From Rhodohalobacter mucosus (GTDB lineage Bacteria > Bacteroidota > Rhodothermia > Balneolales > Balneolaceae): 64,000 nucleotides of DNA. This document shows, piece by piece, positions 1 to 64,000 of the stretch. The notes below the pieces were generated by a model. The model saw only the letters and a program-made list of their open reading frames with translations. It did not search any database and was not told the origin of the DNA. The stretch's first letter is position 1. Every line of letters begins with the position of its first letter. Location: positions 62,001-126,000 of the forward strand of contig NZ_QGGB01000009.1 of assembly GCF_003150675.1 (NCBI RefSeq). The letters are read 5' to 3'. A program made the position numbers and the translations under genes.

Positions 1-189
1 TTTTTTGATGACGATATCAGCCTGAAGAAAGCACACGATGAGGCGACAATTTTGGAGAGAAAATTGATCGATTCGCTCAAAACCGATGCAGTCATCACTC
101 TTCATCTGGAACCTCATGATGCGCACGATGAGTCGCACATCATCCTGGAAGGAGCCAATAAGCAGAAAGGTCTGGATGAATTTGCCTAA
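1..189 (+). CDS. Cation diffusion facilitator transporter, C-terminal fragment (partial)
   Basis: The reading frame is open from the first base and stops at a TAA at 187-189, giving the last 62 residues of a larger protein whose start lies outside the window. The segment has the pattern of the C-terminal cytoplasmic domain of CDF metal/proton antiporters: a helix carrying HDEATILERKLIDSL, then a strand with VITLHLEPHD, then a His/Asp-rich tail (HDAHDESH). In this family the domain folds like a metallochaperone and binds Zn/Fe/Co ions that regulate export by the missing membrane domain. The call rests on this short piece only, so the metal cannot be named. Confidence 0.68.
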   Translation, partial: FFDDDISLKKAHDEATILERKLIDSLKTDAVITLHLEPHDAHDESHIILEGANKQKGLDEFA

Positions 190-388
190 AATAGCATCTG
201 ATGGTCAGAGGTATCCGGAAGTCTTATGAAAGTTGAATTTAAAAATGTTAGAGATTTGAAAAGAGCCTGTAGGAGAATGAGAAGGCTGCAAAGATGACAA
301 AAGCTGTCAATGAAATGATATTTTACACGAATACATACCTGTTTCCTGCAGCATTCGTTAGGTAAGCATCGGGTATGCATTGTAAACC

Positions 389-1084
389 ATGAGATTCGTT
401 TTGAGGCATTTATTTAAGCTTTTTGTTTTTTCGGCCGTTGTTCTGCTCCTGAATCCGGTCATCCTGTCTGCGCAACAGCGCGGCGAGGGTGCTTTTTCCA
501 TCGCACGCGTGCAGTACAGCGGGGGCGGAGATTGGTACAATTCACCGACTGCCCTCACCAATCTGCTCTCATTTGCACGCGGACAGGTACCTATACCTGT
601 CAGTGAAACGTACGAGGATGTGCAGATCGGGAGCCGCGATATCTTTAACTATCCGTTTCTGTTTGCCACCGGTCATGGCAATATCAGCCTCACCAATCCT
701 GAAATGGATAATCTGCGTCAGTATCTTGATAACGGAGGGTTTTTGATGATCGATGACGACTATGGGATGGATGAATATGTCCGTCCGCTGCTGCAGCGGC
801 TTTATCCGGATGAAGAGCTGATAGAACTGCCTGCCGGTCACCCTGTGTACAGCATTGTCTATCCGTTTCCGGACGGACGTCCGCCCAAGGTGCATGAGCA
901 CGACGGCAAACCGCCTCAGGCGTTTGGCATCTATCGAAACGGCAGAATGGCTGTTTTATATACTTACGAATCAAATCCGAGTGACGGCTGGGCGTACGAT
1001 GAACACAGCAACCCGGAAGAGGTAACCCGGGCAGCACTCCGGTTTGGGGTGAATGTGCTTACCTACGTACTTACAAATCCGTAG
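389..1084 (+). CDS. DUF4159 domain protein, exported
   Basis: A 231-residue protein with an N-terminal signal peptide (hydrophobic stretch about residues 8-27, likely cut after LSAQ). The rest matches DUF4159: an early FSIARVQYSGGGDWY motif, a central FATGHGNISLT, then a DNGGFLMIDDD segment and a C-terminal GVNVLTYVLTNP. The family has a glutamine-amidotransferase-like fold and is common in FCB bacteria, often near MoxR/DUF58/BatA genes, which are not seen here. Its molecular role is unknown. It stands alone between a CDF gene and a divergent dehydrogenase. The ATG at 389 is chosen because it places the signal peptide at the N terminus; no clear Shine-Dalgarno site precedes it. Confidence 0.85.
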   Translation: MRFVLRHLFKLFVFSAVVLLLNPVILSAQQRGEGAFSIARVQYSGGGDWYNSPTALTNLLSFARGQVPIPVSETYEDVQIGSRDIFNYPFLFATGHGNISLTNPEMDNLRQYLDNGGFLMIDDDYGMDEYVRPLLQRLYPDEELIELPAGHPVYSIVYPFPDGRPPKVHEHDGKPPQAFGIYRNGRMAVLYTYESNPSDGWAYDEHSNPEEVTRAALRFGVNVLTYVLTNP

Positions 1085-1371
1085 CCCATTCATCTGACGA
1101 TTTTCAAATACCTATTTTGATATCTGCCGGCATTTATCAAGTCGTCTGATGAATTAGTAGACTGCCTTTCCCCTTAGCTGTTTCTCGCAGATTTTCGCGG
1201 ATGCCTCGCTGGTTTCCGCAGAGTGGGAGCGAACTCGTCAGACGACTGAGGGATTGTGGGTCGAGGGTGTGGTTTTGGGAAAAGTCGTCAGACGAGTGCC
1301 GGTCCGTGCACAGCTGTATCCGCGATACTCCGAGAGAACCCAAGAGGCATCTCAACCCGAAACAGGGAACT
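1085..1371. repeat. Intergenic stretch with repeated TCGTCAGACGA palindromes
   Basis: A 287-bp gap between convergent genes holding related short palindromes. TCGTC-A-GACGA occurs exactly at 1235-1245 and 1285-1295, a near match TCGTCTGATGA at 1142-1152, and a half-type copy ATCTGACGA at 1092-1100. The segment 1185-1202 (CGCAGATTTTCGCGGATG) resembles short dispersed 'CGCAGATT..CGCGGAT' intergenic repeats seen in various genomes (from memory). No coding frame here looks real. It could be a REP-like element, a cluster of protein-binding sites, or a termination region for the two converging genes. Confidence 0.5.
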
Positions 1372-2373
1372 TCAAACCCGGCTATAAAACGCCGGAACAG
1401 GAACGTTGAGCATCGTTTTAAGCCCGGGGGAGCATTTGGTTACCGACCGTATTGCATTGACGGTGATGGCACAGGTTGCCGTATCGCCGTTCAGTCCCCC
1501 TTCAATCTCTGTGGTGATGGTTGGGGTGCCGCTAACGGTGATCCGGTCGTATGATCTCTCCTCCCCGACGGCGGCCCTGAATCTAAGGCGGATCACTTCC
1601 CTGCCCCCCACAAAGCCCGAACCAACCTGTTCAACACCGCTGGGCTCTCCCTTTTTGATCTTTTTGTAGCCCGATGAGATTTCCTTCTCAGCAAGTACGG
1701 GTTCCAGTGTTTCCCGGTTATCGTCCAGCGGCCAGTTCATGGCGTGAGCGATCAGGTCAACAGACTCGGGCAGACCCACGTGACGGAGGGATCCGTCTTC
1801 CTTTTTGGCTTCAAATTGGTCATGCGTCAGGCCGGCCCCGATTTTTTGCTGAAAGGGAACTCGGCGCTCCGAAGCATCCTGTACCCGTTCAACATATATT
1901 GAATCCACGTTCTGGCATACGGAAGTAAACACGGAGGGAAGGTAATCCATTAAAAAACCGGGGTTGACACCGGTTCCCAGACAGGCAACACCATGCTCTT
2001 TACATATTGAATCAATTTTTTCAGCCGCACCGGGGTGCCGGTTCCATGGGAAGATCAGTTCTTCGCAGGTCGACACGATGTGAAGGCCCGCTTCGGCCGC
2101 TTCCCGAATCTGGGGTACAAGTTTTTCGATGGATGAAACCGTTGTGATGACCGCCACTTCGGGTTTGCTGTCTGAGGCATGGATGGCATCTTCAAGGGAT
2201 CTGCTGACGGTCACGCCTGTATGCGGTTTATCGAAGAAACTGCCGATATCCCTGCCTGTCAGTTCAGGATTAAGGTCCGCAACACCCGTTATCCGGATGC
2301 CATCGCGTTCCAGCAAATATCGAAGTACCTGTTGCCCAAGTGCTCCAACGCCTATCTGAAGTATATTTTTCAT
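1372..2373 (-). CDS. DapB-like NAD(P)-dependent dehydrogenase (2,4-diaminopentanoate dehydrogenase type)
   Basis: A 333-residue oxidoreductase. The N terminus is a Rossmann fold with a glycine-rich loop (GVGALGQQVLRYL, residues 7-19) and an acidic residue ending strand 2 (VADLNPE). The middle has the dihydrodipicolinate-reductase-like segments TTVSS and STCEELIFPW and a GTGVNPGFLMDYLP motif. These fit the family including 2,4-diaminopentanoate dehydrogenase of ornithine degradation; true DapB is shorter (about 240-270 residues) and has a different active-site region. No ornithine-fermentation genes are nearby, so the substrate is not settled. It is transcribed alone and converges on the DUF4159 gene. 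The N-terminal Met directly precedes the nucleotide-binding strand, supporting this start. Confidence 0.72.
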   Translation of the reverse strand: MKNILQIGVGALGQQVLRYLLERDGIRITGVADLNPELTGRDIGSFFDKPHTGVTVSRSLEDAIHASDSKPEVAVITTVSSIEKLVPQIREAAEAGLHIVSTCEELIFPWNRHPGAAEKIDSICKEHGVACLGTGVNPGFLMDYLPSVFTSVCQNVDSIYVERVQDASERRVPFQQKIGAGLTHDQFEAKKEDGSLRHVGLPESVDLIAHAMNWPLDDNRETLEPVLAEKEISSGYKKIKKGEPSGVEQVGSGFVGGREVIRLRFRAAVGEERSYDRITVSGTPTITTEIEGGLNGDTATCAITVNAIRSVTKCSPGLKTMLNVPVPAFYSRV

Positions 2374-2741
2374 TGAATGTGTGATTTGGGAGTATCAAGA
2401 TTGTGTAACGGGGATGTACCGTGCCGTTTTTGATCTTAGCTAACGGTACTCTGTCCGCACAGCCCTATTTGAAATATGCGTGAATTGCGAATGATCCCAA
2501 AACAGAGTTTTCCTCTCGATGATTTTTCTGAAAACAAAGAGGCGATTCTGGCTATACTGGTTGAGTCTGATTCAGCCGGGCAGAACTTTTTTGTAATCGT
2601 TTCTTCATTAATTCAGCCCGGGAAGAGCACGTTTCGCATACACTTCACTTTTTCTTCCACACGTACACGTAGTAAGTCCCCGAAAACTGCAACCCGGACT
2701 TTGGCTTATTTCTGCCCGATTCGGGGATCCTCCCATGCAGA
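2374..2741. other. Intergenic region, no supported gene
   Basis: 368 bp between the DapB-like gene and the dioxygenase gene, both on the minus strand. An open frame of 89 codons on the plus strand (2476-2745) has no recognisable motif and is probably chance. An 8-bp inverted repeat (TCCCCGAA at 2677-2684 and TTCGGGGA at 2720-2727) could help end the dioxygenase transcript, but no T-run follows it. The promoter of the DapB-like gene should lie near 2380-2450; I see no clear consensus. Confidence 0.4.
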
Positions 2742-3677
2742 TTAAGCGTGAATGTCGGGAAGACGCTTTTCAATCATATCCCTGCGCCCCTCCAGATGCT
2801 GCGGCAGCCAAAGTTTTTTTCCCAGTTCCTTTTCATTTTGAACGGCGCTGTATCCCGGCCCATCGGTCGCAATTTCAAAAAGAACACCGCCCGGAGATTT
2901 GAAGTAGACCGATCTGAAAAAGTGACGGTCGATCACTTCAGTAGGATCCAGGCCCCGTTGATCGACTTGCTGCCGCATCTCTTCAAGCTCCCTGCGATCT
3001 TTTGCACGGAAAGCGATATGGTGCACCGTTCCGCGGCCGGTTTTACCTTGTTTCGGCGCAGCGGTTTCAAGAATAATATGCCCTCCCGGTGTGCTGGAAG
3101 CGCTGTATAAAACCTGACCATCCTGTTCTGCAGCCTTTTCAAAACCCAGGATATCGGTCAGCAGCTCCCCGGTTGAAGCGATCTCTTCAAGCATCAGTGT
3201 TGTACTCCAGAATCCTCGAATGCCGTGCTCTTTCGGAACCGTGCCTTGTGTCCATGCGGAGATATTTCCGGCCTCTTCATCAAAGACCAGTTCCAATCTC
3301 AGACGGTCGGGATCACGGAAAGAGACTACCTGTCTTCCAAATCGCTCAAACGGGCCGTTAAAATCTATCCCGTTCTTACCAAAGCGTTCTGCCCAGTACC
3401 CTATCGAATCTGGCGGAACCAAAAAGGAGACCGTGACGGCTTCACCACTGCCCGGCTTTCCCTGGACGGTCATCGGCCATGGGAAAAAGGTGAGGCTGGA
3501 TCCGGCCTGAGACGTACCGTTTGTGAAAAACAGGTGGTAGGTAGAGGGATCATCCTGATTTACTGTTTTCATCATCAGCCGCAGGCCCAGGGTTTTCGTG
3601 TAGAAATCGGTTGTCCGTTGCGCATCACCTCCTAAAACAGTGATGTGATGAAGTCCTTTTTCGTTTTTGACCGTCAT
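2742..3677 (-). CDS. Ring-cleaving dioxygenase, VOC/glyoxalase superfamily (MhqO/MhqA-like)
   Basis: A 311-residue protein with two tandem vicinal-oxygen-chelate domains. The first begins at GLHHIT (residues 9-14) and the second contains VHHIAFRAKD (about 218-227) and GVLFEIATDGPG near residue 270, giving the expected His, His and Glu metal ligands. Relatives such as Bacillus MhqO open hydroquinone/catechol rings and are induced by quinones. The downstream end of the gene abuts a gap; upstream, 16 bp away on the same strand, is an NADPH-dependent FMN reductase. The pairing of quinone-type reductase and ring-cleaving dioxygenase is the arrangement expected for quinone detoxification. The natural substrate cannot be read from sequence. 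Confidence 0.86.
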   Translation of the reverse strand: MTVKNEKGLHHITVLGGDAQRTTDFYTKTLGLRLMMKTVNQDDPSTYHLFFTNGTSQAGSSLTFFPWPMTVQGKPGSGEAVTVSFLVPPDSIGYWAERFGKNGIDFNGPFERFGRQVVSFRDPDRLRLELVFDEEAGNISAWTQGTVPKEHGIRGFWSTTLMLEEIASTGELLTDILGFEKAAEQDGQVLYSASSTPGGHIILETAAPKQGKTGRGTVHHIAFRAKDRRELEEMRQQVDQRGLDPTEVIDRHFFRSVYFKSPGGVLFEIATDGPGYSAVQNEKELGKKLWLPQHLEGRRDMIEKRLPDIHA

Positions 3678-3693
3678 TGATTGTTCAAGCTGA

Positions 3694-4239
3694 TTATTGA
3701 AATGTTTTTATCCAGCCGGCAAAACTGTCGAGATACTTTTTCAGAAACTCACGGGTCTTCTCATCCGTGAGTGTTCCGTCACTGCCGAATTTTTCATGCG
3801 CGCGGCTAAGCAGGAATTCAGGCTTTGTCATGCAGGGTGCATTTACTGATTTCAAAGATTGTCGAAGCTGGTCCTGGCTTCGTGCCGTACCGGTTGTTCC
3901 AGGTGAGGCTCCCAATATACCAACGGGTTTTCCGCTTATGGGCATCTCTTTCGGGGGGCGTGATGACCAGTCGATGGCGTTTTTAGTTACTCCGCTCATT
4001 CCGTGGTTGTATTCGGGTGAAGCGATCAGGAGTCCGTTGGCCTCAATAATTGCTTTTTTGAATTCGGCCACACGTTTAGGGTCCCCTTTTTTCTCTGTGT
4101 CGGCATTGAAAAGCGGAATACCTTCCAGGTCAAAGAGCTCAATGTTCATCCCGTCGGGCGCCAGGTCACGGGCTGCCCGAAGCAGGGATTTATTATATGA
4201 GCCTTTTCTCAGGCTTCCGGCAAATGCAAGAATATTCAT
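3694..4239 (-). CDS. NADPH-dependent FMN reductase / quinone reductase family
   Basis: A 181-residue flavodoxin-like reductase. The N terminus carries the phosphate-binding loop GSLRKGSYNKSL (residues 9-20) and the centre carries SPEYNHGMSGVTKNAIDW (about residues 94-111), the signature of this family, which uses NAD(P)H to reduce FMN, azo dyes, chromate or quinones. Length is normal for the family. It lies 16 bp upstream of the ring-cleaving dioxygenase in the same direction, so both are probably on one mRNA and act together on quinones, giving hydroquinones for ring cleavage (inference). Confidence 0.87.
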   Translation of the reverse strand: MNILAFAGSLRKGSYNKSLLRAARDLAPDGMNIELFDLEGIPLFNADTEKKGDPKRVAEFKKAIIEANGLLIASPEYNHGMSGVTKNAIDWSSRPPKEMPISGKPVGILGASPGTTGTARSQDQLRQSLKSVNAPCMTKPEFLLSRAHEKFGSDGTLTDEKTREFLKKYLDSFAGWIKTFQ

Positions 4240-4310
4240 AGTGCAGGTGTCATTTTATGTTGAGTTGATAACCATGTGCAACGAGAGCTGAACAGACCGT
4301 GAACCCTGAT

Positions 4311-5237
4311 TTATGATAGTTTCGGGTGACGTTCCTCCAGCATCGTGCGGTCCCAGTTACCATGATCGGCTGCAGCCTCATAGGTCGATTGAAGGAACTC
4401 CAGTAATAGTGCATCCGGATTTTTTGCAGATTGAACGGCCTTGTAAGGCAAAATAAACTCACCCAAATCATCATGATAATAGGCTTCATCTGGCTGGACC
4501 CCGGCTGAAGTGAACCCATCGGGAGCCGGATAGGAATAGGAGTAAAACGCAGGCTCCCCAAGGCCCTGTCCGGGCCAGAACCCGGCGCTGGACAATTCCC
4601 GTGAATAGGCTTCTTCCATAACCCAATCAGCGCAGTTGGGCGCACCCCCGGGGTGTTTGGGAGCCGCTCTCCCCGAAAATCGGGTTACAGCGAGATCGAA
4701 GGCACCCCAGAAAAAGTGGGACGGGCTCGATTTGCCCGTGAAGCGGGCTCTGAATTGTTCAAAAACCCGGTTAATCTGCACAAGAGCCTTCCAGAACAGA
4801 GTAACAAACTCCCGATCGTAACTTTTGTGTTTCCTGTCTTCTTCAAAAAGAATGGCCTCCTCTACTTCCACAGGACGGGTAAAAATCTTTACATCTATGT
4901 TCAGATCATTTAGGGCCGACATGGTTTTTTCATAAAAGGAAGCAACACTCAGGGGCTTAAGGTCAAAATTTGCGCTTTTACCATCAGAGGTATAAAACTC
5001 CATTTTGTGTTCCAGAAAATTGAATTCTATTTCCAGCTGATTGTTCTGAAAGGGAATGGCATGTGTCGATAAACCTCTTGCCGACACATAGAGTGTCGAA
5101 CCCCACGAGTGATTGATCCATGGATTCAGTTCCAGCCTGATTTTGCCGATTACCTGTGTCCACATGTGAACTGTGTTGAGTGTATCTGCCCACTCATCAG
5201 GGCTGGGAAGTTTCGGCCAATAGTTTGATGCTTCCAT
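4311..5237 (-). CDS. DUF5996 family protein
   Basis: A 308-residue soluble protein without signal peptide or membrane segment. It matches DUF5996 along its length: WPKLPSPDEWADTLNTVHMWTQVIGKIRL near the N terminus, a WGSTLYVSARGL strand, a central SHFFWGAFDLAVTRFSGR segment, and a C-terminal FYSYSYPAPDGF motif followed by YDDLGEF-like residues. The family is widespread in bacteria, has no established function, and is usually about 300 residues, so this copy is complete. It is upstream of the reductase/dioxygenase pair with a 71-bp gap; co-transcription is possible but not shown. Confidence 0.85.
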   Translation of the reverse strand: MEASNYWPKLPSPDEWADTLNTVHMWTQVIGKIRLELNPWINHSWGSTLYVSARGLSTHAIPFQNNQLEIEFNFLEHKMEFYTSDGKSANFDLKPLSVASFYEKTMSALNDLNIDVKIFTRPVEVEEAILFEEDRKHKSYDREFVTLFWKALVQINRVFEQFRARFTGKSSPSHFFWGAFDLAVTRFSGRAAPKHPGGAPNCADWVMEEAYSRELSSAGFWPGQGLGEPAFYSYSYPAPDGFTSAGVQPDEAYYHDDLGEFILPYKAVQSAKNPDALLLEFLQSTYEAAADHGNWDRTMLEERHPKLS

Positions 5238-5647
5238 AATTTTTCACCATAGTCTGTTTCAGTTTGTTGCAAAACCGGAAAAAGTATCGTTGCCTGGCAC
5301 TCCCGAAATCTTAAACCGGCACGTATTCACTTCGTGACAGAAGTAATATAGGGCATTTACAGTTTAATGTAAAATAGTTTAATATTGAAGCAATGAATCT
5401 TTTTGCCCCACTTTCTCATTAGAGTATTTGTAACACTTAATCAAATGGAAATGGCCTCAAATGTAAAAAAAGTGGTGCTTTCGTAAGCAGATTGCAATTC
5501 AAAAAAATAATTGGCCTGTAATTTGATCCCCGGTCAGACCGCTGCCGCACATCCCCTTGCAGGATTTTTTGCCACCCTGACTGAACGGTTCAGCACTGTT
5601 TCATTGTAATAGCATAGTCACAGAAATCGAAAATCAACAATCATGCA
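5238..5647. other. Intergenic region, no gene seen
   Basis: 410 bp between the divergently transcribed DUF5996 gene and the small membrane-protein gene. It is AT-rich in 5340-5530. I find no supported open frame, tRNA, hairpin with T-run or repeat. Promoters for both flanking genes presumably lie here but no convincing -33/-7 pair was found. Confidence 0.4.
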
Positions 5648-5917
5648 ATGAATTACGAGAAGAAATGGTGGCGCCATTCGGTAATCGGTGTAACCCTGGT
5701 CGGGCTTGGAATCAACCTGGTGGCTGAGGCTACCATTATCAAAGGCAATGGCCCGGAGACCTTTGATCTGGGGCATGCAGCGCTATGGTTCTGGATCGGC
5801 CTCTTCGGCCTGGTTTCCATCAACGCGGGAATCAGTTATGTCGCCGATGCCGTGAAACAGAGAATTTATATGGAGATGGAATCGGGGGAAGCACCCGGGA
5901 CCCGGTCTGCTGACTGA
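5648..5917 (+). CDS. Small two-helix membrane protein, unknown function
   Basis: An 89-residue protein with two predicted membrane helices: about residues 11-31 (HSVIGVTLVGLGINLVAEA) and about 44-68 (ALWFWIGLFGLVSINAGISYVA). A charged N terminus (MNYEKKWWRH) and a polar tail flank them. It does not match a family I can name. Reading-frame composition and the compact two-helix layout suggest a real gene; codon use is like its neighbours. It is monocistronic, with the DksA-like gene facing it 90 bp downstream. Confidence 0.62.
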   Translation: MNYEKKWWRHSVIGVTLVGLGINLVAEATIIKGNGPETFDLGHAALWFWIGLFGLVSINAGISYVADAVKQRIYMEMESGEAPGTRSAD

Positions 5918-6007
5918 TTATTTATTAAGTGAAAAGTGCTCATTTTTTGAATGCGTCAGCGAAAATGGCTTGGTTTAAATGGGATTCGCAATGATTGGGT
6001 ATTGCGG

Positions 6008-6337
6008 TCAGGCGCATTTTACGCATTTCGTGGTGTAGGGCATTATTTTCAAACGGCCAAACGGGATCTCACCCCCGCAGCGGAGGCAGGTTCCTGTCTC
6101 TCCATTCTCCGCTCTTTCATGGGCTCTCTCAAGCTTTTTCAAAATCTGTTTTTTATCCCGCAGGGCTTTCTCATTGATGGCTTTATTGTTGATTGCATCC
6201 ATTCTTGAGAGGCGGCCGATCGATGCATCAAGGGATACAGATTTGGTCAGTTCTATCAACTCTATTATCTCATCTTGGATGTTTGCTTTATGGTCGTTAA
6301 TGATCCGTTTTATTTCTGCGTGTTCATCGGGGGTCAT
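6008..6337 (-). CDS. TraR/DksA family zinc-finger protein
   Basis: A 109-residue protein. Residues 1-75 form a charged helical region that probably makes a coiled coil; residues 84-108 form a four-cysteine zinc finger, CLRCGG followed 17 residues after the second cysteine by CVKC, the arrangement of DksA/TraR proteins. Such proteins reach into the RNA polymerase secondary channel and modulate initiation, often with ppGpp. At 109 residues it is shorter than canonical DksA (about 150), so its coiled coil is shorter and it may be one of the many TraR/YbiI-like small members. The gene is convergent with the small membrane protein upstream in coordinates and divergent from the next gene. Confidence 0.84.
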   Translation of the reverse strand: MTPDEHAEIKRIINDHKANIQDEIIELIELTKSVSLDASIGRLSRMDAINNKAINEKALRDKKQILKKLERAHERAENGETGTCLRCGGEIPFGRLKIMPYTTKCVKCA

Positions 6338-6408
6338 GATGATAGATTTTATGTGGTAAAGCAGGAAAATTATCTGAAACCGCAGGGCGGCAATATCGTT
6401 GTAAAGGT

Positions 6409-7155
6409 ATGGAAAAGATCACCCAAAAAGATATTGACTGGCTTCTAAACCTGGATACCGGGAATGCGGTGGGGGTCGGACGCAAAAAGGGAACACAGCC
6501 TGTCCGGTCAAAGAAACCGCTGAAAATCTGGCTGCTGGGTTTTGTTTTATCCATTGCAGCGCTGCTGTTTTTTATCATTCTGCCTTTTATTCTTTTAGTC
6601 AGGGTGTCGGTGTACCTCAATACGGTCCATGGGCTGCACGGATGGGTGTCACTGGCAGGCGGGACAGCGTTGACAGCGGGTATTTTTTCAATCTACCTGA
6701 TGGTGTTATTTCGAAAAATAAACAACAGAAAACGGGTCCTTAAAATCAGTTATCTGAGTACGCTTTTTATCGTCTCCGGATTCAGCCTGTTTTCACTTTT
6801 CTACTTGTCGGGAGTGCATGCCAAAAGCGAGGACGTACAGAGTTTGTATCGATCGATGCACCCGATATTGAGGGTGGCTGTAAGCACCACGACACTCGCC
6901 GATGGTAAACTGGTTCTCACGGATATCGGTCGTGAAGAGTCGGACTACAGCAGAATGGGTTTACCGGTGAATCCGCGATCGTTGCACTACCGCCAGGAAA
7001 ACGGATATTATCATGCGGTCGATATCCGGACAATTGACAGGGGATTGATCAGAAACGGTCTGCTGGAGCTTGCTTTCAGCAGTATGGGATTTCAAACATT
7101 GCGACACACCGGAACGGCCGATCATCTACATGTAGAACTTCCGGTCCGGGAATGA
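6409..7155 (+). CDS. Membrane protein with C-terminal hedgehog/DD-peptidase-like domain (putative zinc hydrolase)
   Basis: A 248-residue protein. Three hydrophobic helices lie at about residues 42-69, 80-102 and 112-134. The C-terminal ~110 residues show the zinc-ligand layout of the M15/hedgehog DD-peptidase fold: SLHYRQENGYYHAVDIRT (His and Asp of the SxHxxGxAxD-type motif) and, near the end, TADHLHVELP (HxH-type third ligand). Between them sits RNGLLELAFSSMGF, matching the helix before the last strand. By family knowledge such domains cleave D-Ala peptide bonds in peptidoglycan or bind zinc without known activity. The domain call is from motif spacing, not from full-length similarity, so activity is unproven. 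Confidence 0.63.
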   Translation: MEKITQKDIDWLLNLDTGNAVGVGRKKGTQPVRSKKPLKIWLLGFVLSIAALLFFIILPFILLVRVSVYLNTVHGLHGWVSLAGGTALTAGIFSIYLMVLFRKINNRKRVLKISYLSTLFIVSGFSLFSLFYLSGVHAKSEDVQSLYRSMHPILRVAVSTTTLADGKLVLTDIGREESDYSRMGLPVNPRSLHYRQENGYYHAVDIRTIDRGLIRNGLLELAFSSMGFQTLRHTGTADHLHVELPVRE

Positions 7156-7201
7156 GAACATAATATTGAGGGGATCAGGTACTCCGGCAGTCACAGATAG
7201 A

Positions 7202-8767
7202 TCACACCAATGTGACAACGAGCAGAGCGTAGAGAATGGCCGCAAAAAACCCGGCCGTGAGCGCAAGCGGAAGCTGAGTGGTAACGTGATCCATCAGGTC
7301 GCATCCGGTAGACAGGGAGCTAAGTATGGTGGTATCCGATATAGGCGAGCACTGGTCTCCCATGACGCTCCCCCCGATTACCGCAGCAAAAGAGAGCTGA
7401 AGAAAGAAGACATCGGGGACAACGGCCCAAGCAAGCGGAACAGCTATGGGAAAGACCACAGCATAGGTGCCCCAGGAGGTTCCGGTTGAAAATGCGATAA
7501 TCATGCAGAGAATCATCAGAACGCCCGGCAGCAGGGATGGGATTACCAGGTCGCCGATCATCTCCACAACATATGCGGCCGTTCCTACGGCGTCGGCCAC
7601 TTCTTTCAGGGTTACAGCCAGAGCCAGGATAATTGCACCTATCGTGACTCCCTTGCACCCGTCAATAAATCCGTTTATCGCTATCTGCAGCGGCATTCCT
7701 TTTGCAATGGCGATAAAAATTCCGGCTAAAACGGCGAGCACAAAGGCTTCCGCAATCAGCAGCAGCGGCTCATCTGATCCCAGGATGAAGAACGTATATG
7801 CATAAGGGATAATGGCGACACCCAGAAGAGCGCCGATTGGTCCAAAGAAATCGATCAATCCGGGATGATAGCTGTCGGGCACCTTGCTCTGTACCAGCTC
7901 ATCTGCTGCCATGGGGGTGGATCCCTTCCGGTCGAGGAGTCCGGTGGTTCTGGATCTCTCCACTGCTTTGCGCATCTTCTTTCCGGGCACCCATGGAAGA
8001 ACCTCAAGTGCAAATCCCAGGGTGATCAAGATGGCAAAAATGGCGTAAAAATTATAAGGCAGGGAGGCAAAGAAGAAATTGATACCGTCCTGGGGTGTTT
8101 CAAAAATGGCAAGTGTACCAATCACCAGTCCGCTCACATAAATCGGCCACACATTGAAGGGAATGAGTGTTGCGGCGGGGGATGCGGTGCTGTCGACCAT
8201 ATACGCGAGTTCTTCGTGCGATACCTTGTGCTTGTCGGCGACGGGCCTGACGGTTGCGCCGGTCAAAACTGTGCTTATGGTTCCGCCCTGATGGAAAATG
8301 AGGCCCATCATCCATGTAAAAAATTTGGCGGACCGCGGACCTCTTACCATCAAGTCGCTTGCCCAAACCGCAAACCGTTCGGCTCCTCCGGTACGGGTCC
8401 AGATACCAATGAGCCCGCCCAATGCCCAGAGATAGACAAGCAGAATCAGGGCAAAGCTCTCTGTGCCGATCGAGGGAATCAAATATACCTGCACAACATT
8501 TAAATCTCCGGCGATCACGCCGCCAAGACAAACCCCTATAAACAGTGCACTCACCACTTCGCGCGTCCAGAATGCGAGAACAATTGCGACCAGCGGAGGC
8601 ATCACCGACCAGAACCCGTAATGGTCACCCTGTTCGGGAAAACTGCCGAATGCCGTTGCATGGTATATCCCCGCAATTACGAGCGCGATAAAGGCACCGA
8701 AATAGATTTTACGTCTCGTTTCGGGATTCTGCCATAGCAGCTTTGACCGTTCAAACTCTTTTTTCAT
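7202..8767 (-). CDS. Na+/H+ antiporter, NhaC family
   Basis: A 521-residue polytopic membrane protein with about 11-12 hydrophobic helices. It has NhaC-type features: GVIAGDLN after an early helix, FHQGGTISTVLTGATVRPVAD in the first half, and FSTGTSWGTYAVVFPIAVPLAW and GSVMGDQCSPISDTTILSS in the second half, the last being the highly conserved Asp-containing segment of the family. These carriers swap Na+ for H+ across the cytoplasmic membrane, or in relatives exchange organic acids or amino acids. It is monocistronic, diverging from the M28 peptidase gene. A role in salt or pH balance is likely for a marine organism; coupled substrate is not determined. Confidence 0.86.
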   Translation of the reverse strand: MKKEFERSKLLWQNPETRRKIYFGAFIALVIAGIYHATAFGSFPEQGDHYGFWSVMPPLVAIVLAFWTREVVSALFIGVCLGGVIAGDLNVVQVYLIPSIGTESFALILLVYLWALGGLIGIWTRTGGAERFAVWASDLMVRGPRSAKFFTWMMGLIFHQGGTISTVLTGATVRPVADKHKVSHEELAYMVDSTASPAATLIPFNVWPIYVSGLVIGTLAIFETPQDGINFFFASLPYNFYAIFAILITLGFALEVLPWVPGKKMRKAVERSRTTGLLDRKGSTPMAADELVQSKVPDSYHPGLIDFFGPIGALLGVAIIPYAYTFFILGSDEPLLLIAEAFVLAVLAGIFIAIAKGMPLQIAINGFIDGCKGVTIGAIILALAVTLKEVADAVGTAAYVVEMIGDLVIPSLLPGVLMILCMIIAFSTGTSWGTYAVVFPIAVPLAWAVVPDVFFLQLSFAAVIGGSVMGDQCSPISDTTILSSLSTGCDLMDHVTTQLPLALTAGFFAAILYALLVVTLV

Positions 8768-8951
8768 GAAAAAAATAGTGTATTTAACTGGTTCGAGCGT
8801 TTAAAATAAAAGATCATGAATGAATTGTATCATTTCTTTTTGCCAAGGCTATGTGAAATTCGTTAAAAAATATAAGCCCTTCACGCTGACCTTTCCGATC
8901 ACGGCCTATTTCATTAAGTTCAGAATCCTTTTCATCAACCAATCCAATCTC

Positions 8952-10349
8952 ATGAAATCGATTCTTACTGTACTCATCTGTTTCTCTTTTCTGATGTTTT
9001 CATCTGAAACATTCGCACAGTCGCACGCAAGCACGGGTGCTTCATCCGCGCCGGTTTACCAGCCGTTTCTCAAGCAACTGGCTGACGGTGTTTCGGCCGA
9101 TCGCCTGGAAACCGACATCCGGATTCTGGCAGGATTTGAAAACCGCCATACGCTGTCCGATACCACTTCCGACACCAAAGGAATCGGTGCTGCACGGCGA
9201 TGGATCAAGCGGGAGTTCGAAAAGATCTCCGAAGAGTGCGGCGGGTGCCTGGAGGTGTTTTATGTGAACGGCACCGTGGGCGGTGAGAACCGCATCCCCG
9301 AACCGGTTCAAATTGTGAACGTGGTGGCGGTTCAGCGCGGAACGGCCGACCCAAACCGGGTGGTGATGATGACCGGGGACATCGACTCCCGGGCGTCGAA
9401 TGTGATGGATGCGGAAACCGACTCACCGGGCGCCAACGACAACGCTTCAGGCATGGCAGGCACCATCGAAGCGGCGAGGGTACTTTCAAAGCATCAGTTT
9501 CCGGGTACCATTGTCTACGCGGGCCTCTCGGGTGAGGAACAGGGCCTGTTTGGCGGAGAGATTGTTGCAGACTATGCGCTTGAAAACAATTGGCGTATCA
9601 AAGCGGTGCTGAACAACGATATGATCGGGAACATTGTGGGGATCAACGGCGTGATCAACAATACCACGGCAAGGGTTTTTTCGGAGGGAACGCGTCCAAC
9701 GGAAACGGATCGTGAAGCCCGCATCCGGCGCTTCACGGGCGGAGAGGTCGATTCGCCTTCACGAAACCTGGCGCGCTATATCCACGTGATGGGCGAGCAG
9801 TATATCGACAATCTGGATGTAATGATGATCTACCGGCTCGACCGCTTTGGCCGGGGCGGACACCACCGGCCTTTCAATGACGTAGGTCTGCCGGCGGTCC
9901 GTATCATGGAAACCAATGAAAATTATAACTGGCAGCACCAGGACATCCGTACGGAAAACGGGATTGAGTACGGTGATGTGATCGAGCACGTCGACTTTGA
10001 CTACGCTGCCAAGCTAACTGCCCTGAATGTGGTGTCGCTGGCCGGCATGGCCAAAGCACCGGCGCCTCCCTCCGGCGTGGAGATCAGCGGTGCGGTGCGG
10101 CCAAGCACCACGCTGAGCTGGGATGCACTCAATCCGGAGCAAAATCCGCAGCTGGAGGGATATAAAGTGTACTGGCGGCTGACCACATCCCCGGTCTGGA
10201 CATATGGGCGCCTGACGGGCAATGTAACCGAGTTTACACTGGAGAATATCGTCATCGACAATTATTTCTTTGGAGTGGCCAGCGTATCGGAAGAGGGGTA
10301 TGAGAGTCCGATTGTATTTCCGGGCCCCATCGGTTCGTTTGGCGATTAA
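8952..10349 (+). CDS. Secreted M28 family metallopeptidase with C-terminal fibronectin-like domain
   Basis: Start set at the ATG at 8952, not the upstream ATG at 8820, because it puts a clean signal peptide (MKSILTVLICFSFLMFSSETFAQ) at the N terminus; this gives 465 residues. The catalytic domain has the M28 layout: MMTGDIDSR for the first metal position, PGANDNASG with the bridging Asp, SGEEQGL with the catalytic Glu and metal Glu, NNDMIGN with the next Asp, and a late HQDI His. The usual first His of the family (G-x-H-x-D) appears here as Asp in TGDIDS, a variant also known in some M28 members (from memory). The last ~90 residues look like a fibronectin type III fold. Probably an aminopeptidase acting outside the cytoplasm. 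Confidence 0.85.
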   Translation: MKSILTVLICFSFLMFSSETFAQSHASTGASSAPVYQPFLKQLADGVSADRLETDIRILAGFENRHTLSDTTSDTKGIGAARRWIKREFEKISEECGGCLEVFYVNGTVGGENRIPEPVQIVNVVAVQRGTADPNRVVMMTGDIDSRASNVMDAETDSPGANDNASGMAGTIEAARVLSKHQFPGTIVYAGLSGEEQGLFGGEIVADYALENNWRIKAVLNNDMIGNIVGINGVINNTTARVFSEGTRPTETDREARIRRFTGGEVDSPSRNLARYIHVMGEQYIDNLDVMMIYRLDRFGRGGHHRPFNDVGLPAVRIMETNENYNWQHQDIRTENGIEYGDVIEHVDFDYAAKLTALNVVSLAGMAKAPAPPSGVEISGAVRPSTTLSWDALNPEQNPQLEGYKVYWRLTTSPVWTYGRLTGNVTEFTLENIVIDNYFFGVASVSEEGYESPIVFPGPIGSFGD

Positions 10350-10370
10350 TCACCTTTCAAAGAGGTATGA

Positions 10371-11828
10371 ATGGCTGAAAAGAATCTCGACTTTACTCCG
10401 GAACAGCTTGAGGTATACATCCGTCATGCAGGCAAGGTTATTCGTGAGCTCTACTCCGAAAAACTGGAAAGGCGTGTTTTCCCGGGTATGGAACCGGACA
10501 AGGTGATGGGGCTTTTCAGGGAACAACTTCCTGAAGAGGGCTTCGATATTTCGGACCTTCTCGAAAAGGTACGAACGGATGTGGTTGGGGCTGCCACCAT
10601 GAACATTGGCCCGCACTACTACGGATACATCACAGGCGGAGGCAACCAGGTTGCAATCCTGGCCGAAATGCTCAGCGCAGCACTCAATCAGAACAACCTG
10701 AAGTGGCACTCCTCACCTGTGAGCACGGAACTGGAAAAGCTTGTGATTCGCTGGGTATCGCAGTTCATCGGCTATCCGGACTCGGCTGCAGGCGCCATTC
10801 TGGACGGCGGCTCAACCGCCAACTTCAACTGCCTGGCTGTGGCGCGAAAAAATATGATGCCGGACCACATGAGCCGCAAGGGACTTTCCGGCATGCCGCC
10901 GATGACGGTATATGTGTCCGCCGAGGGGCACTCCAGCTTCGATAAAGCAGCGGATATGCTGGGTATCGGCCTTGACAACCTTCGGAAAATTCCGGTCGAC
11001 GACAGGTTCCGGATCCGTACCGATCTTTTGAAGAAGCAGGTTGATGATGACCTTTCAAAGGGTTTTCGGCCCATTTGCATCATCGGCATAGCCGGCACCA
11101 CAAACTCCGGAGCCGTGGACGATCTGACAGAATTAGCAGAAATTGCGAAGGATTACGGCATCTGGTACCACGTGGACGCTGCGTACGGCGGGCCCGCTGC
11201 AGCACTCGACAGCGTAGGATATCTGTTTGAAGGAATGGAAATGGCAGACTCCGTGGTCATCAATCCGCACAAATGGCTTTATGTTCCATTCGAGGCTGCG
11301 TGCATATTGGTGAAGGAGCCGGAAAAACTGAGAAAAACGTTCAGCCTCATTCCGGATTACCTGCGTTCGAATGAGGACGGAGGCGGACGGACCGATCTGA
11401 TGGAGTACCAGCTTCCGCTTACAAAAAGTTTTAAGGCCCTGAAGGTGTGGATGACGCTGAAAGCCTACGGTGCAAAACGTCTGCGCGATACCATTCAGGG
11501 TGATATTGAAAATGCCGGGTATCTTGCCCGATTGGTGCAAGATTCAGATGATTTTGAACAGATGGCCCCGGTGCCTCTATCGATCACCTGCTTCAGGTAC
11601 AGGCCTGAGGGAATGAATGATGAGGATGCTGAGCTCATGAACCGCAAACTGGCTCACGCCATCGAACAGGACGGACGCATATTTCTGACGGCTACAAAAA
11701 TAAGCGGCAAAACAGCCCTGCGTACCTGTTTTATCAATCCGCGAACAACTAAGAAAGATGTGGAGTGGATTTTGGAGGTTATAAGGGATGTTGAGGCGGA
11801 TGTAATGCAGCAGAGTTCTCGCAAATAA
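10371..11828 (+). CDS. PLP-dependent group II amino acid decarboxylase
   Basis: A 485-residue fold-type I PLP enzyme. Key elements are GGSTANFNCLAVAR (cofactor phosphate region, about residues 144-157), YHVDAAYGGPAA (Asp contacting the pyridine nitrogen), and NPHKW with the Schiff-base lysine near residue 301. This matches aromatic-L-amino-acid/glutamate decarboxylase-like enzymes (COG0076). Substrate cannot be told from sequence: aromatic amino acids, aspartate, glutamate and cysteine sulfinate are all possible in this family. It begins 21 bp after the M28 peptidase gene and is likely co-transcribed, so peptide breakdown could feed it with amino acids (inference). Confidence 0.88.
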   Translation: MAEKNLDFTPEQLEVYIRHAGKVIRELYSEKLERRVFPGMEPDKVMGLFREQLPEEGFDISDLLEKVRTDVVGAATMNIGPHYYGYITGGGNQVAILAEMLSAALNQNNLKWHSSPVSTELEKLVIRWVSQFIGYPDSAAGAILDGGSTANFNCLAVARKNMMPDHMSRKGLSGMPPMTVYVSAEGHSSFDKAADMLGIGLDNLRKIPVDDRFRIRTDLLKKQVDDDLSKGFRPICIIGIAGTTNSGAVDDLTELAEIAKDYGIWYHVDAAYGGPAAALDSVGYLFEGMEMADSVVINPHKWLYVPFEAACILVKEPEKLRKTFSLIPDYLRSNEDGGGRTDLMEYQLPLTKSFKALKVWMTLKAYGAKRLRDTIQGDIENAGYLARLVQDSDDFEQMAPVPLSITCFRYRPEGMNDEDAELMNRKLAHAIEQDGRIFLTATKISGKTALRTCFINPRTTKKDVEWILEVIRDVEADVMQQSSRK

Positions 11829-11941
11829 GTGCAGAGTTTCACAAAGTGTTTTTGCGCCATTGTTCGACTTTTCTGCCTAAATCAGCCCCGTAGGGATGCC
11901 TATGGCACAAGAGCCCCTGAGAGCTGTAACTCTGCCTCCGA

Positions 11942-12820
11942 TCAACTCTTAATCGGCACATCAACCGAAGACCGGACATGCAGATCCCGTTGGGGAAACG
12001 GGATCTCAATTTCATACTCTTCAAACTTTCTCACAATGGCCTGATTCAGTTCGTTACGCATCCGGTACCGGTCTTTCACATTCGCTACCCATACGCGCAG
12101 CTGCATATCCCATGCGGAATCGCCGAACTCTACAAGATGCACCTGATGTTTTGGATTTTTCATCACATCGGAATGCTCCTCAGCCACTTCGTTCAATGCC
12201 TTCAGGACCTTGTCCAGATCGGAAGAGTAGGACACACCCACGCTTACATCAAGACGAAAAGTGGAGTCTCCGTGAGAATAGTTCACCACATTGTTCTCCA
12301 CAAACTTGGAGTTGGGCACAATGATGGAAATGTTGTTAATCGTCCTGACTTTGGTGGAGCGAATGCTGATTTCGGTTATGTCTCCTTCAATATCATCCAC
12401 CTCCACGCGGTCGCCCACGCTGATGGGCCGCTCGAACATGATTATGAGTCCTGAAATGAAGTTGGAGGTGACGTTTTGAAGTCCAAAACCGATACCAACG
12501 GAAAGGAGGCCGAAGACAACGGCCAGGCTGGTAAGATCTATACCAACAAACTGAAAGGAGATAAGAATACCCAGGATTACAACGATATACTGCCCTACCC
12601 GGGATAGGGTGTACTTGAGGCCGGGGTCGATTTCAAACTTGTCAAGAAATTTACCCTGTAGAAAGCGGCGGGTCATCCCGCCCAGGAACATGAATACGGT
12701 CAGGAATACTATAAATATGACCAAAGAGAGGATTGTTACAGGGGTATCCTTAAGGCTGAAGAGCCTCATGTTCAGAAAATCCTGAATAGAGGCAAAAATT
12801 GTGTTCCAGTCTAATTCCAT
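11942..12820 (-). CDS. MscS family mechanosensitive ion channel
   Basis: A 292-residue protein with three predicted helices in the first ~140 residues and the MscS core after them: a pore-lining segment (GIGFGLQNVTSNFISGLIIMFERPISVGDRVEV) followed by the beta domain (GDITEISIRSTKVRTINNISIIVPNS). The C-terminal cytoplasmic part ends in FPQRDLHVRSS, as in MscS proteins. It opens under membrane tension to release solutes during hypo-osmotic shock. It is unlike the second MscS at 60.8 kb (shorter linker, different pore helix), so the two are paralogues with probably different thresholds. Convergent with the decarboxylase gene. Confidence 0.88.
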   Translation of the reverse strand: MELDWNTIFASIQDFLNMRLFSLKDTPVTILSLVIFIVFLTVFMFLGGMTRRFLQGKFLDKFEIDPGLKYTLSRVGQYIVVILGILISFQFVGIDLTSLAVVFGLLSVGIGFGLQNVTSNFISGLIIMFERPISVGDRVEVDDIEGDITEISIRSTKVRTINNISIIVPNSKFVENNVVNYSHGDSTFRLDVSVGVSYSSDLDKVLKALNEVAEEHSDVMKNPKHQVHLVEFGDSAWDMQLRVWVANVKDRYRMRNELNQAIVRKFEEYEIEIPFPQRDLHVRSSVDVPIKS

Positions 12821-13065
12821 ATGCAGAGAGCAGGTTTGATAGGGTGATAAGTCTATCTAAAGATTCTGAAAGATCAAAATGGTGATCAGGACGGTCATAT
12901 CATGGGTGTTCCATCTGCGATAGCAATGCCCATGAAGGCAGCTTCCAATTGAATCAATTTTCGGTTTGCTTAAGTATACGGTTGGATACGTATTGCAGGA
13001 TCAGGGGAACCCGGTATCAAAATAATAGCTTATTATCAGTTCCTTAATAACAAATCCAGATAAGG

Positions 13066-14433
13066 TTGTCTTTGAAAGAGAATAAAAGGAGTGCATTCGG
13101 AACCGAGCCTTTGGGGCAGCTGCTTCGCCAACAGGCAATACCCGCTTCGGCCGGTATTCTGGTGATGTCGATATATGGAATCGTGGATACGATTTTTGTC
13201 GGCCTATGGGTAGGATCTCTGGGTATTGCAGCCATTACGGTTGTACAGCCGATTACTTTTTTTATCGCAAGTATCGGTATGGCTATCGGAGTGGGCGGGG
13301 CATCCATCATATCCAGAGCATTCGGAGAAGGTAATGACGGCCGTGCATTCCGCACATTTGGCAACCAGGTGGGAATGACCCTGACGTTCGGCATTCTTTT
13401 TGTACTGATAGGTTTTCTGTTTATTGAACCTGTACTAAGTCTGTTTGGCGGACGCGGCGAAGTTACCGGGCCTGCCCGTGAGTATTTTGAGATTGTACTT
13501 CTGGGAGTGCCGTTCCTGGCCTGGGCGATGATGAGCAACAACGTGATCCGGGCTGAAGGCTATCCAAGGGTGGCCATGATGGTGCTGGTGGTTCCCGCTA
13601 TCGTCAACATAGTTCTGGACCCCGTGTTTATCATCTGGCTCGACATGGGGATTGCCGGTGCGGCCTGGGCCACAACTTTGTCCTACATTGCAAGTGCAGC
13701 CTTTTCAACATGGTTCTTCAGAAGGGGAGGTTCCCAGATGAGCCTTGACCTGAAATCGCTCCGGCCGGATGTACCCATACTCAAAGAGATGTTTTCGTTA
13801 GGATCGGTGACATTTGCAAGGCAGGGAACCATCAGCATACTCTCCATTATTCTGAACAACTCCCTTTTTGTGTATGGCGGCGAACTGGGTCTTTCGATTT
13901 ACGGTATCATCGGCCGTCTGCTAATGTTCACAAACTTTCCGGTTTTGGGGATAACGCAGGGATTCATACCGATTGTGGGATATAATTATGGAGCGGGTCT
14001 GATGGAGCGTGTTAACCGGCTGATTCGCCTCTCAATGACGTCCGCCACCCTGATTTCTTTTGCCATCTTTGCCGTTATCATGATCTTTGCACCCTATATT
14101 GTATCGGTCTTTACAAATGACCCCGCTCTGATAGAGCAAACAATACCCTCACTTCGCAAGGTTTTTCTGGCCACCCCTCTTCTTGCAATTAACCTGTTAG
14201 GCGGAGCCTATTTCCAGGCTGTTGGACGGGCAAAGCCGGCTTTTATTCTATCGCTTTCCAAACAGGGCTTTTTACTTATTCCGTTGATCCTATTACTGCC
14301 GCTGGAGTTTGGAATTGACGGTATCTGGTATGCTTTCCCCATTGCCGATCTGGGTGCTGCGGGTATCACGGGGTACTACTTCAAATATCACAGAAACAAA
14401 GATGGAAGCCATGAAACCGATGCATCCGGCTAA
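13066..14433 (+). CDS. MATE family efflux transporter
   Basis: A 455-residue, 12-helix transporter of the MATE family: an N-terminal PASAGILVMSIYGIVDTIFVG segment, the repeated second half (GSVTFARQGTISILSIILNNSLFVYG), and GITQGFIPIVGYNYGAG near the middle, all typical. These exporters use Na+ or H+ to extrude cationic drugs or metabolites. I place the start at the TTG at 13066; the previous in-frame ATG is absent and an AAGG lies just before it. It is a different MATE from the one at 55.2 kb. Substrate unknown. It lies next to glgP but in the opposite direction, so a shared role is not implied. Confidence 0.87.
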   Translation: MSLKENKRSAFGTEPLGQLLRQQAIPASAGILVMSIYGIVDTIFVGLWVGSLGIAAITVVQPITFFIASIGMAIGVGGASIISRAFGEGNDGRAFRTFGNQVGMTLTFGILFVLIGFLFIEPVLSLFGGRGEVTGPAREYFEIVLLGVPFLAWAMMSNNVIRAEGYPRVAMMVLVVPAIVNIVLDPVFIIWLDMGIAGAAWATTLSYIASAAFSTWFFRRGGSQMSLDLKSLRPDVPILKEMFSLGSVTFARQGTISILSIILNNSLFVYGGELGLSIYGIIGRLLMFTNFPVLGITQGFIPIVGYNYGAGLMERVNRLIRLSMTSATLISFAIFAVIMIFAPYIVSVFTNDPALIEQTIPSLRKVFLATPLLAINLLGGAYFQAVGRAKPAFILSLSKQGFLLIPLILLLPLEFGIDGIWYAFPIADLGAAGITGYYFKYHRNKDGSHETDASG

Positions 14434-14468
14434 TGAGAGTTCTACGGACAATACCCAAAGAGCAGAAA

Positions 14469-16928
14469 CTAATCTGCTACCTTCACATTCCAGATTTCTT
14501 CCGCATAATCCCGGATGGTGCGGTCGGATGAGAATTTACCCACACGTGCGGTATTGAGCAGCGCTTTTCGGTTCCACTCATCCTGATTTCTGAAGAGATC
14601 ATCCACTTTTTCCTGGGTTTTAACATACTCCTCGTAATCTGCAAGTACCAGAAAGTAGTCGCCCTTGTGCAGCAGAGAGTCAATGATAGGCTGATACAGT
14701 TCCTTGTCTTCATTGAAAAATCCGTCACGGATCTGGTCTACTGCCTGTTTCAGCTCCTCGTTTTTCTCATAATAGGTCCAGGGGTTGTATCCCTCGTGCC
14801 TGAGGCGGTCCACATCGTCTACGGTGTTACCGAAGATGAATATATTTTCATCGCCTACTTCTTCCTTGATCTCAACATTTGCGCCGTCAAGGGTGCCTAT
14901 GGTGAGCGCACCGTTGAGGGCAAACTTCATATTACCCGTGCCTGATGCCTCAAAACCGGCCGTAGAAATCTGCTCCGAGAGGTTGGCGGACGGAATCATT
15001 TTCTCGGCAAGGGTTACGCTGTAATTTTCCAGAAAAAGGAATTTCAGCTTGTCACCAACATCCGGGTCATTATTAATTTTTTCACCCACGTCATTCATCA
15101 GTTTGATGAATAGTTTGGCCATGGTGTAGCCCGGTGCAGCTTTGCCGGCAACCAGAAGTGTTCGCGGAACAAAATCTCCATCCGGATTAGCCTTGATTCG
15201 GTTGTATTGGGTGATGGCGTAAAGCGTGAACATAAGCTGACGCTTGTATTCATGAATTCGCTTGATCTGAATATCAAACATGGACGAGGTGTTGATCTTA
15301 ATGCCACGCTTGTCATGTATATACTCGGCCATCTTTTTCTTATTGCTCTGCTTGATGGCAGCAAACTTCTTCATGAAAGCCTTGTCATCAGTGTACGACT
15401 CAAGCTTTTTAAGCTGATCGAGATGAGTAACCCACTCCTCACCAATTTTGTCCGTAATGAGAGCAGACAGTTCCCGGTTACACTGACGGAGCCATCGCCT
15501 TGGTGTAATGCCGTTGGTCTTGTTGGTGAACCGTTCGGGGAAGATTTCATAAAAATCCCGAAAGAGCGTCTTCTTCAGCAAATCGCTGTGAAGTGCTGCT
15601 ACGCCGTTGGTTTTGTGAGATCCCACAATTCCAAGCGATGCCATGTGAACAACCGGATCTTCACCCTCCCCCACAATAGAAAGCCTGCTGATTTTACCCC
15701 GGTCATCACCGATTTTCTCCTGCACATGCTGCAGAAAACGCCTGTTGATTTCATAGATGATTTGAAGGTGGCGCGGTAAAAGGTTTCGCAGCAGCGATAC
15801 CGGCCATTTCTCCAAAGCTTCTGGAAGGAGGGTATGGTTGGTGTAGGCCATCGTTTTAACCGTGATGTCCCAGGCCTGGTCCCAGGAGAGCCCCTCTTCG
15901 TCAACAAGTACTCGCATCAGTTCCGGTATGGCGAGATTGGGGTGTGTATCATTGCACTGAATGGCCACTTTTTCAGGCAGTTTGCGCCAGTCATCGTTTG
16001 TTTTACGGAACCTGCGCAGGATATCCTTCATTGAGGCCATCACCAAAAAGAACTCCTGTTTGAGGCGAAGCTCCTGTCCGCGAAACATCTTGTCATTGGG
16101 ATAGAGAACCCTCGATATATTTTCATTCAGTTGGGTGTCGCGTACGGCATCGATATACTGCCCCTGGTTAAAGCTTTTCAGATCGATCGATGACGATGAC
16201 GAAGCTTTCCAGAGACGCAAATTGTTCACTACATCATTTTTGAATCCGGGTATCGGTGTATCGTAGGCTACCGCCAGAACATCGTGGGTATTCTCCCATT
16301 TAAATTTCAGGTCACCGTTGCCGTCATTGTAAGCCCGTGAATGCCCGTAAAAAGGGACATTGTACTGAGTTTTTGACCGAACTACATCCCACGGATTGCC
16401 ATAACGCAACCAGAGATCGGGTTTTTCAACCTGGTAGCCGTTCTCGATTTGCTGGTAGAAAATGCCAAAATCATAGCGAATGCCGTATCCTATCGCCGGG
16501 ATACCAAGAGTGGCCATTGAGTCGAGAAAGCAGGCTGCAAGGCGGCCCAGGCCGCCGTTCCCTAATCCTGCATCCCATTCCGCATTACGGACCTTGTCAT
16601 AATCCAGGCCGGCCTCTTCCATGGCCTCGGCCGCTTCATCCTGCACGCCCAGGTTAACCAGCATATTGTCGAGCAGCCGGCCGATGAGATACTCCATGGA
16701 CAGGTAATAAACGCGTTTGGACTCATTTTTATAGTAGCCCTGCTGCGTCTCAATCCACCGGTCGTGAAGGCGATCCATTACAGAAAGTACAACACTGCGG
16801 TAGTTGTCCCAGTTGGTGGAAGAGTACTCGTCTTTGGCAAGCGTATAACGAAGATGCTGCCTGATGTCTTCTCGCAGGTCATCTTTGTTCATTCCGCTGC
16901 GGGGATGTATTGTTTTCTTGCTGCTCAT
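14469..16928 (-). CDS. glgP: Glycogen/maltodextrin phosphorylase
   Basis: An 819-residue GT35 phosphorylase, full length (family ~800-850). It has GNGGLGRLAACFLDSMATL near residues 123-141 and the PLP-lysine region EASGTGNMKFALNGALTIGTLDGANVEI, with the lysine at about residue 668. It releases glucose 1-phosphate from alpha-1,4 glucan chain ends using inorganic phosphate. In this window it cooperates with GlgB and MalQ (26.5-30.4 kb), though it is not in their operon. The N-terminal helix ends in HLRYTLAKDEYSST, typical of bacterial phosphorylases. It is convergent with the MATE gene. Confidence 0.96.
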   Translation of the reverse strand: MSSKKTIHPRSGMNKDDLREDIRQHLRYTLAKDEYSSTNWDNYRSVVLSVMDRLHDRWIETQQGYYKNESKRVYYLSMEYLIGRLLDNMLVNLGVQDEAAEAMEEAGLDYDKVRNAEWDAGLGNGGLGRLAACFLDSMATLGIPAIGYGIRYDFGIFYQQIENGYQVEKPDLWLRYGNPWDVVRSKTQYNVPFYGHSRAYNDGNGDLKFKWENTHDVLAVAYDTPIPGFKNDVVNNLRLWKASSSSSIDLKSFNQGQYIDAVRDTQLNENISRVLYPNDKMFRGQELRLKQEFFLVMASMKDILRRFRKTNDDWRKLPEKVAIQCNDTHPNLAIPELMRVLVDEEGLSWDQAWDITVKTMAYTNHTLLPEALEKWPVSLLRNLLPRHLQIIYEINRRFLQHVQEKIGDDRGKISRLSIVGEGEDPVVHMASLGIVGSHKTNGVAALHSDLLKKTLFRDFYEIFPERFTNKTNGITPRRWLRQCNRELSALITDKIGEEWVTHLDQLKKLESYTDDKAFMKKFAAIKQSNKKKMAEYIHDKRGIKINTSSMFDIQIKRIHEYKRQLMFTLYAITQYNRIKANPDGDFVPRTLLVAGKAAPGYTMAKLFIKLMNDVGEKINNDPDVGDKLKFLFLENYSVTLAEKMIPSANLSEQISTAGFEASGTGNMKFALNGALTIGTLDGANVEIKEEVGDENIFIFGNTVDDVDRLRHEGYNPWTYYEKNEELKQAVDQIRDGFFNEDKELYQPIIDSLLHKGDYFLVLADYEEYVKTQEKVDDLFRNQDEWNRKALLNTARVGKFSSDRTIRDYAEEIWNVKVAD

Positions 16929-16972
16929 ATTGTGATGGATTTATTGTGTAAAATCGTAATTGTTAATTGCAT

Positions 16973-17036
16973 AAAGGCAAAAGGCGCTGGCTGATGTCTG
17001 AAAGCTGACGGCCTCTGCCTTTTCACTTTTGCCTTT
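16973..17036. repeat. Large inverted repeat between glgP and ispE
   Basis: An 11-bp perfect inverted repeat, AAAGGCAAAAG at 16973-16983 and CTTTTGCCTTT at 17026-17036, separated by 42 bp. A T-rich run follows at 17034-17038 on the plus strand and an A-rich run precedes it. It sits just downstream of ispE (minus strand). It could act as a terminator, but the sequence also resembles the AAAGGCAAAAGG class of short dispersed repeats, which I know only by memory from other genomes. Confidence 0.5.
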
Positions 17037-17054
17037 TTACTCCAACGCCCTGAT

Positions 17055-17927
17055 CTAACCCTTCAAATAAATGCCATAATCCGGCTTAAATCCCGGCCGT
17101 GTAATATGTACGGAAAATCCAAGCTTATGAAACGACTCGTATGCATTAATTGCAACAAAATCCTGATCGAAAATACCAAATACCGTGGAACCGCTTCCGC
17201 TCATGGCAGAGTAGGATGCGCCAAAGTCATAAAGCTGGTCTTTTATATTGCCTATAAGCTCGTGACGGGCAATTACAGGTCCCTCAAGGTCGTTAACCAG
17301 CAGGTAGCGCCACTCCTCCAAATCCTCCTCCAAAAGCACGCCTTTTATAGAAAAATCGGGCTCGGGGTTAGGTATACATCCGGCATAAGCTTCCGGGGTT
17401 GAACTTTCAAAGCCTGGCCATACAGTAACAATCCATGCATCCGGCTGGATGTCGGCAGGCTCAATATCCTGCCCGAGTCCCGTGCCTATTCCGGGGGTAC
17501 CTTTAATAAAAAAGGGAACATCAGCTCCCAGCGAACGGCTCAAATCAATCAACTCTTCGTCGCTCAGCCCGGCATTTTCCAGTTTATTAAGCATGCGAAA
17601 CGTGAGCGCAGCATTACTGCTGCCGCCCCCAAGACCGGCGCCTGCAGGGATTTTTTTATCGATGCGGAACGTGTACTCGTTTTTAAGCCCCACATATTGA
17701 TCGAACATTCTGTAAGCACGTGTTACCAGGTTTGACTCATCGGCCGGTATGTCCGGGTTGGAAAATTCAAGTACATAGGCATCGGATGCCGATACCTCGA
17801 AACGATCGCTCCACTCAATGAAACAGAACCCTGTTTCTATCCGATGATACCCCGTTGGGAGCTTTTCCAACACATGAAGGCCAAGGTTTATCTTTCCAAA
17901 TGAATCAGCGATCCATAAATCATTCAT
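17055..17927 (-). CDS. ispE: 4-diphosphocytidyl-2-C-methyl-D-erythritol kinase
   Basis: A 290-residue GHMP-family kinase of the MEP isoprenoid pathway, phosphorylating CDP-methylerythritol at position 2. Visible motifs: catalytic Lys12 in GKINLGLH (residues 11-18), the ATP-binding GAGLGGGSSNAA (96-107), Asp136 in SLGADVPFF, and the C-terminal GASYSAMSGSGSTVF motif. Length fits the family. It is followed on the same strand by glgP and preceded (42 bp) by the SemiSWEET gene, so it may share an mRNA with the upstream genes. This implies the organism uses the MEP pathway. Confidence 0.94.
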   Translation of the reverse strand: MNDLWIADSFGKINLGLHVLEKLPTGYHRIETGFCFIEWSDRFEVSASDAYVLEFSNPDIPADESNLVTRAYRMFDQYVGLKNEYTFRIDKKIPAGAGLGGGSSNAALTFRMLNKLENAGLSDEELIDLSRSLGADVPFFIKGTPGIGTGLGQDIEPADIQPDAWIVTVWPGFESSTPEAYAGCIPNPEPDFSIKGVLLEEDLEEWRYLLVNDLEGPVIARHELIGNIKDQLYDFGASYSAMSGSGSTVFGIFDQDFVAINAYESFHKLGFSVHITRPGFKPDYGIYLKG

Positions 17928-17968
17928 AGTTTTTCGGGAAGTCAGATCGTTAGTATCTGCAGGTCAGG

Positions 17969-18280
17969 TTACTCTGAATCGGGACCAATGTTTTTTCCGG
18001 CAGCAGAGGGAACGGGAGAAACGGATTCCCTGAATGTTAGTTTAAAAAAGAGAATACTCAGGGCAAGAACAAGTGTCGCCAGATTTGTGAGAATAATTGG
18101 TAAATCGGAAATAAGCAGGCCGTATGTCAGCCAAAGTGCCACACCGGTACAAAATATTGTGTACATACCGAGTGAAAGATCTTTTGCAGACCGGGATCTC
18201 CACGTTTTGATAACCTGTGGAAGAAAAGCGATCGTGGTGCAAAAACCGGCAGCGAGACCTATTAGGGTAACGGATTCCAT
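17969..18280 (-). CDS. SemiSWEET sugar transporter
   Basis: A 103-residue protein with three predicted helices (about residues 4-22, 39-57 and 62-82) in the SemiSWEET pattern: an early PQ motif (FLPQVIKTWRSRS, residues 20-32) followed by SLGMYTIF and a middle helix with LWLTYG. SemiSWEETs form dimers that move sugars down a gradient across the cytoplasmic membrane. It sits between the CCA-adding enzyme gene (40 bp upstream) and ispE (42 bp downstream), all on the minus strand. Whether sugars are truly the substrate here is inferred only from the family. Confidence 0.8.
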   Translation of the reverse strand: MESVTLIGLAAGFCTTIAFLPQVIKTWRSRSAKDLSLGMYTIFCTGVALWLTYGLLISDLPIILTNLATLVLALSILFFKLTFRESVSPVPSAAGKNIGPDSE

Positions 18281-18320
18281 AGAAAAATATCGTTGTTTGT
18301 TGAGTGCGCAGTCAGCACGT

Positions 18321-19739
18321 TCAGTTCTGCTTTTCCATTTCTGACTTGATTCTCAGAAGCAAATCGTATGCCTCTTCATAGTTGTTGGAAATCTTGCCGT
18401 CGAGAATAGCGTCTTTAATGCGGTCTTTGACACGACCCACCATTGGTCCCGGACGAATATCCAGTACGTTCATCACTTCCTCGCCGCTGATCGGATTTTT
18501 CCAGTTCCTGATCCGGTCTTTCTCTTCTACCTCTGCAATTTTCTTTTCTACTTTGTCAAAATTGTTGCGGTATTTCTTTACCCTCCATTCATTCTTACTG
18601 GTAATATCGGCCCTGCAAAGCGTCATCAGGTCATCAATATCGTCACCGGCCTCAAATATTAATCGGCGAACCGCACTGTCACTCACCTCTTCAGAAACAA
18701 GCGCAATCGGCCTGAGATGAAGAGCTACCAGTTTCTGAACATATCGCATTCGTTCATCCATCGGCAAACCGAGGCGTTTAAATATGCGGGGCACCCATTT
18801 TGCGCCAATTGCATCATGACCGTGAAAAGTCCAACCTACGCCTTTGACAAACTTTTTTGTTGGAGGCTTGGCAATATCGTGCATGATGGCGGCCCATCGA
18901 AGCCAGAGATTGTCGCTCTTTTGCGCGGTGTTATCGAGCACCTTCAGGGTATGCCAGAAATTATCCTTGTGACGCTGTCCGTTTTTCTCATCTACACCGG
19001 CCAGGTTTACCATTTCGGGAAAAAACTCGTTCAATAAGCCTGTTTCAAAGAGATGTTTAAACCCTGTTGATGGTTTTGGGCTCATCACAATCTTATTGAG
19101 CTCATCCAGAATGCGCTCCCTGGAGATAATGGAAAGCCTGTGAGCCATTTTTTTTATGGCTGCCCTGGTTTTTGGTTCAATTGTGAAGTTCAGCTGTGTT
19201 GCAAAGCGAACCGCCCTCATCATCCGCAGAGGGTCATCATCGAAGGTTTTTTCAGGATCAATGGGGGTTCTGATTATCATCTTTTCCAGATCACGAATAC
19301 CGTGAAAAGGGTCGTGCAGAACGCCAAATGTGTTTGGGTTAAGGCTCCATGAAAGTGCATTGATGGTCAGGTCACGGCGGAGCTGATCGTCTTTTAGGGA
19401 GCCGTCTTCCACAATGGGCTTTCTGGATTGGCGCCTGTAGCTCTCTTTCCGCGCTCCCACAAATTCAAGATCGAATTCACTGTGCTTAACCTGCGCGGTT
19501 CCGAACTGTTTGAAGATGGTAACCTGATCGGTTTGAAGTTTTTCAGCTACCTTTTGGGCCAGCCGGATACCCGAGCCAACCGTAACGAAATCAATATCTG
19601 TAATCTCCGTTTCATCCAGACGCCCGAGGTAATGGTCACGAACGTAACCGCCAACTACATACGCCTGCTGATCAATGGATTCTGCCGCCTCGCCGATAAG
19701 TTGAAAAAGAGATTTATGTTCTGAAGGGATATCAAGCAC
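18321..19739 (-). CDS. cca: CCA tRNA nucleotidyltransferase with HD domain
   Basis: A 472-residue class II nucleotidyltransferase. The N terminus has GGYVRD (residues 30-35) and the metal-binding DID (48-50) of the poly(A)/tRNA nucleotidyltransferase head; RRDLTINALSW and the arginine-rich R-x-x-x-R-A segment (DPLRMMRAVRF) lie in the neck. An HD domain with MHDIAKPPT near residue 290 may add phosphatase/phosphodiesterase activity. It adds or repairs the 3' CCA end of tRNAs. The start is GTG at 19739, the first start codon after the hydrophobic-free N terminus and giving LDIPSEHKSL. It leads the run cca, SemiSWEET, ispE. Confidence 0.91.
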   Translation of the reverse strand: MLDIPSEHKSLFQLIGEAAESIDQQAYVVGGYVRDHYLGRLDETEITDIDFVTVGSGIRLAQKVAEKLQTDQVTIFKQFGTAQVKHSEFDLEFVGARKESYRRQSRKPIVEDGSLKDDQLRRDLTINALSWSLNPNTFGVLHDPFHGIRDLEKMIIRTPIDPEKTFDDDPLRMMRAVRFATQLNFTIEPKTRAAIKKMAHRLSIISRERILDELNKIVMSPKPSTGFKHLFETGLLNEFFPEMVNLAGVDEKNGQRHKDNFWHTLKVLDNTAQKSDNLWLRWAAIMHDIAKPPTKKFVKGVGWTFHGHDAIGAKWVPRIFKRLGLPMDERMRYVQKLVALHLRPIALVSEEVSDSAVRRLIFEAGDDIDDLMTLCRADITSKNEWRVKKYRNNFDKVEKKIAEVEEKDRIRNWKNPISGEEVMNVLDIRPGPMVGRVKDRIKDAILDGKISNNYEEAYDLLLRIKSEMEKQN

Positions 19740-19834
19740 AACAATTAATTCATTAAATGAAGGCCTAAAATAAAAACTATTGGCTTAGCAATCAGCATGA
19801 TATGGTCGTTTCGGGAGGAATTGTAATATCAAAC

Positions 19835-19866
19835 AAAAAAACCCCGGCCATCATACTGACCGGGGC
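19835..19866 (-). terminator. Rho-independent terminator of the OmpA-type gene
   Basis: On the minus strand a GC-rich stem (CCGGGG / CCCCGG, arms near 19842-19847 and 19860-19865, loop of ~12 bases) is followed by a run of T (A-run at 19835-19841 on the plus strand). It lies about 20 bp past the stop of the OmpA-type lipoprotein gene, the standard position. Confidence 0.85.
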
Positions 19867-19883
19867 TTGTAAACGGATCTGAT

Positions 19884-20549
19884 TTAATTGGCAGTTTGCA
19901 GCTGTTCCACATATTCCGGACTGGCATAGATCGCCACCTCAACCCGGCGGTTTTCCTGCCTTCCTGCATCCGTATCATTGTCTGCGATCGGTTCGTACTC
20001 TCCTCTTCCCTCAATCTCAATGCGCGATGGGGCAAGGCCCTGTTCGATCATATATTCAGCGGCAGACTGCGCGCGGCGCTCGCTGAGGCCCAGGTTATAC
20101 ATCTCATCACCTACTGAATCGGTGTGTCCCACTATCAGAAGAATGGTATTGTCATCGCGGTTTATGATTTCAGTAAGCTTCTGCAGATTATCGATCGATT
20201 CCTGTCGAAGAGCAGCCGAATCGAAAGAAAAAAGAATACCGCTGTCGAAGCTGACGGCAATTCCCTCCTCAACTCGCTGAATGGTTACGCCCTCCATCTC
20301 TTCCTGCATTTCGCGTGCCTTACGGTCCATATTTCGTCCGATAATGGCGCCTACCGTTCCGCCCACTGCAGCTCCGGCAATGGCACCGCCTGCCGTACTT
20401 CCCAGAGTCTTGCCGATTACGGCTCCCGCAGCAGCTCCGGCGCCGCTTCCAATCACGGTACCTTTGGCTGTATTGCTCCAGTTTGAGCAGCCCGAAATCA
20501 ACAATGCTGCTGACAAAACGAGGGTGAATACCAATGTGAATTTATTCAT
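19884..20549 (-). CDS. OmpA-family lipoprotein with glycine zipper (YiaD-like)
   Basis: A 221-residue lipoprotein. The signal ends in LISGC, so Cys21 would be lipidated. Residues 33-72 form a glycine-zipper segment full of small residues (GSGAGAAAGAVIG). The C-terminal half is an OmpA-like domain with ILFSFDSAALR, GHTDSVGDEMYNLGLSERRAQS and GRGEYEPIADN, which binds peptidoglycan diaminopimelate. This is the YiaD type of outer-membrane lipoprotein that links membrane and wall. Expressed alone from a gene with its own terminator. Confidence 0.89.
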   Translation of the reverse strand: MNKFTLVFTLVLSAALLISGCSNWSNTAKGTVIGSGAGAAAGAVIGKTLGSTAGGAIAGAAVGGTVGAIIGRNMDRKAREMQEEMEGVTIQRVEEGIAVSFDSGILFSFDSAALRQESIDNLQKLTEIINRDDNTILLIVGHTDSVGDEMYNLGLSERRAQSAAEYMIEQGLAPSRIEIEGRGEYEPIADNDTDAGRQENRRVEVAIYASPEYVEQLQTAN

Positions 20550-20798
20550 TCTTATAAACTTGTTTTTAGGGTTAAAAGGCTCCGCAGGACCAACGTATAT
20601 TTGTCATAAAATTGCGGACATTCAATTGTAGTCGCTTTTACAGATATTTGTTTCGCACCCCGTCGGAGAGTTGACGCACCAGCGGTCCTTACCGCTCAGA
20701 TTCAGGATTATTCGCATGAATATGTTATACATTTTTTTCAAAAGTCAGAATAAAATTCATGAGAATTTCATTCAAATAAAAACCTGTTGGTATAGCTG

Positions 20799-21584
20799 AT
20801 GTTTGATCTTAAGCAGATCTTGCTATGTATCAGTGCCGGGATGATCGTGATCCTTTCATCCTGTGCGCCGGATCCCGTTTTCAGGCTGCAAAGCGATGAT
20901 GAAAACGCGGATGACCATAACAGTGTGATGCAAAACGGGATGGAGTACCTGATCAGCGATCTGGATCAGTCCGGAGCTGTACTGGCCTATTACAGGCACA
21001 TAGGCGATCGAATCGTGATGGACCTTGAAGTATTCAATTACTCTGATGAAGTGGTTCGATTTGCCCCCTCAGATGTACATTATGTGGCCCGAAGCCGTGA
21101 TTTCAAGCAAAATGCGAATGGTGAACTGGAGTGGTTTCAACATGTGATTGAGGAAGGATCTGCCATTGATCCTGAAAAAACGATGCTTGATATCGACATG
21201 GCTGCTTCGCGGGAAGAGGCTCAGGAACGTACCGCATTGCTTTTGGACGGCATATCAGCAACGCTTGATCTTGCTTCAGACATCTCCGATGCGGGGAATC
21301 TAACCCGCAATGAATTGCGTAAACGGGAGAATCGCAGAATCCGCGATGCCATATACAGGACCGAAAGACGCGATTATTATTACCAAAATATAGCGTCACT
21401 AAATAATCAAAGAACATATTGGGAAACCCGCAGCTTACGGACAACAGACCTGCTCCCGGATGAGTCGGTTGCCGGGGAAATCAGTATTCCCCTGATTGAA
21501 AACGCCACAGAATACGAGGTTATCATTCACATTGGTGGCGAGAAGCATAGGTTCCGCTATCTGCAAAGAGAGTACAAGCCCTGA
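20799..21584 (+). CDS. Lipoprotein of unknown function
   Basis: A 261-residue protein with a lipoprotein signal: hydrophobic helix at residues 7-21 and LSSCA at 19-23, so the Cys would be lipidated. The mature part starts with an acidic linker (DDENADDHNS), followed by a beta-rich domain (VLAYYRHIGDRIVMDLEVFNYSDEVVRFAPSDV) suggestive of a DUF-type immunoglobulin-like extracytoplasmic fold, a helical arginine/glutamate-rich middle (REEAQERT, LRKRENRRIRDAIYRTERR), and a short final beta segment. No family recognised. It faces the sugar nucleotidyltransferase gene with a 24-bp gap. Confidence 0.6.
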   Translation: MFDLKQILLCISAGMIVILSSCAPDPVFRLQSDDENADDHNSVMQNGMEYLISDLDQSGAVLAYYRHIGDRIVMDLEVFNYSDEVVRFAPSDVHYVARSRDFKQNANGELEWFQHVIEEGSAIDPEKTMLDIDMAASREEAQERTALLLDGISATLDLASDISDAGNLTRNELRKRENRRIRDAIYRTERRDYYYQNIASLNNQRTYWETRSLRTTDLLPDESVAGEISIPLIENATEYEVIIHIGGEKHRFRYLQREYKP

Positions 21585-21608
21585 GTTAAACAGCTTCTAT
21601 CTGCTTAA

Positions 21609-22607
21609 TCAGCCCTGCTTCAAAATCGAATGATCGCCCACATGCACTTCGCCGGTCGCGCCGGTCAGTTCTGTGTGGTTTCCGATTGTGGAATCCTCAA
21701 GGGTGCAATCGGCCAGTGCGGCATTTTTCTGAACAATGCTGTTCTTTATCCGGCTATTTTTGATTACGGTATCTGCTTCGATGCTTACATACGGACCAAT
21801 TTCACTTCCCGTTATGGTTGCATTGTCCCCGATGAATACAGGGGGGTGTATGGTTGTATCCGGATACTCGTCATAAGCATGGTTCTCCTTGGCCAGTATT
21901 TCACCGGTGGTTTCCAGCCAGGCCGGCAGGGTACCGCAGTCAAGCCATTCATCAACAGTGGCCTTCTTAAACACCTTTCCGTCCTTGAGAAGACGGTCGA
22001 GCGCGTCGGTAAGCTGATATTCATTGCCATGACCCGTAATATCGTTGTCCAGCAGGTACTGAATCTCCCTTTTCAGGTCTTCACCCTTTTTAAAATAGTA
22101 AACTCCTATAATGGCAAGGTTTGAGATAGGCTCACTTGGCTTTTCAACAAAATCGGTAATGGTATCGCCCTCATGAACCGCTACACCGAACCGTGAAGGA
22201 TCTTCAACCTCCTTAAGCCAGATAACGCTGTCGGCATCATCAACCGTTACCTTCTCCTTGGAATCAAACAGGGTATCGGCAAATACAATGATTACCTCAC
22301 CGCTCAGATCTTCTTCAGCACATGATACCGCATGAGCCGTGCCGAGGGCTCTATCCTGGACCCGGAACGTGGCTTTGGCATCGTGACGCGTGCTCATCTC
22401 TTTAAGAGTTTCCTTGATTTCACGGCCGAAATCAGGCCCGAGAATATAAACGATCTCATCAATGGTTCGGTCGAGTGTTCGGGCAAAGGTCTCCACTATT
22501 CGTTCAACAATCATAGTGCCTGCAACAGGAAGCAGAGGTTTAGGTGTAGTGTGTGAATGGGGTCGTACACGGGTTCCCCTTCCCGCCATAGGTATGATAA
22601 GTTTCAT
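21609..22607 (-). CDS. Sugar-phosphate nucleotidyltransferase with C-terminal hexapeptide-repeat domain
   Basis: A 332-residue NTP-transferase. The N terminus has the signature GRGTRVRPHSHTTPKPLLPVAG (residues 9-30) that binds the nucleotide and sugar phosphate; an Asp in VIIVFADTLFDS is the likely metal ligand. The last ~90 residues form a left-handed beta-helix of hexapeptide repeats (IGDNATITGSEIGPYVSIEAD). It resembles glucose-1-phosphate thymidylyl/uridylyltransferases that supply activated sugars for surface polysaccharides, but the NTP and sugar are not identifiable. It is not GlgC by motif. A single gene, diverging from the MurF-like gene. Confidence 0.85.
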   Translation of the reverse strand: MKLIIPMAGRGTRVRPHSHTTPKPLLPVAGTMIVERIVETFARTLDRTIDEIVYILGPDFGREIKETLKEMSTRHDAKATFRVQDRALGTAHAVSCAEEDLSGEVIIVFADTLFDSKEKVTVDDADSVIWLKEVEDPSRFGVAVHEGDTITDFVEKPSEPISNLAIIGVYYFKKGEDLKREIQYLLDNDITGHGNEYQLTDALDRLLKDGKVFKKATVDEWLDCGTLPAWLETTGEILAKENHAYDEYPDTTIHPPVFIGDNATITGSEIGPYVSIEADTVIKNSRIKNSIVQKNAALADCTLEDSTIGNHTELTGATGEVHVGDHSILKQG

Positions 22608-22861
22608 GTCTTGGTCTGGATTTTTTAATTCCGGATGACGATGCTGCTTTGCCGCCCTTTTGACAGTTATTTTTTAAAAATGATTTCTTCTTTCTTGTGA
22701 ATGTAAATCTTTATTTTATCGGACGGAAATATACAGGTTGATGAATCCATTATCGAATGAGAATCTTTAAATAGATCTCAATGCCATGGTATAGTTCACA
22801 ACCGGCAGGGGCCGGCCGTTAACGGCCTGTTGAAAAATCGTGATCATCAAAACGGGATAAA

Positions 22862-24541
22862 TTGGACCTTTATTCACTTACAATGAACGGAATCGTGATA
22901 CTGCTGATTGCGATTTTCATACGCCACTCTCTGTACAGGCTTCGCTTCTTCTCTCACATGTTTCAGCAGCTGGGTTACAAAACAGGTGAGTACAGAAAAT
23001 GGCTGGGCAGTCATTTTTACTCCCATGCCGTTACACCCGAACACATCTTCTACAATATCATCATACTACTGATGATTTATCTATTCGCAGACAGGGTTAC
23101 ACTGACTGCAGGAGCGCTGGTTATGTTTGTTTTTGCGCTTTTCTGGTTTGTTGGTATTTCCCGCTATCAGGAGGAGAAAGAGAAAAAGCCGCTGGTCTAC
23201 ACTGCAAGAATGAAGAGGCTTGGAATCACAGCTTTGGTCCTGATGGGCATAAGCTGGTTTATTCTGATTGATTTTGCCTACCGCGGTCTGCAATTGAGAG
23301 ATTTTGCCGCTCCTTTTATCAGTACGGATCCCTACTTTCTCGGATTCGGTATGATCATCGTAGATATGTTTGTGCCCCTGATACTGATGGCCGCAGCCTG
23401 GCTGATGAAACCCGTTGAAAACATAATACAGAACGGATTCAAAAAGCAGGCCAGGAATAAACTTTCCTCTCTTCCCAACCTGAAAGTAATCGCCATAACG
23501 GGCAGTTACGGTAAAACCAGCACCAAGTTTGTGATTAACTCTTTTTTGAAAGAGCGGATGAATGTTTGTGTTACTCCCGGAAGCTTCAATACGCCGATGG
23601 GAATTTGCAAGGTGATCAACAATGAGCTGGATGCTACTCATCAGGTTTTGATTCTGGAAATGGGGGCGCGGTATCGAGGCAATATTCTGGAACTTTGCAG
23701 AATAGCGAGGCCGGATATATCCGTTATAACCAACGTGGGGCTTGCGCACCTCGAAACGTTTGGCTCTCAGGATGTCATTGCCTACGAAAAGGGAACCCTT
23801 GCAAGGGAGCTTAAACCGGGAGGGGTCCTCGTCCTGAACGGTGACGACGAGCGCGTGAGGGCTATGGCAGAGTATCGAGATGACGTGAAGATCGTTTTCA
23901 CAGGGCAGGAGGGGTCTGTAAGGGCTGCCGATATATCTGTTTCACCCGAAGGAACGCATTTTACGATGAGCTGGCTCGACAGCGACGGAGTTGTTGAAGC
24001 CCAGGAGAGAGTTCAGACACCTCTGCTTGGATTCCATAATATTCAGAATGTACTCTTGGGTGCTGCCATTGCGCGTGAGTTTGGTATACGGCTCAAAACG
24101 GTGGCCCTGGCCGCCTCCAGGCTTGAACCGGTTGAGCACAGGCTGGAGCTCAAACAGCGAAACGGCCTCACCATCATCGACGATGCCTTTAACTCCAACC
24201 CCGTGGGGGCCAAAAATGCCGTGGATATACTCGCGTCATTCGGATCGGGGCGCAAAATTCTGATCACGCCCGGTATGATTGAGCTGGGTGAGCTTGAAGA
24301 CGAGGAGAACAGAAAATTTGGAGAGCATATCGCCAGGGCAGGACTCGACCTGGTCATACTGGTAGGCAGGGAACAGACAAAAGCCATTGCAGAAGGAATT
24401 GCATCGGTGAACGGCGAAACCAATGAATCAGTCCGGATTGTAAAATCCCTTTTTGAGGCCAACGACATACTGCAGGAGTATGCACAGACCGGCGATGTGG
24501 TGCTCTATGAAAACGATCTGCCCGATACATATAACGAGTGA
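22862..24541 (+). CDS. Membrane-anchored MurF-like Mur ligase
   Basis: A 559-residue protein. Residues ~8-190 carry four to five hydrophobic helices; the Mur ligase part starts near residue 205 with the P-loop ITGSYGKTS (213-221), then EMGARYRGNI, TNVGLAHLETFGS, LNGDDERV and the C-terminal domain with HRLELKQRNGLTIIDDAFNSNPVGAKNA, typical of MurF-type D-Ala-D-Ala adding enzymes. Canonical MurF is soluble and about 450 residues, so the membrane segment is extra. The start is TTG at 22862; an in-frame ATG at 22883 is an alternative. It could be the housekeeping MurF or a membrane-linked paralogue; no mur/fts cluster is present. Confidence 0.82.
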   Translation: MDLYSLTMNGIVILLIAIFIRHSLYRLRFFSHMFQQLGYKTGEYRKWLGSHFYSHAVTPEHIFYNIIILLMIYLFADRVTLTAGALVMFVFALFWFVGISRYQEEKEKKPLVYTARMKRLGITALVLMGISWFILIDFAYRGLQLRDFAAPFISTDPYFLGFGMIIVDMFVPLILMAAAWLMKPVENIIQNGFKKQARNKLSSLPNLKVIAITGSYGKTSTKFVINSFLKERMNVCVTPGSFNTPMGICKVINNELDATHQVLILEMGARYRGNILELCRIARPDISVITNVGLAHLETFGSQDVIAYEKGTLARELKPGGVLVLNGDDERVRAMAEYRDDVKIVFTGQEGSVRAADISVSPEGTHFTMSWLDSDGVVEAQERVQTPLLGFHNIQNVLLGAAIAREFGIRLKTVALAASRLEPVEHRLELKQRNGLTIIDDAFNSNPVGAKNAVDILASFGSGRKILITPGMIELGELEDEENRKFGEHIARAGLDLVILVGREQTKAIAEGIASVNGETNESVRIVKSLFEANDILQEYAQTGDVVLYENDLPDTYNE

Positions 24542-24553
24542 GTCAGCCCAAGG

Positions 24554-24596
24554 CCCCGGATAAGTTTCCGGGGAAGGGTCTCTCAGTGTTAGAGAG
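24554..24596 (+). terminator. Two small hairpins after the MurF-like gene
   Basis: CCCCGGA at 24554-24560 pairs with TCCGGGG at 24567-24573, and CTCTC (24580-24584) pairs with GAGAG (24592-24596). They begin 13 bp past the stop codon. No T-run follows, so an intrinsic terminator is only suggested. Confidence 0.4.
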
Positions 24597-24810
24597 GATT
24601 GATATTCCTATGCTCTTATCTCAACTGACGGCAATTTCGTCTCTTTAATCTGTCTGATCTCAAATTTTGCGCCTTCCCGGATCGCATGTTGATGTGATTT
24701 TGCCATTTTTGCGAAACATCGCGGTACAGCATTGGTTTTCTATGCTACATGCACGCGCCATCGGCAGATATGCTCTGCAGATTGCGGCTACTCAGAAAAC
24801 GGAGGAAACC

Positions 24811-25185
24811 ATGAAATCACATGTATTTAAACTGCTCGGACTGATAATCATCTCTTATGCTTTGGCAGGATGTACGGCAACCGGCGGACTTATCATCTAC
24901 CCTGAACCGGTTGTGATCGGAAATCCTCCGCCTCCCGAATATAGAAGCGAAAGGATCTATCATAAGAAGTCTGAAAGGCGCTATTCAGGAAGGAACCACC
25001 GAAAAGGTTATGTTACCTTTGCATATGGCAATAAGACGTTCAGGGTACCGCCCGGACACATGCCGCGCAGGGGAGAGTGCAGGATATGGTATGTGCATCG
25101 CCCGCCGGGGCATCAGCCACCTCCCGGATCTTGCCGTGTACTTCGCCGCTATGTGCCGCATAATGCGGTATTAATCAGGGGCTGA
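24811..25185 (+). CDS. Small lipoprotein, proline/arginine-rich, unknown function
   Basis: The start is set at the ATG at 24811 because a good ribosome-binding site (GGAGGA at 24801-24806) precedes it and the N terminus becomes a lipoprotein signal (hydrophobic helix ending in LAGC, residues 17-20). The mature protein of ~105 residues is rich in Pro, Arg, Tyr and His, with YVTFAYGNKTFRVPPGHMPRRGECRIWY and a repeated PPG pattern (RPPGHQPPPGSC). Three cysteines could form disulfides. No family recognised; small exported proteins with PPGHxPxxGxCR motifs are common but uncharacterised. It converges on the LolC/E-type gene with a 28-bp gap. Confidence 0.66.
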   Translation: MKSHVFKLLGLIIISYALAGCTATGGLIIYPEPVVIGNPPPPEYRSERIYHKKSERRYSGRNHRKGYVTFAYGNKTFRVPPGHMPRRGECRIWYVHRPPGHQPPPGSCRVLRRYVPHNAVLIRG

Positions 25186-25213
25186 AGCTGAAAACGAAGC
25201 GAAGGCTGTCTGT

Positions 25214-26440
25214 TTACTCTCCGCGAACGGCATCCGCAGGCTGTACCGCGGATGCGCGGAGTGCGGGGTACCAGCTTGCTGTAATGCAAAGCAACAGGCT
25301 GCCCCCTGCCACAAGAAGAATGTCGAGAGGCTGAATCATCACCGGATAGGCATCGATGATAAAAGAGGATGTAAGCTTCAGCAATCCGTACTCTTTCTGG
25401 GCCAGGCTGATCGCTATACCGACAATACCCCCGATACCGCACCCGATCAATCCGATTTGAAGCCCCTGGCTGATAAAAATTTTCTTGATGGTTTTGGGTG
25501 TCATTCCCATCGCAAGCAAAACGCCGATATCTTTCTTTTTCTGGATCACAATCATAGTCAGTGATCCAACAATGTTCAGCGCAGCGACCAGGACGATGAT
25601 CATAAGAATAAAATAGGACCCCCACTTTTCTATATACATGACATCGTAAAGCGGTTTCTGCAAATCGTACCAGCTCTGCACGCTGTACTCATCTCCAAGC
25701 ATCCGGTTCAGATCGGCCTTTACGATTTCAGCGCGTTCAAGATCATCAAGCTGCAGATCAAATCCCGTTACTTCATTTCTCATGTTGAAAAGACGCTGGG
25801 CAGCCTGAAGGTCGGCGTAGACCACTTCATCATCAATAATCTGCTGAATGGTGTAGCTGCCACGTACTGAAAACCGGCTCACACGAGGTACCGAAAATTG
25901 TGTGAGCGCACGCCGCATACCCGAAGGGCTGAGCAGTGCAATTTCATCTCCCGGGCTCAGCCCATAGCGGTTTACAAGCATATCCCCGATAACGATTCCG
26001 GGACGGTTGTTCTGTACCGACAGGTCAAAAATTCCGTTGCGAACGCTCTGCTCAAGCTCGGTGATACGAATGTAGGATCCTCTCTCGACGCCCCGAACCA
26101 TAACCACTTCATTTTCGCGTTCACTGGAGATCAGCATGGCTCGTCCCTCAATGTAAGGAGCCAGGTTAACAACTTCGGGGTGCTCAAGAATCTTGTCAAC
26201 CAAGGCGGGGTCGTAAGGCATGGCTGCAGCTCCCTTTTGTTCAATGCGGATATCAGGATCGAAAGAGAGCAGGAAGCCTCTGATCACATCAAAAAAGCCG
26301 TTAAACACAGAAAGCACAATAATCAGCAGTGCTGTGCCTAATGTAATGCCGGCGATGCTTATACCCGTTAAAACCGAGATAAGCGAAACATGCTTTCTTG
26401 AGAACAGATAGCGTCTGGATATAAAACGAATGATATTCAT
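25214..26440 (-). CDS. LolC/LolE-family ABC transporter permease (lipoprotein release)
   Basis: A 408-residue FtsX-type permease. The N terminus has ISRRYLFSRKHVSLISVLTGISIAGI with the first helix, a large periplasmic domain (residues ~50-265) follows, and three helices end the protein (about 268-290, 315-345 and 367-392), the standard LolC/E plan. In LolCDE, this subunit pulls lipoproteins from the inner membrane and passes them to LolA for the outer membrane. No adjacent LolD ATPase gene is visible, so it must be paired with one elsewhere. Start at ATG 26440. The gene is divergent from glgB. Confidence 0.88.
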   Translation of the reverse strand: MNIIRFISRRYLFSRKHVSLISVLTGISIAGITLGTALLIIVLSVFNGFFDVIRGFLLSFDPDIRIEQKGAAAMPYDPALVDKILEHPEVVNLAPYIEGRAMLISSERENEVVMVRGVERGSYIRITELEQSVRNGIFDLSVQNNRPGIVIGDMLVNRYGLSPGDEIALLSPSGMRRALTQFSVPRVSRFSVRGSYTIQQIIDDEVVYADLQAAQRLFNMRNEVTGFDLQLDDLERAEIVKADLNRMLGDEYSVQSWYDLQKPLYDVMYIEKWGSYFILMIIVLVAALNIVGSLTMIVIQKKKDIGVLLAMGMTPKTIKKIFISQGLQIGLIGCGIGGIVGIAISLAQKEYGLLKLTSSFIIDAYPVMIQPLDILLVAGGSLLLCITASWYPALRASAVQPADAVRGE

Positions 26441-26512
26441 TCCTGAATTTGTATTTATCCCCTTTTAACAGTTCATTTGCTGATATCGATTAAATGGCAA
26501 TATTATTATTTA

Positions 26513-26520
26513 TATCTTTG
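26513..26520 (+). promoter_or_regulatory. Candidate Bacteroidota-type -7 element upstream of glgB
   Basis: TATCTTTG matches the TAnnTTTG -7 consensus of FCB-group housekeeping sigma. It lies 34 bp before the glgB ATG at 26555. No good -33 TTTG is found at the expected spacing, so the call is modest. Confidence 0.45.
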
Positions 26521-26554
26521 CGGCCTGCCAGTTCAACTTTTGGGATAGAAAGAC

Positions 26555-28750
26555 ATGACGCTTAAAATCGAAGAAATTGATGCAATATCCAATGGAGATC
26601 ACGGGGACCTTTTCGGGGTATTGGGATTACACACTGTGAACGTTGATGGGAAAGAAAAATTGGTTTTCAGAGCTTTTCGGCCTGATGCGAAAGAGCTTCA
26701 CCTGCTTCTGGACGGCGTAAAAAAACCGGTGGAGGTTTCCAGGGTAAATGACGCAGGTTTTTTTGAACACCTGTTTGCACGCAGAAAAAAAAGGTTTGCG
26801 TACAAAATCAGGGTGATTCCCTATGAGGGGGAAGCGTATGAAATTGAGGACGCATACAGATTCGGCCCGCTCATTTCAGATTTTGATTTGCAGCTTTGGG
26901 GAGAAGGCAACCATCACCATGCATACCGGCTGATGGGAGCCCATCACAAAACGGTGGATGGCGTCGAGGGAACCCATTTTGTGGTATCTGCACCCAGTGC
27001 GGGACGGGTTAGTGTAATCGGTTCATTTAACGGCTGGGACGGCCGCATTCATGGTATGAGAAAGTACCATGATCAGGGTATATGGGAAACCTTCATTCCC
27101 CACGTTGCCAAAGGCGATCTCTATAAATATGAGATTAAATCCCATATGACTGACGCTCCGCTGAAGAAGGCGGATCCATATGCGGCTTCTTCAGAATTGC
27201 GGCCCGGAACCGCGTCGCGGGTGTGGGTTGAATCGTATGACTGGGGCGACCACAACTGGATGGACAACCGTAAGGAGCATCAGCACTTTAACCGGCCCGT
27301 CAGTATTTATGAAATTCATGCCGGTTCGTGGAAAAGAAAAGTAGGAGAAACACCCGGTTTTCTAAGTTATCGTGAGCTGGCGGAGGACCTGGTACCCTAC
27401 GTCAGTGAAATGGGATTTACCCATGTTGAACTGATGCCTGTGGCCGAACATCCGTATGATCCTTCATGGGGATACCAGATAACGGGCTATTTTGCGCCTA
27501 CCAGCCGCTTCGGCAACCCCGATGACTTCCGTTATTTTGTTGATGAGTGTCACAAGGCGGGCATAGGCGTAATCCTGGACTGGGTTCCGGCACACTTTAC
27601 TAAAGATGACCACGGTTTGCGCCGCTTTGATGGTACGGCAATGTACGAACATGAGGATCCCAGGCTGGGAGAGCACACAGACTGGGGCACCTGCATTTTC
27701 AACTACGGGCGAACCGAAGTGATGAATTTTCTGATATCCAATGCGGTTTATTGGGCTGAAGAATTTCATATTGACGGGCTGAGGGTAGATGCCGTTGCAT
27801 CGATGCTCTATCTTGACTATTCAAGGGATGAGGGGGAATGGATTCCGAATCAGTATGGCGGCAGGGAGAATCTGGAAGCGATACACTTTTTGCGGAGATT
27901 TAATGAGGTAATACATGAGTACTTCCCGGGTATACTTACATTTGCCGAGGAGTCAACCTCATGGCAGGGCGTATCCCGGCCCACATCATCCGGGGGGCTT
28001 GGATTTGACTTTAAGTGGAATATGGGGTGGATGAACGACACGCTTGCTTACATGGAAAAAGATCCCATATACAGAAAGTATCATCAGGACCAGCTCTCCT
28101 TTTCACTTATATATGCTTTTTCGGAACAGTTTATTTTGCCGCTGTCGCATGATGAAGTGGTTCACATGAAACAGTCGCTGCTCTCTAAAATGCCGGGTGA
28201 TGACTGGCAGAAATTTGCCAACCTCCGTCTTCTTTATACATATATGTATGGCCATCCAGGAAAAAAGCTGCTCTTTATGGGAGATGAAATAGGCCAGTGG
28301 AGTGAGTGGACCGAGGCACACTCCATCGACTGGCACTTGCTGGAGTGGGAAAGCCATCAGGGTATCAAGAATATTGTTAAAGACCTGAACCGGCTCTATG
28401 TAGATGAGGGGGCATGCCACGAAATTGATTCAAGCTGGGAGGGTTTTGAGTGGATCGATATCAGCGATGCCGATAACAGTTTGCTGTCGTTTGTGCGCAG
28501 AGGCAGAAATCCGGATGATTTTTTGGTATTTCTGTTAAATTTCACGCCCTCAGTTCATAAAGAATATAAATTCGGGGTGCCGGAAGCGTGCGAGTACCGG
28601 GTAATTTTAAACAGTGATTCGGAATTTTACGGAGGCAGCAATGCGGGGCCTACAAAAGTTCAGGGTAAGAAAGGTCCCTGGCACAGTCAGCCGAACCATA
28701 TTGTGGTGGATGTTCCGCCTCTTGCGGGAGTGGTTTTAAAACCGGTCTGA
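26555..28750 (+). CDS. glgB: 1,4-alpha-glucan branching enzyme
   Basis: A 731-residue GH13 branching enzyme, complete. An N-terminal CBM48-like domain ([24 protein letters not shown]) precedes the (beta/alpha)8 barrel with [20 protein letters not shown] (nucleophile Asp), FAEESTSW (acid/base Glu) and [12 protein letters not shown] (third Asp). It cuts alpha-1,4 chains and rejoins them as alpha-1,6 branches in glycogen. It heads a plus-strand run with malQ (94 bp downstream). Together with GlgP and MalQ it covers branching, breakdown and chain reshuffling of glycogen. Confidence 0.96.
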
Positions 28751-28844
28751 GCGCAGTAAGCACCTTCATTCACAGACGCAGCAGAGTCCTGCCGCTTCAA
28801 CTAAGGCTAATCGGCAGAAATTTATTAATTCAGACAGATATAAA

Positions 28845-30353
28845 ATGAGATTTCCGAGATCTTGCGGGACGCTTGTGCATCCCACTTCTTTTCCATCGAA
28901 ATATGGTATGGGCGACCTTGGCAGTGAGGCCAGGGAATTTATTCAGTTTTTAGTCCGAACCAACCAGAGTATTTGGCAGGTGCTACCGCTGGGGCCAACC
29001 GGTTATGGAAACTCACCCTACGCAAGTTATTCGGCATTTGCGGGCAATCACTACCTGATTAGCCCGGACCGCCTGGTGGAAAAAGGTTTGCTGAAACCTG
29101 CCGAAGCTGCTGAAGCAGAACTCCCCGTTACTCTGCGCGCCGATTACGAAGGGTCGTACGAGGCAAAGGATACTCTCTATAAAACCGCAGCCGACCGTTA
29201 CTATGAGCAAATGAACGGGGAGGAGAAAAAAAATCTGGACAGATTCAGAAAGCAGAACGAATACTGGCTGGATGACTACTGTCTTTTTATGGCTTGTTCA
29301 AAAGCCAACAGCAGAAAGCCATGGAACCTTTGGGATAAAAAACTGGCGCAGCGCGATCCTGAAACGATTGAGAAGATTCGCGAAAAATATGAGGATGAGC
29401 TTCGTTACCAGCTCTGGTATCAGTACGAATTCTTTAGTCAGTGGGCCGATCTCAAAAAATATGCGAACGATCGCGGCATTCGGGTTATTGGCGACATTCC
29501 AATTTTTGTAGATCACAACAGTGCGGATGTATGGTCAAACCCCTCCTATTTTGCAGTCGATAAACAGGGTAACCGGAAGCTGGTGGCAGGTGTACCGCCC
29601 GACTATTTCAGTGAAACAGGCCAGCTTTGGGGAAACCCCCTCTACAACTGGGAGGTAATGAAAAAGGATGGCTTTTCCTGGTGGATTGAGCGATTCAAGC
29701 AGATGTTTGAACTTTATGACGCGATCCGGGTAGACCATTTCAGGGGATTTGATGCCTATTGGGAAGTTCCAGCCAGCGAAAAAACGGCTATAAACGGAAA
29801 ATGGGTTAAAGCTCCGGGACGTGAACTGTTCAAGACCATTCATGACAAGCTGGGCGAGCTTCCGATCATTGCAGAAGACCTTGGAGTTATGACGCCTTCT
29901 GTTGAGGAACTGCGCGACAGTTTTCATTTCCCCGGCATGAAAATACTTCAGTTTGCTTTTGATTCAGACTCTGAAAACGCTTTTCTCCCGCACAACTATT
30001 CGCAAAACAGTGTGACCTATACCGGTACCCACGATAATGATACAACCGTTGGCTGGTATGAATCCGCACCTGAAGTTGAAAAACACAGAATGAGAGAGTA
30101 CACCCGTTCTGACGGATCACAGCCCGAATGGGAGCTGATCAGGCTGGGAATGCTGTCGGTGGCCGATCAGGCCATATTCCCGCTTCAGGACTATATGAGC
30201 CTGGGTACCGAACACCGGATGAACCTTCCTGCCACGGTTGGCGATAACTGGCTTTGGAGATACACTGCCGGGATGCTCCACAATATCGACGAAGCCAGAA
30301 TTAAAAAGTTGGTAGATATGGGCAATCGTATAGCAAAGCAGTCTGAAGGCTAA
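28845..30353 (+). CDS. malQ: 4-alpha-glucanotransferase (amylomaltase)
   Basis: A 502-residue GH77 enzyme, with GDIPIFVDHNSADVW, DAIRVDHFRGFDAYWEVP (nucleophile Asp region), IIAEDLG (acid/base Glu) and GTHDNDTTVGWY motifs in the expected order. It moves maltodextrin segments between chains, releasing glucose, and so supplies longer chains to GlgP. The start MRFPRSCGTLVHPTSFPS has the family's opening HPTS motif. Between glgB and the comA-like gene on the same strand, probably one transcript with glgB. Confidence 0.96.
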   Translation: MRFPRSCGTLVHPTSFPSKYGMGDLGSEAREFIQFLVRTNQSIWQVLPLGPTGYGNSPYASYSAFAGNHYLISPDRLVEKGLLKPAEAAEAELPVTLRADYEGSYEAKDTLYKTAADRYYEQMNGEEKKNLDRFRKQNEYWLDDYCLFMACSKANSRKPWNLWDKKLAQRDPETIEKIREKYEDELRYQLWYQYEFFSQWADLKKYANDRGIRVIGDIPIFVDHNSADVWSNPSYFAVDKQGNRKLVAGVPPDYFSETGQLWGNPLYNWEVMKKDGFSWWIERFKQMFELYDAIRVDHFRGFDAYWEVPASEKTAINGKWVKAPGRELFKTIHDKLGELPIIAEDLGVMTPSVEELRDSFHFPGMKILQFAFDSDSENAFLPHNYSQNSVTYTGTHDNDTTVGWYESAPEVEKHRMREYTRSDGSQPEWELIRLGMLSVADQAIFPLQDYMSLGTEHRMNLPATVGDNWLWRYTAGMLHNIDEARIKKLVDMGNRIAKQSEG

Positions 30354-30373
30354 TAATCGGAATGAAGGCAGGC

Positions 30374-30404
30374 TTTTATTGAAAAGCACCGTTTCGTATC
30401 TTTA
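30374..30404 (+). promoter_or_regulatory. Candidate promoter of the comA-like gene
   Basis: TTTT at 30374-30377 and TATCTTTA at 30397-30404, separated by 19 bases, resemble the -33 and -7 boxes of FCB promoters. The gene starts 30 bp further on at 30434. The match is imperfect (A for G in the last position). Confidence 0.4.
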
Positions 30405-30433
30405 GCCGTTCCGTTAATGAAGAAAAACGTTGA

Positions 30434-31258
30434 ATGTCATTTCATTTAAATCATCTGCCGGCTCGAACGGCCAAGCCCCGCAACAAGGGGATAACACTTG
30501 CACTTGACAAAGGTTACAGCATTCGCCAGGCTGAAGATTTTTGCGAATCCTCGGCTCTCTACACCGATATTGTTAAGCTGGGATGGGGCACATCATATGT
30601 GACCCAAAACCTGGAAGAAAAAATAGACGTTTACAACCGTAACGATATTCCGGTTTATTTCGGAGGAACCCTTTTTGAAGCCTATGTGCTCAGAGATCAG
30701 CTTGACGCTTATGTTGAGCTGTTAAAACGGTATGGTTTGCGCTACGTAGAGGTTTCTAATGGTACTATTTTGCTTTCCGAAAAGCGCAAGCTCGACATTA
30801 TTGAACAACTCAGCAAGGATTTTACCGTTCTGTCTGAAGTGGGCAGTAAAAATCCGAATGATATCATTCCACCCTACAAGTGGGTAAAAATGATCCGGAA
30901 TGAAATGAATGCAGGTGCGTGGAAAGTAATTTGCGAAGCCCGTGAAAGCGGAACAGTTGGTGTATTCAGGCCAAACGGTGAAATCCGGTCCGGGTTAATT
31001 GATGAAATTGCCGATCAGGTTCCTGTTGAAAATCTGCTCTTCGAAGCACCTCAGAAAGAACAGCAGGTTTGGTTTATCAGAAAATTTGGCAGCAATGTAA
31101 ACCTGGGGAATATCAATCCTTCAGAGGTAATTTCTGTTGAAACGCTTCGCCTGGGCCTTCGAAGCGACACACTTTTCGACTTTTATTCAATAGAAGACGA
31201 ACAGTTCAGAGACTTCTATCCGGGCAATGGAAGTCAGGGGTTATCAGAACAGAAATAA
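30434..31258 (+). CDS. comA: Phosphosulfolactate synthase homologue (ComA-like)
   Basis: A 274-residue (beta/alpha)8 protein matching phosphosulfolactate synthase: NKGITLALDKGYSIRQAEDF near the N terminus, YTDIVKLGWGTSYV (residues 43-56), IPVYFGGTLFEAYV, YVEVSNGTILLSE and LSEVGSKNP. The family enzyme adds sulfite to phosphoenolpyruvate to make (R)-2-phospho-3-sulfolactate, the first step to coenzyme M in methanogens. Bacteria without coenzyme M carry it too; in relatives such as Salinibacter it may help supply sulfonate for sulfonolipids (my inference). No ComB, ComC or ComDE gene is seen here. It sits between malQ and a GT5-like gene, with 19 bp to the next. Confidence 0.84.
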   Translation: MSFHLNHLPARTAKPRNKGITLALDKGYSIRQAEDFCESSALYTDIVKLGWGTSYVTQNLEEKIDVYNRNDIPVYFGGTLFEAYVLRDQLDAYVELLKRYGLRYVEVSNGTILLSEKRKLDIIEQLSKDFTVLSEVGSKNPNDIIPPYKWVKMIRNEMNAGAWKVICEARESGTVGVFRPNGEIRSGLIDEIADQVPVENLLFEAPQKEQQVWFIRKFGSNVNLGNINPSEVISVETLRLGLRSDTLFDFYSIEDEQFRDFYPGNGSQGLSEQK

Positions 31259-31277
31259 AGCAATTCAACTTACATCT

Positions 31278-32084
31278 ATGAAAATACTTTACGCAGCTAC
31301 CGAAATCGCACCTTTTGCCCGAATGACGCACACCGCAGACCTGCTTCGTTTCCTGCCTGCATCACTTCAGGACCAGGGATTTGAAATCAGAATACTGCTC
31401 CCAAAGTTTGGCACGATTAACGACAGGCGCAACAGGCTTCACGAAGTTATTCGCCTTTCAGGCATTGAAGTGGAAGTTGGCGAAAATGTTGAGAGCATGA
31501 AGATCAAAGTTGCCAGTATTCCCAATGCAAAACTGCAGGTCTACTTTCTCGATAACGACAAGTATTTCAAGAGAAAGGGGATGTTTACAAACCCCAAAAC
31601 AGATGAATTCTACGATGACAATGACGAACGCCTGGCGTTCTACAATAAAGGTGTGATCGAAACAGTTATTAGTCTCGGATGGGAGCCGGACATCATCCAC
31701 TGCCACGACTGGCCTGCAGGACTAATCCCGCTGCTTGTTCGTGAAAAGTACAATAACGAGGATATTTTTAAGAACACCAGCATTGTTTATAATCTGCACC
31801 ATCCTGAAAATAAAGGATTTTTTGAGGGGACCAGGATTCTGGAGCTTCTTGGACTGCCCGAAAGCGTGGATCTGGATTCATTTGTTGAAGACGGAAAAGT
31901 GAATCTTCTTAAGGCAGGGCTCAGATACAGTGATCACGTTGTTACCGGCAATCACCTTTCTGATCAGTTCGATGACCTGTTCAAGGAATTAAATATCAAA
32001 CCAACTAAAATACAGGGTTCGCCCGAAGATGTATCTAAGAAATTTGCTGAATACTACCGGGAGATTGCCGGAGAAGATGAATAA
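31278..32084 (+). CDS. Degenerate GT5 glycogen/starch synthase-like protein (N-terminal domain only)
   Basis: A 268-residue protein from the ATG at 31278 (MKILYAATEIAPFARM), which starts exactly where GT5 enzymes start; codons upstream to 31227 do not fit. It has the GT5 N-terminal Rossmann domain, including EPDIIHCHDWPAGLIPLLV and YNLHHPENKGFF (matching HNLAYQGVF of true enzymes). It stops before the C-terminal domain that carries the donor-site Glu and the KTGGL-like loop at the N terminus reads RMTHTAD. So it lacks key ADP-glucose-binding residues and half the fold. Similar ~270-residue proteins beside DUF4270 are known in Bacteroidota (from memory). Function unknown; not assumed to be a synthase. 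Confidence 0.78.
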   Translation: MKILYAATEIAPFARMTHTADLLRFLPASLQDQGFEIRILLPKFGTINDRRNRLHEVIRLSGIEVEVGENVESMKIKVASIPNAKLQVYFLDNDKYFKRKGMFTNPKTDEFYDDNDERLAFYNKGVIETVISLGWEPDIIHCHDWPAGLIPLLVREKYNNEDIFKNTSIVYNLHHPENKGFFEGTRILELLGLPESVDLDSFVEDGKVNLLKAGLRYSDHVVTGNHLSDQFDDLFKELNIKPTKIQGSPEDVSKKFAEYYREIAGEDE

Positions 32085-33363
32085 TCGGGAAATCCTGAAA
32101 ACAGCCCGGTCAATCGGGCAAAAGCTTGCTATAAAAGGCAGTCGATGGTCAATCGCTGCCTTTCTTCTTCTGGGCGTGATTGCTGCCGGTTGCGAGTCTT
32201 CGGGAACGGTGGGAGATGGGTTAAGGCCGGATGACAATGATATCGTCAAAACCGTTGAGAATATCGACGGCGGTGGCCTTGAAGTAATTGTTGAAAATAC
32301 ATTTTCCGGACGCCTTCAGCAGTCTGCTGCCGGTTATTTTGAAGATCCCGTATACGGCACAATACGTGCTGTTTCCCTGTTTAAGCCGAGCATATCCAGG
32401 GCTACGGTCGATTCGATTTTTGAAGGGGATTACATAACCCTGAAACTCTCTCAGAGTGTGGTTGATTACGGGGATACCACGTCAGTATCAGATTTCACCA
32501 TATATGAGGCCGGAGAGCTTTGGAGGGGAAATGAACTTCGATACAATCAGGAGATAAGTATCGATCAGAGCACCCCCGTAGCGACATTTCAAATGGCCAA
32601 TGAAGACAGTATAGAGGTTGAACTGAGCGCTGAATGGACCGATAAATTCAAATCTTACTTCAACTCAATCTCAAGCTCGCGCGACTCTACCTACATCAAC
32701 GAGTTTCCCGGTCTTGCCATCGTTCCTTCACCTGCCAATTCCAGAATCCACTTTTTCAGACACCTTCAGCAAACAGATGAAGAAGAGCGGGAAACTGAAT
32801 TCATTGTATACACGGTAAATCCGGACGACAGCGATGAAGAAGAACCCGATCCGATTGCACAGCCTCTTACGCTGAGAGACTGGGGCGCATCGGTGATACG
32901 GACGAATGAGCCCGACTATGACAGCGGTATCGTACTGCATAACAGCGAGCGGATTCTGAGGGTCGATCCTGAGTTTACCCGGGAAGAACTCAGAAACAAG
33001 AACATCGTGAATGCATCCCTGGTGCTTACCAAAAACACCATGCAGGAAGATCTCTATCCCTCGTTTGAACGTCCCGAACTGTTTTCAATCAGGGCGCATG
33101 AATTCGATCCTGTGCCATCCGACATTACTTCTGAAATGTTTATTACATCTGCAGCCTATAACGGGCTGGTGGATGAAGGTGAAAACACATACCGGCTCGA
33201 TATTACGCGGTATGTACTTAATGAGGTGTTCGGCGATGAGGGAGAGGGGCCGCTGTTCATATCGCTTCAGGCCGTAAACGGCCTGCTATATTCAGCTACG
33301 TTCTATGACGAGACGGCAGCCGAAGACCTCCGCCCGCGCATTGTGATAACATCAGTCGATTAA
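32077..33363 (+). CDS. DUF4270 family lipoprotein
   Basis: The start is put at the ATG at 32077 (MNNREILKTARS), giving 428 residues and overlapping the end of the GT5-like gene by 8 bp, which suggests translational coupling. A transmembrane signal at residues 21-40 ends in VIAAGC, a lipobox. The mature protein is beta-rich with a repeated SALFKPS-type strand, DUF4270 style, and ends in DIRPRIVITS-like residues (EDLRPRIVITSVD). The family is confined mainly to the FCB group, anchored at the cell surface or in the periplasm, and has no known activity. Its constant partner in Bacteroidota is the GT5-like gene. Confidence 0.8.
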   Translation: MNNREILKTARSIGQKLAIKGSRWSIAAFLLLGVIAAGCESSGTVGDGLRPDDNDIVKTVENIDGGGLEVIVENTFSGRLQQSAAGYFEDPVYGTIRAVSLFKPSISRATVDSIFEGDYITLKLSQSVVDYGDTTSVSDFTIYEAGELWRGNELRYNQEISIDQSTPVATFQMANEDSIEVELSAEWTDKFKSYFNSISSSRDSTYINEFPGLAIVPSPANSRIHFFRHLQQTDEEERETEFIVYTVNPDDSDEEEPDPIAQPLTLRDWGASVIRTNEPDYDSGIVLHNSERILRVDPEFTREELRNKNIVNASLVLTKNTMQEDLYPSFERPELFSIRAHEFDPVPSDITSEMFITSAAYNGLVDEGENTYRLDITRYVLNEVFGDEGEGPLFISLQAVNGLLYSATFYDETAAEDLRPRIVITSVD

Positions 33364-33373
33364 TACAGGTCAG

Positions 33374-34699
33374 ATGAGATTAATATCCGCCATATTCTTT
33401 TTTACAGTTGTAATTGCATCCTTCCTCCTGCCTGAAAACTCTTCGGCTCAGGCGCGTGATCTTGCAAGCTCCGGTTCATTCTACTCAGGCTTTGGGTTCG
33501 GGCTTCCTGTTGATGTAAAATCCCCCTACACTGATGGAATGGGGGTTGCAGGAGTTTCCACATTTACAAATATGACCACCAGCACGGCCAATCCGGCGCA
33601 TTGGGGCTTGATCGGATTTACACAGGGAAATCTGACCCTGTCAATGAATGGTTTCCGTGCAACTGACAGGAATTCGTCCGCCGAAAACGCACTTCTGGCA
33701 TTCAAGAACTTTCAGCTGGTAATTCCTGTGCTTCGGAACAGACTGGGTGTTTCAGCTTCATTTACACCATTAACCCGTTCAAATTTCGAGGTTTTTGAGG
33801 AAGGAAACTTTGATCCGCTCGATGTATCATCCCAAACGGACGATGTTAACTTTATCTCAAATATTGCGGGAACCGGAGGAATAAACCGGTTTGAAATTGG
33901 AATGGGGCTCCGGCTGACCGAAAATCTGTCGGCCGGTTATGGCTTTTCAGCAAACCTGCTGGCACAGCAGCAGGAAAGTACCGTTGCATTTTCTGATGCA
34001 CGATATGCCTCCATCCTGACGAACAGGGACCTCAGCGGATATGGGTACGGCCACCGCTTTGGACTATTCATGTTTAAAGAAGACCTGTTTAACGAAGATG
34101 ATCAGCTGTCAGTGGGGGCTTCCGTCAATTTGCCTGTCACTATTGATGCGACACGCACAATTTCAACATTCAGGACCGTCGAAAATCAGCGGACCCTGAT
34201 AGAGCTGAATGAAGGTTCACCCGACCGCAACGGAACTGTAACATTACCATTGGAATTTAACGCAGGCCTTACGTATAATTTAAGTCGCTTTGTAAATGTT
34301 ACCGCTGAAATGCTGATGCAGGAGTGGGATGAAGCCCGCTACAGCTACAGTGCACAGCAGGAGGCATATTACAAAAACCGGGTTAAGACCGGATTGGGGG
34401 TACAATACCATCCTTACAGGGATGAGCAGGCCGATGGCTTATTGTCGGGGCTCAAGTACAGTTTCGGAACAAGCTACGATACGGGGCACCTGTCGATTAA
34501 CGGCAATGATATTGAGACAATCCTTTTTAATGCGGGTATCGGAGTGATCTCCACAAGATCCTCGTCATCCATTGATTTAAACTTTCATTATGGGATCCGG
34601 GGAACACAATCGTCAGATTTAGTTAAAGAGAATATATGGGGATTTACACTTTCACTGAATTTAGCCGAATTTATGTTTGTAAGGCCTAAATTCCAGTAA
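33374..34699 (+). CDS. Outer-membrane beta-barrel protein, unknown role
   Basis: A 441-residue protein with a signal peptide (MRLISAIFFFTVVIASFLLPENSSAQA). After a short linker the sequence shows the alternation and aromatic-capped strands of an outer-membrane barrel (LTLSMNGFRATD, LGVSASFTPLTRSNFEVFE, LSAGYGFSANLLAQQ, VTAEMLMQEWDEARYSY) and ends in an F-x-x-P-K-F-Q tail (LAEFMFVRPKFQ), close to the terminal-aromatic rule of barrels. Size (14-16 strands) and the SGFGFGLP/NPAHWGL N-terminal features resemble FadL-like or PorV-like proteins, but I cannot assign a family. It starts 10 bp after the DUF4270 gene, so they form one operon. Confidence 0.72.
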   Translation: MRLISAIFFFTVVIASFLLPENSSAQARDLASSGSFYSGFGFGLPVDVKSPYTDGMGVAGVSTFTNMTTSTANPAHWGLIGFTQGNLTLSMNGFRATDRNSSAENALLAFKNFQLVIPVLRNRLGVSASFTPLTRSNFEVFEEGNFDPLDVSSQTDDVNFISNIAGTGGINRFEIGMGLRLTENLSAGYGFSANLLAQQQESTVAFSDARYASILTNRDLSGYGYGHRFGLFMFKEDLFNEDDQLSVGASVNLPVTIDATRTISTFRTVENQRTLIELNEGSPDRNGTVTLPLEFNAGLTYNLSRFVNVTAEMLMQEWDEARYSYSAQQEAYYKNRVKTGLGVQYHPYRDEQADGLLSGLKYSFGTSYDTGHLSINGNDIETILFNAGIGVISTRSSSSIDLNFHYGIRGTQSSDLVKENIWGFTLSLNLAEFMFVRPKFQ

Positions 34700-34768
34700 A
34701 ACTTGGCGAAGTGTAATAAAATCTCCTTATAAACAGTTTTATATACGTCAGTAACCAACATCAGAACC

Positions 34769-36085
34769 ATGAAAAAATACATCGCAGTATTCGCACTTTT
34801 ATTCGCTTATTCCACAGAGGCTTTTTCGCAAAGCGAACCTCCCTACGGCATGAGCGAGATTCAGGCATACTCAATTTTCTACGAAAATTACAGAACCGGC
34901 AACTATGATATGGCCCTGCAGTTTGGTAAGTGGATGCTTGAGAAAAAACCCATGGAAATTGAGGGAGCTAACCGTTTTAGCCTTCCGAAGCAGTTTGAAC
35001 GGATGATTGACGTATATGCTGAACTCTCAAAACAGGCAAACGACCCTACCATGCGTTCGGCTTATATCGATACCGCTCTCGCTATTTATGACGATGCATT
35101 TGCCACGTTTGATGAAGAGAATATCGATTACTATGACTGGTACTTTAACCGTGGTCGTTTTCATCAGGAGCATCAAAGCCAGATCAGTGACGGTTTGCAG
35201 AAAGCATACTCCGACTATGAAAAAGCTTACGAGCTTGATCCCGAGCGTCTGGTACAGGCCGGAGACGGATACTACATTCAAATTCTTGTGTCGAATTACG
35301 TAAACAAGGATGAAAGGGATAAAGCTCTTTCAATGATGGAGGAAGTGGAGCCGATGGCCGGAGAGTCTTTGCAATCGGCATTTGATGAATTCAGAAATGA
35401 GCTGTTTTCCGATCCTGAGGAGAGAATTACATTCCTTGAATCACAGCTCGAAGAGGATCCCGGTAATCTTGAACTTATACAGGAGCTTGCAGAGCTGAAT
35501 GAAGATCAGGGCAACCGCGCTGAAGCAATCAGGTATGCGGAACGCCTCTACGAACTGAACAAGACGTACGAAAATGCAAGACGCCTTGCCGAGTATGATC
35601 TTTCCGATGCGCAGTACCAGGAAGCAATCCGGTACCTTCGCGAAGCACTCAACCTTACGGATGACGCTGATGAGAAGAAACGCGTGAACCTTGAGATTGC
35701 CGAAACATATCAAAATACCGGTAACCTTCAGGAAGCAAGAAGATATGCACGGGCTGCAAGCCAGCTCGACCGCAGCTGGGGAGAGCCGTATATTCGTATT
35801 GCATCCATCTATGCGGCGGCAGTCACACAGTGTACGTCCGGACGCCAGATCGACCGTGACGACCGCGTGGTCTACTGGCTGGTACTCGACTATCTCGACC
35901 AGGCCCGAAATGTGGACTCTTCTGTAGCCAGTACGGTACAGCGCCAATACAGAACGTATGAGCCCGTACTTCCATCATCCGAGGATAAATTTTTCAGAGG
36001 CTGGGAACCGGGTGATGAAATAGAGATAGATGGAAGCCTGCGCGACTGTTACGCCTGGATCAACGAAACAACAACAGTTCGCTGA
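34769..36085 (+). CDS. Exported tetratricopeptide-repeat protein
   Basis: A 438-residue protein with a signal peptide (MKKYIAVFALLFAYSTEAFSQ). The rest is helical with several TPR units: NYDMALQFGKWMLEKKP, LQKAYSDYEKAYELDPERL, NRAEAIRYAERLYELNKTY, YQEAIRYLREALNLTDD and NLQEARRYARAASQLDRSWGEPYIRIASIY. Two Cys in the C-terminal part (TQCTSGRQ, LRDCYAW) may form a disulfide. TPR modules bind partner proteins; in the FCB group exported ones are common in the periplasm or at the outer membrane. It follows the barrel gene by 70 bp and may be part of the same run; rho follows. Confidence 0.74.
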   Translation: MKKYIAVFALLFAYSTEAFSQSEPPYGMSEIQAYSIFYENYRTGNYDMALQFGKWMLEKKPMEIEGANRFSLPKQFERMIDVYAELSKQANDPTMRSAYIDTALAIYDDAFATFDEENIDYYDWYFNRGRFHQEHQSQISDGLQKAYSDYEKAYELDPERLVQAGDGYYIQILVSNYVNKDERDKALSMMEEVEPMAGESLQSAFDEFRNELFSDPEERITFLESQLEEDPGNLELIQELAELNEDQGNRAEAIRYAERLYELNKTYENARRLAEYDLSDAQYQEAIRYLREALNLTDDADEKKRVNLEIAETYQNTGNLQEARRYARAASQLDRSWGEPYIRIASIYAAAVTQCTSGRQIDRDDRVVYWLVLDYLDQARNVDSSVASTVQRQYRTYEPVLPSSEDKFFRGWEPGDEIEIDGSLRDCYAWINETTTVR

Positions 36086-36109
36086 TTTTTTATAACCGAT
36101 TTCCTTCCT

Positions 36110-36151
36110 TATCTTGGTGTTATGTGGTGCTCATTACCGATGAGCACCACA
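36110..36151 (+). promoter_or_regulatory. Rho leader: -7-like box and perfect hairpin
   Basis: TATCTTGG at 36110-36117 resembles the FCB -7 box. Six bases on, TGTGGTGCTCAT (36123-36134) pairs perfectly with ATGAGCACCACA (36140-36151) around a 5-base loop. It would form the very 5' end of an mRNA starting near 36121, 160 bases before the rho ATG. It may also be a terminator of the upstream TPR gene, but no long T-run follows (AATTCTTCTCT). Other bacteria regulate rho by attenuation in its leader, which would fit. Confidence 0.5.
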
Positions 36152-36282
36152 ATTCTTCTCTCCGGTTCTGCTATCCAGGCGGAATTTTTAATGCTCTTCT
36201 TTCTTAAAGAACGATATCACAAGCAATACTTTCAGACAGCTGAAATAAAGACAAAGACAACTAATTCATTAACCATTGGTGC

Positions 36283-37518
36283 ATGGCACGATCACATAAA
36301 CACAAAGGCCGTTCTCAAAAAGGCAAAGGCAAAGGAAAAGGGAAAGGCAAGCAAAAGGGAAAAAAGAAAAGCGGATTTGTACCACAATTCCACCATAATC
36401 AGCAAACCCGTATAGGCGGCAGATATAACGGAATTCTGGAGATCAATCAGAAGGGATATGGATTTATCAGGAGAATAGACTTTGAGTTCAGTTACGATCC
36501 AAAAGATCCGTTTCTGAAACCTGAAGAGGTTAAGCATCATGACCTCAGATCCGGATTGGTGTTGGAAGGAGAGTTTGAGCAGGATCAGAGCGGAAATCGC
36601 CACGTTCACTCAATTGATGTAATCAATGGCCGCCCGGCAGCTGAATGGCAAAAAATAAACCGGTTTGAACTGCAAACGCCCATCATGCCGGATCAATACA
36701 TACAACTCGGACATAATCCGGACGATATCGAACTTCGGGTTATTGATCTCGTTGCACCTATTGGAAAAGGTCAGCGCGCGCTGATCGTGGCGCCTCCGCG
36801 CACGGGTAAAACCGTTTTGTTGAAGAAAATTGCAAAGAGTTTAACCGATAACCATCCGAATATCCATACGGGCATACTGCTGGTGGATGAGCGGCCTGAG
36901 GAAGTAACGGACTTTCTTAGATCAACCAATGCTGAAGTATTTGCCTCATCCAACGATAAACCCACTGAAAGCCACGTGCGCATTTCTGAAATGGCCCTTG
37001 GCTATGTGAAGCGCAAAGCCGAATTCGGAGAGCACGCTGTGCTTCTTATCGATTCACTGACGCGACTGGGACGTGCTTATAACGCCGCTCAGACAAACAG
37101 CGGACGAACACTATCCGGTGGACTGGATATCCGCGCCCTGGAGATTCCCAAGAAAATATTCGGGTCAGCCCGAAAAATAGAGGGTGGCGGATCACTGACG
37201 ATTATTGCTACATGCCTGGTCGAAACCAACTCCCGGATGGATGACCTCATCTTTGAAGAGTTTAAGGGTACCGGTAATATGGAACTGGTACTGGACCGCG
37301 AAATAGCAAACGATCGTATTTATCCCGCTATCAATATTGCGGCTTCCGGAACGCGGAATGAAGATAAATTCATCACCGACTCCCTTGAGGAGAGAAATAT
37401 GGTTCGCAGATTTCTGCTCAAAAAAGCACCCAAAGAGTCCATGCAGATGCTGCTTCAGGTTATGCGGCGCACCGAGAGCAATGACGAAATCTTTAAGCAG
37501 ATCGCAGCCACAACCTGA
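36283..37518 (+). CDS. rho: Transcription termination factor Rho
   Basis: A 411-residue RecA-type RNA helicase. Residues ~4-32 are a Lys/Gly-rich basic stretch (KGRSQKGKGKGKGKGKQKGKKK) in place of the usual N-terminal helix bundle. The RNA-binding cold-shock-like domain follows (NQKGYGFIRRIDFEF, about 55-69), then the motor with Walker A APPRTGKTV (about 171-179), Walker B VLLIDSLTRLGRAYN and the Q/R loops. It terminates transcription at C-rich RNA sites. The basic tail probably strengthens RNA binding. The gene appears monocistronic, with a hairpin leader. The ATG at 36283 fits the start of the basic stretch. Confidence 0.97.
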   Translation: MARSHKHKGRSQKGKGKGKGKGKQKGKKKSGFVPQFHHNQQTRIGGRYNGILEINQKGYGFIRRIDFEFSYDPKDPFLKPEEVKHHDLRSGLVLEGEFEQDQSGNRHVHSIDVINGRPAAEWQKINRFELQTPIMPDQYIQLGHNPDDIELRVIDLVAPIGKGQRALIVAPPRTGKTVLLKKIAKSLTDNHPNIHTGILLVDERPEEVTDFLRSTNAEVFASSNDKPTESHVRISEMALGYVKRKAEFGEHAVLLIDSLTRLGRAYNAAQTNSGRTLSGGLDIRALEIPKKIFGSARKIEGGGSLTIIATCLVETNSRMDDLIFEEFKGTGNMELVLDREIANDRIYPAINIAASGTRNEDKFITDSLEERNMVRRFLLKKAPKESMQMLLQVMRRTESNDEIFKQIAATT

Positions 37519-37571
37519 TTAAACAGACTCAATACACGTACAGAGTCTCTGTCTGTATAAAGCGGTGAGGT

Positions 37572-37889
37572 TTAGTACTGCGGAATTGAGGGATCAATTT
37601 TTGCGGCCCACTCGTTAATACCTCCCTTCAGGCGCGAAGATTTTACAAAACCGTTTTCGGTAAGCAGTTCAACCGCATCTCCTGCGGAACTTCCGGAACG
37701 GCAGAGTACAATAATCTCCTGCTTTTTGTTAAGCTCATCCATACGGCTGTTCAGCTCATCAAACGGAATGCGGGTGGTGCCCTCAAGATCTGCCATGTAG
37801 TATTCGTGCGGTTCACGTACATCAAGAAGAGTAAAGTCATCTCCGCTATCCATTCGCTCTTTTAATTCTTCTGCGGTCGTTTCTTTCAT
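37572..37889 (-). CDS. Rhodanese-like domain protein
   Basis: A 105-residue single rhodanese domain with LLDVREPHEYYMADLEGTTRIP near the N terminus and the active-site cysteine in VLCRSGSSAGDAVELL (about residue 62). Such proteins carry a persulfide on this cysteine to move sulfur or detoxify cyanide. Its role is not defined by the context. It is at the end of the minus-strand run that includes lptB, with a 61-bp gap, and is convergent with rho. Confidence 0.85.
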   Translation of the reverse strand: MKETTAEELKERMDSGDDFTLLDVREPHEYYMADLEGTTRIPFDELNSRMDELNKKQEIIVLCRSGSSAGDAVELLTENGFVKSSRLKGGINEWAAKIDPSIPQY

Positions 37890-37950
37890 CCTGTTGTATT
37901 ATGTGGTGTAGTCTGTTATGCGGATTGATAGTAATGTTCTGGCAGGTTAA

Positions 37951-38706
37951 TCACCTGTAACGGTCGAGTTTAAACTGCCGGCCCAGGTACAGCTGGCGGG
38001 CTTCCTCATCATCTGCAAGCTCCTCCGCTGTTCCTTCCCGTAAAATTCTTCCCTCAAACATCAGGTAAGCACGATCGGTGATGGCGAGAGTTTCATGCAC
38101 GTTATGGTCTGTGATAAAGATTCCGATATTACGGTTTTTCAGATCAGCTACAATTTCCTGAATATCCTCAACCGCAATCGGGTCCACACCGGCAAAGGGT
38201 TCGTCAAGCAAGAAAAATTTGGGATCCGTTACAAGTGCCCTGGCGATTTCCGTTCTGCGGCGCTCTCCGCCCGAGAGGCTGTACCCTTTGGTGTTTACTA
38301 CTTTCTGGAGACCAAACTCTTCGATAAGATGGTCAACACGTTCGTTAATCTCTTTTTTGGACAGTCCGTGGAATTCGAGTACGGCCTGTAGGTTTTGCCT
38401 TACGGTGAGGTTGCGGAACACGCTGGCCTCCTGAGCCAGGTATCCGATACCCATACGAGCCCGTTGATACATCGGTTTACGGGTAATATTTTTATCATCC
38501 AAAAACACCCGTCCGGAGTTGGGCTTTACAATACCGGTAAACATGTAAAAAGTGGTGGTTTTCCCTGCGCCGTTGGGGCCGAGTAATCCCACAATTTCGC
38601 CCTGGTTCACATTGATCGATACATGGTCCACAACGGTGCGCTTGCGGTAACTTTTCACAAGTTCGCTGCTGTGCAGTTTCATGGGTTGTGAATCAGGTGC
38701 TGTCAT
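37951..38706 (-). CDS. lptB: Lipopolysaccharide export ABC transporter ATPase
   Basis: A 251-residue ABC ATPase, with Walker A GPNGAGKT (residues 43-50), signature [15 protein letters not shown] near residue 144 and Walker [20 protein letters not shown]; the [18 protein letters not shown] segment is the LptB-type switch region. It powers LptFG to lift LPS from the inner membrane. The TAG stop of the M42 peptidase gene upstream overlaps its start by 4 bp, so translation is coupled. No other lpt genes lie nearby. Confidence 0.95.
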
Positions 38707-39737
38707 TCGAATGAATAGTTTCCGATCTGCTCAATACAAGTTCGTGTAAGACGGATACCTGCCTCAATATCTTTTACTGCGCAGGTTTCAACCATGCTGT
38801 GAACATACCTTGTAGGGCAGGAGATGGATGTGACATGGCTTCCGATGCCCATGAGATACTGCATGGCGGATGTATCGGTGCCTCCGGCCGTGAGCACCTC
38901 ACGCTGAACCGGTATAGAATTATCTTCTGCAAGCTTCTCGAGATGCTGAACCAAAGAGGGTGTACAGATGATACTTTTATCCATCACCTTGATCCCGATT
39001 CCTTCCCCCAATGTGGTACATTTCTGATGATCGCTTACGCCGGGCAAATCATTTGCGAGGGTAATATCGAGGGCAATGCCTATTTCGGGCTGAATGGCAT
39101 TTGAAGCGACTCGTGCGCCGCGCACTCCCACCTCTTCCTGAACTGTAAAAACTGCATAAAGGTCACAATTTGTGGAACCGGCCTGCATCAGTGCTTCTGC
39201 CAGGATGTAAACGGATACCCGGTTGTCAAGAGATTTTGAGGTGACGCAATCACCCATTTGAACGAGATTCTTTTCCCGTGTAACCGGAGTTCCGTCGGGA
39301 ACCAGTTCTTTTACCTTTTCGTGATCCAGGATACCGGTGTCTATGTAGAGATTCTCAAGTTTTGATTTCTCTTTTTTCTCAGAATCCGACTGTATATGAA
39401 TGGGTTTGCTGCCGATCACACCACGCAGTGTTTCTTTGCCGTGGATTACCACCCGCTGGGTAACCAGGGTTTCAGCGTCGAAGCCTCCGAGGGTTGAAAA
39501 CCGGATAAACCCCTCTTTGTCCACCTTGGTGGTGATCAATGAAATTTCATCCAGATGAGCGGCCATCATTACCCTTGGCCCGGTACCCTTTTTGCGTGCG
39601 ATCAGATTACCCATCCGGTCCGTGTAGATCTCGTCAACATGTGGTTCCAGTACATTCATTACGAGGTCGCGGACAGGTTTTTCATGTCCCGGAGCTCCGG
39701 GAGCCTCTGTGATGGAAGCAAGCAGTTCGTGGTTCAT
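38703..39737 (-). CDS. M42 family metallopeptidase (glutamyl aminopeptidase/endoglucanase family)
   Basis: A 344-residue dinuclear metallopeptidase: [10 protein letters not shown] (first metal His/Asp), [26 protein letters not shown] (catalytic Glu pair) and [15 protein letters not shown], then the final metal His in CPTRYVHSM. These aminopeptidases form large hollow tetrahedral dodecamers (TET) that trim peptides in the cytoplasm. It overlaps lptB by 4 bp and is followed upstream by purQ with a 3-bp gap. Confidence 0.9.
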
Positions 39738-39740
39738 TGA

Positions 39741-40442
39741 TCAGGCGATATGAAGTGAATTGAAAACCGATTCAAAAAAGAGTTTACCGTCGTCGGAACC
39801 CAGTACACTTTCCATGGCCCGTTCGGGGTGCGGCATCATTCCAAGCACATTGCCTGACGGGTTTGTGATCCCCGCGATGGCGGAGACGGACCCGTTAAAA
39901 TTACTCTCTTCCGTCAACTGCCCATTTTCATCACAATACCGGAATGCGATTTGATCCTGGTCTTCCAGCCTGGCCAGACCCTCTTCATCAATAAAGTAAT
40001 TACCTTCCCCGTGCGACACGGGAACGCGGATCACCTGGCCTGTTTCCATACCTGAGGTAAAGAGAGACCGGTTGCTTTCAACCCGAATGTGAACCTGTTT
40101 GCATACAAATCTCAGATCTTCATTGTGCAGCATTGCCCCGGGAAGCAGACCCGCTTCAAGGAGAATCTGGAAACCGTTGCAAATTCCCAGAACCGGGTTT
40201 CCTTTTTTTGCAAAATCCATAACGGCATTCATGATCGGGGAAAATCTGGCAATTGCCCCTGAACGCAGATAGTCGCCGTATGAGAAACCGCCGGGTACAA
40301 TCAGCAGATCGATGCCTGAAAGGTCGGAATCCTTGTGCCAGAGAAACTCCGTATCAGCATCCATCACATGCTTCATGGCGTGGTATGCGTCATGGTCGCA
40401 ATTTGAACCCGGAAAAACGATTACACCAATTCTTTTTGACAC
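39741..40442 (-). CDS. purQ: Phosphoribosylformylglycinamidine synthase, glutaminase subunit
   Basis: A 233-residue class I glutamine amidotransferase, with GICNGFQILLEAGLLPGAML containing the catalytic Cys and PHPERAMESVLGS containing the catalytic His/Glu. It gives ammonia to PurL for FGAM formation in purine synthesis and associates with PurS. It lies next to clpS with a 4-bp gap and purS beyond it. The large subunit PurL is not in the window. Confidence 0.95.
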   Translation of the reverse strand: MSKRIGVIVFPGSNCDHDAYHAMKHVMDADTEFLWHKDSDLSGIDLLIVPGGFSYGDYLRSGAIARFSPIMNAVMDFAKKGNPVLGICNGFQILLEAGLLPGAMLHNEDLRFVCKQVHIRVESNRSLFTSGMETGQVIRVPVSHGEGNYFIDEEGLARLEDQDQIAFRYCDENGQLTEESNFNGSVSAIAGITNPSGNVLGMMPHPERAMESVLGSDDGKLFFESVFNSLHIA

Positions 40443-40446
40443 TCTT

Positions 40447-40779
40447 CTATCCTTTAATTTCAGTAATAAGTTGAATTTCCTGTAAAACAGAGTTGATTTT
40501 CAGACACTCTTCAAAGCTACCCTCAAATACAACGGCTTTGCCGTCATTGTGAACTTTCAGTGTGAGCTCTTCAGCTTTTGCCGTACTGCATCCCAGTGCC
40601 TTGATGAGCTGATCTATCACCTCATCGAATGTATGAATGTCGTCATCATACAAAATGAGCTTCCACGGTGTATCAACAGAGTCTTTCTCTTCGGTCTCCT
40701 CAAGAACGTCCACATCCGGTGTTTTAACCGGTTCCGGCAGCGCGTTAATGATATAGAAGTCTGAGTAGGGATCTGGCAT
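40447..40779 (-). CDS. clpS: Clp protease adaptor ClpS-like
   Basis: A 110-residue protein with an acidic N-terminal extension of ~35 residues followed by the ClpS core: WKLILYDDDIHTFDEVIDQLIKALGCSTAKAEEL and VHNDGKAVVFEGSFEECLKINSVLQ. ClpS delivers N-degron proteins to ClpAP/ClpCP. Its acidic linker is longer than average. It is unusual for clpS to be sandwiched between purS (6 bp) and purQ (4 bp); they are clearly one operon. Confidence 0.88.
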   Translation of the reverse strand: MPDPYSDFYIINALPEPVKTPDVDVLEETEEKDSVDTPWKLILYDDDIHTFDEVIDQLIKALGCSTAKAEELTLKVHNDGKAVVFEGSFEECLKINSVLQEIQLITEIKG

Positions 40780-40785
40780 AAGCGG

Positions 40786-41034
40786 TTAAGCTTTTTCGAT
40801 AAGAATCCGATAGTCCTCCATCACTTCATTTGCGAGGAGTTTTGAACAGGCTTCATCAGCCAGCTTGTACGCTTCATCATCGTTAGCGGCTTCAATGTCC
40901 ATTTCCACGAATTTTCCAATCCTGACATCCCTGGCTTCGTCAAGGCCAAGATTGTGCAATGCACTGCGTGCAGCCTTGCCTTTTGGATCAAGGATGGATT
41001 TTCGAAGGGTAATGTTGATTTTCGCTTTATACAT
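40786..41034 (-). CDS. purS: Phosphoribosylformylglycinamidine synthase subunit PurS
   Basis: The start is put at ATG 41034 (MYKAKINITLRKSILDPKGK), which is the exact family start, giving 82 residues; the upstream codons to 41058 look like leader. The sequence carries the PurS hallmarks DPKGKAARSALHNLGLDEARDVRIGKF. PurS joins PurQ and PurL in the FGAM synthase complex. It is the first gene of the purS-clpS-purQ set, 34 bp below miaA. Confidence 0.92.
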   Translation of the reverse strand: MYKAKINITLRKSILDPKGKAARSALHNLGLDEARDVRIGKFVEMDIEAANDDEAYKLADEACSKLLANEVMEDYRILIEKA

Positions 41035-41068
41035 GCTCAAATTTCTTGTTTTGATCAAAGCATTAAAG

Positions 41069-42001
41069 TTAACCTTTATTAGTGTCAGCCGCTACCTGAG
41101 CGCAGATATAATCGGCAGCTTCCTGTTTGCTTAATCGGCTCATGTCCAGCCAATTAACAAAGTCCCATCTCCTCAGCCAGGTGATCTGTCGTTTTGCATA
41201 TCGACGCGTTGCCGTTTTAATATCTTCTGCCATTTTATCGTAGCCGATGCTGCCGTTGAGATAGTCAATGACCTGCCTGTACCCCACCGTTTGCAGTGAC
41301 TGAAGTTCGGGGCTGTACCCCTGCGAAAGGATGGCTTCTGTCTCCTCAACAAGCCCCTCCTCAAGCATTCTGTCGGTTCTCATAGAGATACGGTCATGAA
41401 GAACCTTTCTGGGATGATGGAGGGCGAACAAAATGTAATTTTCGGGCAGGGTGGGTTTCTCATGGGTGTGAAAGCTGCTGAACGGCTTTCCGGTCTGCAT
41501 CCAGACGTCGAGTGCGCGGTAAATGCGCTGACGGTTCATTCCGTCCATTGATGCTGCATAGTCGGGGTCGTGCTCCTGCAGCATGCCGTATAGATATTCA
41601 ATACCCTTTTTCTGCTCCCACTCTTTCAGCGTGCTGAGATTTTGTTCATTTGCTCCCGGAAGGTCGTCCAAAGGCTGTATCAGAGACTGCAGATGCAGCG
41701 TGCTCCCCCCGCAAAAGATTACGGTATGGTTGCGCCGCTCTATCTCCTCTGCAGCTTTGAGTGCCCGTATCCGAAAAGAGGCTGCCGTGTCGTTTTCGGT
41801 AAGATCAAGAATGGAAATGTTGTGATGGGGAACTTCGGATAAATCCTCTTCCGGGGGTTTGGCTGTACCGATATCGAGCATTCGGTAACACTGCCTGGAA
41901 TCGACAGATACAATCTCACCGTCGAGAAGTCTTGCAATACGCATGGCAAGTGAGCTCTTTCCGGAGGCAGTAGGGCCGGCTATGATTATTCTCATACTCA
42001 T
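41069..42001 (-). CDS. miaA: tRNA dimethylallyltransferase
   Basis: About 310 residues from the ATG at 42001 (MSMRIIIAGPTASGKSSLA); a start at the next ATG (41995) is equally possible. It has the P-loop GPTASGKS, the tRNA/substrate motif DSRQCYRMLDIGTAKP, GGSTLHLQSLI and the C-terminal TRRYAKRQITWLRRW, the MiaA pattern. It attaches dimethylallyl to A37 of tRNAs reading U-starting codons. It heads a minus-strand run miaA, purS, clpS, purQ, M42, lptB. Confidence 0.94.
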   Translation of the reverse strand: MSMRIIIAGPTASGKSSLAMRIARLLDGEIVSVDSRQCYRMLDIGTAKPPEEDLSEVPHHNISILDLTENDTAASFRIRALKAAEEIERRNHTVIFCGGSTLHLQSLIQPLDDLPGANEQNLSTLKEWEQKKGIEYLYGMLQEHDPDYAASMDGMNRQRIYRALDVWMQTGKPFSSFHTHEKPTLPENYILFALHHPRKVLHDRISMRTDRMLEEGLVEETEAILSQGYSPELQSLQTVGYRQVIDYLNGSIGYDKMAEDIKTATRRYAKRQITWLRRWDFVNWLDMSRLSKQEAADYICAQVAADTNKG

Positions 42002-42216
42002 GCTGTAAAGATAAGGGAATTGACCAACGCACAAAGAGGGAATCGGGCCCGTTCGATGATTCGCCCCGAATGGGAGAAATACATTGTTTTTGATAATACA
42101 GGTCCTCTTTTATTGTTGCGGTAAGAGGCAGGATTTGTTAGTATAAGTTGTCTTGAAACCGGACAAAAATTAACGATTTTTAGGTCCCCCGACTTACTAA
42201 CTATTGACATCTTACT

Positions 42217-43332
42217 ATGAAATTTAATGTATCAAGCAGCGACCTCAACCAGGGGTTGTCGGCCGTAATTGGTGCGGTTCCGACAAAGGCAACGCTTCCC
42301 ATTCTTGAAACCATTCTGTTTGAATCGGAAGAGGGCAGGCTCAAACTTTCAGCTACCGATCTTGAAATCTCTATTATTGAATATATCGATGCTGAAATTG
42401 AGGAGGAGGGAGCGGTTGCCGTACCGGCCAGGCGACTGCTTGAAACACTCCGTCAGCTTCCCGATATCAATGTATTTTTTGAAGTGGATGAGACTCAGAA
42501 TGTCCGTTTCAGGACAGATAAGGGGAATTACAAACTGGTTGGAGAAGAATCTGATGAGTTTCCGGAGATTCCCGATATGAAAGAGGGGGTTACGCTTTCT
42601 ACAGATACGAAACTGGTACAGAAAGCCATTGGCAAAACCATGTTCGCTGTTTCAACCGACGATCTTCGCCCGGCCATGATGGGAGTTTACTTTGATATCG
42701 GGGGAGAAGAGAGCAAGTTTGTTGCCACCGATGGTCATCGTCTTGTCAAGTTTGTCAATAAAAATCTTACCTCCGAGCAGCCGCTTAATTTTATCGTTCC
42801 GGATAAAGCTCTCAACCTGGTCAACAAGGCGCTTGACGGAGGGGATTGTGACATGACCGTCTCAAACGATCATGCGCAGTTCAAAAGCGGCAATACCATC
42901 ATTATCACACGGCTCATCAACGAACAGTACCCAAATTACGAATCTGTAATCCCGCGCGACAATGACAAGGAGCTTCTGATCGACAAAAACCAGATGCTGG
43001 CCACCGTACGGCGTGTATCCGTATTTTCGAGCACAACAACCCGGCAGATACGGCTTCAGCTGGGCAGCGACAAGCTCACTATTCGTGCAGAAGATCTCGA
43101 TATGAGCAGCGAGGCAAAAGAGACGATTGCGTGCGAGTATGATTCAGGTGAGATGGAGATTGGATTTAATGCCAAATATCTTGCGGATGTGCTGAACAAT
43201 GTAGACGGCGAGGAAGCCAAATTTGAATTTTCATCTCCAAACCGCGCAGGAATTGTGAAACCTGCAGAGGCAGAAGAAGGTGAGGAGATGCTGATGCTTG
43301 TGATGCCGGTCATGCTCAACAGCTATGCCTGA
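42217..43332 (+). CDS. dnaN: DNA polymerase III beta sliding clamp
   Basis: A 371-residue beta clamp with three copies of the clamp fold. It starts MKFNVSSSDLNQGLSAVIGAVPTKATLPILETIL, as DnaN should, and ends in LMLVMPVMLNSYA. The clamp encircles DNA and tethers replicative polymerase. No dnaA or recF flank it; the gene has its own leader of 215 bp and is followed 3 bp later by a SAM-hydrolase family gene. Confidence 0.97.
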   Translation: MKFNVSSSDLNQGLSAVIGAVPTKATLPILETILFESEEGRLKLSATDLEISIIEYIDAEIEEEGAVAVPARRLLETLRQLPDINVFFEVDETQNVRFRTDKGNYKLVGEESDEFPEIPDMKEGVTLSTDTKLVQKAIGKTMFAVSTDDLRPAMMGVYFDIGGEESKFVATDGHRLVKFVNKNLTSEQPLNFIVPDKALNLVNKALDGGDCDMTVSNDHAQFKSGNTIIITRLINEQYPNYESVIPRDNDKELLIDKNQMLATVRRVSVFSSTTTRQIRLQLGSDKLTIRAEDLDMSSEAKETIACEYDSGEMEIGFNAKYLADVLNNVDGEEAKFEFSSPNRAGIVKPAEAEEGEEMLMLVMPVMLNSYA

Positions 43333-43335
43333 CAA

Positions 43336-44130
43336 ATGCAGCACTCATCCATTATTACACTTACAACAGACTTTGGGCTGCAGGATCACTATGTAAGTGC
43401 AATGAAGGGGGTTATACTGAGCATTTCCGAAAATGTCCGATTTGTGGACGTTTCCCACCAAATTCCTCCACAGGATATCATGGCTGCAGCCTGGGTGGTA
43501 CGCAACTCTTCGGTTTATTTTCCTTCCGGTACCATACATCTGGTGGTTGTGGATCCCGGAGTAGGCACGAACCGTGATCCGGTGGCTTTAAAGATCAAAA
43601 ACCAGATTTTTGTCGGACCCGATAACGGCATCTTCTCGCTGATCGCAGATGAATTTGATTACGAGGCCTGGAAACTGACTAACCAGGACTATTGGGCCAG
43701 AAATCCATCCAACACCTTTCACGGCAGAGACCTTTTTTCTCCTGTTGCGGCTCATATTGCCAATGGTGTGCCGCTCAATAAACTGGGAGAGCGAATTACG
43801 AAGCTGGTAACCTACAGGTGGGCTGTTCCGATCACAGACAGCGATGGTGTACAGGGCTGGATTATACATATTGACCGGTTTGGCAACCTGGTCTCAAACA
43901 TACCGGAAGAGATGATACGGGATACCATCGGTCAGTCAAGGTTCAGAATCTACGTGGGTAATACCATTCTGAATGAAATTGTGACTACGTTTGATTCGGT
44001 ACCCGACGGAGAGCCTGTTGCCTATATCGGGAGTTCCGGAACTCTTGAAATTGCCATCAACAAAGGCAACGCTAAAGAGATGCTGGGTGTTCAAAAAGGA
44101 GCTCAGATCTCAATCTTCATTCAGAAGTAG
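43336..44130 (+). CDS. SAM hydrolase / SAM hydroxide adenosyltransferase family (DUF62)
   Basis: A 264-residue protein with the DUF62 motifs LTTDFGLQDHYVSAMKGVI, FVDVSHQIPPQDI, VVVDPGVGT, GPDNGIFS and FHGRDLFSPVAAHIANG. The family hydrolyses S-adenosylmethionine to adenosine and methionine; halogenases like fluorinase are relatives with a different loop. It starts 3 bp after dnaN, so it is in the same operon. The physiological purpose is not known. Confidence 0.88.
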   Translation: MQHSSIITLTTDFGLQDHYVSAMKGVILSISENVRFVDVSHQIPPQDIMAAAWVVRNSSVYFPSGTIHLVVVDPGVGTNRDPVALKIKNQIFVGPDNGIFSLIADEFDYEAWKLTNQDYWARNPSNTFHGRDLFSPVAAHIANGVPLNKLGERITKLVTYRWAVPITDSDGVQGWIIHIDRFGNLVSNIPEEMIRDTIGQSRFRIYVGNTILNEIVTTFDSVPDGEPVAYIGSSGTLEIAINKGNAKEMLGVQKGAQISIFIQK

Positions 44131-44211
44131 CGAAACACGACTGAAGTATTGCCGTAAAGACAGGTACAGATGTTGAGAAATCTGAGGTAAACGGAAATAA
44201 AGTTATCGTGT

Positions 44212-45009
44212 ATGGCCATTCAGGTTAAATCTCCGCTCCATGACAGGGAAGTGATAGAGATCCCTTCAAACGTATCCGACCTGTCCAGATCATTCAACGG
44301 AACGGTTAGTTCAGGCATGGGTGATGAATATCCCATCCGAAACAACATTGTGGACCTGCTTCCGGTTGAGAAGGAGTATTCACTGGCTCAGTCTACCAAT
44401 CAATGGAAGCTGACAGCCAGTATCTATGAAGATCTTTGGCGCAAGCGCTCACTCTCTTTTTTAACGGGTGAGGATTTTCCTATCGAAAAGGAAAAGGAGC
44501 TTCTCTATGAGTGGGTGCAGCCCCGATCAGGAGGCTGGTATCTGGACGTTGGGTGCTCCACTGCGCTTTATGCCCGGTCACTCAAAAAGGCGGAACCTGA
44601 AAGCAACCAGGTTGCAATCGATTTCTCCAATGCGATGCTTCTGGAAGCTCGTTTAAAGGCAGAGGCCGATCAAACCGATCTGCTCTTTATCCGCGCAGAT
44701 GCGCGAGAGATGCCGTTTTTTGGTAAAACATTCGACGGAGTGGTAATGGGTGGCACACTCAATGAGCTAACCGACGAATTGAAAGTGCTGTTTGAGTGCC
44801 GCCGCGTATTGAAACCGAACGGGGTAATGTTCATGATGCACCTGATCAAGGCGGATCACTGGGCCGGACGACTCCTTCAGGAGCCCGCCGAATGGAGCGG
44901 CATCAAGTTCTGGAGCGTCGATGAGAGCAACAAAATGTTTGAACGCGCCGGATTCAAGGTAGAAGATCAGTTTACGAAAGGCATCGTCTGCTTCACCAAA
45001 CTGAGATAA
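44212..45009 (+). CDS. Class I SAM-dependent methyltransferase
   Basis: A 265-residue protein. Residues ~1-70 form an N-terminal region with no recognised motif; the methyltransferase fold has motif I YLDVGCSTALYARSL at about residues 105-119, motif II region QVAIDFSNAML, RADAREMPF, and GVVMGGTLNELTD. It matches the type-11 (UbiE/menG-like) superfamily, but substrate is undetermined. It is 81 bp after the SAM-hydrolase gene on the same strand. Confidence 0.8.
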   Translation: MAIQVKSPLHDREVIEIPSNVSDLSRSFNGTVSSGMGDEYPIRNNIVDLLPVEKEYSLAQSTNQWKLTASIYEDLWRKRSLSFLTGEDFPIEKEKELLYEWVQPRSGGWYLDVGCSTALYARSLKKAEPESNQVAIDFSNAMLLEARLKAEADQTDLLFIRADAREMPFFGKTFDGVVMGGTLNELTDELKVLFECRRVLKPNGVMFMMHLIKADHWAGRLLQEPAEWSGIKFWSVDESNKMFERAGFKVEDQFTKGIVCFTKLR

Positions 45010-45028
45010 GATTCCTCAGTTATCCAAC

Positions 45029-45167
45029 AGACATGGCATGTCTATTCGATGAGGAAAAGGGTTGTATTCTCGAATCTGTTAAAGGTATTGGTCGTGAATG
45101 TGGGTTGGACAGACTTACCATGTCTTGTCAGTGGTCAGGTTGAATCGGCTCAGACATAGTATGTCTG
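45029..45167. repeat. Three AGACAT...ATGTCT palindromes downstream of the methyltransferase
   Basis: AGACATG-G-CATGTCT at 45029-45043, an imperfect AGACTTACCATGTCT at 45111-45125 and CAGACATA-G-TATGTCTG at 45151-45167. All share the AGACAT/ATGTCT half-sites around an odd number of central bases. They are spaced ~82 and ~40 bp apart. They may be regulator-binding sites or remnants of a palindromic repeat; no gene is seen here. Confidence 0.6.
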
Positions 45168-45186
45168 GTATTTGTATCAAAGAAGA

Positions 45187-45302
45187 TTCACCGCAGAGGT
45201 GCTAAGGCCGCTGAGGAAGTGTGAAAATTAGTTTAATTTTCACCACTTAGCCCAATTAAAAACTAATGCCCTTTTCCTCGCTCTTTGCGGCTCTGCGGCG
45301 AA
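45187..45302. repeat. 116-bp inverted-repeat element beside argS
   Basis: The left end TTCACCGCAGAGGTGCTAAG (45187-45206) is matched in reverse complement by the right end, TTCGCCGCAGAGCCGCAAAG read from 45302 to 45283: 15 of 20 bases agree. In the interior is a perfect 10-bp hairpin GTGAAAATTA-GTT-TAATTTTCAC (45221-45243). The ACCGCAGAG class of repeat is known to me from many genomes as dispersed short intergenic elements. It ends 4 bp before the argS stop codon, so it could also affect the 3' end of argS mRNA. Confidence 0.65.
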
Positions 45303-45306
45303 CCTG

Positions 45307-46947
45307 TCACATTCTGTCGGGTGCATTGATTCCAAGGATACCCAGGCCGTTTCTGAGTACGGTTGCGGATGCCCTGGCCAGTTCGCTTCTTGCACCCATC
45401 ACGGATTCTTCCTCTCCAACAATGCGGCAATCGTGATAAAATGATGTGAAGTCTGACGCCAGCTCATTCAGGTAGGTGATTACGCGGTGGGGCTCCCGAT
45501 GCGATGCTGCAAGTGCAACCGCATCAGGGAAGGCGAGAAGCTTTTTAATGAGCGTGATTTCCGTCTCATGAGTCAGCACGGTGAGATCGGAACCCGTTGT
45601 TGATCCGGGTCCGGTAAGCTCGTCAACCTTTCGTAAAATTGACTGAATTCGCGCGTGTGCATACTGTAAATAGAACACAGGATTTTTTTCACCGGCTTCC
45701 TTGGCCTGGGCCACGTCAAACTCAAGATGGGTATTGGGTGATCTCATCAAAAAGAAGAAACGGGTTACGTCTTCGCCCACTTCATCCATTAGCTCATCGA
45801 GAGTTACAAAATTAGCTTTTCGGGTACTCATCTTGAACGGCTTACCGTCCTTGACGAGTGTAACGAATTGATACACCAGCACATCTACTTTCGTTTTGTC
45901 GTAACCCAGTACCTCAATGCCGTTCAGTACATCCGGATAAGTATCGATGTGATCCGCCCCGAATACATCAAGACAAAGATTGAATCCGCGGTCGAGCTTA
46001 TTGGCATGGTAGGCGATGTCGGGCAGTCGGTAGGTGGGCTCACCGGTGCTTTTTACCAGCACGGTATCCTTATCTTTTCCAAATTCGGTGGTTTTGAACC
46101 AAACGGCGCCGTCTTTATCATACGCCAGACCTTTTTCACGAAAAGCGTCTATCACCTCATCGATTGATCCGTCTTCGTAAAGTGAGTTTTCATTAAAAAA
46201 TGAGTCCATTTGTATATTCATGCGCTCCAGCGTGGCACGAATCTCTCTGAAAATGGCCTCTTCTGCACGCTCTTTGAATACTTTTTCGTCACTCTCTTCA
46301 CGCAGTGCATCCCCCGATTCTTCAATTAGCTCTTTTGCAATATCACGGATGTACTCCCCTTCATAGCCGCCCTCGGGAATATCGGCATCTTCGCCCAGCT
46401 CCTGAAGATATCGAGCCTGAACGCTTTGTCCCAGTACGCGCATCTGGCGTCCTGCGTTGTTAAAGTAGTACTCTCTTTGAACATCAGCGCCTGTCCATTC
46501 CAGCAGACGTGCAACAGTGTCGCCAAGTACGGCGTTACGGCCGTGTCCCACGGTGAGCGGGCCCGTTGGGTTGGCGCTTACAAATTCTACCAGCGCACGA
46601 ACTCCGCTGTTGTCGGCCGTTCTTCCATACCCGGTACCGGATTTCAGGAGAGAGGAAAGCTCATCATAAATATAGTCGGATGCATATCTGAAATTAATAA
46701 ATCCCGGCCCTGCAATCTCAACAGAAGCGATTTTTGAGGGGTCGGTTTCCAGCGCAGTGACAAGCTCTTCCGCGATTTTCCGCGGATTTTTTTTCATGGT
46801 ACCCGCCAGCATCATGGCAGCATTTGTAGCTGCATCTCCGTGAGACGGATCGCGCGGTGTTTCTATTTTGATTGAAGGAATCTCAGATTGATCCAGGCCC
46901 ATTTTTGTAAGGGCATTCCGGATGGCACTCTGCAGGTATGTATCCAT
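45307..46947 (-). CDS. argS: Arginyl-tRNA synthetase
   Basis: A 546-residue class I synthetase: an N-terminal Add-1-type domain, the HIGH-type motif TVGHGRNAVLGD at ~residues 117-128, the KMSKS-type motif KMSTRKAN near residue 373, and the DALR anticodon-binding domain to the C terminus (HREPHRVITYLNELASDFTSFYHDCRI). It charges tRNA-Arg. Full length. Its stop is 4 bp from a 116-bp inverted-repeat element. Confidence 0.96.
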   Translation of the reverse strand: MDTYLQSAIRNALTKMGLDQSEIPSIKIETPRDPSHGDAATNAAMMLAGTMKKNPRKIAEELVTALETDPSKIASVEIAGPGFINFRYASDYIYDELSSLLKSGTGYGRTADNSGVRALVEFVSANPTGPLTVGHGRNAVLGDTVARLLEWTGADVQREYYFNNAGRQMRVLGQSVQARYLQELGEDADIPEGGYEGEYIRDIAKELIEESGDALREESDEKVFKERAEEAIFREIRATLERMNIQMDSFFNENSLYEDGSIDEVIDAFREKGLAYDKDGAVWFKTTEFGKDKDTVLVKSTGEPTYRLPDIAYHANKLDRGFNLCLDVFGADHIDTYPDVLNGIEVLGYDKTKVDVLVYQFVTLVKDGKPFKMSTRKANFVTLDELMDEVGEDVTRFFFLMRSPNTHLEFDVAQAKEAGEKNPVFYLQYAHARIQSILRKVDELTGPGSTTGSDLTVLTHETEITLIKKLLAFPDAVALAASHREPHRVITYLNELASDFTSFYHDCRIVGEEESVMGARSELARASATVLRNGLGILGINAPDRM

Positions 46948-47043
46948 GAATAGAGAATTAACTGTCGTTCAAAAAAACTGAGCAGTTAAGATAAGGCTTT
47001 CGATGTGTAATTCATGAACGATAAAAGGATGTGACCCGAAAGT

Positions 47044-47601
47044 TTAAAACAGCGTGGCCTGATCGTTTCGCTGATCATCGTCGCGGTGCAGCTCTTCACT
47101 TTCATGATATACAACCAGCATTTCCGCGGTAAATCGTTTTTGATAGATTCTGCGCGAAATACCCTGTAATGCCCTTTCGCCGCGGGGGGTAATTCTCAGA
47201 TATCCGTGTTCATCCTCCTGAAGAAAGCCAAACTGTTTGATGTCATTGACGATGAGATAGGCCAATTTTGGAAGAGTTCCGATATTTTTCTCGACATATT
47301 CACGATGCGGCGGGGTCTCGGATGAGAGTACCAGTCCCAGCAGATTCAGCTCTGCCTCGGTTAGCGGATATCCTTCAGAGCCTTTGGTAAGTAGTTCATC
47401 CCAGGCAGCCTGGCTATAGTAAAGCCCGAACCACCACTTAGCCTCCTTGAGCAGTTTGTGTGTAACGGCGCAGGCCAGGTATTTGCCGGGGGCGGCCTTC
47501 CTGGGCTCACCCCGGTCGCGGTACATGCTTACCATTGTGGCGAGATCCAGCTCCTGAAGGTTCGGCGGATACGTAAAATAGAAATCTGTTTTTTTCTGCA
47601 T
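47044..47601 (-). CDS. Hypothetical protein with possible C-terminal winged helix
   Basis: Starts at the ATG at 47601 (MQKKTDFYFTYPPNLQELDLATM), giving about 185 residues; codons upstream to 47619 begin with TTG. It has no signal peptide or membrane segment. Residues ~115-150 (LPKLAYLIVNDIKQFGFLQEDEHGYLRITPRGERALQGI) read like a winged-helix DNA-binding domain with a hairpin wing. The N-terminal half is acidic and rich in aromatic residues (KWWFGLYYSQAAWDELL). No known family is matched. It may be a small regulator. It lies between argS and the interrupted AlkD-like gene, all minus strand. Confidence 0.62.
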   Translation of the reverse strand: MQKKTDFYFTYPPNLQELDLATMVSMYRDRGEPRKAAPGKYLACAVTHKLLKEAKWWFGLYYSQAAWDELLTKGSEGYPLTEAELNLLGLVLSSETPPHREYVEKNIGTLPKLAYLIVNDIKQFGFLQEDEHGYLRITPRGERALQGISRRIYQKRFTAEMLVVYHESEELHRDDDQRNDQATLF

Positions 47602-47743
47602 GATCACGTCTGTTAACAAAATGATATATACAAAAATTTCTGCGATTTCTGTGAAGAGTTTGCGTCATTCTCCGGATCAAAAAAAGGAAAAGAGAGAAAT
47701 TATGCAGCACATTCCGGCGCCCGATTCATCGGGTCAGATTGGT

Positions 47744-48457
47744 TCACGCTGTACCTTTCAGGTATTGTTGCCGCCGGTCTTCAGGGAGATGCTCTATGGC
47801 ATACCGGAGCATGGTTCTGGGCATGTTGCGATAATGTGAACTGAGAAACCGTTCCATCCGCTGCCTGTCGCGACGCCCCGCTTCCCTGATCATCCAGCCG
47901 GCAGCTTTGTGCATGAGATCCTCTTTGTCATCGATCAGAATGAGGGCAATTCGAAAGGTATCTTCAAGGTCGCCCTGACCGATAAAGTAGTGTGTAGCGA
48001 TGATGGATGTTCAGCGTTTCCAGAGATTTTGCGACCTCGCAAGCTCGAATAAAAGGGACCGGTCGCGCCTGAAGAGATGCTTTCCTGCAATTTTATCCGC
48101 AGAGGAATCCACCAGATCCCAATTATTTACTCTGTCAAGATTCCTGATATAAAAACGGAAAATCTCTTCGCGTTCAGGTTCGCCTGCTTTTTTATACTGC
48201 TGAACAAGTACGAACAGCGCTGTTAACCGTACCTCATGCCAGGGCGATTGGAGCAATTCACCAATCTCATCGAGCGACAGATGGCTGTATCTGCCTGCAA
48301 CCTTTCTTTGGGGCGGAACCCGAATGCCGAGAAATTGATCTCCTTCACCATATTCACCCGGACCGGATTTAAAAAATCGCTGTGAGTGTCTGGCGATCTC
48401 AGGGTTGGCCAGCTCTTTAAGCTCGGAGAGCAGACGTTGTACGGATTTACTGCTCAT
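47744..48457 (-). pseudogene. AlkD-like DNA alkylation repair protein interrupted by an in-frame TGA
   Basis: The gene reads from ATG 48457 through 148 codons, ending in LFELARSQNLWKR, then has TGA at 48011-48013. The same frame then continues without a break for 88 codons (TSIIATHYFIGQGDLEDTF... to ...DRRQQYLKGTA) to a TGA at 47744-47746. Together they give a 237-residue HEAT-like repeat protein matching the DNA alkylation repair (AlkD/COG4912) family, including NNWDLVDSSADKIAGKHL (residues 111-128), the region that in AlkD holds the catalytic Trp and Asp. Relatives have Arg at the TGA position (CGA to TGA would do it). It may be a true nonsense mutation, a sequencing error or readthrough. 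Confidence 0.86.
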
Positions 48458-48602
48458 ACCTGTTCAGGTAAAGGTTAACCGGGAATAACTGTATCACAAA
48501 GGATGACTGTACCACTCTTAGGCGGTTGGGTGCAACAGAAAACTATTCTGTAAATAGTTTGTAGCCGGATGAAACCTATTCTGAAAACCTGCTGGATTAT
48601 AT

Positions 48603-51146
48603 CTACTTCTTGCCTTTTTCGTCAATCAGTCTCACGGCATCACCCATTGTAAACTTCTCAGGGTCCGTTCCTTTCGGCAGGGAGATATTTTTTCGCCCGT
48701 ACTTGATGTAAGGGCCATATCGCCCATCCAGAACCTTGATTGGCTGATCCGTTTCAGGGTGTTTGCCCAGGTCGGCAATCGCTGAACTTCCGCGCCCCTT
48801 GCCCTTCTCTTTCAGAAGTTCCACGGCCCGGTTCAGGTCTACAGTGAGCACATTATCGGTTTTCTTAAGCGACTTGAACGATCCGTCATGAAGCACAAAC
48901 GGTCCATACCGGCCGACCCCCGCTTTTACTACTTTACCGGTATCGGGATGTTCTCCCAGCGTACGGGGCAGGCTCAGCAGATCTAATGCGGTTTCCAAAT
49001 CAACATCCGAAGGATTCATCCCCTTTAGCAGCGATACCCTTTTGGGTTTCTTGTTGTCATCCGACACTTCACCCAGCTGTACATAGGGACCGAAACGTCC
49101 GGTTAGCACATAAACATCCTCGCCCGTTTCCGGATGCTTGCCGAGAGATTTGGGTCCGTCTTTTTCGGCGGCAAGAAGCTCTTTGATTTTTTCTGCATTG
49201 AGTTCTCCCGGATCGAGATCAACGGGCAGCGACGTGGTTATCTCTTCACCGTCGCTCTTTGTTTTTACATAGGGACCAAACCTGCCAACATGAACCTGCA
49301 TACCGTTCAGGTCATCGATCGGCAGGTCGAGCAGTTTCGCTTCCTGGGGATCAATCTTGTCCTCCTGCTGGTCTACCTGATTTTTTAGCCCATCATCACC
49401 TTTGTAGTACTCGTCAAGGTACTTAACGGGATCGTATTTGCCCTTTGCAATCTCGTCCAGTTTATCCTCAAGTTTAGAGGTAAATTCACTGTCAACAACG
49501 TGCGGAATGTGTTTTTCCAGAAGTTCGGTTACCGCAAAGGCCGTATAGGATGGGATCAGTGTTTTCCCATCGCTGCGTGCATAACCGCGATCCTGAATTG
49601 TGCTGATAATCGTTGCATAGGTACTCGGTCGCCCTACGCCACGCTTTTCGAGCTCCTTGACCAGTGTGGCCTCTGTAAAGCGGGCAGGTGGTTTGGTCTC
49701 ATGAGAAATGGATTCCAGCTCATGGAGGTCAATACCTTCACCCTCTGACAGTTCGGGAAGAAAAATTTCCTGATTTTCGAGAGCGGCATCAGGGTCATCG
49801 CTTCCTTCTACATATGCCCTGAAGAACCCCGGGAAGAGGATTTTCTTTCCGGTTGTCTTGAACTCCGCACGGGTGCCGTTTTGGTCCGCAGCAATTGTGG
49901 CGTTGGTAAATTCAAGTACGGCCTCTGCCATCTGTGTGGCAATGGTACGTTTCCATATCAGGTCGTACAGTTTGAGTTCACGGCCGCTAAGCCCTGTTTT
50001 TCCAGGCATGGTAAAGCTTGAGCCGGCGGGTCGAATGGCTTCGTGTGCTTCCTGTGCACCTTTTGCCTTGCCGAAATTGCGAACTCTTTCAAAAAGATAT
50101 TCCTCTCCGTACTGCTGCTCTACCGCATTGCGTGCCGCATTGATTGCCTGACCCGATAGCCTCGTGGAATCGGTTCTCATATAGGTGATATGACCGTTCT
50201 CGTAGAGTTTTTGAGCAATACTCATTGTATCACGGGCAGAAAATCCGAATTTACGGTTGGCTTCCTGCTGAAGGGTCGAGGTGATGAAAGGAGCGGAGGG
50301 ATTTCGTTTCTGGGTCTTTACATCTATGGCAGAAACCGACCAGTCAGCTTCCCTGAGCATATCGCGCAGATCATTTGACGCCTTTTCGTCCAGTAAAACG
50401 ACATTATCAGGCTTTTTCAGTTTACCCGTGTTTTCATCAAAATCTTTCCCGCTGGCCAGCCTTTTGCCGTTCAGGTGAGAAAGGTCTGCGGTGAATGTAT
50501 GTTTATCACCCTCTTTTGAAACGGATGCTTTGAGATCAAAATAGGTGCCGCTCTTAAATTTCATCCGCTCGCGTTCCCGCTCTACAAGAAACTCAACGGC
50601 AACCGACTGTACACGTCCGGCAGATAAACCGGGAGAGATCTTTTTCCAGAGAAGCGGGGAGATTGTGTAACCGGCGAGCCGGTCCAGTATACGCCGTGTC
50701 TCCTGTGCATGTACCAGGTTCATATCAATATTCCTGAAATTCTCAAGAGCGTTCTTCACGGCTTCTTCCGTAATCTCCCGGAACACCATCCTCTTCACGG
50801 GCACTTTCGGATTCAACAGTTCGGTAAGGTGCCATGAAATGGCCTCTCCTTCACGATCTTCGTCAGTCGCCAGGATAAGCTCATCTGCGTCCTTCAGCTG
50901 ATCCTTCAGCTTTTTAACAATTTTCTTCTTGCTGGCAGGAACAACGTAAAGGGGATCGTAGCGATCGTCAACATTGATGCCCAGATTAGACCAGGACTCC
51001 TTCTTGTACTTTGCAGGGATTTCTTTGGCAGATGAGGGAAGGTCGCGTATATGCCCCATCGATGAGTCTACTATATACCCCTTGGGAAGATACTTTTTAA
51101 TCGTTTTGGTTTTTGTGGGCGACTCGACAATAACTAATGATTTCAT
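48603..51146 (-). CDS. topA: DNA topoisomerase I
   Basis: An 847-residue type IA topoisomerase. The Toprim domain begins VIVESPTKTKTIKKYLPKGY; the active-site tyrosine lies in ITYMRTDSTRL at about residue 320. The C terminus has four topoisomerase repeat units: HVGRFGPYVKT, LGKHPETGEDVYVLTGRFGPYVQLG, LGEHPDTGKVVKAGVGRYGPFVLH and LGKHPETDQPIKVLDGRYGPYIKYG. There are no four-Cys zinc ribbons, unlike E. coli. It relaxes negative supercoils. Monocistronic or with the downstream AlkD-like gene (145-bp gap). Confidence 0.97.
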   Translation of the reverse strand: MKSLVIVESPTKTKTIKKYLPKGYIVDSSMGHIRDLPSSAKEIPAKYKKESWSNLGINVDDRYDPLYVVPASKKKIVKKLKDQLKDADELILATDEDREGEAISWHLTELLNPKVPVKRMVFREITEEAVKNALENFRNIDMNLVHAQETRRILDRLAGYTISPLLWKKISPGLSAGRVQSVAVEFLVERERERMKFKSGTYFDLKASVSKEGDKHTFTADLSHLNGKRLASGKDFDENTGKLKKPDNVVLLDEKASNDLRDMLREADWSVSAIDVKTQKRNPSAPFITSTLQQEANRKFGFSARDTMSIAQKLYENGHITYMRTDSTRLSGQAINAARNAVEQQYGEEYLFERVRNFGKAKGAQEAHEAIRPAGSSFTMPGKTGLSGRELKLYDLIWKRTIATQMAEAVLEFTNATIAADQNGTRAEFKTTGKKILFPGFFRAYVEGSDDPDAALENQEIFLPELSEGEGIDLHELESISHETKPPARFTEATLVKELEKRGVGRPSTYATIISTIQDRGYARSDGKTLIPSYTAFAVTELLEKHIPHVVDSEFTSKLEDKLDEIAKGKYDPVKYLDEYYKGDDGLKNQVDQQEDKIDPQEAKLLDLPIDDLNGMQVHVGRFGPYVKTKSDGEEITTSLPVDLDPGELNAEKIKELLAAEKDGPKSLGKHPETGEDVYVLTGRFGPYVQLGEVSDDNKKPKRVSLLKGMNPSDVDLETALDLLSLPRTLGEHPDTGKVVKAGVGRYGPFVLHDGSFKSLKKTDNVLTVDLNRAVELLKEKGKGRGSSAIADLGKHPETDQPIKVLDGRYGPYIKYGRKNISLPKGTDPEKFTMGDAVRLIDEKGKK

Positions 51147-51195
51147 AAAACAATAACGAATTCTTATTCAGTGAACAGACTCAGTACCTGTTTGA

Positions 51196-51672
51196 TCAGG
51201 ATAACGAACGAATCAGCTCTTTTAACTCTTCTGCGTGTGCTTTTGTATTCACCTTTTCTATAACGGCTTTCACTGTTCCGTTGGTGTCGATGACAAAGGC
51301 AGACCGCGATGGAGCATCATACGTTTTGCCATACATCTTCTTTTCAACGATAGAATCGGTAGCCTCTGCAAAGGCAAAATCGGGATCGGATGCAAGAACG
51401 TACGGGATGCCCAGTTTGTCGGCATATTTTTGATGAGAACCACAGGTGTCCTTGCTGAGTGCGATCAGGTTGTACCCTTGTTCGTCAAACCATTCGGCGT
51501 GTTCTGCAAGGCTTCTGTTTTGCTTGTCGCATCCGCTGGTATTGTTTCGCATATAAACGGAAACAATGGCCGGCCGGTCGAGCAGTTCATCAAACCGTAC
51601 TTCTTTTTCCTCACCATTCTGTACGATGCTGAGAGTGAAATTAGTATCAATTTTTTCTCCTGTGGAAATCAT
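51196..51672 (-). CDS. Peroxiredoxin, BCP/AhpC-TSA type
   Basis: A 158-residue thioredoxin-fold protein. The peroxidatic Cys sits in NNTSGCDKQNRSL (residues 44-56), matching the TxGC motif of the BCP group. A second Cys lies in SKDTCGSHQKYADKLGIPYVLASD (about residue 78), not 5 residues after the first as in classical BCP, so disulfide chemistry may differ. It reduces hydrogen peroxide and lipid peroxides using thioredoxin. It is 49 bp upstream of topA on the same strand. Confidence 0.86.
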   Translation of the reverse strand: MISTGEKIDTNFTLSIVQNGEEKEVRFDELLDRPAIVSVYMRNNTSGCDKQNRSLAEHAEWFDEQGYNLIALSKDTCGSHQKYADKLGIPYVLASDPDFAFAEATDSIVEKKMYGKTYDAPSRSAFVIDTNGTVKAVIEKVNTKAHAEELKELIRSLS

Positions 51673-51873
51673 ACCTCTTATTCAGTTTGTTTGGGTTGTA
51701 TGTGTTGAGACCTAACCCGATTTGGCGAGTAAATCGTTCTGATTTGAACCAATGCCCACTGCTACCGAAAGACTTTTAGTATACACATTCTAAATATCTT
51801 GTAGCAACAGTCTTTTGCCTGTCATACGATTATCGGTGCCACGGGCCTTCAGAAAGGGGATAAAAAGATATTT

Positions 51874-52371
51874 CTAACTGTTGCTGCTGAATTTTGCATG
51901 AAGGGCCCTGGCAACGTTGGCAGGCACGAAACTGCTCAGGTCTCCCCCCCATTCAGCCACCTCTTTTACAATGGTTGCGGAGATAAAGGTAAGCTGTTCG
52001 TCGGGCATCATAAAGATGGTATCCACTTCGGGTGCCAGGCGCCGGTTTGTAAGGGCCATTCGGAATTCATACTCGAAATCCGAGATTTGACGTACACCCC
52101 GGAGAAGTACATGCACGTTTTTTTTCCGGGCAAAATCAATCAATAGCCCGGTGAACTGCTCCACTTCAACATTATCGGCCCAGTCATAACTCCCAATAGC
52201 CTCCTTGATAAGGTCTACACGTTCATCACCCGTAAACACAGCGTTCTTTCTCTTGTTTACAGCAACGGTAACAATAACCTTGTCGAACATTCTAACGGCG
52301 CGTTCAAGAATGTCGAGGTGGCCGTTGGTAAGGGGGTCGAATGATCCCGGATAGAGTGCGGTACGCGTCAT
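51874..52371 (-). CDS. coaD: Pantetheine-phosphate adenylyltransferase
   Basis: A 165-residue nucleotidyltransferase with ALYPGSFDPLTNGHLDILERA at the N terminus (ATP-binding HxGH variant TNGH), LLRGVRQISDFEYEF and MPDEQLTFISATIVKEVAEWGGDLSSFVP at the C terminus, all hallmarks of CoaD. It joins ATP and 4'-phosphopantetheine to make dephospho-CoA. It follows rsmD by 85 bp on the same strand, the conserved rsmD-coaD order of many bacteria. Confidence 0.95.
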   Translation of the reverse strand: MTRTALYPGSFDPLTNGHLDILERAVRMFDKVIVTVAVNKRKNAVFTGDERVDLIKEAIGSYDWADNVEVEQFTGLLIDFARKKNVHVLLRGVRQISDFEYEFRMALTNRRLAPEVDTIFMMPDEQLTFISATIVKEVAEWGGDLSSFVPANVARALHAKFSSNS

Positions 52372-52456
52372 GTCAGAAGGAGGTTTGCAGCATTTGATTT
52401 AAGAAAATGTACATATTTGCCGCTACTTAAAAAAAAGGATCTTATCTTTATCTTTT

Positions 52457-53008
52457 TCAACCTGATGCATCCGGCCTGAATATGGATGCGGTGGTTCGTC
52501 CGTAAGATTTGCAGTGGATGCAGGCGGAGTGTCCGGAAAAATCATGCCGCTTATCGTGCTCCAGGATGTACCAGCCATCTTTGTTAAGCCAGTCATTATT
52601 CAGAATGCTCTCCGTCATCTCCTCCATCCTGTGATAGTCGTAAGGAGGATCTGCAAAAATGAAATCGTATGACCCGTGTGTGCTTCTCTCCAGAAAAGTC
52701 TCCACATCCATGGCAATGGTTTGTATTTGCGTCTCTACCTGAAACTGTTTTGCCAGCTTTTCAATATGACGGATATGCTGGTGTTCACGGTCCACAAAAA
52801 GACAATTTTCAGCACCTCTTGAAATTGCCTCAAAACCCAGATTGCCGCTCCCTGCAAAAAGGTCAAGCACCCGCGTGTTATCAAAGTAGGTTCTGGCTGC
52901 GATTATGGAGAAAATTCCCTCTTTTGCCCGGTCGGAGGTAGGCCGCAGCAGGCCGGATTTTGGAACGGGGATAGTGCGTCCTTTCAGTTTGCCTGTAATA
53001 ATTCTCAT
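52457..53008 (-). CDS. rsmD: 16S rRNA (guanine966-N2)-methyltransferase
   Basis: A 183-residue methyltransferase: MRIITGKLKGRTIPVPKSGLLRPTSDRAKEGIF at the start, motif I LDLFAGSGNLGFEAISRGA and motif IV FADPPYDYHRM. It methylates G966 in the decoding region of 16S rRNA. It overlaps the DUF3822 gene by 4 bp. The DUF3822-rsmD-coaD arrangement is conserved in the FCB group by my recollection. Confidence 0.93.
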   Translation of the reverse strand: MRIITGKLKGRTIPVPKSGLLRPTSDRAKEGIFSIIAARTYFDNTRVLDLFAGSGNLGFEAISRGAENCLFVDREHQHIRHIEKLAKQFQVETQIQTIAMDVETFLERSTHGSYDFIFADPPYDYHRMEEMTESILNNDWLNKDGWYILEHDKRHDFSGHSACIHCKSYGRTTASIFRPDASG

Positions 53009-53889
53009 GCCGGCTGCCCTGCGTGGGAGTCAAGGTTCAGGCTCATCATAATTGCAGGAAAAGCACTTTCCAGCGGAAACCCATATGTTTTTTCCCTCGC
53101 ATTAACGCCCATTTCCTGAAGTGTATTCATTACGTGAACGGTGCCCGAATCGTCCCAGTACGGCGTCAGAATTTCTGAAATTATGCGGCTTTGGTGGCCA
53201 AAAGCATAAATTTTTTCGTGGATTCCGTTCATCCAGGTTAAATTTCCGGAATAAAGCGTCCAGAGATATGGCAGGTCGGAAGGGTTGTCATAATGCAAGT
53301 AGGTACACGCCCTTAGCTTGCCAAGTAAAAAGGATGAGACGGATATATACGAAGAAAGGCAGTTTACCATCAGAAATGAGCCGTTCGTGTTGCTGTGCGC
53401 CTGCCAGTCTGCACCCACTTCAAATTCTGAGACATATTCTGAATTGGAAAAGGACCCCAGAAGCTGATTGAAACCCTGCATTGATGCACGGTTTCGTAAA
53501 AGCAGTAGCTTATAATCCACATTGCTTAACGGTTGCCAGGTAGCTTCAATATCACTTCTGTCGGTACCGTGCATCAAAAGGGAGATATGTGATTCCCTTT
53601 CGGAGGCATCCTCATAAACTGATCGGGGAACCACCGTCCAGCACTCCTCTGTGGCAGGGGCCAGAATCTTTACGGATTTACAGTCGTGGAACTCTTTAAG
53701 ATTTGAAAGGGCTGTTTTCAGGGCTGGAAAGCCATACTCATCCCCGCTGATAATTGAATTTTTTACATCGAAATTAAATTCAAAGCTGCCAATATGCTTC
53801 AAATGGCCGTCCTGTCCGGGGCTGTTTACCGAGTAGAAAAGGTAATTATCGGCATAACAGATACCCAGGCATGACTCATCCAATCCCAT
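53005..53889 (-). CDS. DUF3822 family protein
   Basis: A 294-residue protein without signal or membrane segment. It matches DUF3822, an FCB family with an actin-like ATPase-type layout in two halves, by its length, position and motifs: LGICYADNYLFYSVNSPGQDGHLKHIGSFEF at the N terminus, LLLLRNRASMQGFNQLL in the middle, SFLLGKLRACTYLHYDNPSDLPYLWTLY late. Function is unknown. It overlaps rsmD by 4 bp, so is likely translationally coupled, and starts 6 bp after the upstream unknown gene. Confidence 0.8.
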   Translation of the reverse strand: MGLDESCLGICYADNYLFYSVNSPGQDGHLKHIGSFEFNFDVKNSIISGDEYGFPALKTALSNLKEFHDCKSVKILAPATEECWTVVPRSVYEDASERESHISLLMHGTDRSDIEATWQPLSNVDYKLLLLRNRASMQGFNQLLGSFSNSEYVSEFEVGADWQAHSNTNGSFLMVNCLSSYISVSSFLLGKLRACTYLHYDNPSDLPYLWTLYSGNLTWMNGIHEKIYAFGHQSRIISEILTPYWDDSGTVHVMNTLQEMGVNAREKTYGFPLESAFPAIMMSLNLDSHAGQPA

Positions 53890-53895
53890 AGGCTA

Positions 53896-54372
53896 TCAGT
53901 TCCAGCTTGGCGCGTTCAGCAGAGTGGTTCTTTCAAGATCGCCGATAACATCACCCGTGCCGGGGTTTTCAAGCAGATAGAGCGGCGGGCGGATCGTATC
54001 GTTAAGGGTATATTCAAATCTGTTGTGCGGTGGCCGCGGGGAAAAGATCAGTGAGTCGGGGTTGTAAACTGACGGCGGACGAAAAGCGAAAAGTGAATCC
54101 GCTCTTTCTGAAATGAACTCATTCGTTTTCACAAACTGAACAAGACTGTCGAGGCCCCCATCACTGGGTGGAAAGTTTCCGCGGCGGTTTCTGTACTGTA
54201 CAAGTGCATCGCGAACCATCAACATTCTGTGCCTCTCACGCTCAACCATCTCTTCTTCTTCCAGAACCTGCTGGTAGGGGTCTACAATTGAACGATACAG
54301 GAAATAGGACAGCGCAATGATGAGAATGCCCAGTACGATCGTCAAAATGTTATTGCGGGTTGTTAAATCCAT
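53896..54372 (-). CDS. Membrane-anchored small protein, unknown (pseudopilin-like layout)
   Basis: A 158-residue protein with one N-terminal helix (residues 9-28, ILTIVLGILIIALSYFLYR), then a charged helix (EEEEMVERERHRMLMVRDALVQYRNRRGNFPPSDGGLDSLVQFV) and a beta C-terminal part. The ALVQYRNRRGNFPPSDGGLDSLV segment resembles the helix/loop seen in type II pseudopilins (GNYPTTEQGL), but no prepilin peptidase cleavage motif (G-F-T-L-x-E) precedes the helix. Six bp upstream of the DUF3822 gene in one run. Confidence 0.58.
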   Translation of the reverse strand: MDLTTRNNILTIVLGILIIALSYFLYRSIVDPYQQVLEEEEMVERERHRMLMVRDALVQYRNRRGNFPPSDGGLDSLVQFVKTNEFISERADSLFAFRPPSVYNPDSLIFSPRPPHNRFEYTLNDTIRPPLYLLENPGTGDVIGDLERTTLLNAPSWN

Positions 54373-54429
54373 GTGAGAGTGTGTCTTGGTTTGCGATAGA
54401 GTAATATTTTGCGAAACAGAAAATAATCG

Positions 54430-54463
54430 CAGACGATTTGATATGCAACTTTCTAATCGTCTG
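54430..54463. repeat. Perfect 9-bp inverted repeat upstream of the 53896-54372 gene
   Basis: CAGACGATT at 54430-54438 and AATCGTCTG at 54455-54463 with a 16-base spacer. The ATCGTCTG core is like the CGTCAGACGA repeats at 1.1-1.3 kb. It lies between the tpm-like gene (12 bp away) and the gene at 53896-54372 (58 bp away). Confidence 0.5.
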
Positions 54464-54474
54464 AATGATGAATA

Positions 54475-55146
54475 TTAACATTTAGGATGAAGGAACAGAA
54501 ATCTCTCTTTTAATGTGCTTATCAATCCTCTGCGCCTGAATTTTTCATATTTGCCGGGTTCCGGTTCAACCTCTTCCAGAATGGTGATGGTAAATAGGGA
54601 CCCGAAAAGAGAGTCAATTTCGGTAAGCGGCACCGAGAAGGGAGGGCCGTTCATTTCCTCCTGATTGTACTCAAAGTGATGCAACAGGCCGTGGGGCTTC
54701 GGGTGCTCCGCGATGAGAGCTTCGATTTTTTTTGCATATCGTGTCCGGGCGGCATCCGGCAGTGCGATCAGTGCGGCCTTGTCGTAGATCAGGTCGAATT
54801 TCTTCCCGGTTGTTTCCGGAAAGCGGAAAAAATCACCGATCCATATCTGCAGGTTTTCGTGTGACAAGATTGAAAAACCGTGCGAACAACTCTCTTCAGG
54901 AACGATACCGCGTTCGTCAAAGTAGCTTCTTACCGCTGTTTCAGATATCTCAACTCCTGTTACTTGAGATGCATTGTGGGTTAAAAAGTCAAGATCCTCA
55001 CTTTTTCCGCATAACGGCACAAGCACGGTGGGCGGCTGCGGTATGGGTAAAGAGTGCCAGTATTTGGAGAGGCCGGGATAACCGCCCGGCATGTGAAAGC
55101 CAACATTGCCCTTGTTCCACCTGCTTCGCCAGTAACTCAGTTCCAT
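54475..55146 (-). CDS. Thiopurine S-methyltransferase family protein
   Basis: A 223-residue methyltransferase with SYWRSRWNKGNVGFHMPGGYPGLSKYW at the N terminus, motif I VLVPLCGKSEDLDFL, VTGVEISETAV and a FDLIYDKAALIAL motif. These are the TPMT/thiol methyltransferase hallmarks. The family methylates thiopurines or inorganic metalloids such as selenite/tellurite in bacteria. The native substrate is unknown. Its start codon is separated from a divergent MATE gene by only 34 bp, so promoters must overlap. Confidence 0.85.
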   Translation of the reverse strand: MELSYWRSRWNKGNVGFHMPGGYPGLSKYWHSLPIPQPPTVLVPLCGKSEDLDFLTHNASQVTGVEISETAVRSYFDERGIVPEESCSHGFSILSHENLQIWIGDFFRFPETTGKKFDLIYDKAALIALPDAARTRYAKKIEALIAEHPKPHGLLHHFEYNQEEMNGPPFSVPLTEIDSLFGSLFTITILEEVEPEPGKYEKFRRRGLISTLKERFLFLHPKC

Positions 55147-55180
55147 GAATGGTTTTAATCGTTAAAATTATGCGATACTT

Positions 55181-56521
55181 TTGGAGCTTCTTCAGAACCT
55201 GCAAACGGAACGGCACATATTGAACCGCACCATACTCAAACTCGCAATTCCCAATATCATCAGCAACCTTTCCGTGCCGCTGCTTGGTGTTGTGGATACA
55301 GCGCTGGTGGGACACCTGGATGAAGTGTATTACCTTGGCGCGCTTGCTGTGGGTGGGATGATATTCAACTTTCTGTTCTGGGGTTTCGGTTTTCTGCGGA
55401 TGGGAACCACCGGTATAACCGCGCAGGAATACGGAGCGCGGAACAGGCAAAGCATGATGATGACGATGGCCAGGGTTCAGCTTATCGCCTGGTCATTTGG
55501 ACTGGCTATCATTCTGATGCAAACCCCTCTGATTAGGTTCAGCCTCTGGATTATTGAGAGCAGCGAGGAGGTTGCTCACTTTACACAGGTGTATTACGAC
55601 ATACGTATTTATACAGCTCCAGCCATGCTTGCCCTTTATGGGCTTCAGGGATGGTTTCTTGGAATGCAGAATGCAAAGTACCCGATGATCATCACCATTG
55701 TCCACAATCTGCTGAATATTGTTTTGAATATCTTTTTTATTCAGGTAATGGACATGCACGTGGATGGAGTGGCATGGGGAACACTGATCTCAACATGGCT
55801 TGCACTTGGGTTGGGTGTATGGCTGTTTTTCAGAAAATACAAACGGTACACAGGCCATTATAAACAGTCCGAACTTGTAAACAGGGATGAGCTGAAGCGG
55901 TACTTTTCGGTAAACCGCGATATATTTATCCGAACACTATGCCTGATTTTCACATTTTCTTTCTTTACTGCAAAAAGCGCCGCGCAGGGTGATCTGGTTC
56001 TCGCAGCCAATACCATACTGCTGCAGCTCTGGATGGTGGCATCATACGGTATCGATGGATTTGCCTATGCGGCGGAGAGCCTGATAGGACGCTTCAAGGG
56101 AGGCAACAATAGTGAAAAACTCAGGAAAGCGGTGTATTACAATCTGGGATGGGGCCTTTTTCTGGGAGTTACTGGGTCACTTATATATCTTCTGTTTGAT
56201 GAAGCTATTCTGTTTTTGTTTACCGACAAAACGGATGTGATCGCCCTTGCGATGTCGGTCATGATATGGACAATTCTTGCTCCTCTGGTATCCAGCTTTT
56301 GCTATATTCTGGATGGTGTGTTTATTGGTGCAACCGAAACGGCACCAATGCGAAACACAATGCTGATTGCAACATTTGCCATTTTTCTGCCGGCCTATTA
56401 TGCAGGCAATTCGCTCTTTGGTGTTCATGGCCTCTGGGTTGCCATGGTATTGTTCATGGTTACCAGGGGTGCAGCGCTAGGCTTTTACCTGCCCGGGAGA
56501 ATTCTGGATATAGAAAACTGA
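55181..56521 (+). CDS. MATE family efflux transporter (DinF-like)
   Basis: A 446-residue 12-helix transporter: RTILKLAIPNIISNLSVPLLGVVDTALVGHLDEVYYLGALAVGG is the DinF-type opening, and later it has GAATEI-like YGARNRQSM and EGFAYAAESLIGR (GIDGFAYAAESLIGRFKGGN) segments. The start is uncertain: I use TTG at 55181; another TTG at 55217 is possible. It diverges from the tpm-like gene with 34 bp between and is followed by sixA 34 bp on. Substrate unknown. Confidence 0.86.
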   Translation: MELLQNLQTERHILNRTILKLAIPNIISNLSVPLLGVVDTALVGHLDEVYYLGALAVGGMIFNFLFWGFGFLRMGTTGITAQEYGARNRQSMMMTMARVQLIAWSFGLAIILMQTPLIRFSLWIIESSEEVAHFTQVYYDIRIYTAPAMLALYGLQGWFLGMQNAKYPMIITIVHNLLNIVLNIFFIQVMDMHVDGVAWGTLISTWLALGLGVWLFFRKYKRYTGHYKQSELVNRDELKRYFSVNRDIFIRTLCLIFTFSFFTAKSAAQGDLVLAANTILLQLWMVASYGIDGFAYAAESLIGRFKGGNNSEKLRKAVYYNLGWGLFLGVTGSLIYLLFDEAILFLFTDKTDVIALAMSVMIWTILAPLVSSFCYILDGVFIGATETAPMRNTMLIATFAIFLPAYYAGNSLFGVHGLWVAMVLFMVTRGAALGFYLPGRILDIEN

Positions 56522-56555
56522 TGGTTCCCAATACACATGGTAGATAAAACGAACT

Positions 56556-57065
56556 ATGGATGATCAACTGAATATTCTGCTGATGAGGCATGCCAAGTCA
56601 TCCTGGAAAGACAGGAGACTGAGAGATTACGACCGTCCGCTCAACAAACGGGGGAATAGGGATGCTCCTGCAATGGGTCTGTTTCTTAAAAATGCGGGAA
56701 GAACGCCCGATCTAATCATCAGTTCACCCGCTCTGCGGGCCAAAACAACGTCGCTGATGGCGGCTGAGGAGATGGATTTTGACCATGAGCGTATTTTATG
56801 GAACGATAAACTCTATTTTGATGGACCTGATGCTTACGTTGAAGCTATCAAACAAGCGGGGACTGAGTCCGGGCTAAAACGGATTATGACTGTTGGCCAT
56901 AACCCCATGACGGAAAACACCATTGCCCTCCTAACCGGCAGGCAGAACCCGTATTCGGTGCCTACGGCAGCAGTCATTTGCCTTGACGTGAATGTAGGTT
57001 CGTGGGATGAGCTGGTACTCGGCTGCTGTACTTTGGTGTGGATAAAAAGACCCAAAGATCTCTGA
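56556..57065 (+). CDS. SixA-type histidine phosphatase
   Basis: A 169-residue histidine phosphatase with the LLMRHAKSSW motif (the nucleophile His in RHA, residues 11-13), RLRDYDRPLNKRG, LIISSPALRAKTT and VGHNPMTENTIALL with the second His. SixA dephosphorylates phosphohistidine on signalling proteins in E. coli; in the FCB group the role is unstudied. It is 34 bp after the MATE gene and convergent with the S46 peptidase. Confidence 0.85.
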   Translation: MDDQLNILLMRHAKSSWKDRRLRDYDRPLNKRGNRDAPAMGLFLKNAGRTPDLIISSPALRAKTTSLMAAEEMDFDHERILWNDKLYFDGPDAYVEAIKQAGTESGLKRIMTVGHNPMTENTIALLTGRQNPYSVPTAAVICLDVNVGSWDELVLGCCTLVWIKRPKDL

Positions 57066-57133
57066 TTTTTACCTCCATTTATTTCGGATGACAGATCAGA
57101 TCTGCCTGTTTCGTCAGCGGGCCGTAAATACCG

Positions 57134-59377
57134 TTAGCCTGCCTCCATTTCCAAAAGCAGGCGTTCGGTTTGGTGAATGTGCCTCATCACAAACAGTATA
57201 TATCGAATATCCACGCTGATGGTTCGTGCTGCATCGGGTACTACATAGTAGTCGCTTACAATGCCCTCGATGTTGCCGTCGAAAGCGAGCCCAATAAGTT
57301 CACCGTTGCCGTCGAGAACAGGGCTTCCCGAATTTCCGCCCGTGATATCGTTTGTGGAAAGGAAGTTAAGATACATGGAGCTGTCGGCCGTCAGCTCGCT
57401 GTCTGAAAAGTACTGAAGCTGTTCGGGAACGTCGAACGGACTGTCTCCGGTATGTTTTGCAAGCATTCCTGAGTACGTTGTAAAGGGGGTATAATACACT
57501 CCATCGGCGGGAACGTACCCCATAATTTGCCCTGCGCTCAGGCGCAGCGTAAAGTTTGCATCAGCATAAACGCTGGGCGCCCCGGTCATCTGAATCATGC
57601 CTTCCGCATACCGTTTTTGGGCCGGCTGCAGATATTGAAAATGCTGGGAGTAGTTTTCCCTGCTTAACTCGAAGGTTTCAAAAATGTCTCTGGATACCAG
57701 GTACAGACTATCGGTAAACGCTTCGTCGCTGAACTGTAGTTCGGAAAAGATCCAGGATGCGGCTATTGTCGTATCGGTGAGTACGGAGCCTGATGCCTGT
57801 CGTGTAATAAATTTCTGGATTTCCTGTTTGAGGGTTTCAGATTCAGGCGATCCAAAAAATCTGTAGAGAATCAGGGGCCGCCGCTCTTCGGGTAATTCCG
57901 CCATCGCCTGCAACATCTCAGTGAGCATAAGCAGTTCCGCTTCCATGTCAATGGCTGCCTGCCAGGTTCTCACCTGATCGTAAAGCTGCTGCCGCTCATC
58001 GGAAGAGTAGAAAACAGAGTCGGGCGCCTGTGAATACTCATAAAAATCGTTGAACAGGCTGCCCATTTGCAACAGGTTGCTAAACTGCAGGGAGTAAAAC
58101 GTAAGGTAAAGCACATCACCGGACTGCCTTGCTATCTGATACGCCTGCTCAAGCTGCGGCATCACTCTGCCGAACTCACTCTTCCGCAGGGAATCGGATT
58201 CGGCCCATCGCACAAACTCCTGATCTTCTGCAATTTTTCTGGATACCACATCGTAATCCTGAAAACCCTCAATCAGGCCTTCGTAATATTTCAGCGCATT
58301 CGCAATGGATGCTCTCTCCGCTGCATTTGAAGCGGCGGTTTCCGGGTTGTTTGCTGCCTGCATCTCCAGGCCGTTCAGATAGGCTTTAAACGCACTGTAA
58401 AGAACCGGGAATTGCTGGTCCTGATAAAAACTGAATGCGGGACTGCTTTCAAAACGGTATGTGCTGCCCGGAAAACCAAGCGTCATGGTAAAGTCGCCCG
58501 GGCTTAGAGCTCTCTCGTTCACTTTCAGGTGACGTTCCGGGGTGTAAGGCACGTTGCCGGGCTGATAAGGTGCTGAGACTCCATCTTCCGAGACATAGGC
58601 CCGCAAAAAAGCGTAATCACCCGTGTGTCTCGGCCACATCCAGTTGTCAATGTCTCCACCGAACTTGCCGATGGCTTGTTCCGGTGCATACACCAGTCTC
58701 ACGTCACGGATGATTTTGTATACCGACATAAATTGACGGTTGCCGGACCAGAAATCATTGATTTCCACCATCAGATCTTCATTTCCGTCACGCCTGGCTT
58801 CTATGATTTCAGAGGATACGGTTGCCTTGATTTCCGCCCGCAGCCGGTTGCCTGCATTTTTGGGAATTGCTGATTCGATTTGCCCGGTAACTTCTGTCTG
58901 CTCAATGGGTATGTACAGTGAATAGTTGGTCAGCGGAAGTTCATCACGATAGTTTTCGGCATAGAAGCCTGTTTGCAGGTAGTTCTGTTCCGTTCCGGAT
59001 ACACCCGCAATTCCATCGTAAGCTACATGATGGTTGGTCAGGATAAGGCCCTCACCGGATACAAATGAACCGGTACCTCCGCCTCCCTCTCCAACATTAA
59101 TTCTGAGCACTGCATGATTCAGTGAGGAGTTATCAATTTGATCATTGTAGAGTTCTTCCGGTGGAAGATTGAGGCCCATTTCTGTCATCTGTTCATACAG
59201 GGCACCGTCTACCTGGGGAAGGAGCCACATACCGGAATGGTCGGGAGACGGTGCATCGGGCTGAACGGTATATCTGGCAGGTGTGTCCTGCAGCATTTCC
59301 TGACCGGTTGCAGAACAACCCGTCAGAACAGAGGCTAAAAGTCCGAAAAAGAAAAATCCCCGGTATGTCAGTTTCAT
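57134..59377 (-). CDS. S46 family dipeptidyl peptidase (DPP7/DPP11 type)
   Basis: A 747-residue secreted serine peptidase with a lipoprotein-like signal (LLASVLTGCSATG, Cys21). It has the S46 motifs GGGGTGSFVSGEGLILTNHHVAYDGI with the catalytic His (residues 116-117), WPRHTGDYAFLRAYV containing the Asp, and the late SGGNSGSPV-type segment DITGGNSGSPVLDGNGELIGLAFDGN with the Ser near 680. It removes dipeptides from the N terminus of peptides in the periplasm. Preference for hydrophobic (DPP7) or acidic (DPP11) residues cannot be told here. Confidence 0.92.
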   Translation of the reverse strand: MKLTYRGFFFFGLLASVLTGCSATGQEMLQDTPARYTVQPDAPSPDHSGMWLLPQVDGALYEQMTEMGLNLPPEELYNDQIDNSSLNHAVLRINVGEGGGGTGSFVSGEGLILTNHHVAYDGIAGVSGTEQNYLQTGFYAENYRDELPLTNYSLYIPIEQTEVTGQIESAIPKNAGNRLRAEIKATVSSEIIEARRDGNEDLMVEINDFWSGNRQFMSVYKIIRDVRLVYAPEQAIGKFGGDIDNWMWPRHTGDYAFLRAYVSEDGVSAPYQPGNVPYTPERHLKVNERALSPGDFTMTLGFPGSTYRFESSPAFSFYQDQQFPVLYSAFKAYLNGLEMQAANNPETAASNAAERASIANALKYYEGLIEGFQDYDVVSRKIAEDQEFVRWAESDSLRKSEFGRVMPQLEQAYQIARQSGDVLYLTFYSLQFSNLLQMGSLFNDFYEYSQAPDSVFYSSDERQQLYDQVRTWQAAIDMEAELLMLTEMLQAMAELPEERRPLILYRFFGSPESETLKQEIQKFITRQASGSVLTDTTIAASWIFSELQFSDEAFTDSLYLVSRDIFETFELSRENYSQHFQYLQPAQKRYAEGMIQMTGAPSVYADANFTLRLSAGQIMGYVPADGVYYTPFTTYSGMLAKHTGDSPFDVPEQLQYFSDSELTADSSMYLNFLSTNDITGGNSGSPVLDGNGELIGLAFDGNIEGIVSDYYVVPDAARTISVDIRYILFVMRHIHQTERLLLEMEAG

Positions 59378-59467
59378 GAATTCTGTATTTTATCAGATGT
59401 TGGTTTTGGTTGACGAAGAATGATGACTATTCTGTCTGAATCAGTTCCAACTGCACCAAAAAAGCAC

Positions 59468-59475
59468 TATATTTG
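59468..59475 (+). promoter_or_regulatory. Candidate -7 box upstream of the gene at 59505
   Basis: TATATTTG is a perfect TAnnTTTG match, 29 bp before the ATG. No good -33 is at 17-19 bp spacing. Confidence 0.45.
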
Positions 59476-59504
59476 TCTAAAATAAAAAGATATCGCTCAA
59501 ACAG

Positions 59505-59855
59505 ATGATCTATAAACAAAAATTTTATTACCTCTGCAAAACCCCTCTGAGCGCAGAAGGGCCGGAAGACGTTGAAGTAATTGATCGTGCTGACGACAGC
59601 AATCAGTTTCCTTCACTTTTCAAAAAGTATGAAGATCTGCGTTCGCATGCTTTTAATGAAGACAATCTTTACAGCATTGTTCGCGCTGACGACATCTATG
59701 AACTGGTGCGCACAGGCACGGAGAAAGAGGCAAAAGAGGATGCATTCGAAAAAGCTGAGCCTGAAATCATCACCAACCTTCAGCACAGAGTGATGCAAAA
59801 AGACGATAAGAATGCAAAAGCCATCCTGAAAGAGGTGCACCAGATCGAAAGCTGA
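59505..59855 (+). CDS. Small acidic protein, unknown function
   Basis: A 116-residue protein without signal or membrane segment. The N terminus is strand-like (MIYKQKFYYLCKTPLSAEGPEDVEVID); the rest is charged and helical (KEAKEDAFEKAEPEIITNLQHRVMQKDDKNAKAILKEVHQIES). No family recognised. A candidate promoter box lies 29 bp before it and a strong terminator 29 bp after it, so it is a monocistronic unit, which supports a real gene. Confidence 0.62.
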   Translation: MIYKQKFYYLCKTPLSAEGPEDVEVIDRADDSNQFPSLFKKYEDLRSHAFNEDNLYSIVRADDIYELVRTGTEKEAKEDAFEKAEPEIITNLQHRVMQKDDKNAKAILKEVHQIES

Positions 59856-59883
59856 TCTGTTTTTCTTGCTCTGTTATCCATTC

Positions 59884-59917
59884 AAAAAGCCCCTGTTTAA
59901 TGCAGGGGCTTTTTTGT
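59884..59917 (+). terminator. Rho-independent terminator of the 59505-59855 gene
   Basis: A stem AAAAAGCCCCTG / CAGGGGCTTTTT around a short loop (TTTAATG), followed by a run of T (59910-59915). It can work in both directions, and the plus-strand use is clear. Confidence 0.9.
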
Positions 59918-59958
59918 TTATAGGGTTTTGCCCCACAAAAAAGGAATGAAAAATCGCT

Positions 59959-59966
59959 TAATTTTG
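59959..59966 (+). promoter_or_regulatory. Candidate -7 box upstream of dps
   Basis: TAATTTTG is a full TAnnTTTG match, 51 bp before the dps ATG; the gene has AGGAGA at 60004-60009 as ribosome-binding site. No -33 element is evident at the usual spacing. Confidence 0.45.
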
Positions 59967-60017
59967 TGTGTATAGGAGAAGCAGTAACAGAAATGAAAAC
60001 AGACAGGAGATATCAGA

Positions 60018-60521
60018 ATGCCTGACGTACAAACACTAAACGGGAAAGATACAATGGAAATCAATATTGGAATTTCAAACGAGCACAGAAAAGCTATTGC
60101 TGAAGGGTTGGCAAAAGTATTGGCCGACAGCTATATGGTTTATCTGAAAACGCATAATTACCATTGGAATGTAACCGGTGAATTGTTCCATTCCCTGCAC
60201 GAGCAGTTTGAAGAGCAGTATACTGAGCTTGCAGAGGCAATTGACGTAATTGCAGAACGCATACGGTCGATTGGGTACAGGGCACCGGGATCGTTTATGG
60301 AATTCAGCGAAATCACATCTATCGAGGAGGATACAGACGATCCAAATGCTCTGGAGATGGTTAAACGACTGGCACTCGACAATGAAGCGATTCTTAGAAC
60401 GGCAAGGTCTGTACTGCCGGCCTGCGAGGAAGCAGGTGACGAGGCCACAATTGATCTGATCACACAAAGACTGGATGTGCATTCCAAAACAGCCTGGATG
60501 CTTAGAAGTCACCTTGAATAA
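60018..60521 (+). CDS. dps: Dps-family DNA-binding ferritin
   Basis: A 167-residue Dps: KTHNYHWNVTGELFHSLHEQFEEQYTELAEAIDVIAERI carries the His/Glu/Asp ligands of the ferroxidase site. The N-terminal 13 residues before MEINIGIS are extra; the start at 60018 is chosen for its AGGAGA site 8 bp before the ATG. Dps makes a dodecamer that stores iron, uses hydrogen peroxide and shields DNA. It has its own -7-like box and terminator, so it is a single-gene unit, consistent with stress control. Confidence 0.9.
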   Translation: MPDVQTLNGKDTMEINIGISNEHRKAIAEGLAKVLADSYMVYLKTHNYHWNVTGELFHSLHEQFEEQYTELAEAIDVIAERIRSIGYRAPGSFMEFSEITSIEEDTDDPNALEMVKRLALDNEAILRTARSVLPACEEAGDEATIDLITQRLDVHSKTAWMLRSHLE

Positions 60522-60547
60522 TCAGGATATTCACATCAGTAATTTCA

Positions 60548-60575
60548 AAACCCGGCACCAGCCGGGTTTTTTTAT
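60548..60575 (+). terminator. Rho-independent terminator of dps
   Basis: AACCCGGC-ACCA-GCCGGGTT hairpin followed by seven T residues (60567-60573), about 26 bp past the dps stop. Confidence 0.92.
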
Positions 60576-60786
60576 GTTCGGGTGATGCTGATTTGAGTCA
60601 GTTCAAATGGTGCATTACGTTAAAAAATTGAGTAACATAGACAGATGGGGAACTGTGTTTTTGGGGAATACGGTGTAGACATTCTTATCAGGTAGGTTAA
60701 AGAAATTGTTACGAAGTCGAATTCCCGACAGACATGTACCAATGCAAAAAAATCACAAAAAACTAACCAACCAATAAAAAGTGACT

Positions 60787-61608
60787 ATGGAGAATATGGA
60801 AGCAATACAAAACATTGACATCATGGATATTGTGATGACATACGGTCCCAATCTGCTTTGGGCCATTTTAACACTGGTACTCGGTTTATGGGTCGTTAAG
60901 TTAATTGTAGCCGGAGTACGGAAAGCCCTCGAAAAGGGAGATACTGAAACAACTCTCAGGGGATTCATCGTCAGTCTGGTTTCGGTACTTCTTAAAATTA
61001 TGGTCTACATAACCGCTCTTGGAATGCTTGGAGTGGAGATGACCTCCTTTATTGCCATTTTGGGTGCCGCAGGTTTAGCGGTTGGCCTGGCGTTATCGGG
61101 AACCCTGCAGAATTTCGCGGGAGGTGTGATGATACTCTTTTTCAAGCCGTTCAAGGCGGGCGACTTTATCGATGCACAAGGCCACTCAGGATCGGTTAAA
61201 GAGATACAGATTTTTGTCACTGTTTTAACAACACCTGATAATAAAACCATTATTATTCCAAATGGCCCGCTGGCGACGGGTTCGCTCGTTAACTATTCCC
61301 GCGAAGAAAAACGGCGGGTCGACTGGTCGTTCGGTATCGGATATGGTGACGATCTTGACAAAGCCTATGATGTGATAAAGCGGCTTCTGTCTGAAGATGA
61401 CAGGGTTTTAAACGATCCGGAACCATTCATGGCGCTGGGTGAACTCGCAGACAGTTCTGTTAATATCACAGTCAGGGCCTGGGTAAATGCAGGCGATTAC
61501 TGGCCGGTATTTTTCAGAATGAATGAGGAAGTGTACAAGACATTCGAAAACGAGGGTCTCTCGATTCCGTTTCCCCAAAGAGACATTCACGTCTTCAACG
61601 AGAAGTAA
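60787..61608 (+). CDS. mscS: Small-conductance mechanosensitive channel MscS
   Basis: A ~273-residue MscS of E. coli-like size. TM1 is at about residues 25-45, TM2 at 60-80, and the pore helix is FIAILGAAGLAVGLALSGTLQNFAGGVMILFFKPF, followed by the beta domain GDFIDAQGHSGSVKEI and IIIPNGPLATGSLVNYSR. The C terminus ends in FPQRDIHVF. It releases osmolytes on membrane tension. The ATG at 60787 is used; a GTG six bases upstream is possible. It has a terminator. Confidence 0.92.
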   Translation: MENMEAIQNIDIMDIVMTYGPNLLWAILTLVLGLWVVKLIVAGVRKALEKGDTETTLRGFIVSLVSVLLKIMVYITALGMLGVEMTSFIAILGAAGLAVGLALSGTLQNFAGGVMILFFKPFKAGDFIDAQGHSGSVKEIQIFVTVLTTPDNKTIIIPNGPLATGSLVNYSREEKRRVDWSFGIGYGDDLDKAYDVIKRLLSEDDRVLNDPEPFMALGELADSSVNITVRAWVNAGDYWPVFFRMNEEVYKTFENEGLSIPFPQRDIHVFNEK

Positions 61609-61619
61609 CAATTGATCAA

Positions 61620-61650
61620 CAAAAACCCTGCCTCTGAGCGGGGTTTTTTA
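61620..61650 (+). terminator. Rho-independent terminator of mscS
   Basis: AAAAACCCTGC / GCGGGGTTTTTT with a six-base loop (CTCTGA) and a T-run, 12 bp after the mscS stop. Confidence 0.88.
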
Positions 61651-61864
61651 TTTCTGTGGATATTGGTCTCTGCAGAGCACAAGCCGTGTACCATAGTTGC
61701 ACTGGGTGCGTTTATAAAACAGTGAAGTGAACAAAGTTCACATTCCATTTTCCTGATTACGGAGCATGTGACCAAAGTTGATTCCATATTGAAACTTGGT
61801 TAAACTGTTAGGCTCACATAGCAGGCTTCGAGCCGTAAATTTTGCAACTTAAGGTTACTTTGTT

Positions 61865-64000
61865 TTGACTGAAAAATCCTCTGTGTCCAACCCTGAGAAG
61901 GAAACCATTTTTGAAAATGATTTCGCCTATATAACGTCCGGGGGAGACGTACATCTCAAAAAGACCAGCTTCTTTGACGACAGGAAAATTGCCACTATCG
62001 ATCCTGAAAAAGTTGAAGAACAGGTAAGTGAAATGGAAAACGCATTTGAGGATCTGACCGGCAAAGTGGGGTCATTTCTGGATGATGTAGAGGAAGAGCT
62101 GTCAGAACAGCCCGAAAAAGCGAAAGCCTCTTTTGAATCACTTCTCGAAGAGATAAGCAATTCGTCTGCAATTGGCGATTTTGAGAAGCTGCTGTCTGAT
62201 GCCAGGAGCAAATTTGATGAAACGGTAGAGCGTGCGGAAAACGCCGTGTCAGCCGGCCCGGAAAAGGAGGCTGAGGCAGAAAATGAAGAGAGCGATAAGG
62301 AAATGGTACCTGTTGCGGAATCCGAACCTGCTGAGAAGGATTCAGGGAAGAAACCTGAGAATGCGGAATCAGAGGAATCCGCCGGGGAAGTAACGGATGA
62401 AGCCCCGGAAGATTACTACAGAAAGCTGGCGGAGAAAGCGGAGGAGATCTCCCAGGTAGATGATTGGGCGTACGTGTCGATGGAGTTCGATATGATCGAA
62501 AACCAGTGGCAGGAGGGCCCGGATACGGAAGATGCGGATATCAGTAAATTCCGAGCAACGATAGATGAGCTTCGTGAATCGTTTGAAGAGAAAAAAAGAG
62601 CCCACTACGAAGAGCAGAAAAAGCTCAGACTCGCAAATCTTGAGAAGAAAAAGGATCTGCTGCGGCAGCTTTCAGAGATTGTTGACAATAAAGAGTGGAC
62701 CAAGACCCGTGAAGTAGGGAAAATACGCGGACGATGGGAACACCTGAAGCCGCTTCCATCAGGTGAAGCCGAAAAACTTCAGCCACGATTTGATACACTG
62801 CTGGCCACATTTGATGAACACAAGGTGGATCGCCTCGTGAAACAAAAGCAGCAGGAAGAGGATAACCTGACCGGGAAACTGGTTATCCTGGAAAAAATGG
62901 AAGGCTTTGCCGTTGAGCTGGATGAAAAACCGGACTGGAAAGAACTTGATAAAAAATTCAATGATCTGACACGTCAGTTCAGGAAAATTGGCCGTGTTCC
63001 CTCCGATAAGAATCAGGACGTTTGGGACCGTTACCATACGGCACAGGATACCTTTCACTCTCTTCGTTTCAAGCACGATTCAGCGTACAGAAATGAAATA
63101 GAAAAATTTCTTTCCAAGAAGAAAAAACTGATTGACGAGGCCGAAGCCCTGCTCGATTCAGATGACCTTGCTGAAGCAGCACGTAAGGTGAACAAGCTTC
63201 ATCGAAGATGGAAAAAAGTTGGAAACCTTCCGCAGAAAGATGAAAATGAGATGTGGGACCGTTTTAAGGCGGCCACTGATGCATTCAATCAGAAGAAGAC
63301 GGATAATGCAGACCTTCTCAAAGAACAGGAGGAAGAGAATTATCGTGAGAAACTTAAGCTGATTGATGAAGCTGATACGCTGAAAGAGTCGGAAGAGTGG
63401 GATACAGCCCACAAGAAGTTTCAGAAACTGATGGATCGCTGGAAAGAGATTGGTCCGGTACCCAAGCGAAAATCAGGAAAGATCTGGAAGAAGTTCAAGG
63501 GAGCAATGGACTACTTCTATGACCGAAGAAGAGATCATTTTAAAGAGGTTAAGGAAGAGAGAAAAGACAACCTAAAAGAAAAAGAACAAGTTCTCGCCAG
63601 TCTGTCTGAACTTAAGACACATGATGATCCTATTGAAGCTGTTGAACTTGCCAAACCGCTTCAGGAAGAGTTTAAAAAGGCGGGCTATGTACCAATCAAG
63701 CATAAGAACAGATTGTGGAAAGAGTACCGCGAATGCTGCGATGTAATATATGATCGATTCAGGGCTGCAAAAGCAGCTGTGGACGTGGTGGGACGCAAGA
63801 ATCTGGACCAGTTTTCCGCTGATGATATAGCAGGCATTCGGGACAAACAGAATGAAGCGAATAAACTGCGCAAGCAGATCAGCAAGCTGAATGGAGAGCT
63901 CATACAGATGAAGGAATCATTGAGCTACTTCAAGCCTTCCGGAAGCGGCAGCAGTCTGCTTGATGATGTTAAAAAACGAATAGAAAATGCTGAGAAAGAT
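61865..64000 (+). CDS. DUF349 domain protein (partial, runs off the window)
   Basis: The frame is open from the TTG at 61865 to the window end (712 codons) with no stop. TTG is the only usable start: an in-frame TAA lies at 61850-61852 and AAGG at 61851-61854 is the likely ribosome-binding site. The first ~170 residues are acidic, low-complexity and rich in Glu/Ala/Ser. After that come at least five DUF349 repeats, each an amphipathic helical pair with W-K-x-[IV]-G-x-[VL]-P (RQFRKIGRVPSDKNQDVWDRY, RRWKKVGNLPQKDENEMWDRF, DRWKEIGPVPKRKSGKIWKKF). DUF349 proteins are large coiled-coil proteins of the FCB group with unknown role. The end is missing. Confidence 0.84.
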   Translation, partial: MTEKSSVSNPEKETIFENDFAYITSGGDVHLKKTSFFDDRKIATIDPEKVEEQVSEMENAFEDLTGKVGSFLDDVEEELSEQPEKAKASFESLLEEISNSSAIGDFEKLLSDARSKFDETVERAENAVSAGPEKEAEAENEESDKEMVPVAESEPAEKDSGKKPENAESEESAGEVTDEAPEDYYRKLAEKAEEISQVDDWAYVSMEFDMIENQWQEGPDTEDADISKFRATIDELRESFEEKKRAHYEEQKKLRLANLEKKKDLLRQLSEIVDNKEWTKTREVGKIRGRWEHLKPLPSGEAEKLQPRFDTLLATFDEHKVDRLVKQKQQEEDNLTGKLVILEKMEGFAVELDEKPDWKELDKKFNDLTRQFRKIGRVPSDKNQDVWDRYHTAQDTFHSLRFKHDSAYRNEIEKFLSKKKKLIDEAEALLDSDDLAEAARKVNKLHRRWKKVGNLPQKDENEMWDRFKAATDAFNQKKTDNADLLKEQEEENYREKLKLIDEADTLKESEEWDTAHKKFQKLMDRWKEIGPVPKRKSGKIWKKFKGAMDYFYDRRRDHFKEVKEERKDNLKEKEQVLASLSELKTHDDPIEAVELAKPLQEEFKKAGYVPIKHKNRLWKEYRECCDVIYDRFRAAKAAVDVVGRKNLDQFSADDIAGIRDKQNEANKLRKQISKLNGELIQMKESLSYFKPSGSGSSLLDDVKKRIENAEKD

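Follow-up and report, generated by a model that had tools for sequence, protein, structure and literature searches.

A single in-frame TGA at an invariant arginine codon of an alkD-like DNA glycosylase gene in Rhodohalobacter mucosus

AlkD of Bacillus cereus is an alkylpurine DNA glycosylase of solved structure (PDB 3bvs, 3jx7, 5clb), in which Arg148 contacts a phosphate of the DNA backbone. The fold is shared by EF3068 of Enterococcus faecalis (PDB 2b6c), a predicted DNA alkylation repair enzyme. According to PMC7918605, in-frame stops are widespread in bacterial genes and tend to persist for only a short evolutionary time, and in-frame stops common to several bacterial species with dN/dS values below 1 are reported there. 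PMC13092985 describes a tRNA-Trp with an anticodon stem of 4 bp. The gene described here belongs to the AlkD-like family and is interrupted once by an in-frame TGA. It lies in a window of 64,000 nucleotides (the whole stretch of DNA that was analysed; positions 62,001 to 126,000 of contig NZ_QGGB01000009.1, assembly GCF_003150675.1), and coordinates refer to this window unless a contig or locus is named.

Gene structure and predicted fold

47744..48457, minus strand: alkD-like DNA glycosylase gene (PF08713), interrupted once, 237 codons plus the terminal stop, from translation, Pfam and predicted structure
48014..48457, minus strand: open N-terminal part, 148 codons, PF08713 at 1.5e-32, with the counterparts of AlkD Trp109 (W113) and Asp113 (D117)
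48011..48013, minus strand: premature TGA, codon 149, where the homologues have an invariant arginine (AlkD Arg148), from translation and homologue alignments
47744..48010, minus strand: intact C-terminal part, 88 codons plus the terminal TGA, PF08713 at 3.5e-24, with the counterpart of AlkD Trp187 (W188)
48603..51146, minus strand: upstream neighbour, taken from its sequence and without a family search to be topA (DNA topoisomerase I); alkD also adjoins topA in genomes G013 and G014

Translated in a single frame, the gene gives 148 residues, the premature TGA, 88 residues and the terminal TGA. Both parts are members of PF08713 (DNA_alkylation, AlkD-like) far above chance in a Pfam profile search, residues 1-148 alone scoring 113.4 bits and residues 150-237 alone 86.1 bits at a gathering score of 21 bits. 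The read-through frame scores 215 bits (1.3e-63), and its residues 10-224 cover positions 2-213 of the 213 of the profile. NCBIfam returned no family for the protein or for its parts. The initial annotation had assigned the gene to the AlkD-like family, had placed the TGA at 48011-48013 of the minus strand within a 237-codon frame, and had described the 88 codons past it as in frame and family-like; translation and the profile matches agree with it on each of these points. The gene is a member of PF08713 by descent, but probably without an active enzyme as its product.

The read-through sequence was modelled with AlphaFold2 from an alignment of 34 sequences (mean pLDDT 96.3), and the predicted structure is a HEAT-like solenoid of the AlkD type (Foldseek E 8.2e-07 and VIA Z 21.9 to AlkD). 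Residues were mapped by hand counting along a HMMER profile alignment to the AlkD chain 3jxz (residue numbers 1-225), in which W113, D117, codon 149 and W188 align with Trp109, Asp113, Arg148 and Trp187. We take these four residues to be a functional set of AlkD. The counterparts of W113 and D117 are W and D in all 34 aligned rows, and the W188 position is W in 32 of the 34. A continuous frame carrying the whole set is not found in the window, where the frame is ended by the TGA at the Arg148 position. In the predicted structure, codon 149 falls within a helix formed by residues 145-153.

Codon 149 and the gene in related genomes

Codon 149 was compared with 99 other homologous loci; five of the 99 do not cover the codon (L030, L092, L093, L094, L100). 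It specifies arginine in all 94 covering loci (CGC 38, CGT 17, AGA 17, CGG 9, AGG 8, CGA 5), and the pattern L-W-x-x-R is general across the homologues. The window thus carries a stop, in frame, where its relatives have a sense codon, the pattern of a nonsense pseudogene. One-step sources of TGA are CGA, by transition, and AGA, by transversion. The nearest two copies, at 69 and 67% identity, have AGG and CGG, and other members of the genus have CGT, CGA, AGA, AGG or CGG. The comparison with related genomes for which the initial annotation had called supports its view that an arginine codon was lost, but the CGA to TGA history that it proposed is not fixed as to the source codon, since the two nearest copies carry AGG and CGG. 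Relatives sharing the early stop together with a decayed 3' half, which would have spoken against that annotation, were sought among 58 genomes of the genus, family and order (own genome included); 30 of these hold a total of 38 matches, and none of the 37 matches other than the window copy carries an internal stop. A further 64 loci came from a scan of species genomes.

Disrupted homologues were seen among the more distant loci. A PF08713-family gene of a gammaproteobacterial MAG (L053:4001-4684) has a lone in-frame TGA at aligned codon 127 and is open beyond it; the title of the record reads cov_1.235474, and this TGA is possibly a sequencing error. In Porphyromonas gingivicanis JCM 15907 (L089:4001-4701) a PF08713-like homologue is frameshifted near codon 141, which may likewise be a sequencing error. 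Only two short C-terminal pieces, in different frames, were matched in a deltaproteobacterial MAG (L092:4001-4176), probably a decayed copy.

Within the genus the gene is distributed patchily. Matches occur in 16 of 28 genomes, the own genome included, and in 14 of the 18 of good quality. Seven of the 16 (G006, G007, G010, G012, G016, G019, G020) hold a more distant copy of 32-41% identity, which is the sole copy in G010. The nearer copy of G016 (L100:1489-1830) lacks about 120 internal codons, the frame being kept, and approximately its first 91 residues run directly into the last 22; the deletion removes the core and may have arisen in assembly. A search of the own genome with the window gene as query gave no second copy. 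Of 26 topA loci in the genus, three have alkD beside them, namely those of the own genome (G000), G013 and G014, and this shared position supports orthology of the window copy with those of G013 and G014. No credible remnant of alkD was detected at the remaining topA loci (matches at E above 0.5; flanks of up to 1.5 kb were covered, less where a contig ended). G024, the closest genome by topA (87%), gave no alkD match and is only 84% complete. In G013 a pair of small genes (74 and 90 aa; L002:2228-2730) lies between topA and alkD, the second presumably a PIN-domain toxin by its resemblance; neither the window nor G014 has the pair at this position. The own genome also has two other genes for alkyl-base glycosylases, one of PF03352 (Adenine_glyco, 2.0e-83), of the 3-methyladenine glycosylase I type, and one of PF02245 (Pur_DNA_glyco, 1.1e-62), of the AAG type.

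Origin of the stop

Decay is not clearly evident in the sequence past the stop. Where 21 copies are conserved to 90% or more, the window copy departs at 1 of 45 columns before the stop and at 2 of 33 after it, and the 20 other copies depart at 0-8 of the same columns before codon 149 and at 0-4 after it. Across the 93 homologues that align over more than 150 residues, 24 columns are conserved to at least 95%, and at these the sole departure of the window copy is codon 149 itself. Counted as position-wise differences in amino acids, the window copy diverges from either of its two nearest copies by 0.32 before the stop and by 0.35 after it, and those two copies diverge from each other by 0.27 and 0.26, respectively. 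Changes unique to the window copy number two before the stop and three after it (three and one, and four and two, in the neighbours), a slight excess past the stop on counts that are too low to interpret. An old pseudogene appears unlikely in view of the conserved columns and the position-wise differences past the stop. With no copy closer than 67-69% identity, the lack of decay mostly reflects the time that preceded the stop and sets only a loose bound on its age. The stop probably arose long after the lineage had separated from those of G013 and G014.

We consider it quite likely that this AlkD-type repair gene, a dispensable one, acquired a nonsense mutation very recently. A single mutation would have turned an arginine codon of an alkylpurine DNA glycosylase gene into TGA, so recently that the remaining frame shows no visible decay. 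The expected product would be a fragment of 148 residues that ends within the helix just ahead of the Arg148 counterpart and is missing the end of the solenoid, the Trp187 counterpart included; as such, it should not act as a glycosylase. The loss would be tolerable because the gene is dispensable in the genus and other alkyl-base glycosylases are present, which may compensate for it. Of the three causes named in the initial annotation, a recent mutation is favoured, given the lack of clear decay and the arginine found at codon 149 in every covering locus. Ordinary gene loss is most likely, and no new mechanism is called for.

The main rival is an error of base calling or consensus, or the reading of a minority strain from a mixed assembly, with the true gene intact and arginine at codon 149. 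The good conservation of the remainder of the gene and the assembly of the genome in 17 contigs are compatible with it, and the mid-gene TGA of L053, given the coverage in its record title, indicates that such stops occur in thinly covered assemblies. Single substitution errors are, however, rare in modern assemblies, and a search for other interrupted genes on the 332-kb contig argues against an assembly that is generally error-ridden. An earlier scan by codon usage had missed the alkD stop, and a geometric list was used instead, which required at least 45 open codons on each side of the stop and little competing frame and comprised 42 stops, alkD included. Of the 41 others, 30 were scanned, and at none did a Pfam domain run across the stop (six had no Pfam domain whatever), so the alkD stop looks isolated; the scan detects only Pfam-domain genes with one stop and covers one contig (332 kb of 3.9 Mb). 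Error is accordingly judged unlikely, although it deserves consideration, and the base call is taken to be real. Beyond the window, at 2103-18998 of contig C9 of the own genome (L149), four scanned stretches carry PF19578 (DUF6090) on the minus strand, some of the genes lying head to tail.

Read-through of the TGA by a near-cognate tRNA-Trp or a suppressor, which would yield some full-length enzyme and keep the gene under selection, could also leave the sequence past the stop without clear decay, and the dN/dS values below 1 in PMC7918605 would be in line with it. The stop is, however, confined to one species and is not kept in the related species compared, and the short persistence of such stops in the same source also speaks against read-through. 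Release factor 2 was found (475.5 bits, cut-off 370), and on the 332-kb contig long frames end in TGA more often than in any other stop (181 of the 375 stop-to-stop frames with 150 codons or more). None of the 40 listed tRNA sites, all typed by ARAGORN, has a UCA anticodon (150 of 190 candidates scored), and no tRNA was found by ARAGORN in the window. The tRNA-Trp has a CCA anticodon and an anticodon stem of 5 bp, unlike the 4-bp form in PMC13092985, and insertion of tryptophan would replace a residue that is arginine in all relatives compared. A suppressor tRNA among the 40 typed sites and a tRNA-Trp with a 4-bp stem were rejected on these grounds, and suppression, initially listed as a possible cause, is disfavoured and very improbable. 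A regulated or phase-variable switch, in which TGA and arginine alleles would alternate or low-level read-through would be selected so as to turn alkylation repair down, is rated slightly lower still.

A deliberate split, with two halves made separately by re-initiation and then assembling, is scarcely credible: both halves are conserved, but no ATG, GTG or TTG follows the stop until the ATG at codon 182 (ahead of it there are just ATC, ATT and a single CTG, at codon 174), a product starting there would lack 33 residues of the fold, the break falls inside the predicted helix, and no split relative occurs among the 58 genomes. Selenocysteine or a general reassignment of TGA may be practically dismissed, as the initial annotation had done for selenocysteine: TGA is indeed the codon for selenocysteine and for most bacterial reassignments, but SelB (TIGR00475) reached at best 106 bits against a cut-off of 242 and tRNA-Sec (RF01852) 44.9 against 47 (150 of 388 candidates scored), at a site that ARAGORN typed as tRNA-Ser, relatives have arginine and not cysteine at codon 149, and reassignment conflicts with the presence of release factor 2 and with the frequent ending of long frames in TGA; as the genome is 97.18% complete, selenocysteine machinery could conceivably be encoded in the part that is absent.

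Comparison with known systems

With a very recent nonsense mutation as the preferred reading, the gene is best annotated as a probable recent pseudogene (or as carrying an unverified base), and not as a recoded or split gene. The in-frame-stop genes and nonsense alleles in PMC7918605 are similar in that a single stop interrupts a frame that is otherwise conserved, as expected for a young nonsense allele; the focus of that paper is on stops common to at least two species, whereas the stop in the window is known from one genome. Among solved structures, EF3068 aligns with the read-through model over 202 residues (Z 20.1, rmsd 2.3, 18% identity) and has no stop. The best solved match is B. cereus AlkD, which aligns over 215 residues, nearly the whole length, with a VIA Z of 21.9, an rmsd of 2.4 A and 25% identity. 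The counterparts of its Trp109, Asp113 and Trp187 are retained in the window gene, and the codon for the counterpart of Arg148 is the TGA. The gene would add one clean case of a lost alkyl-base glycosylase gene, its stop lying at the arginine with which AlkD contacts the DNA backbone.
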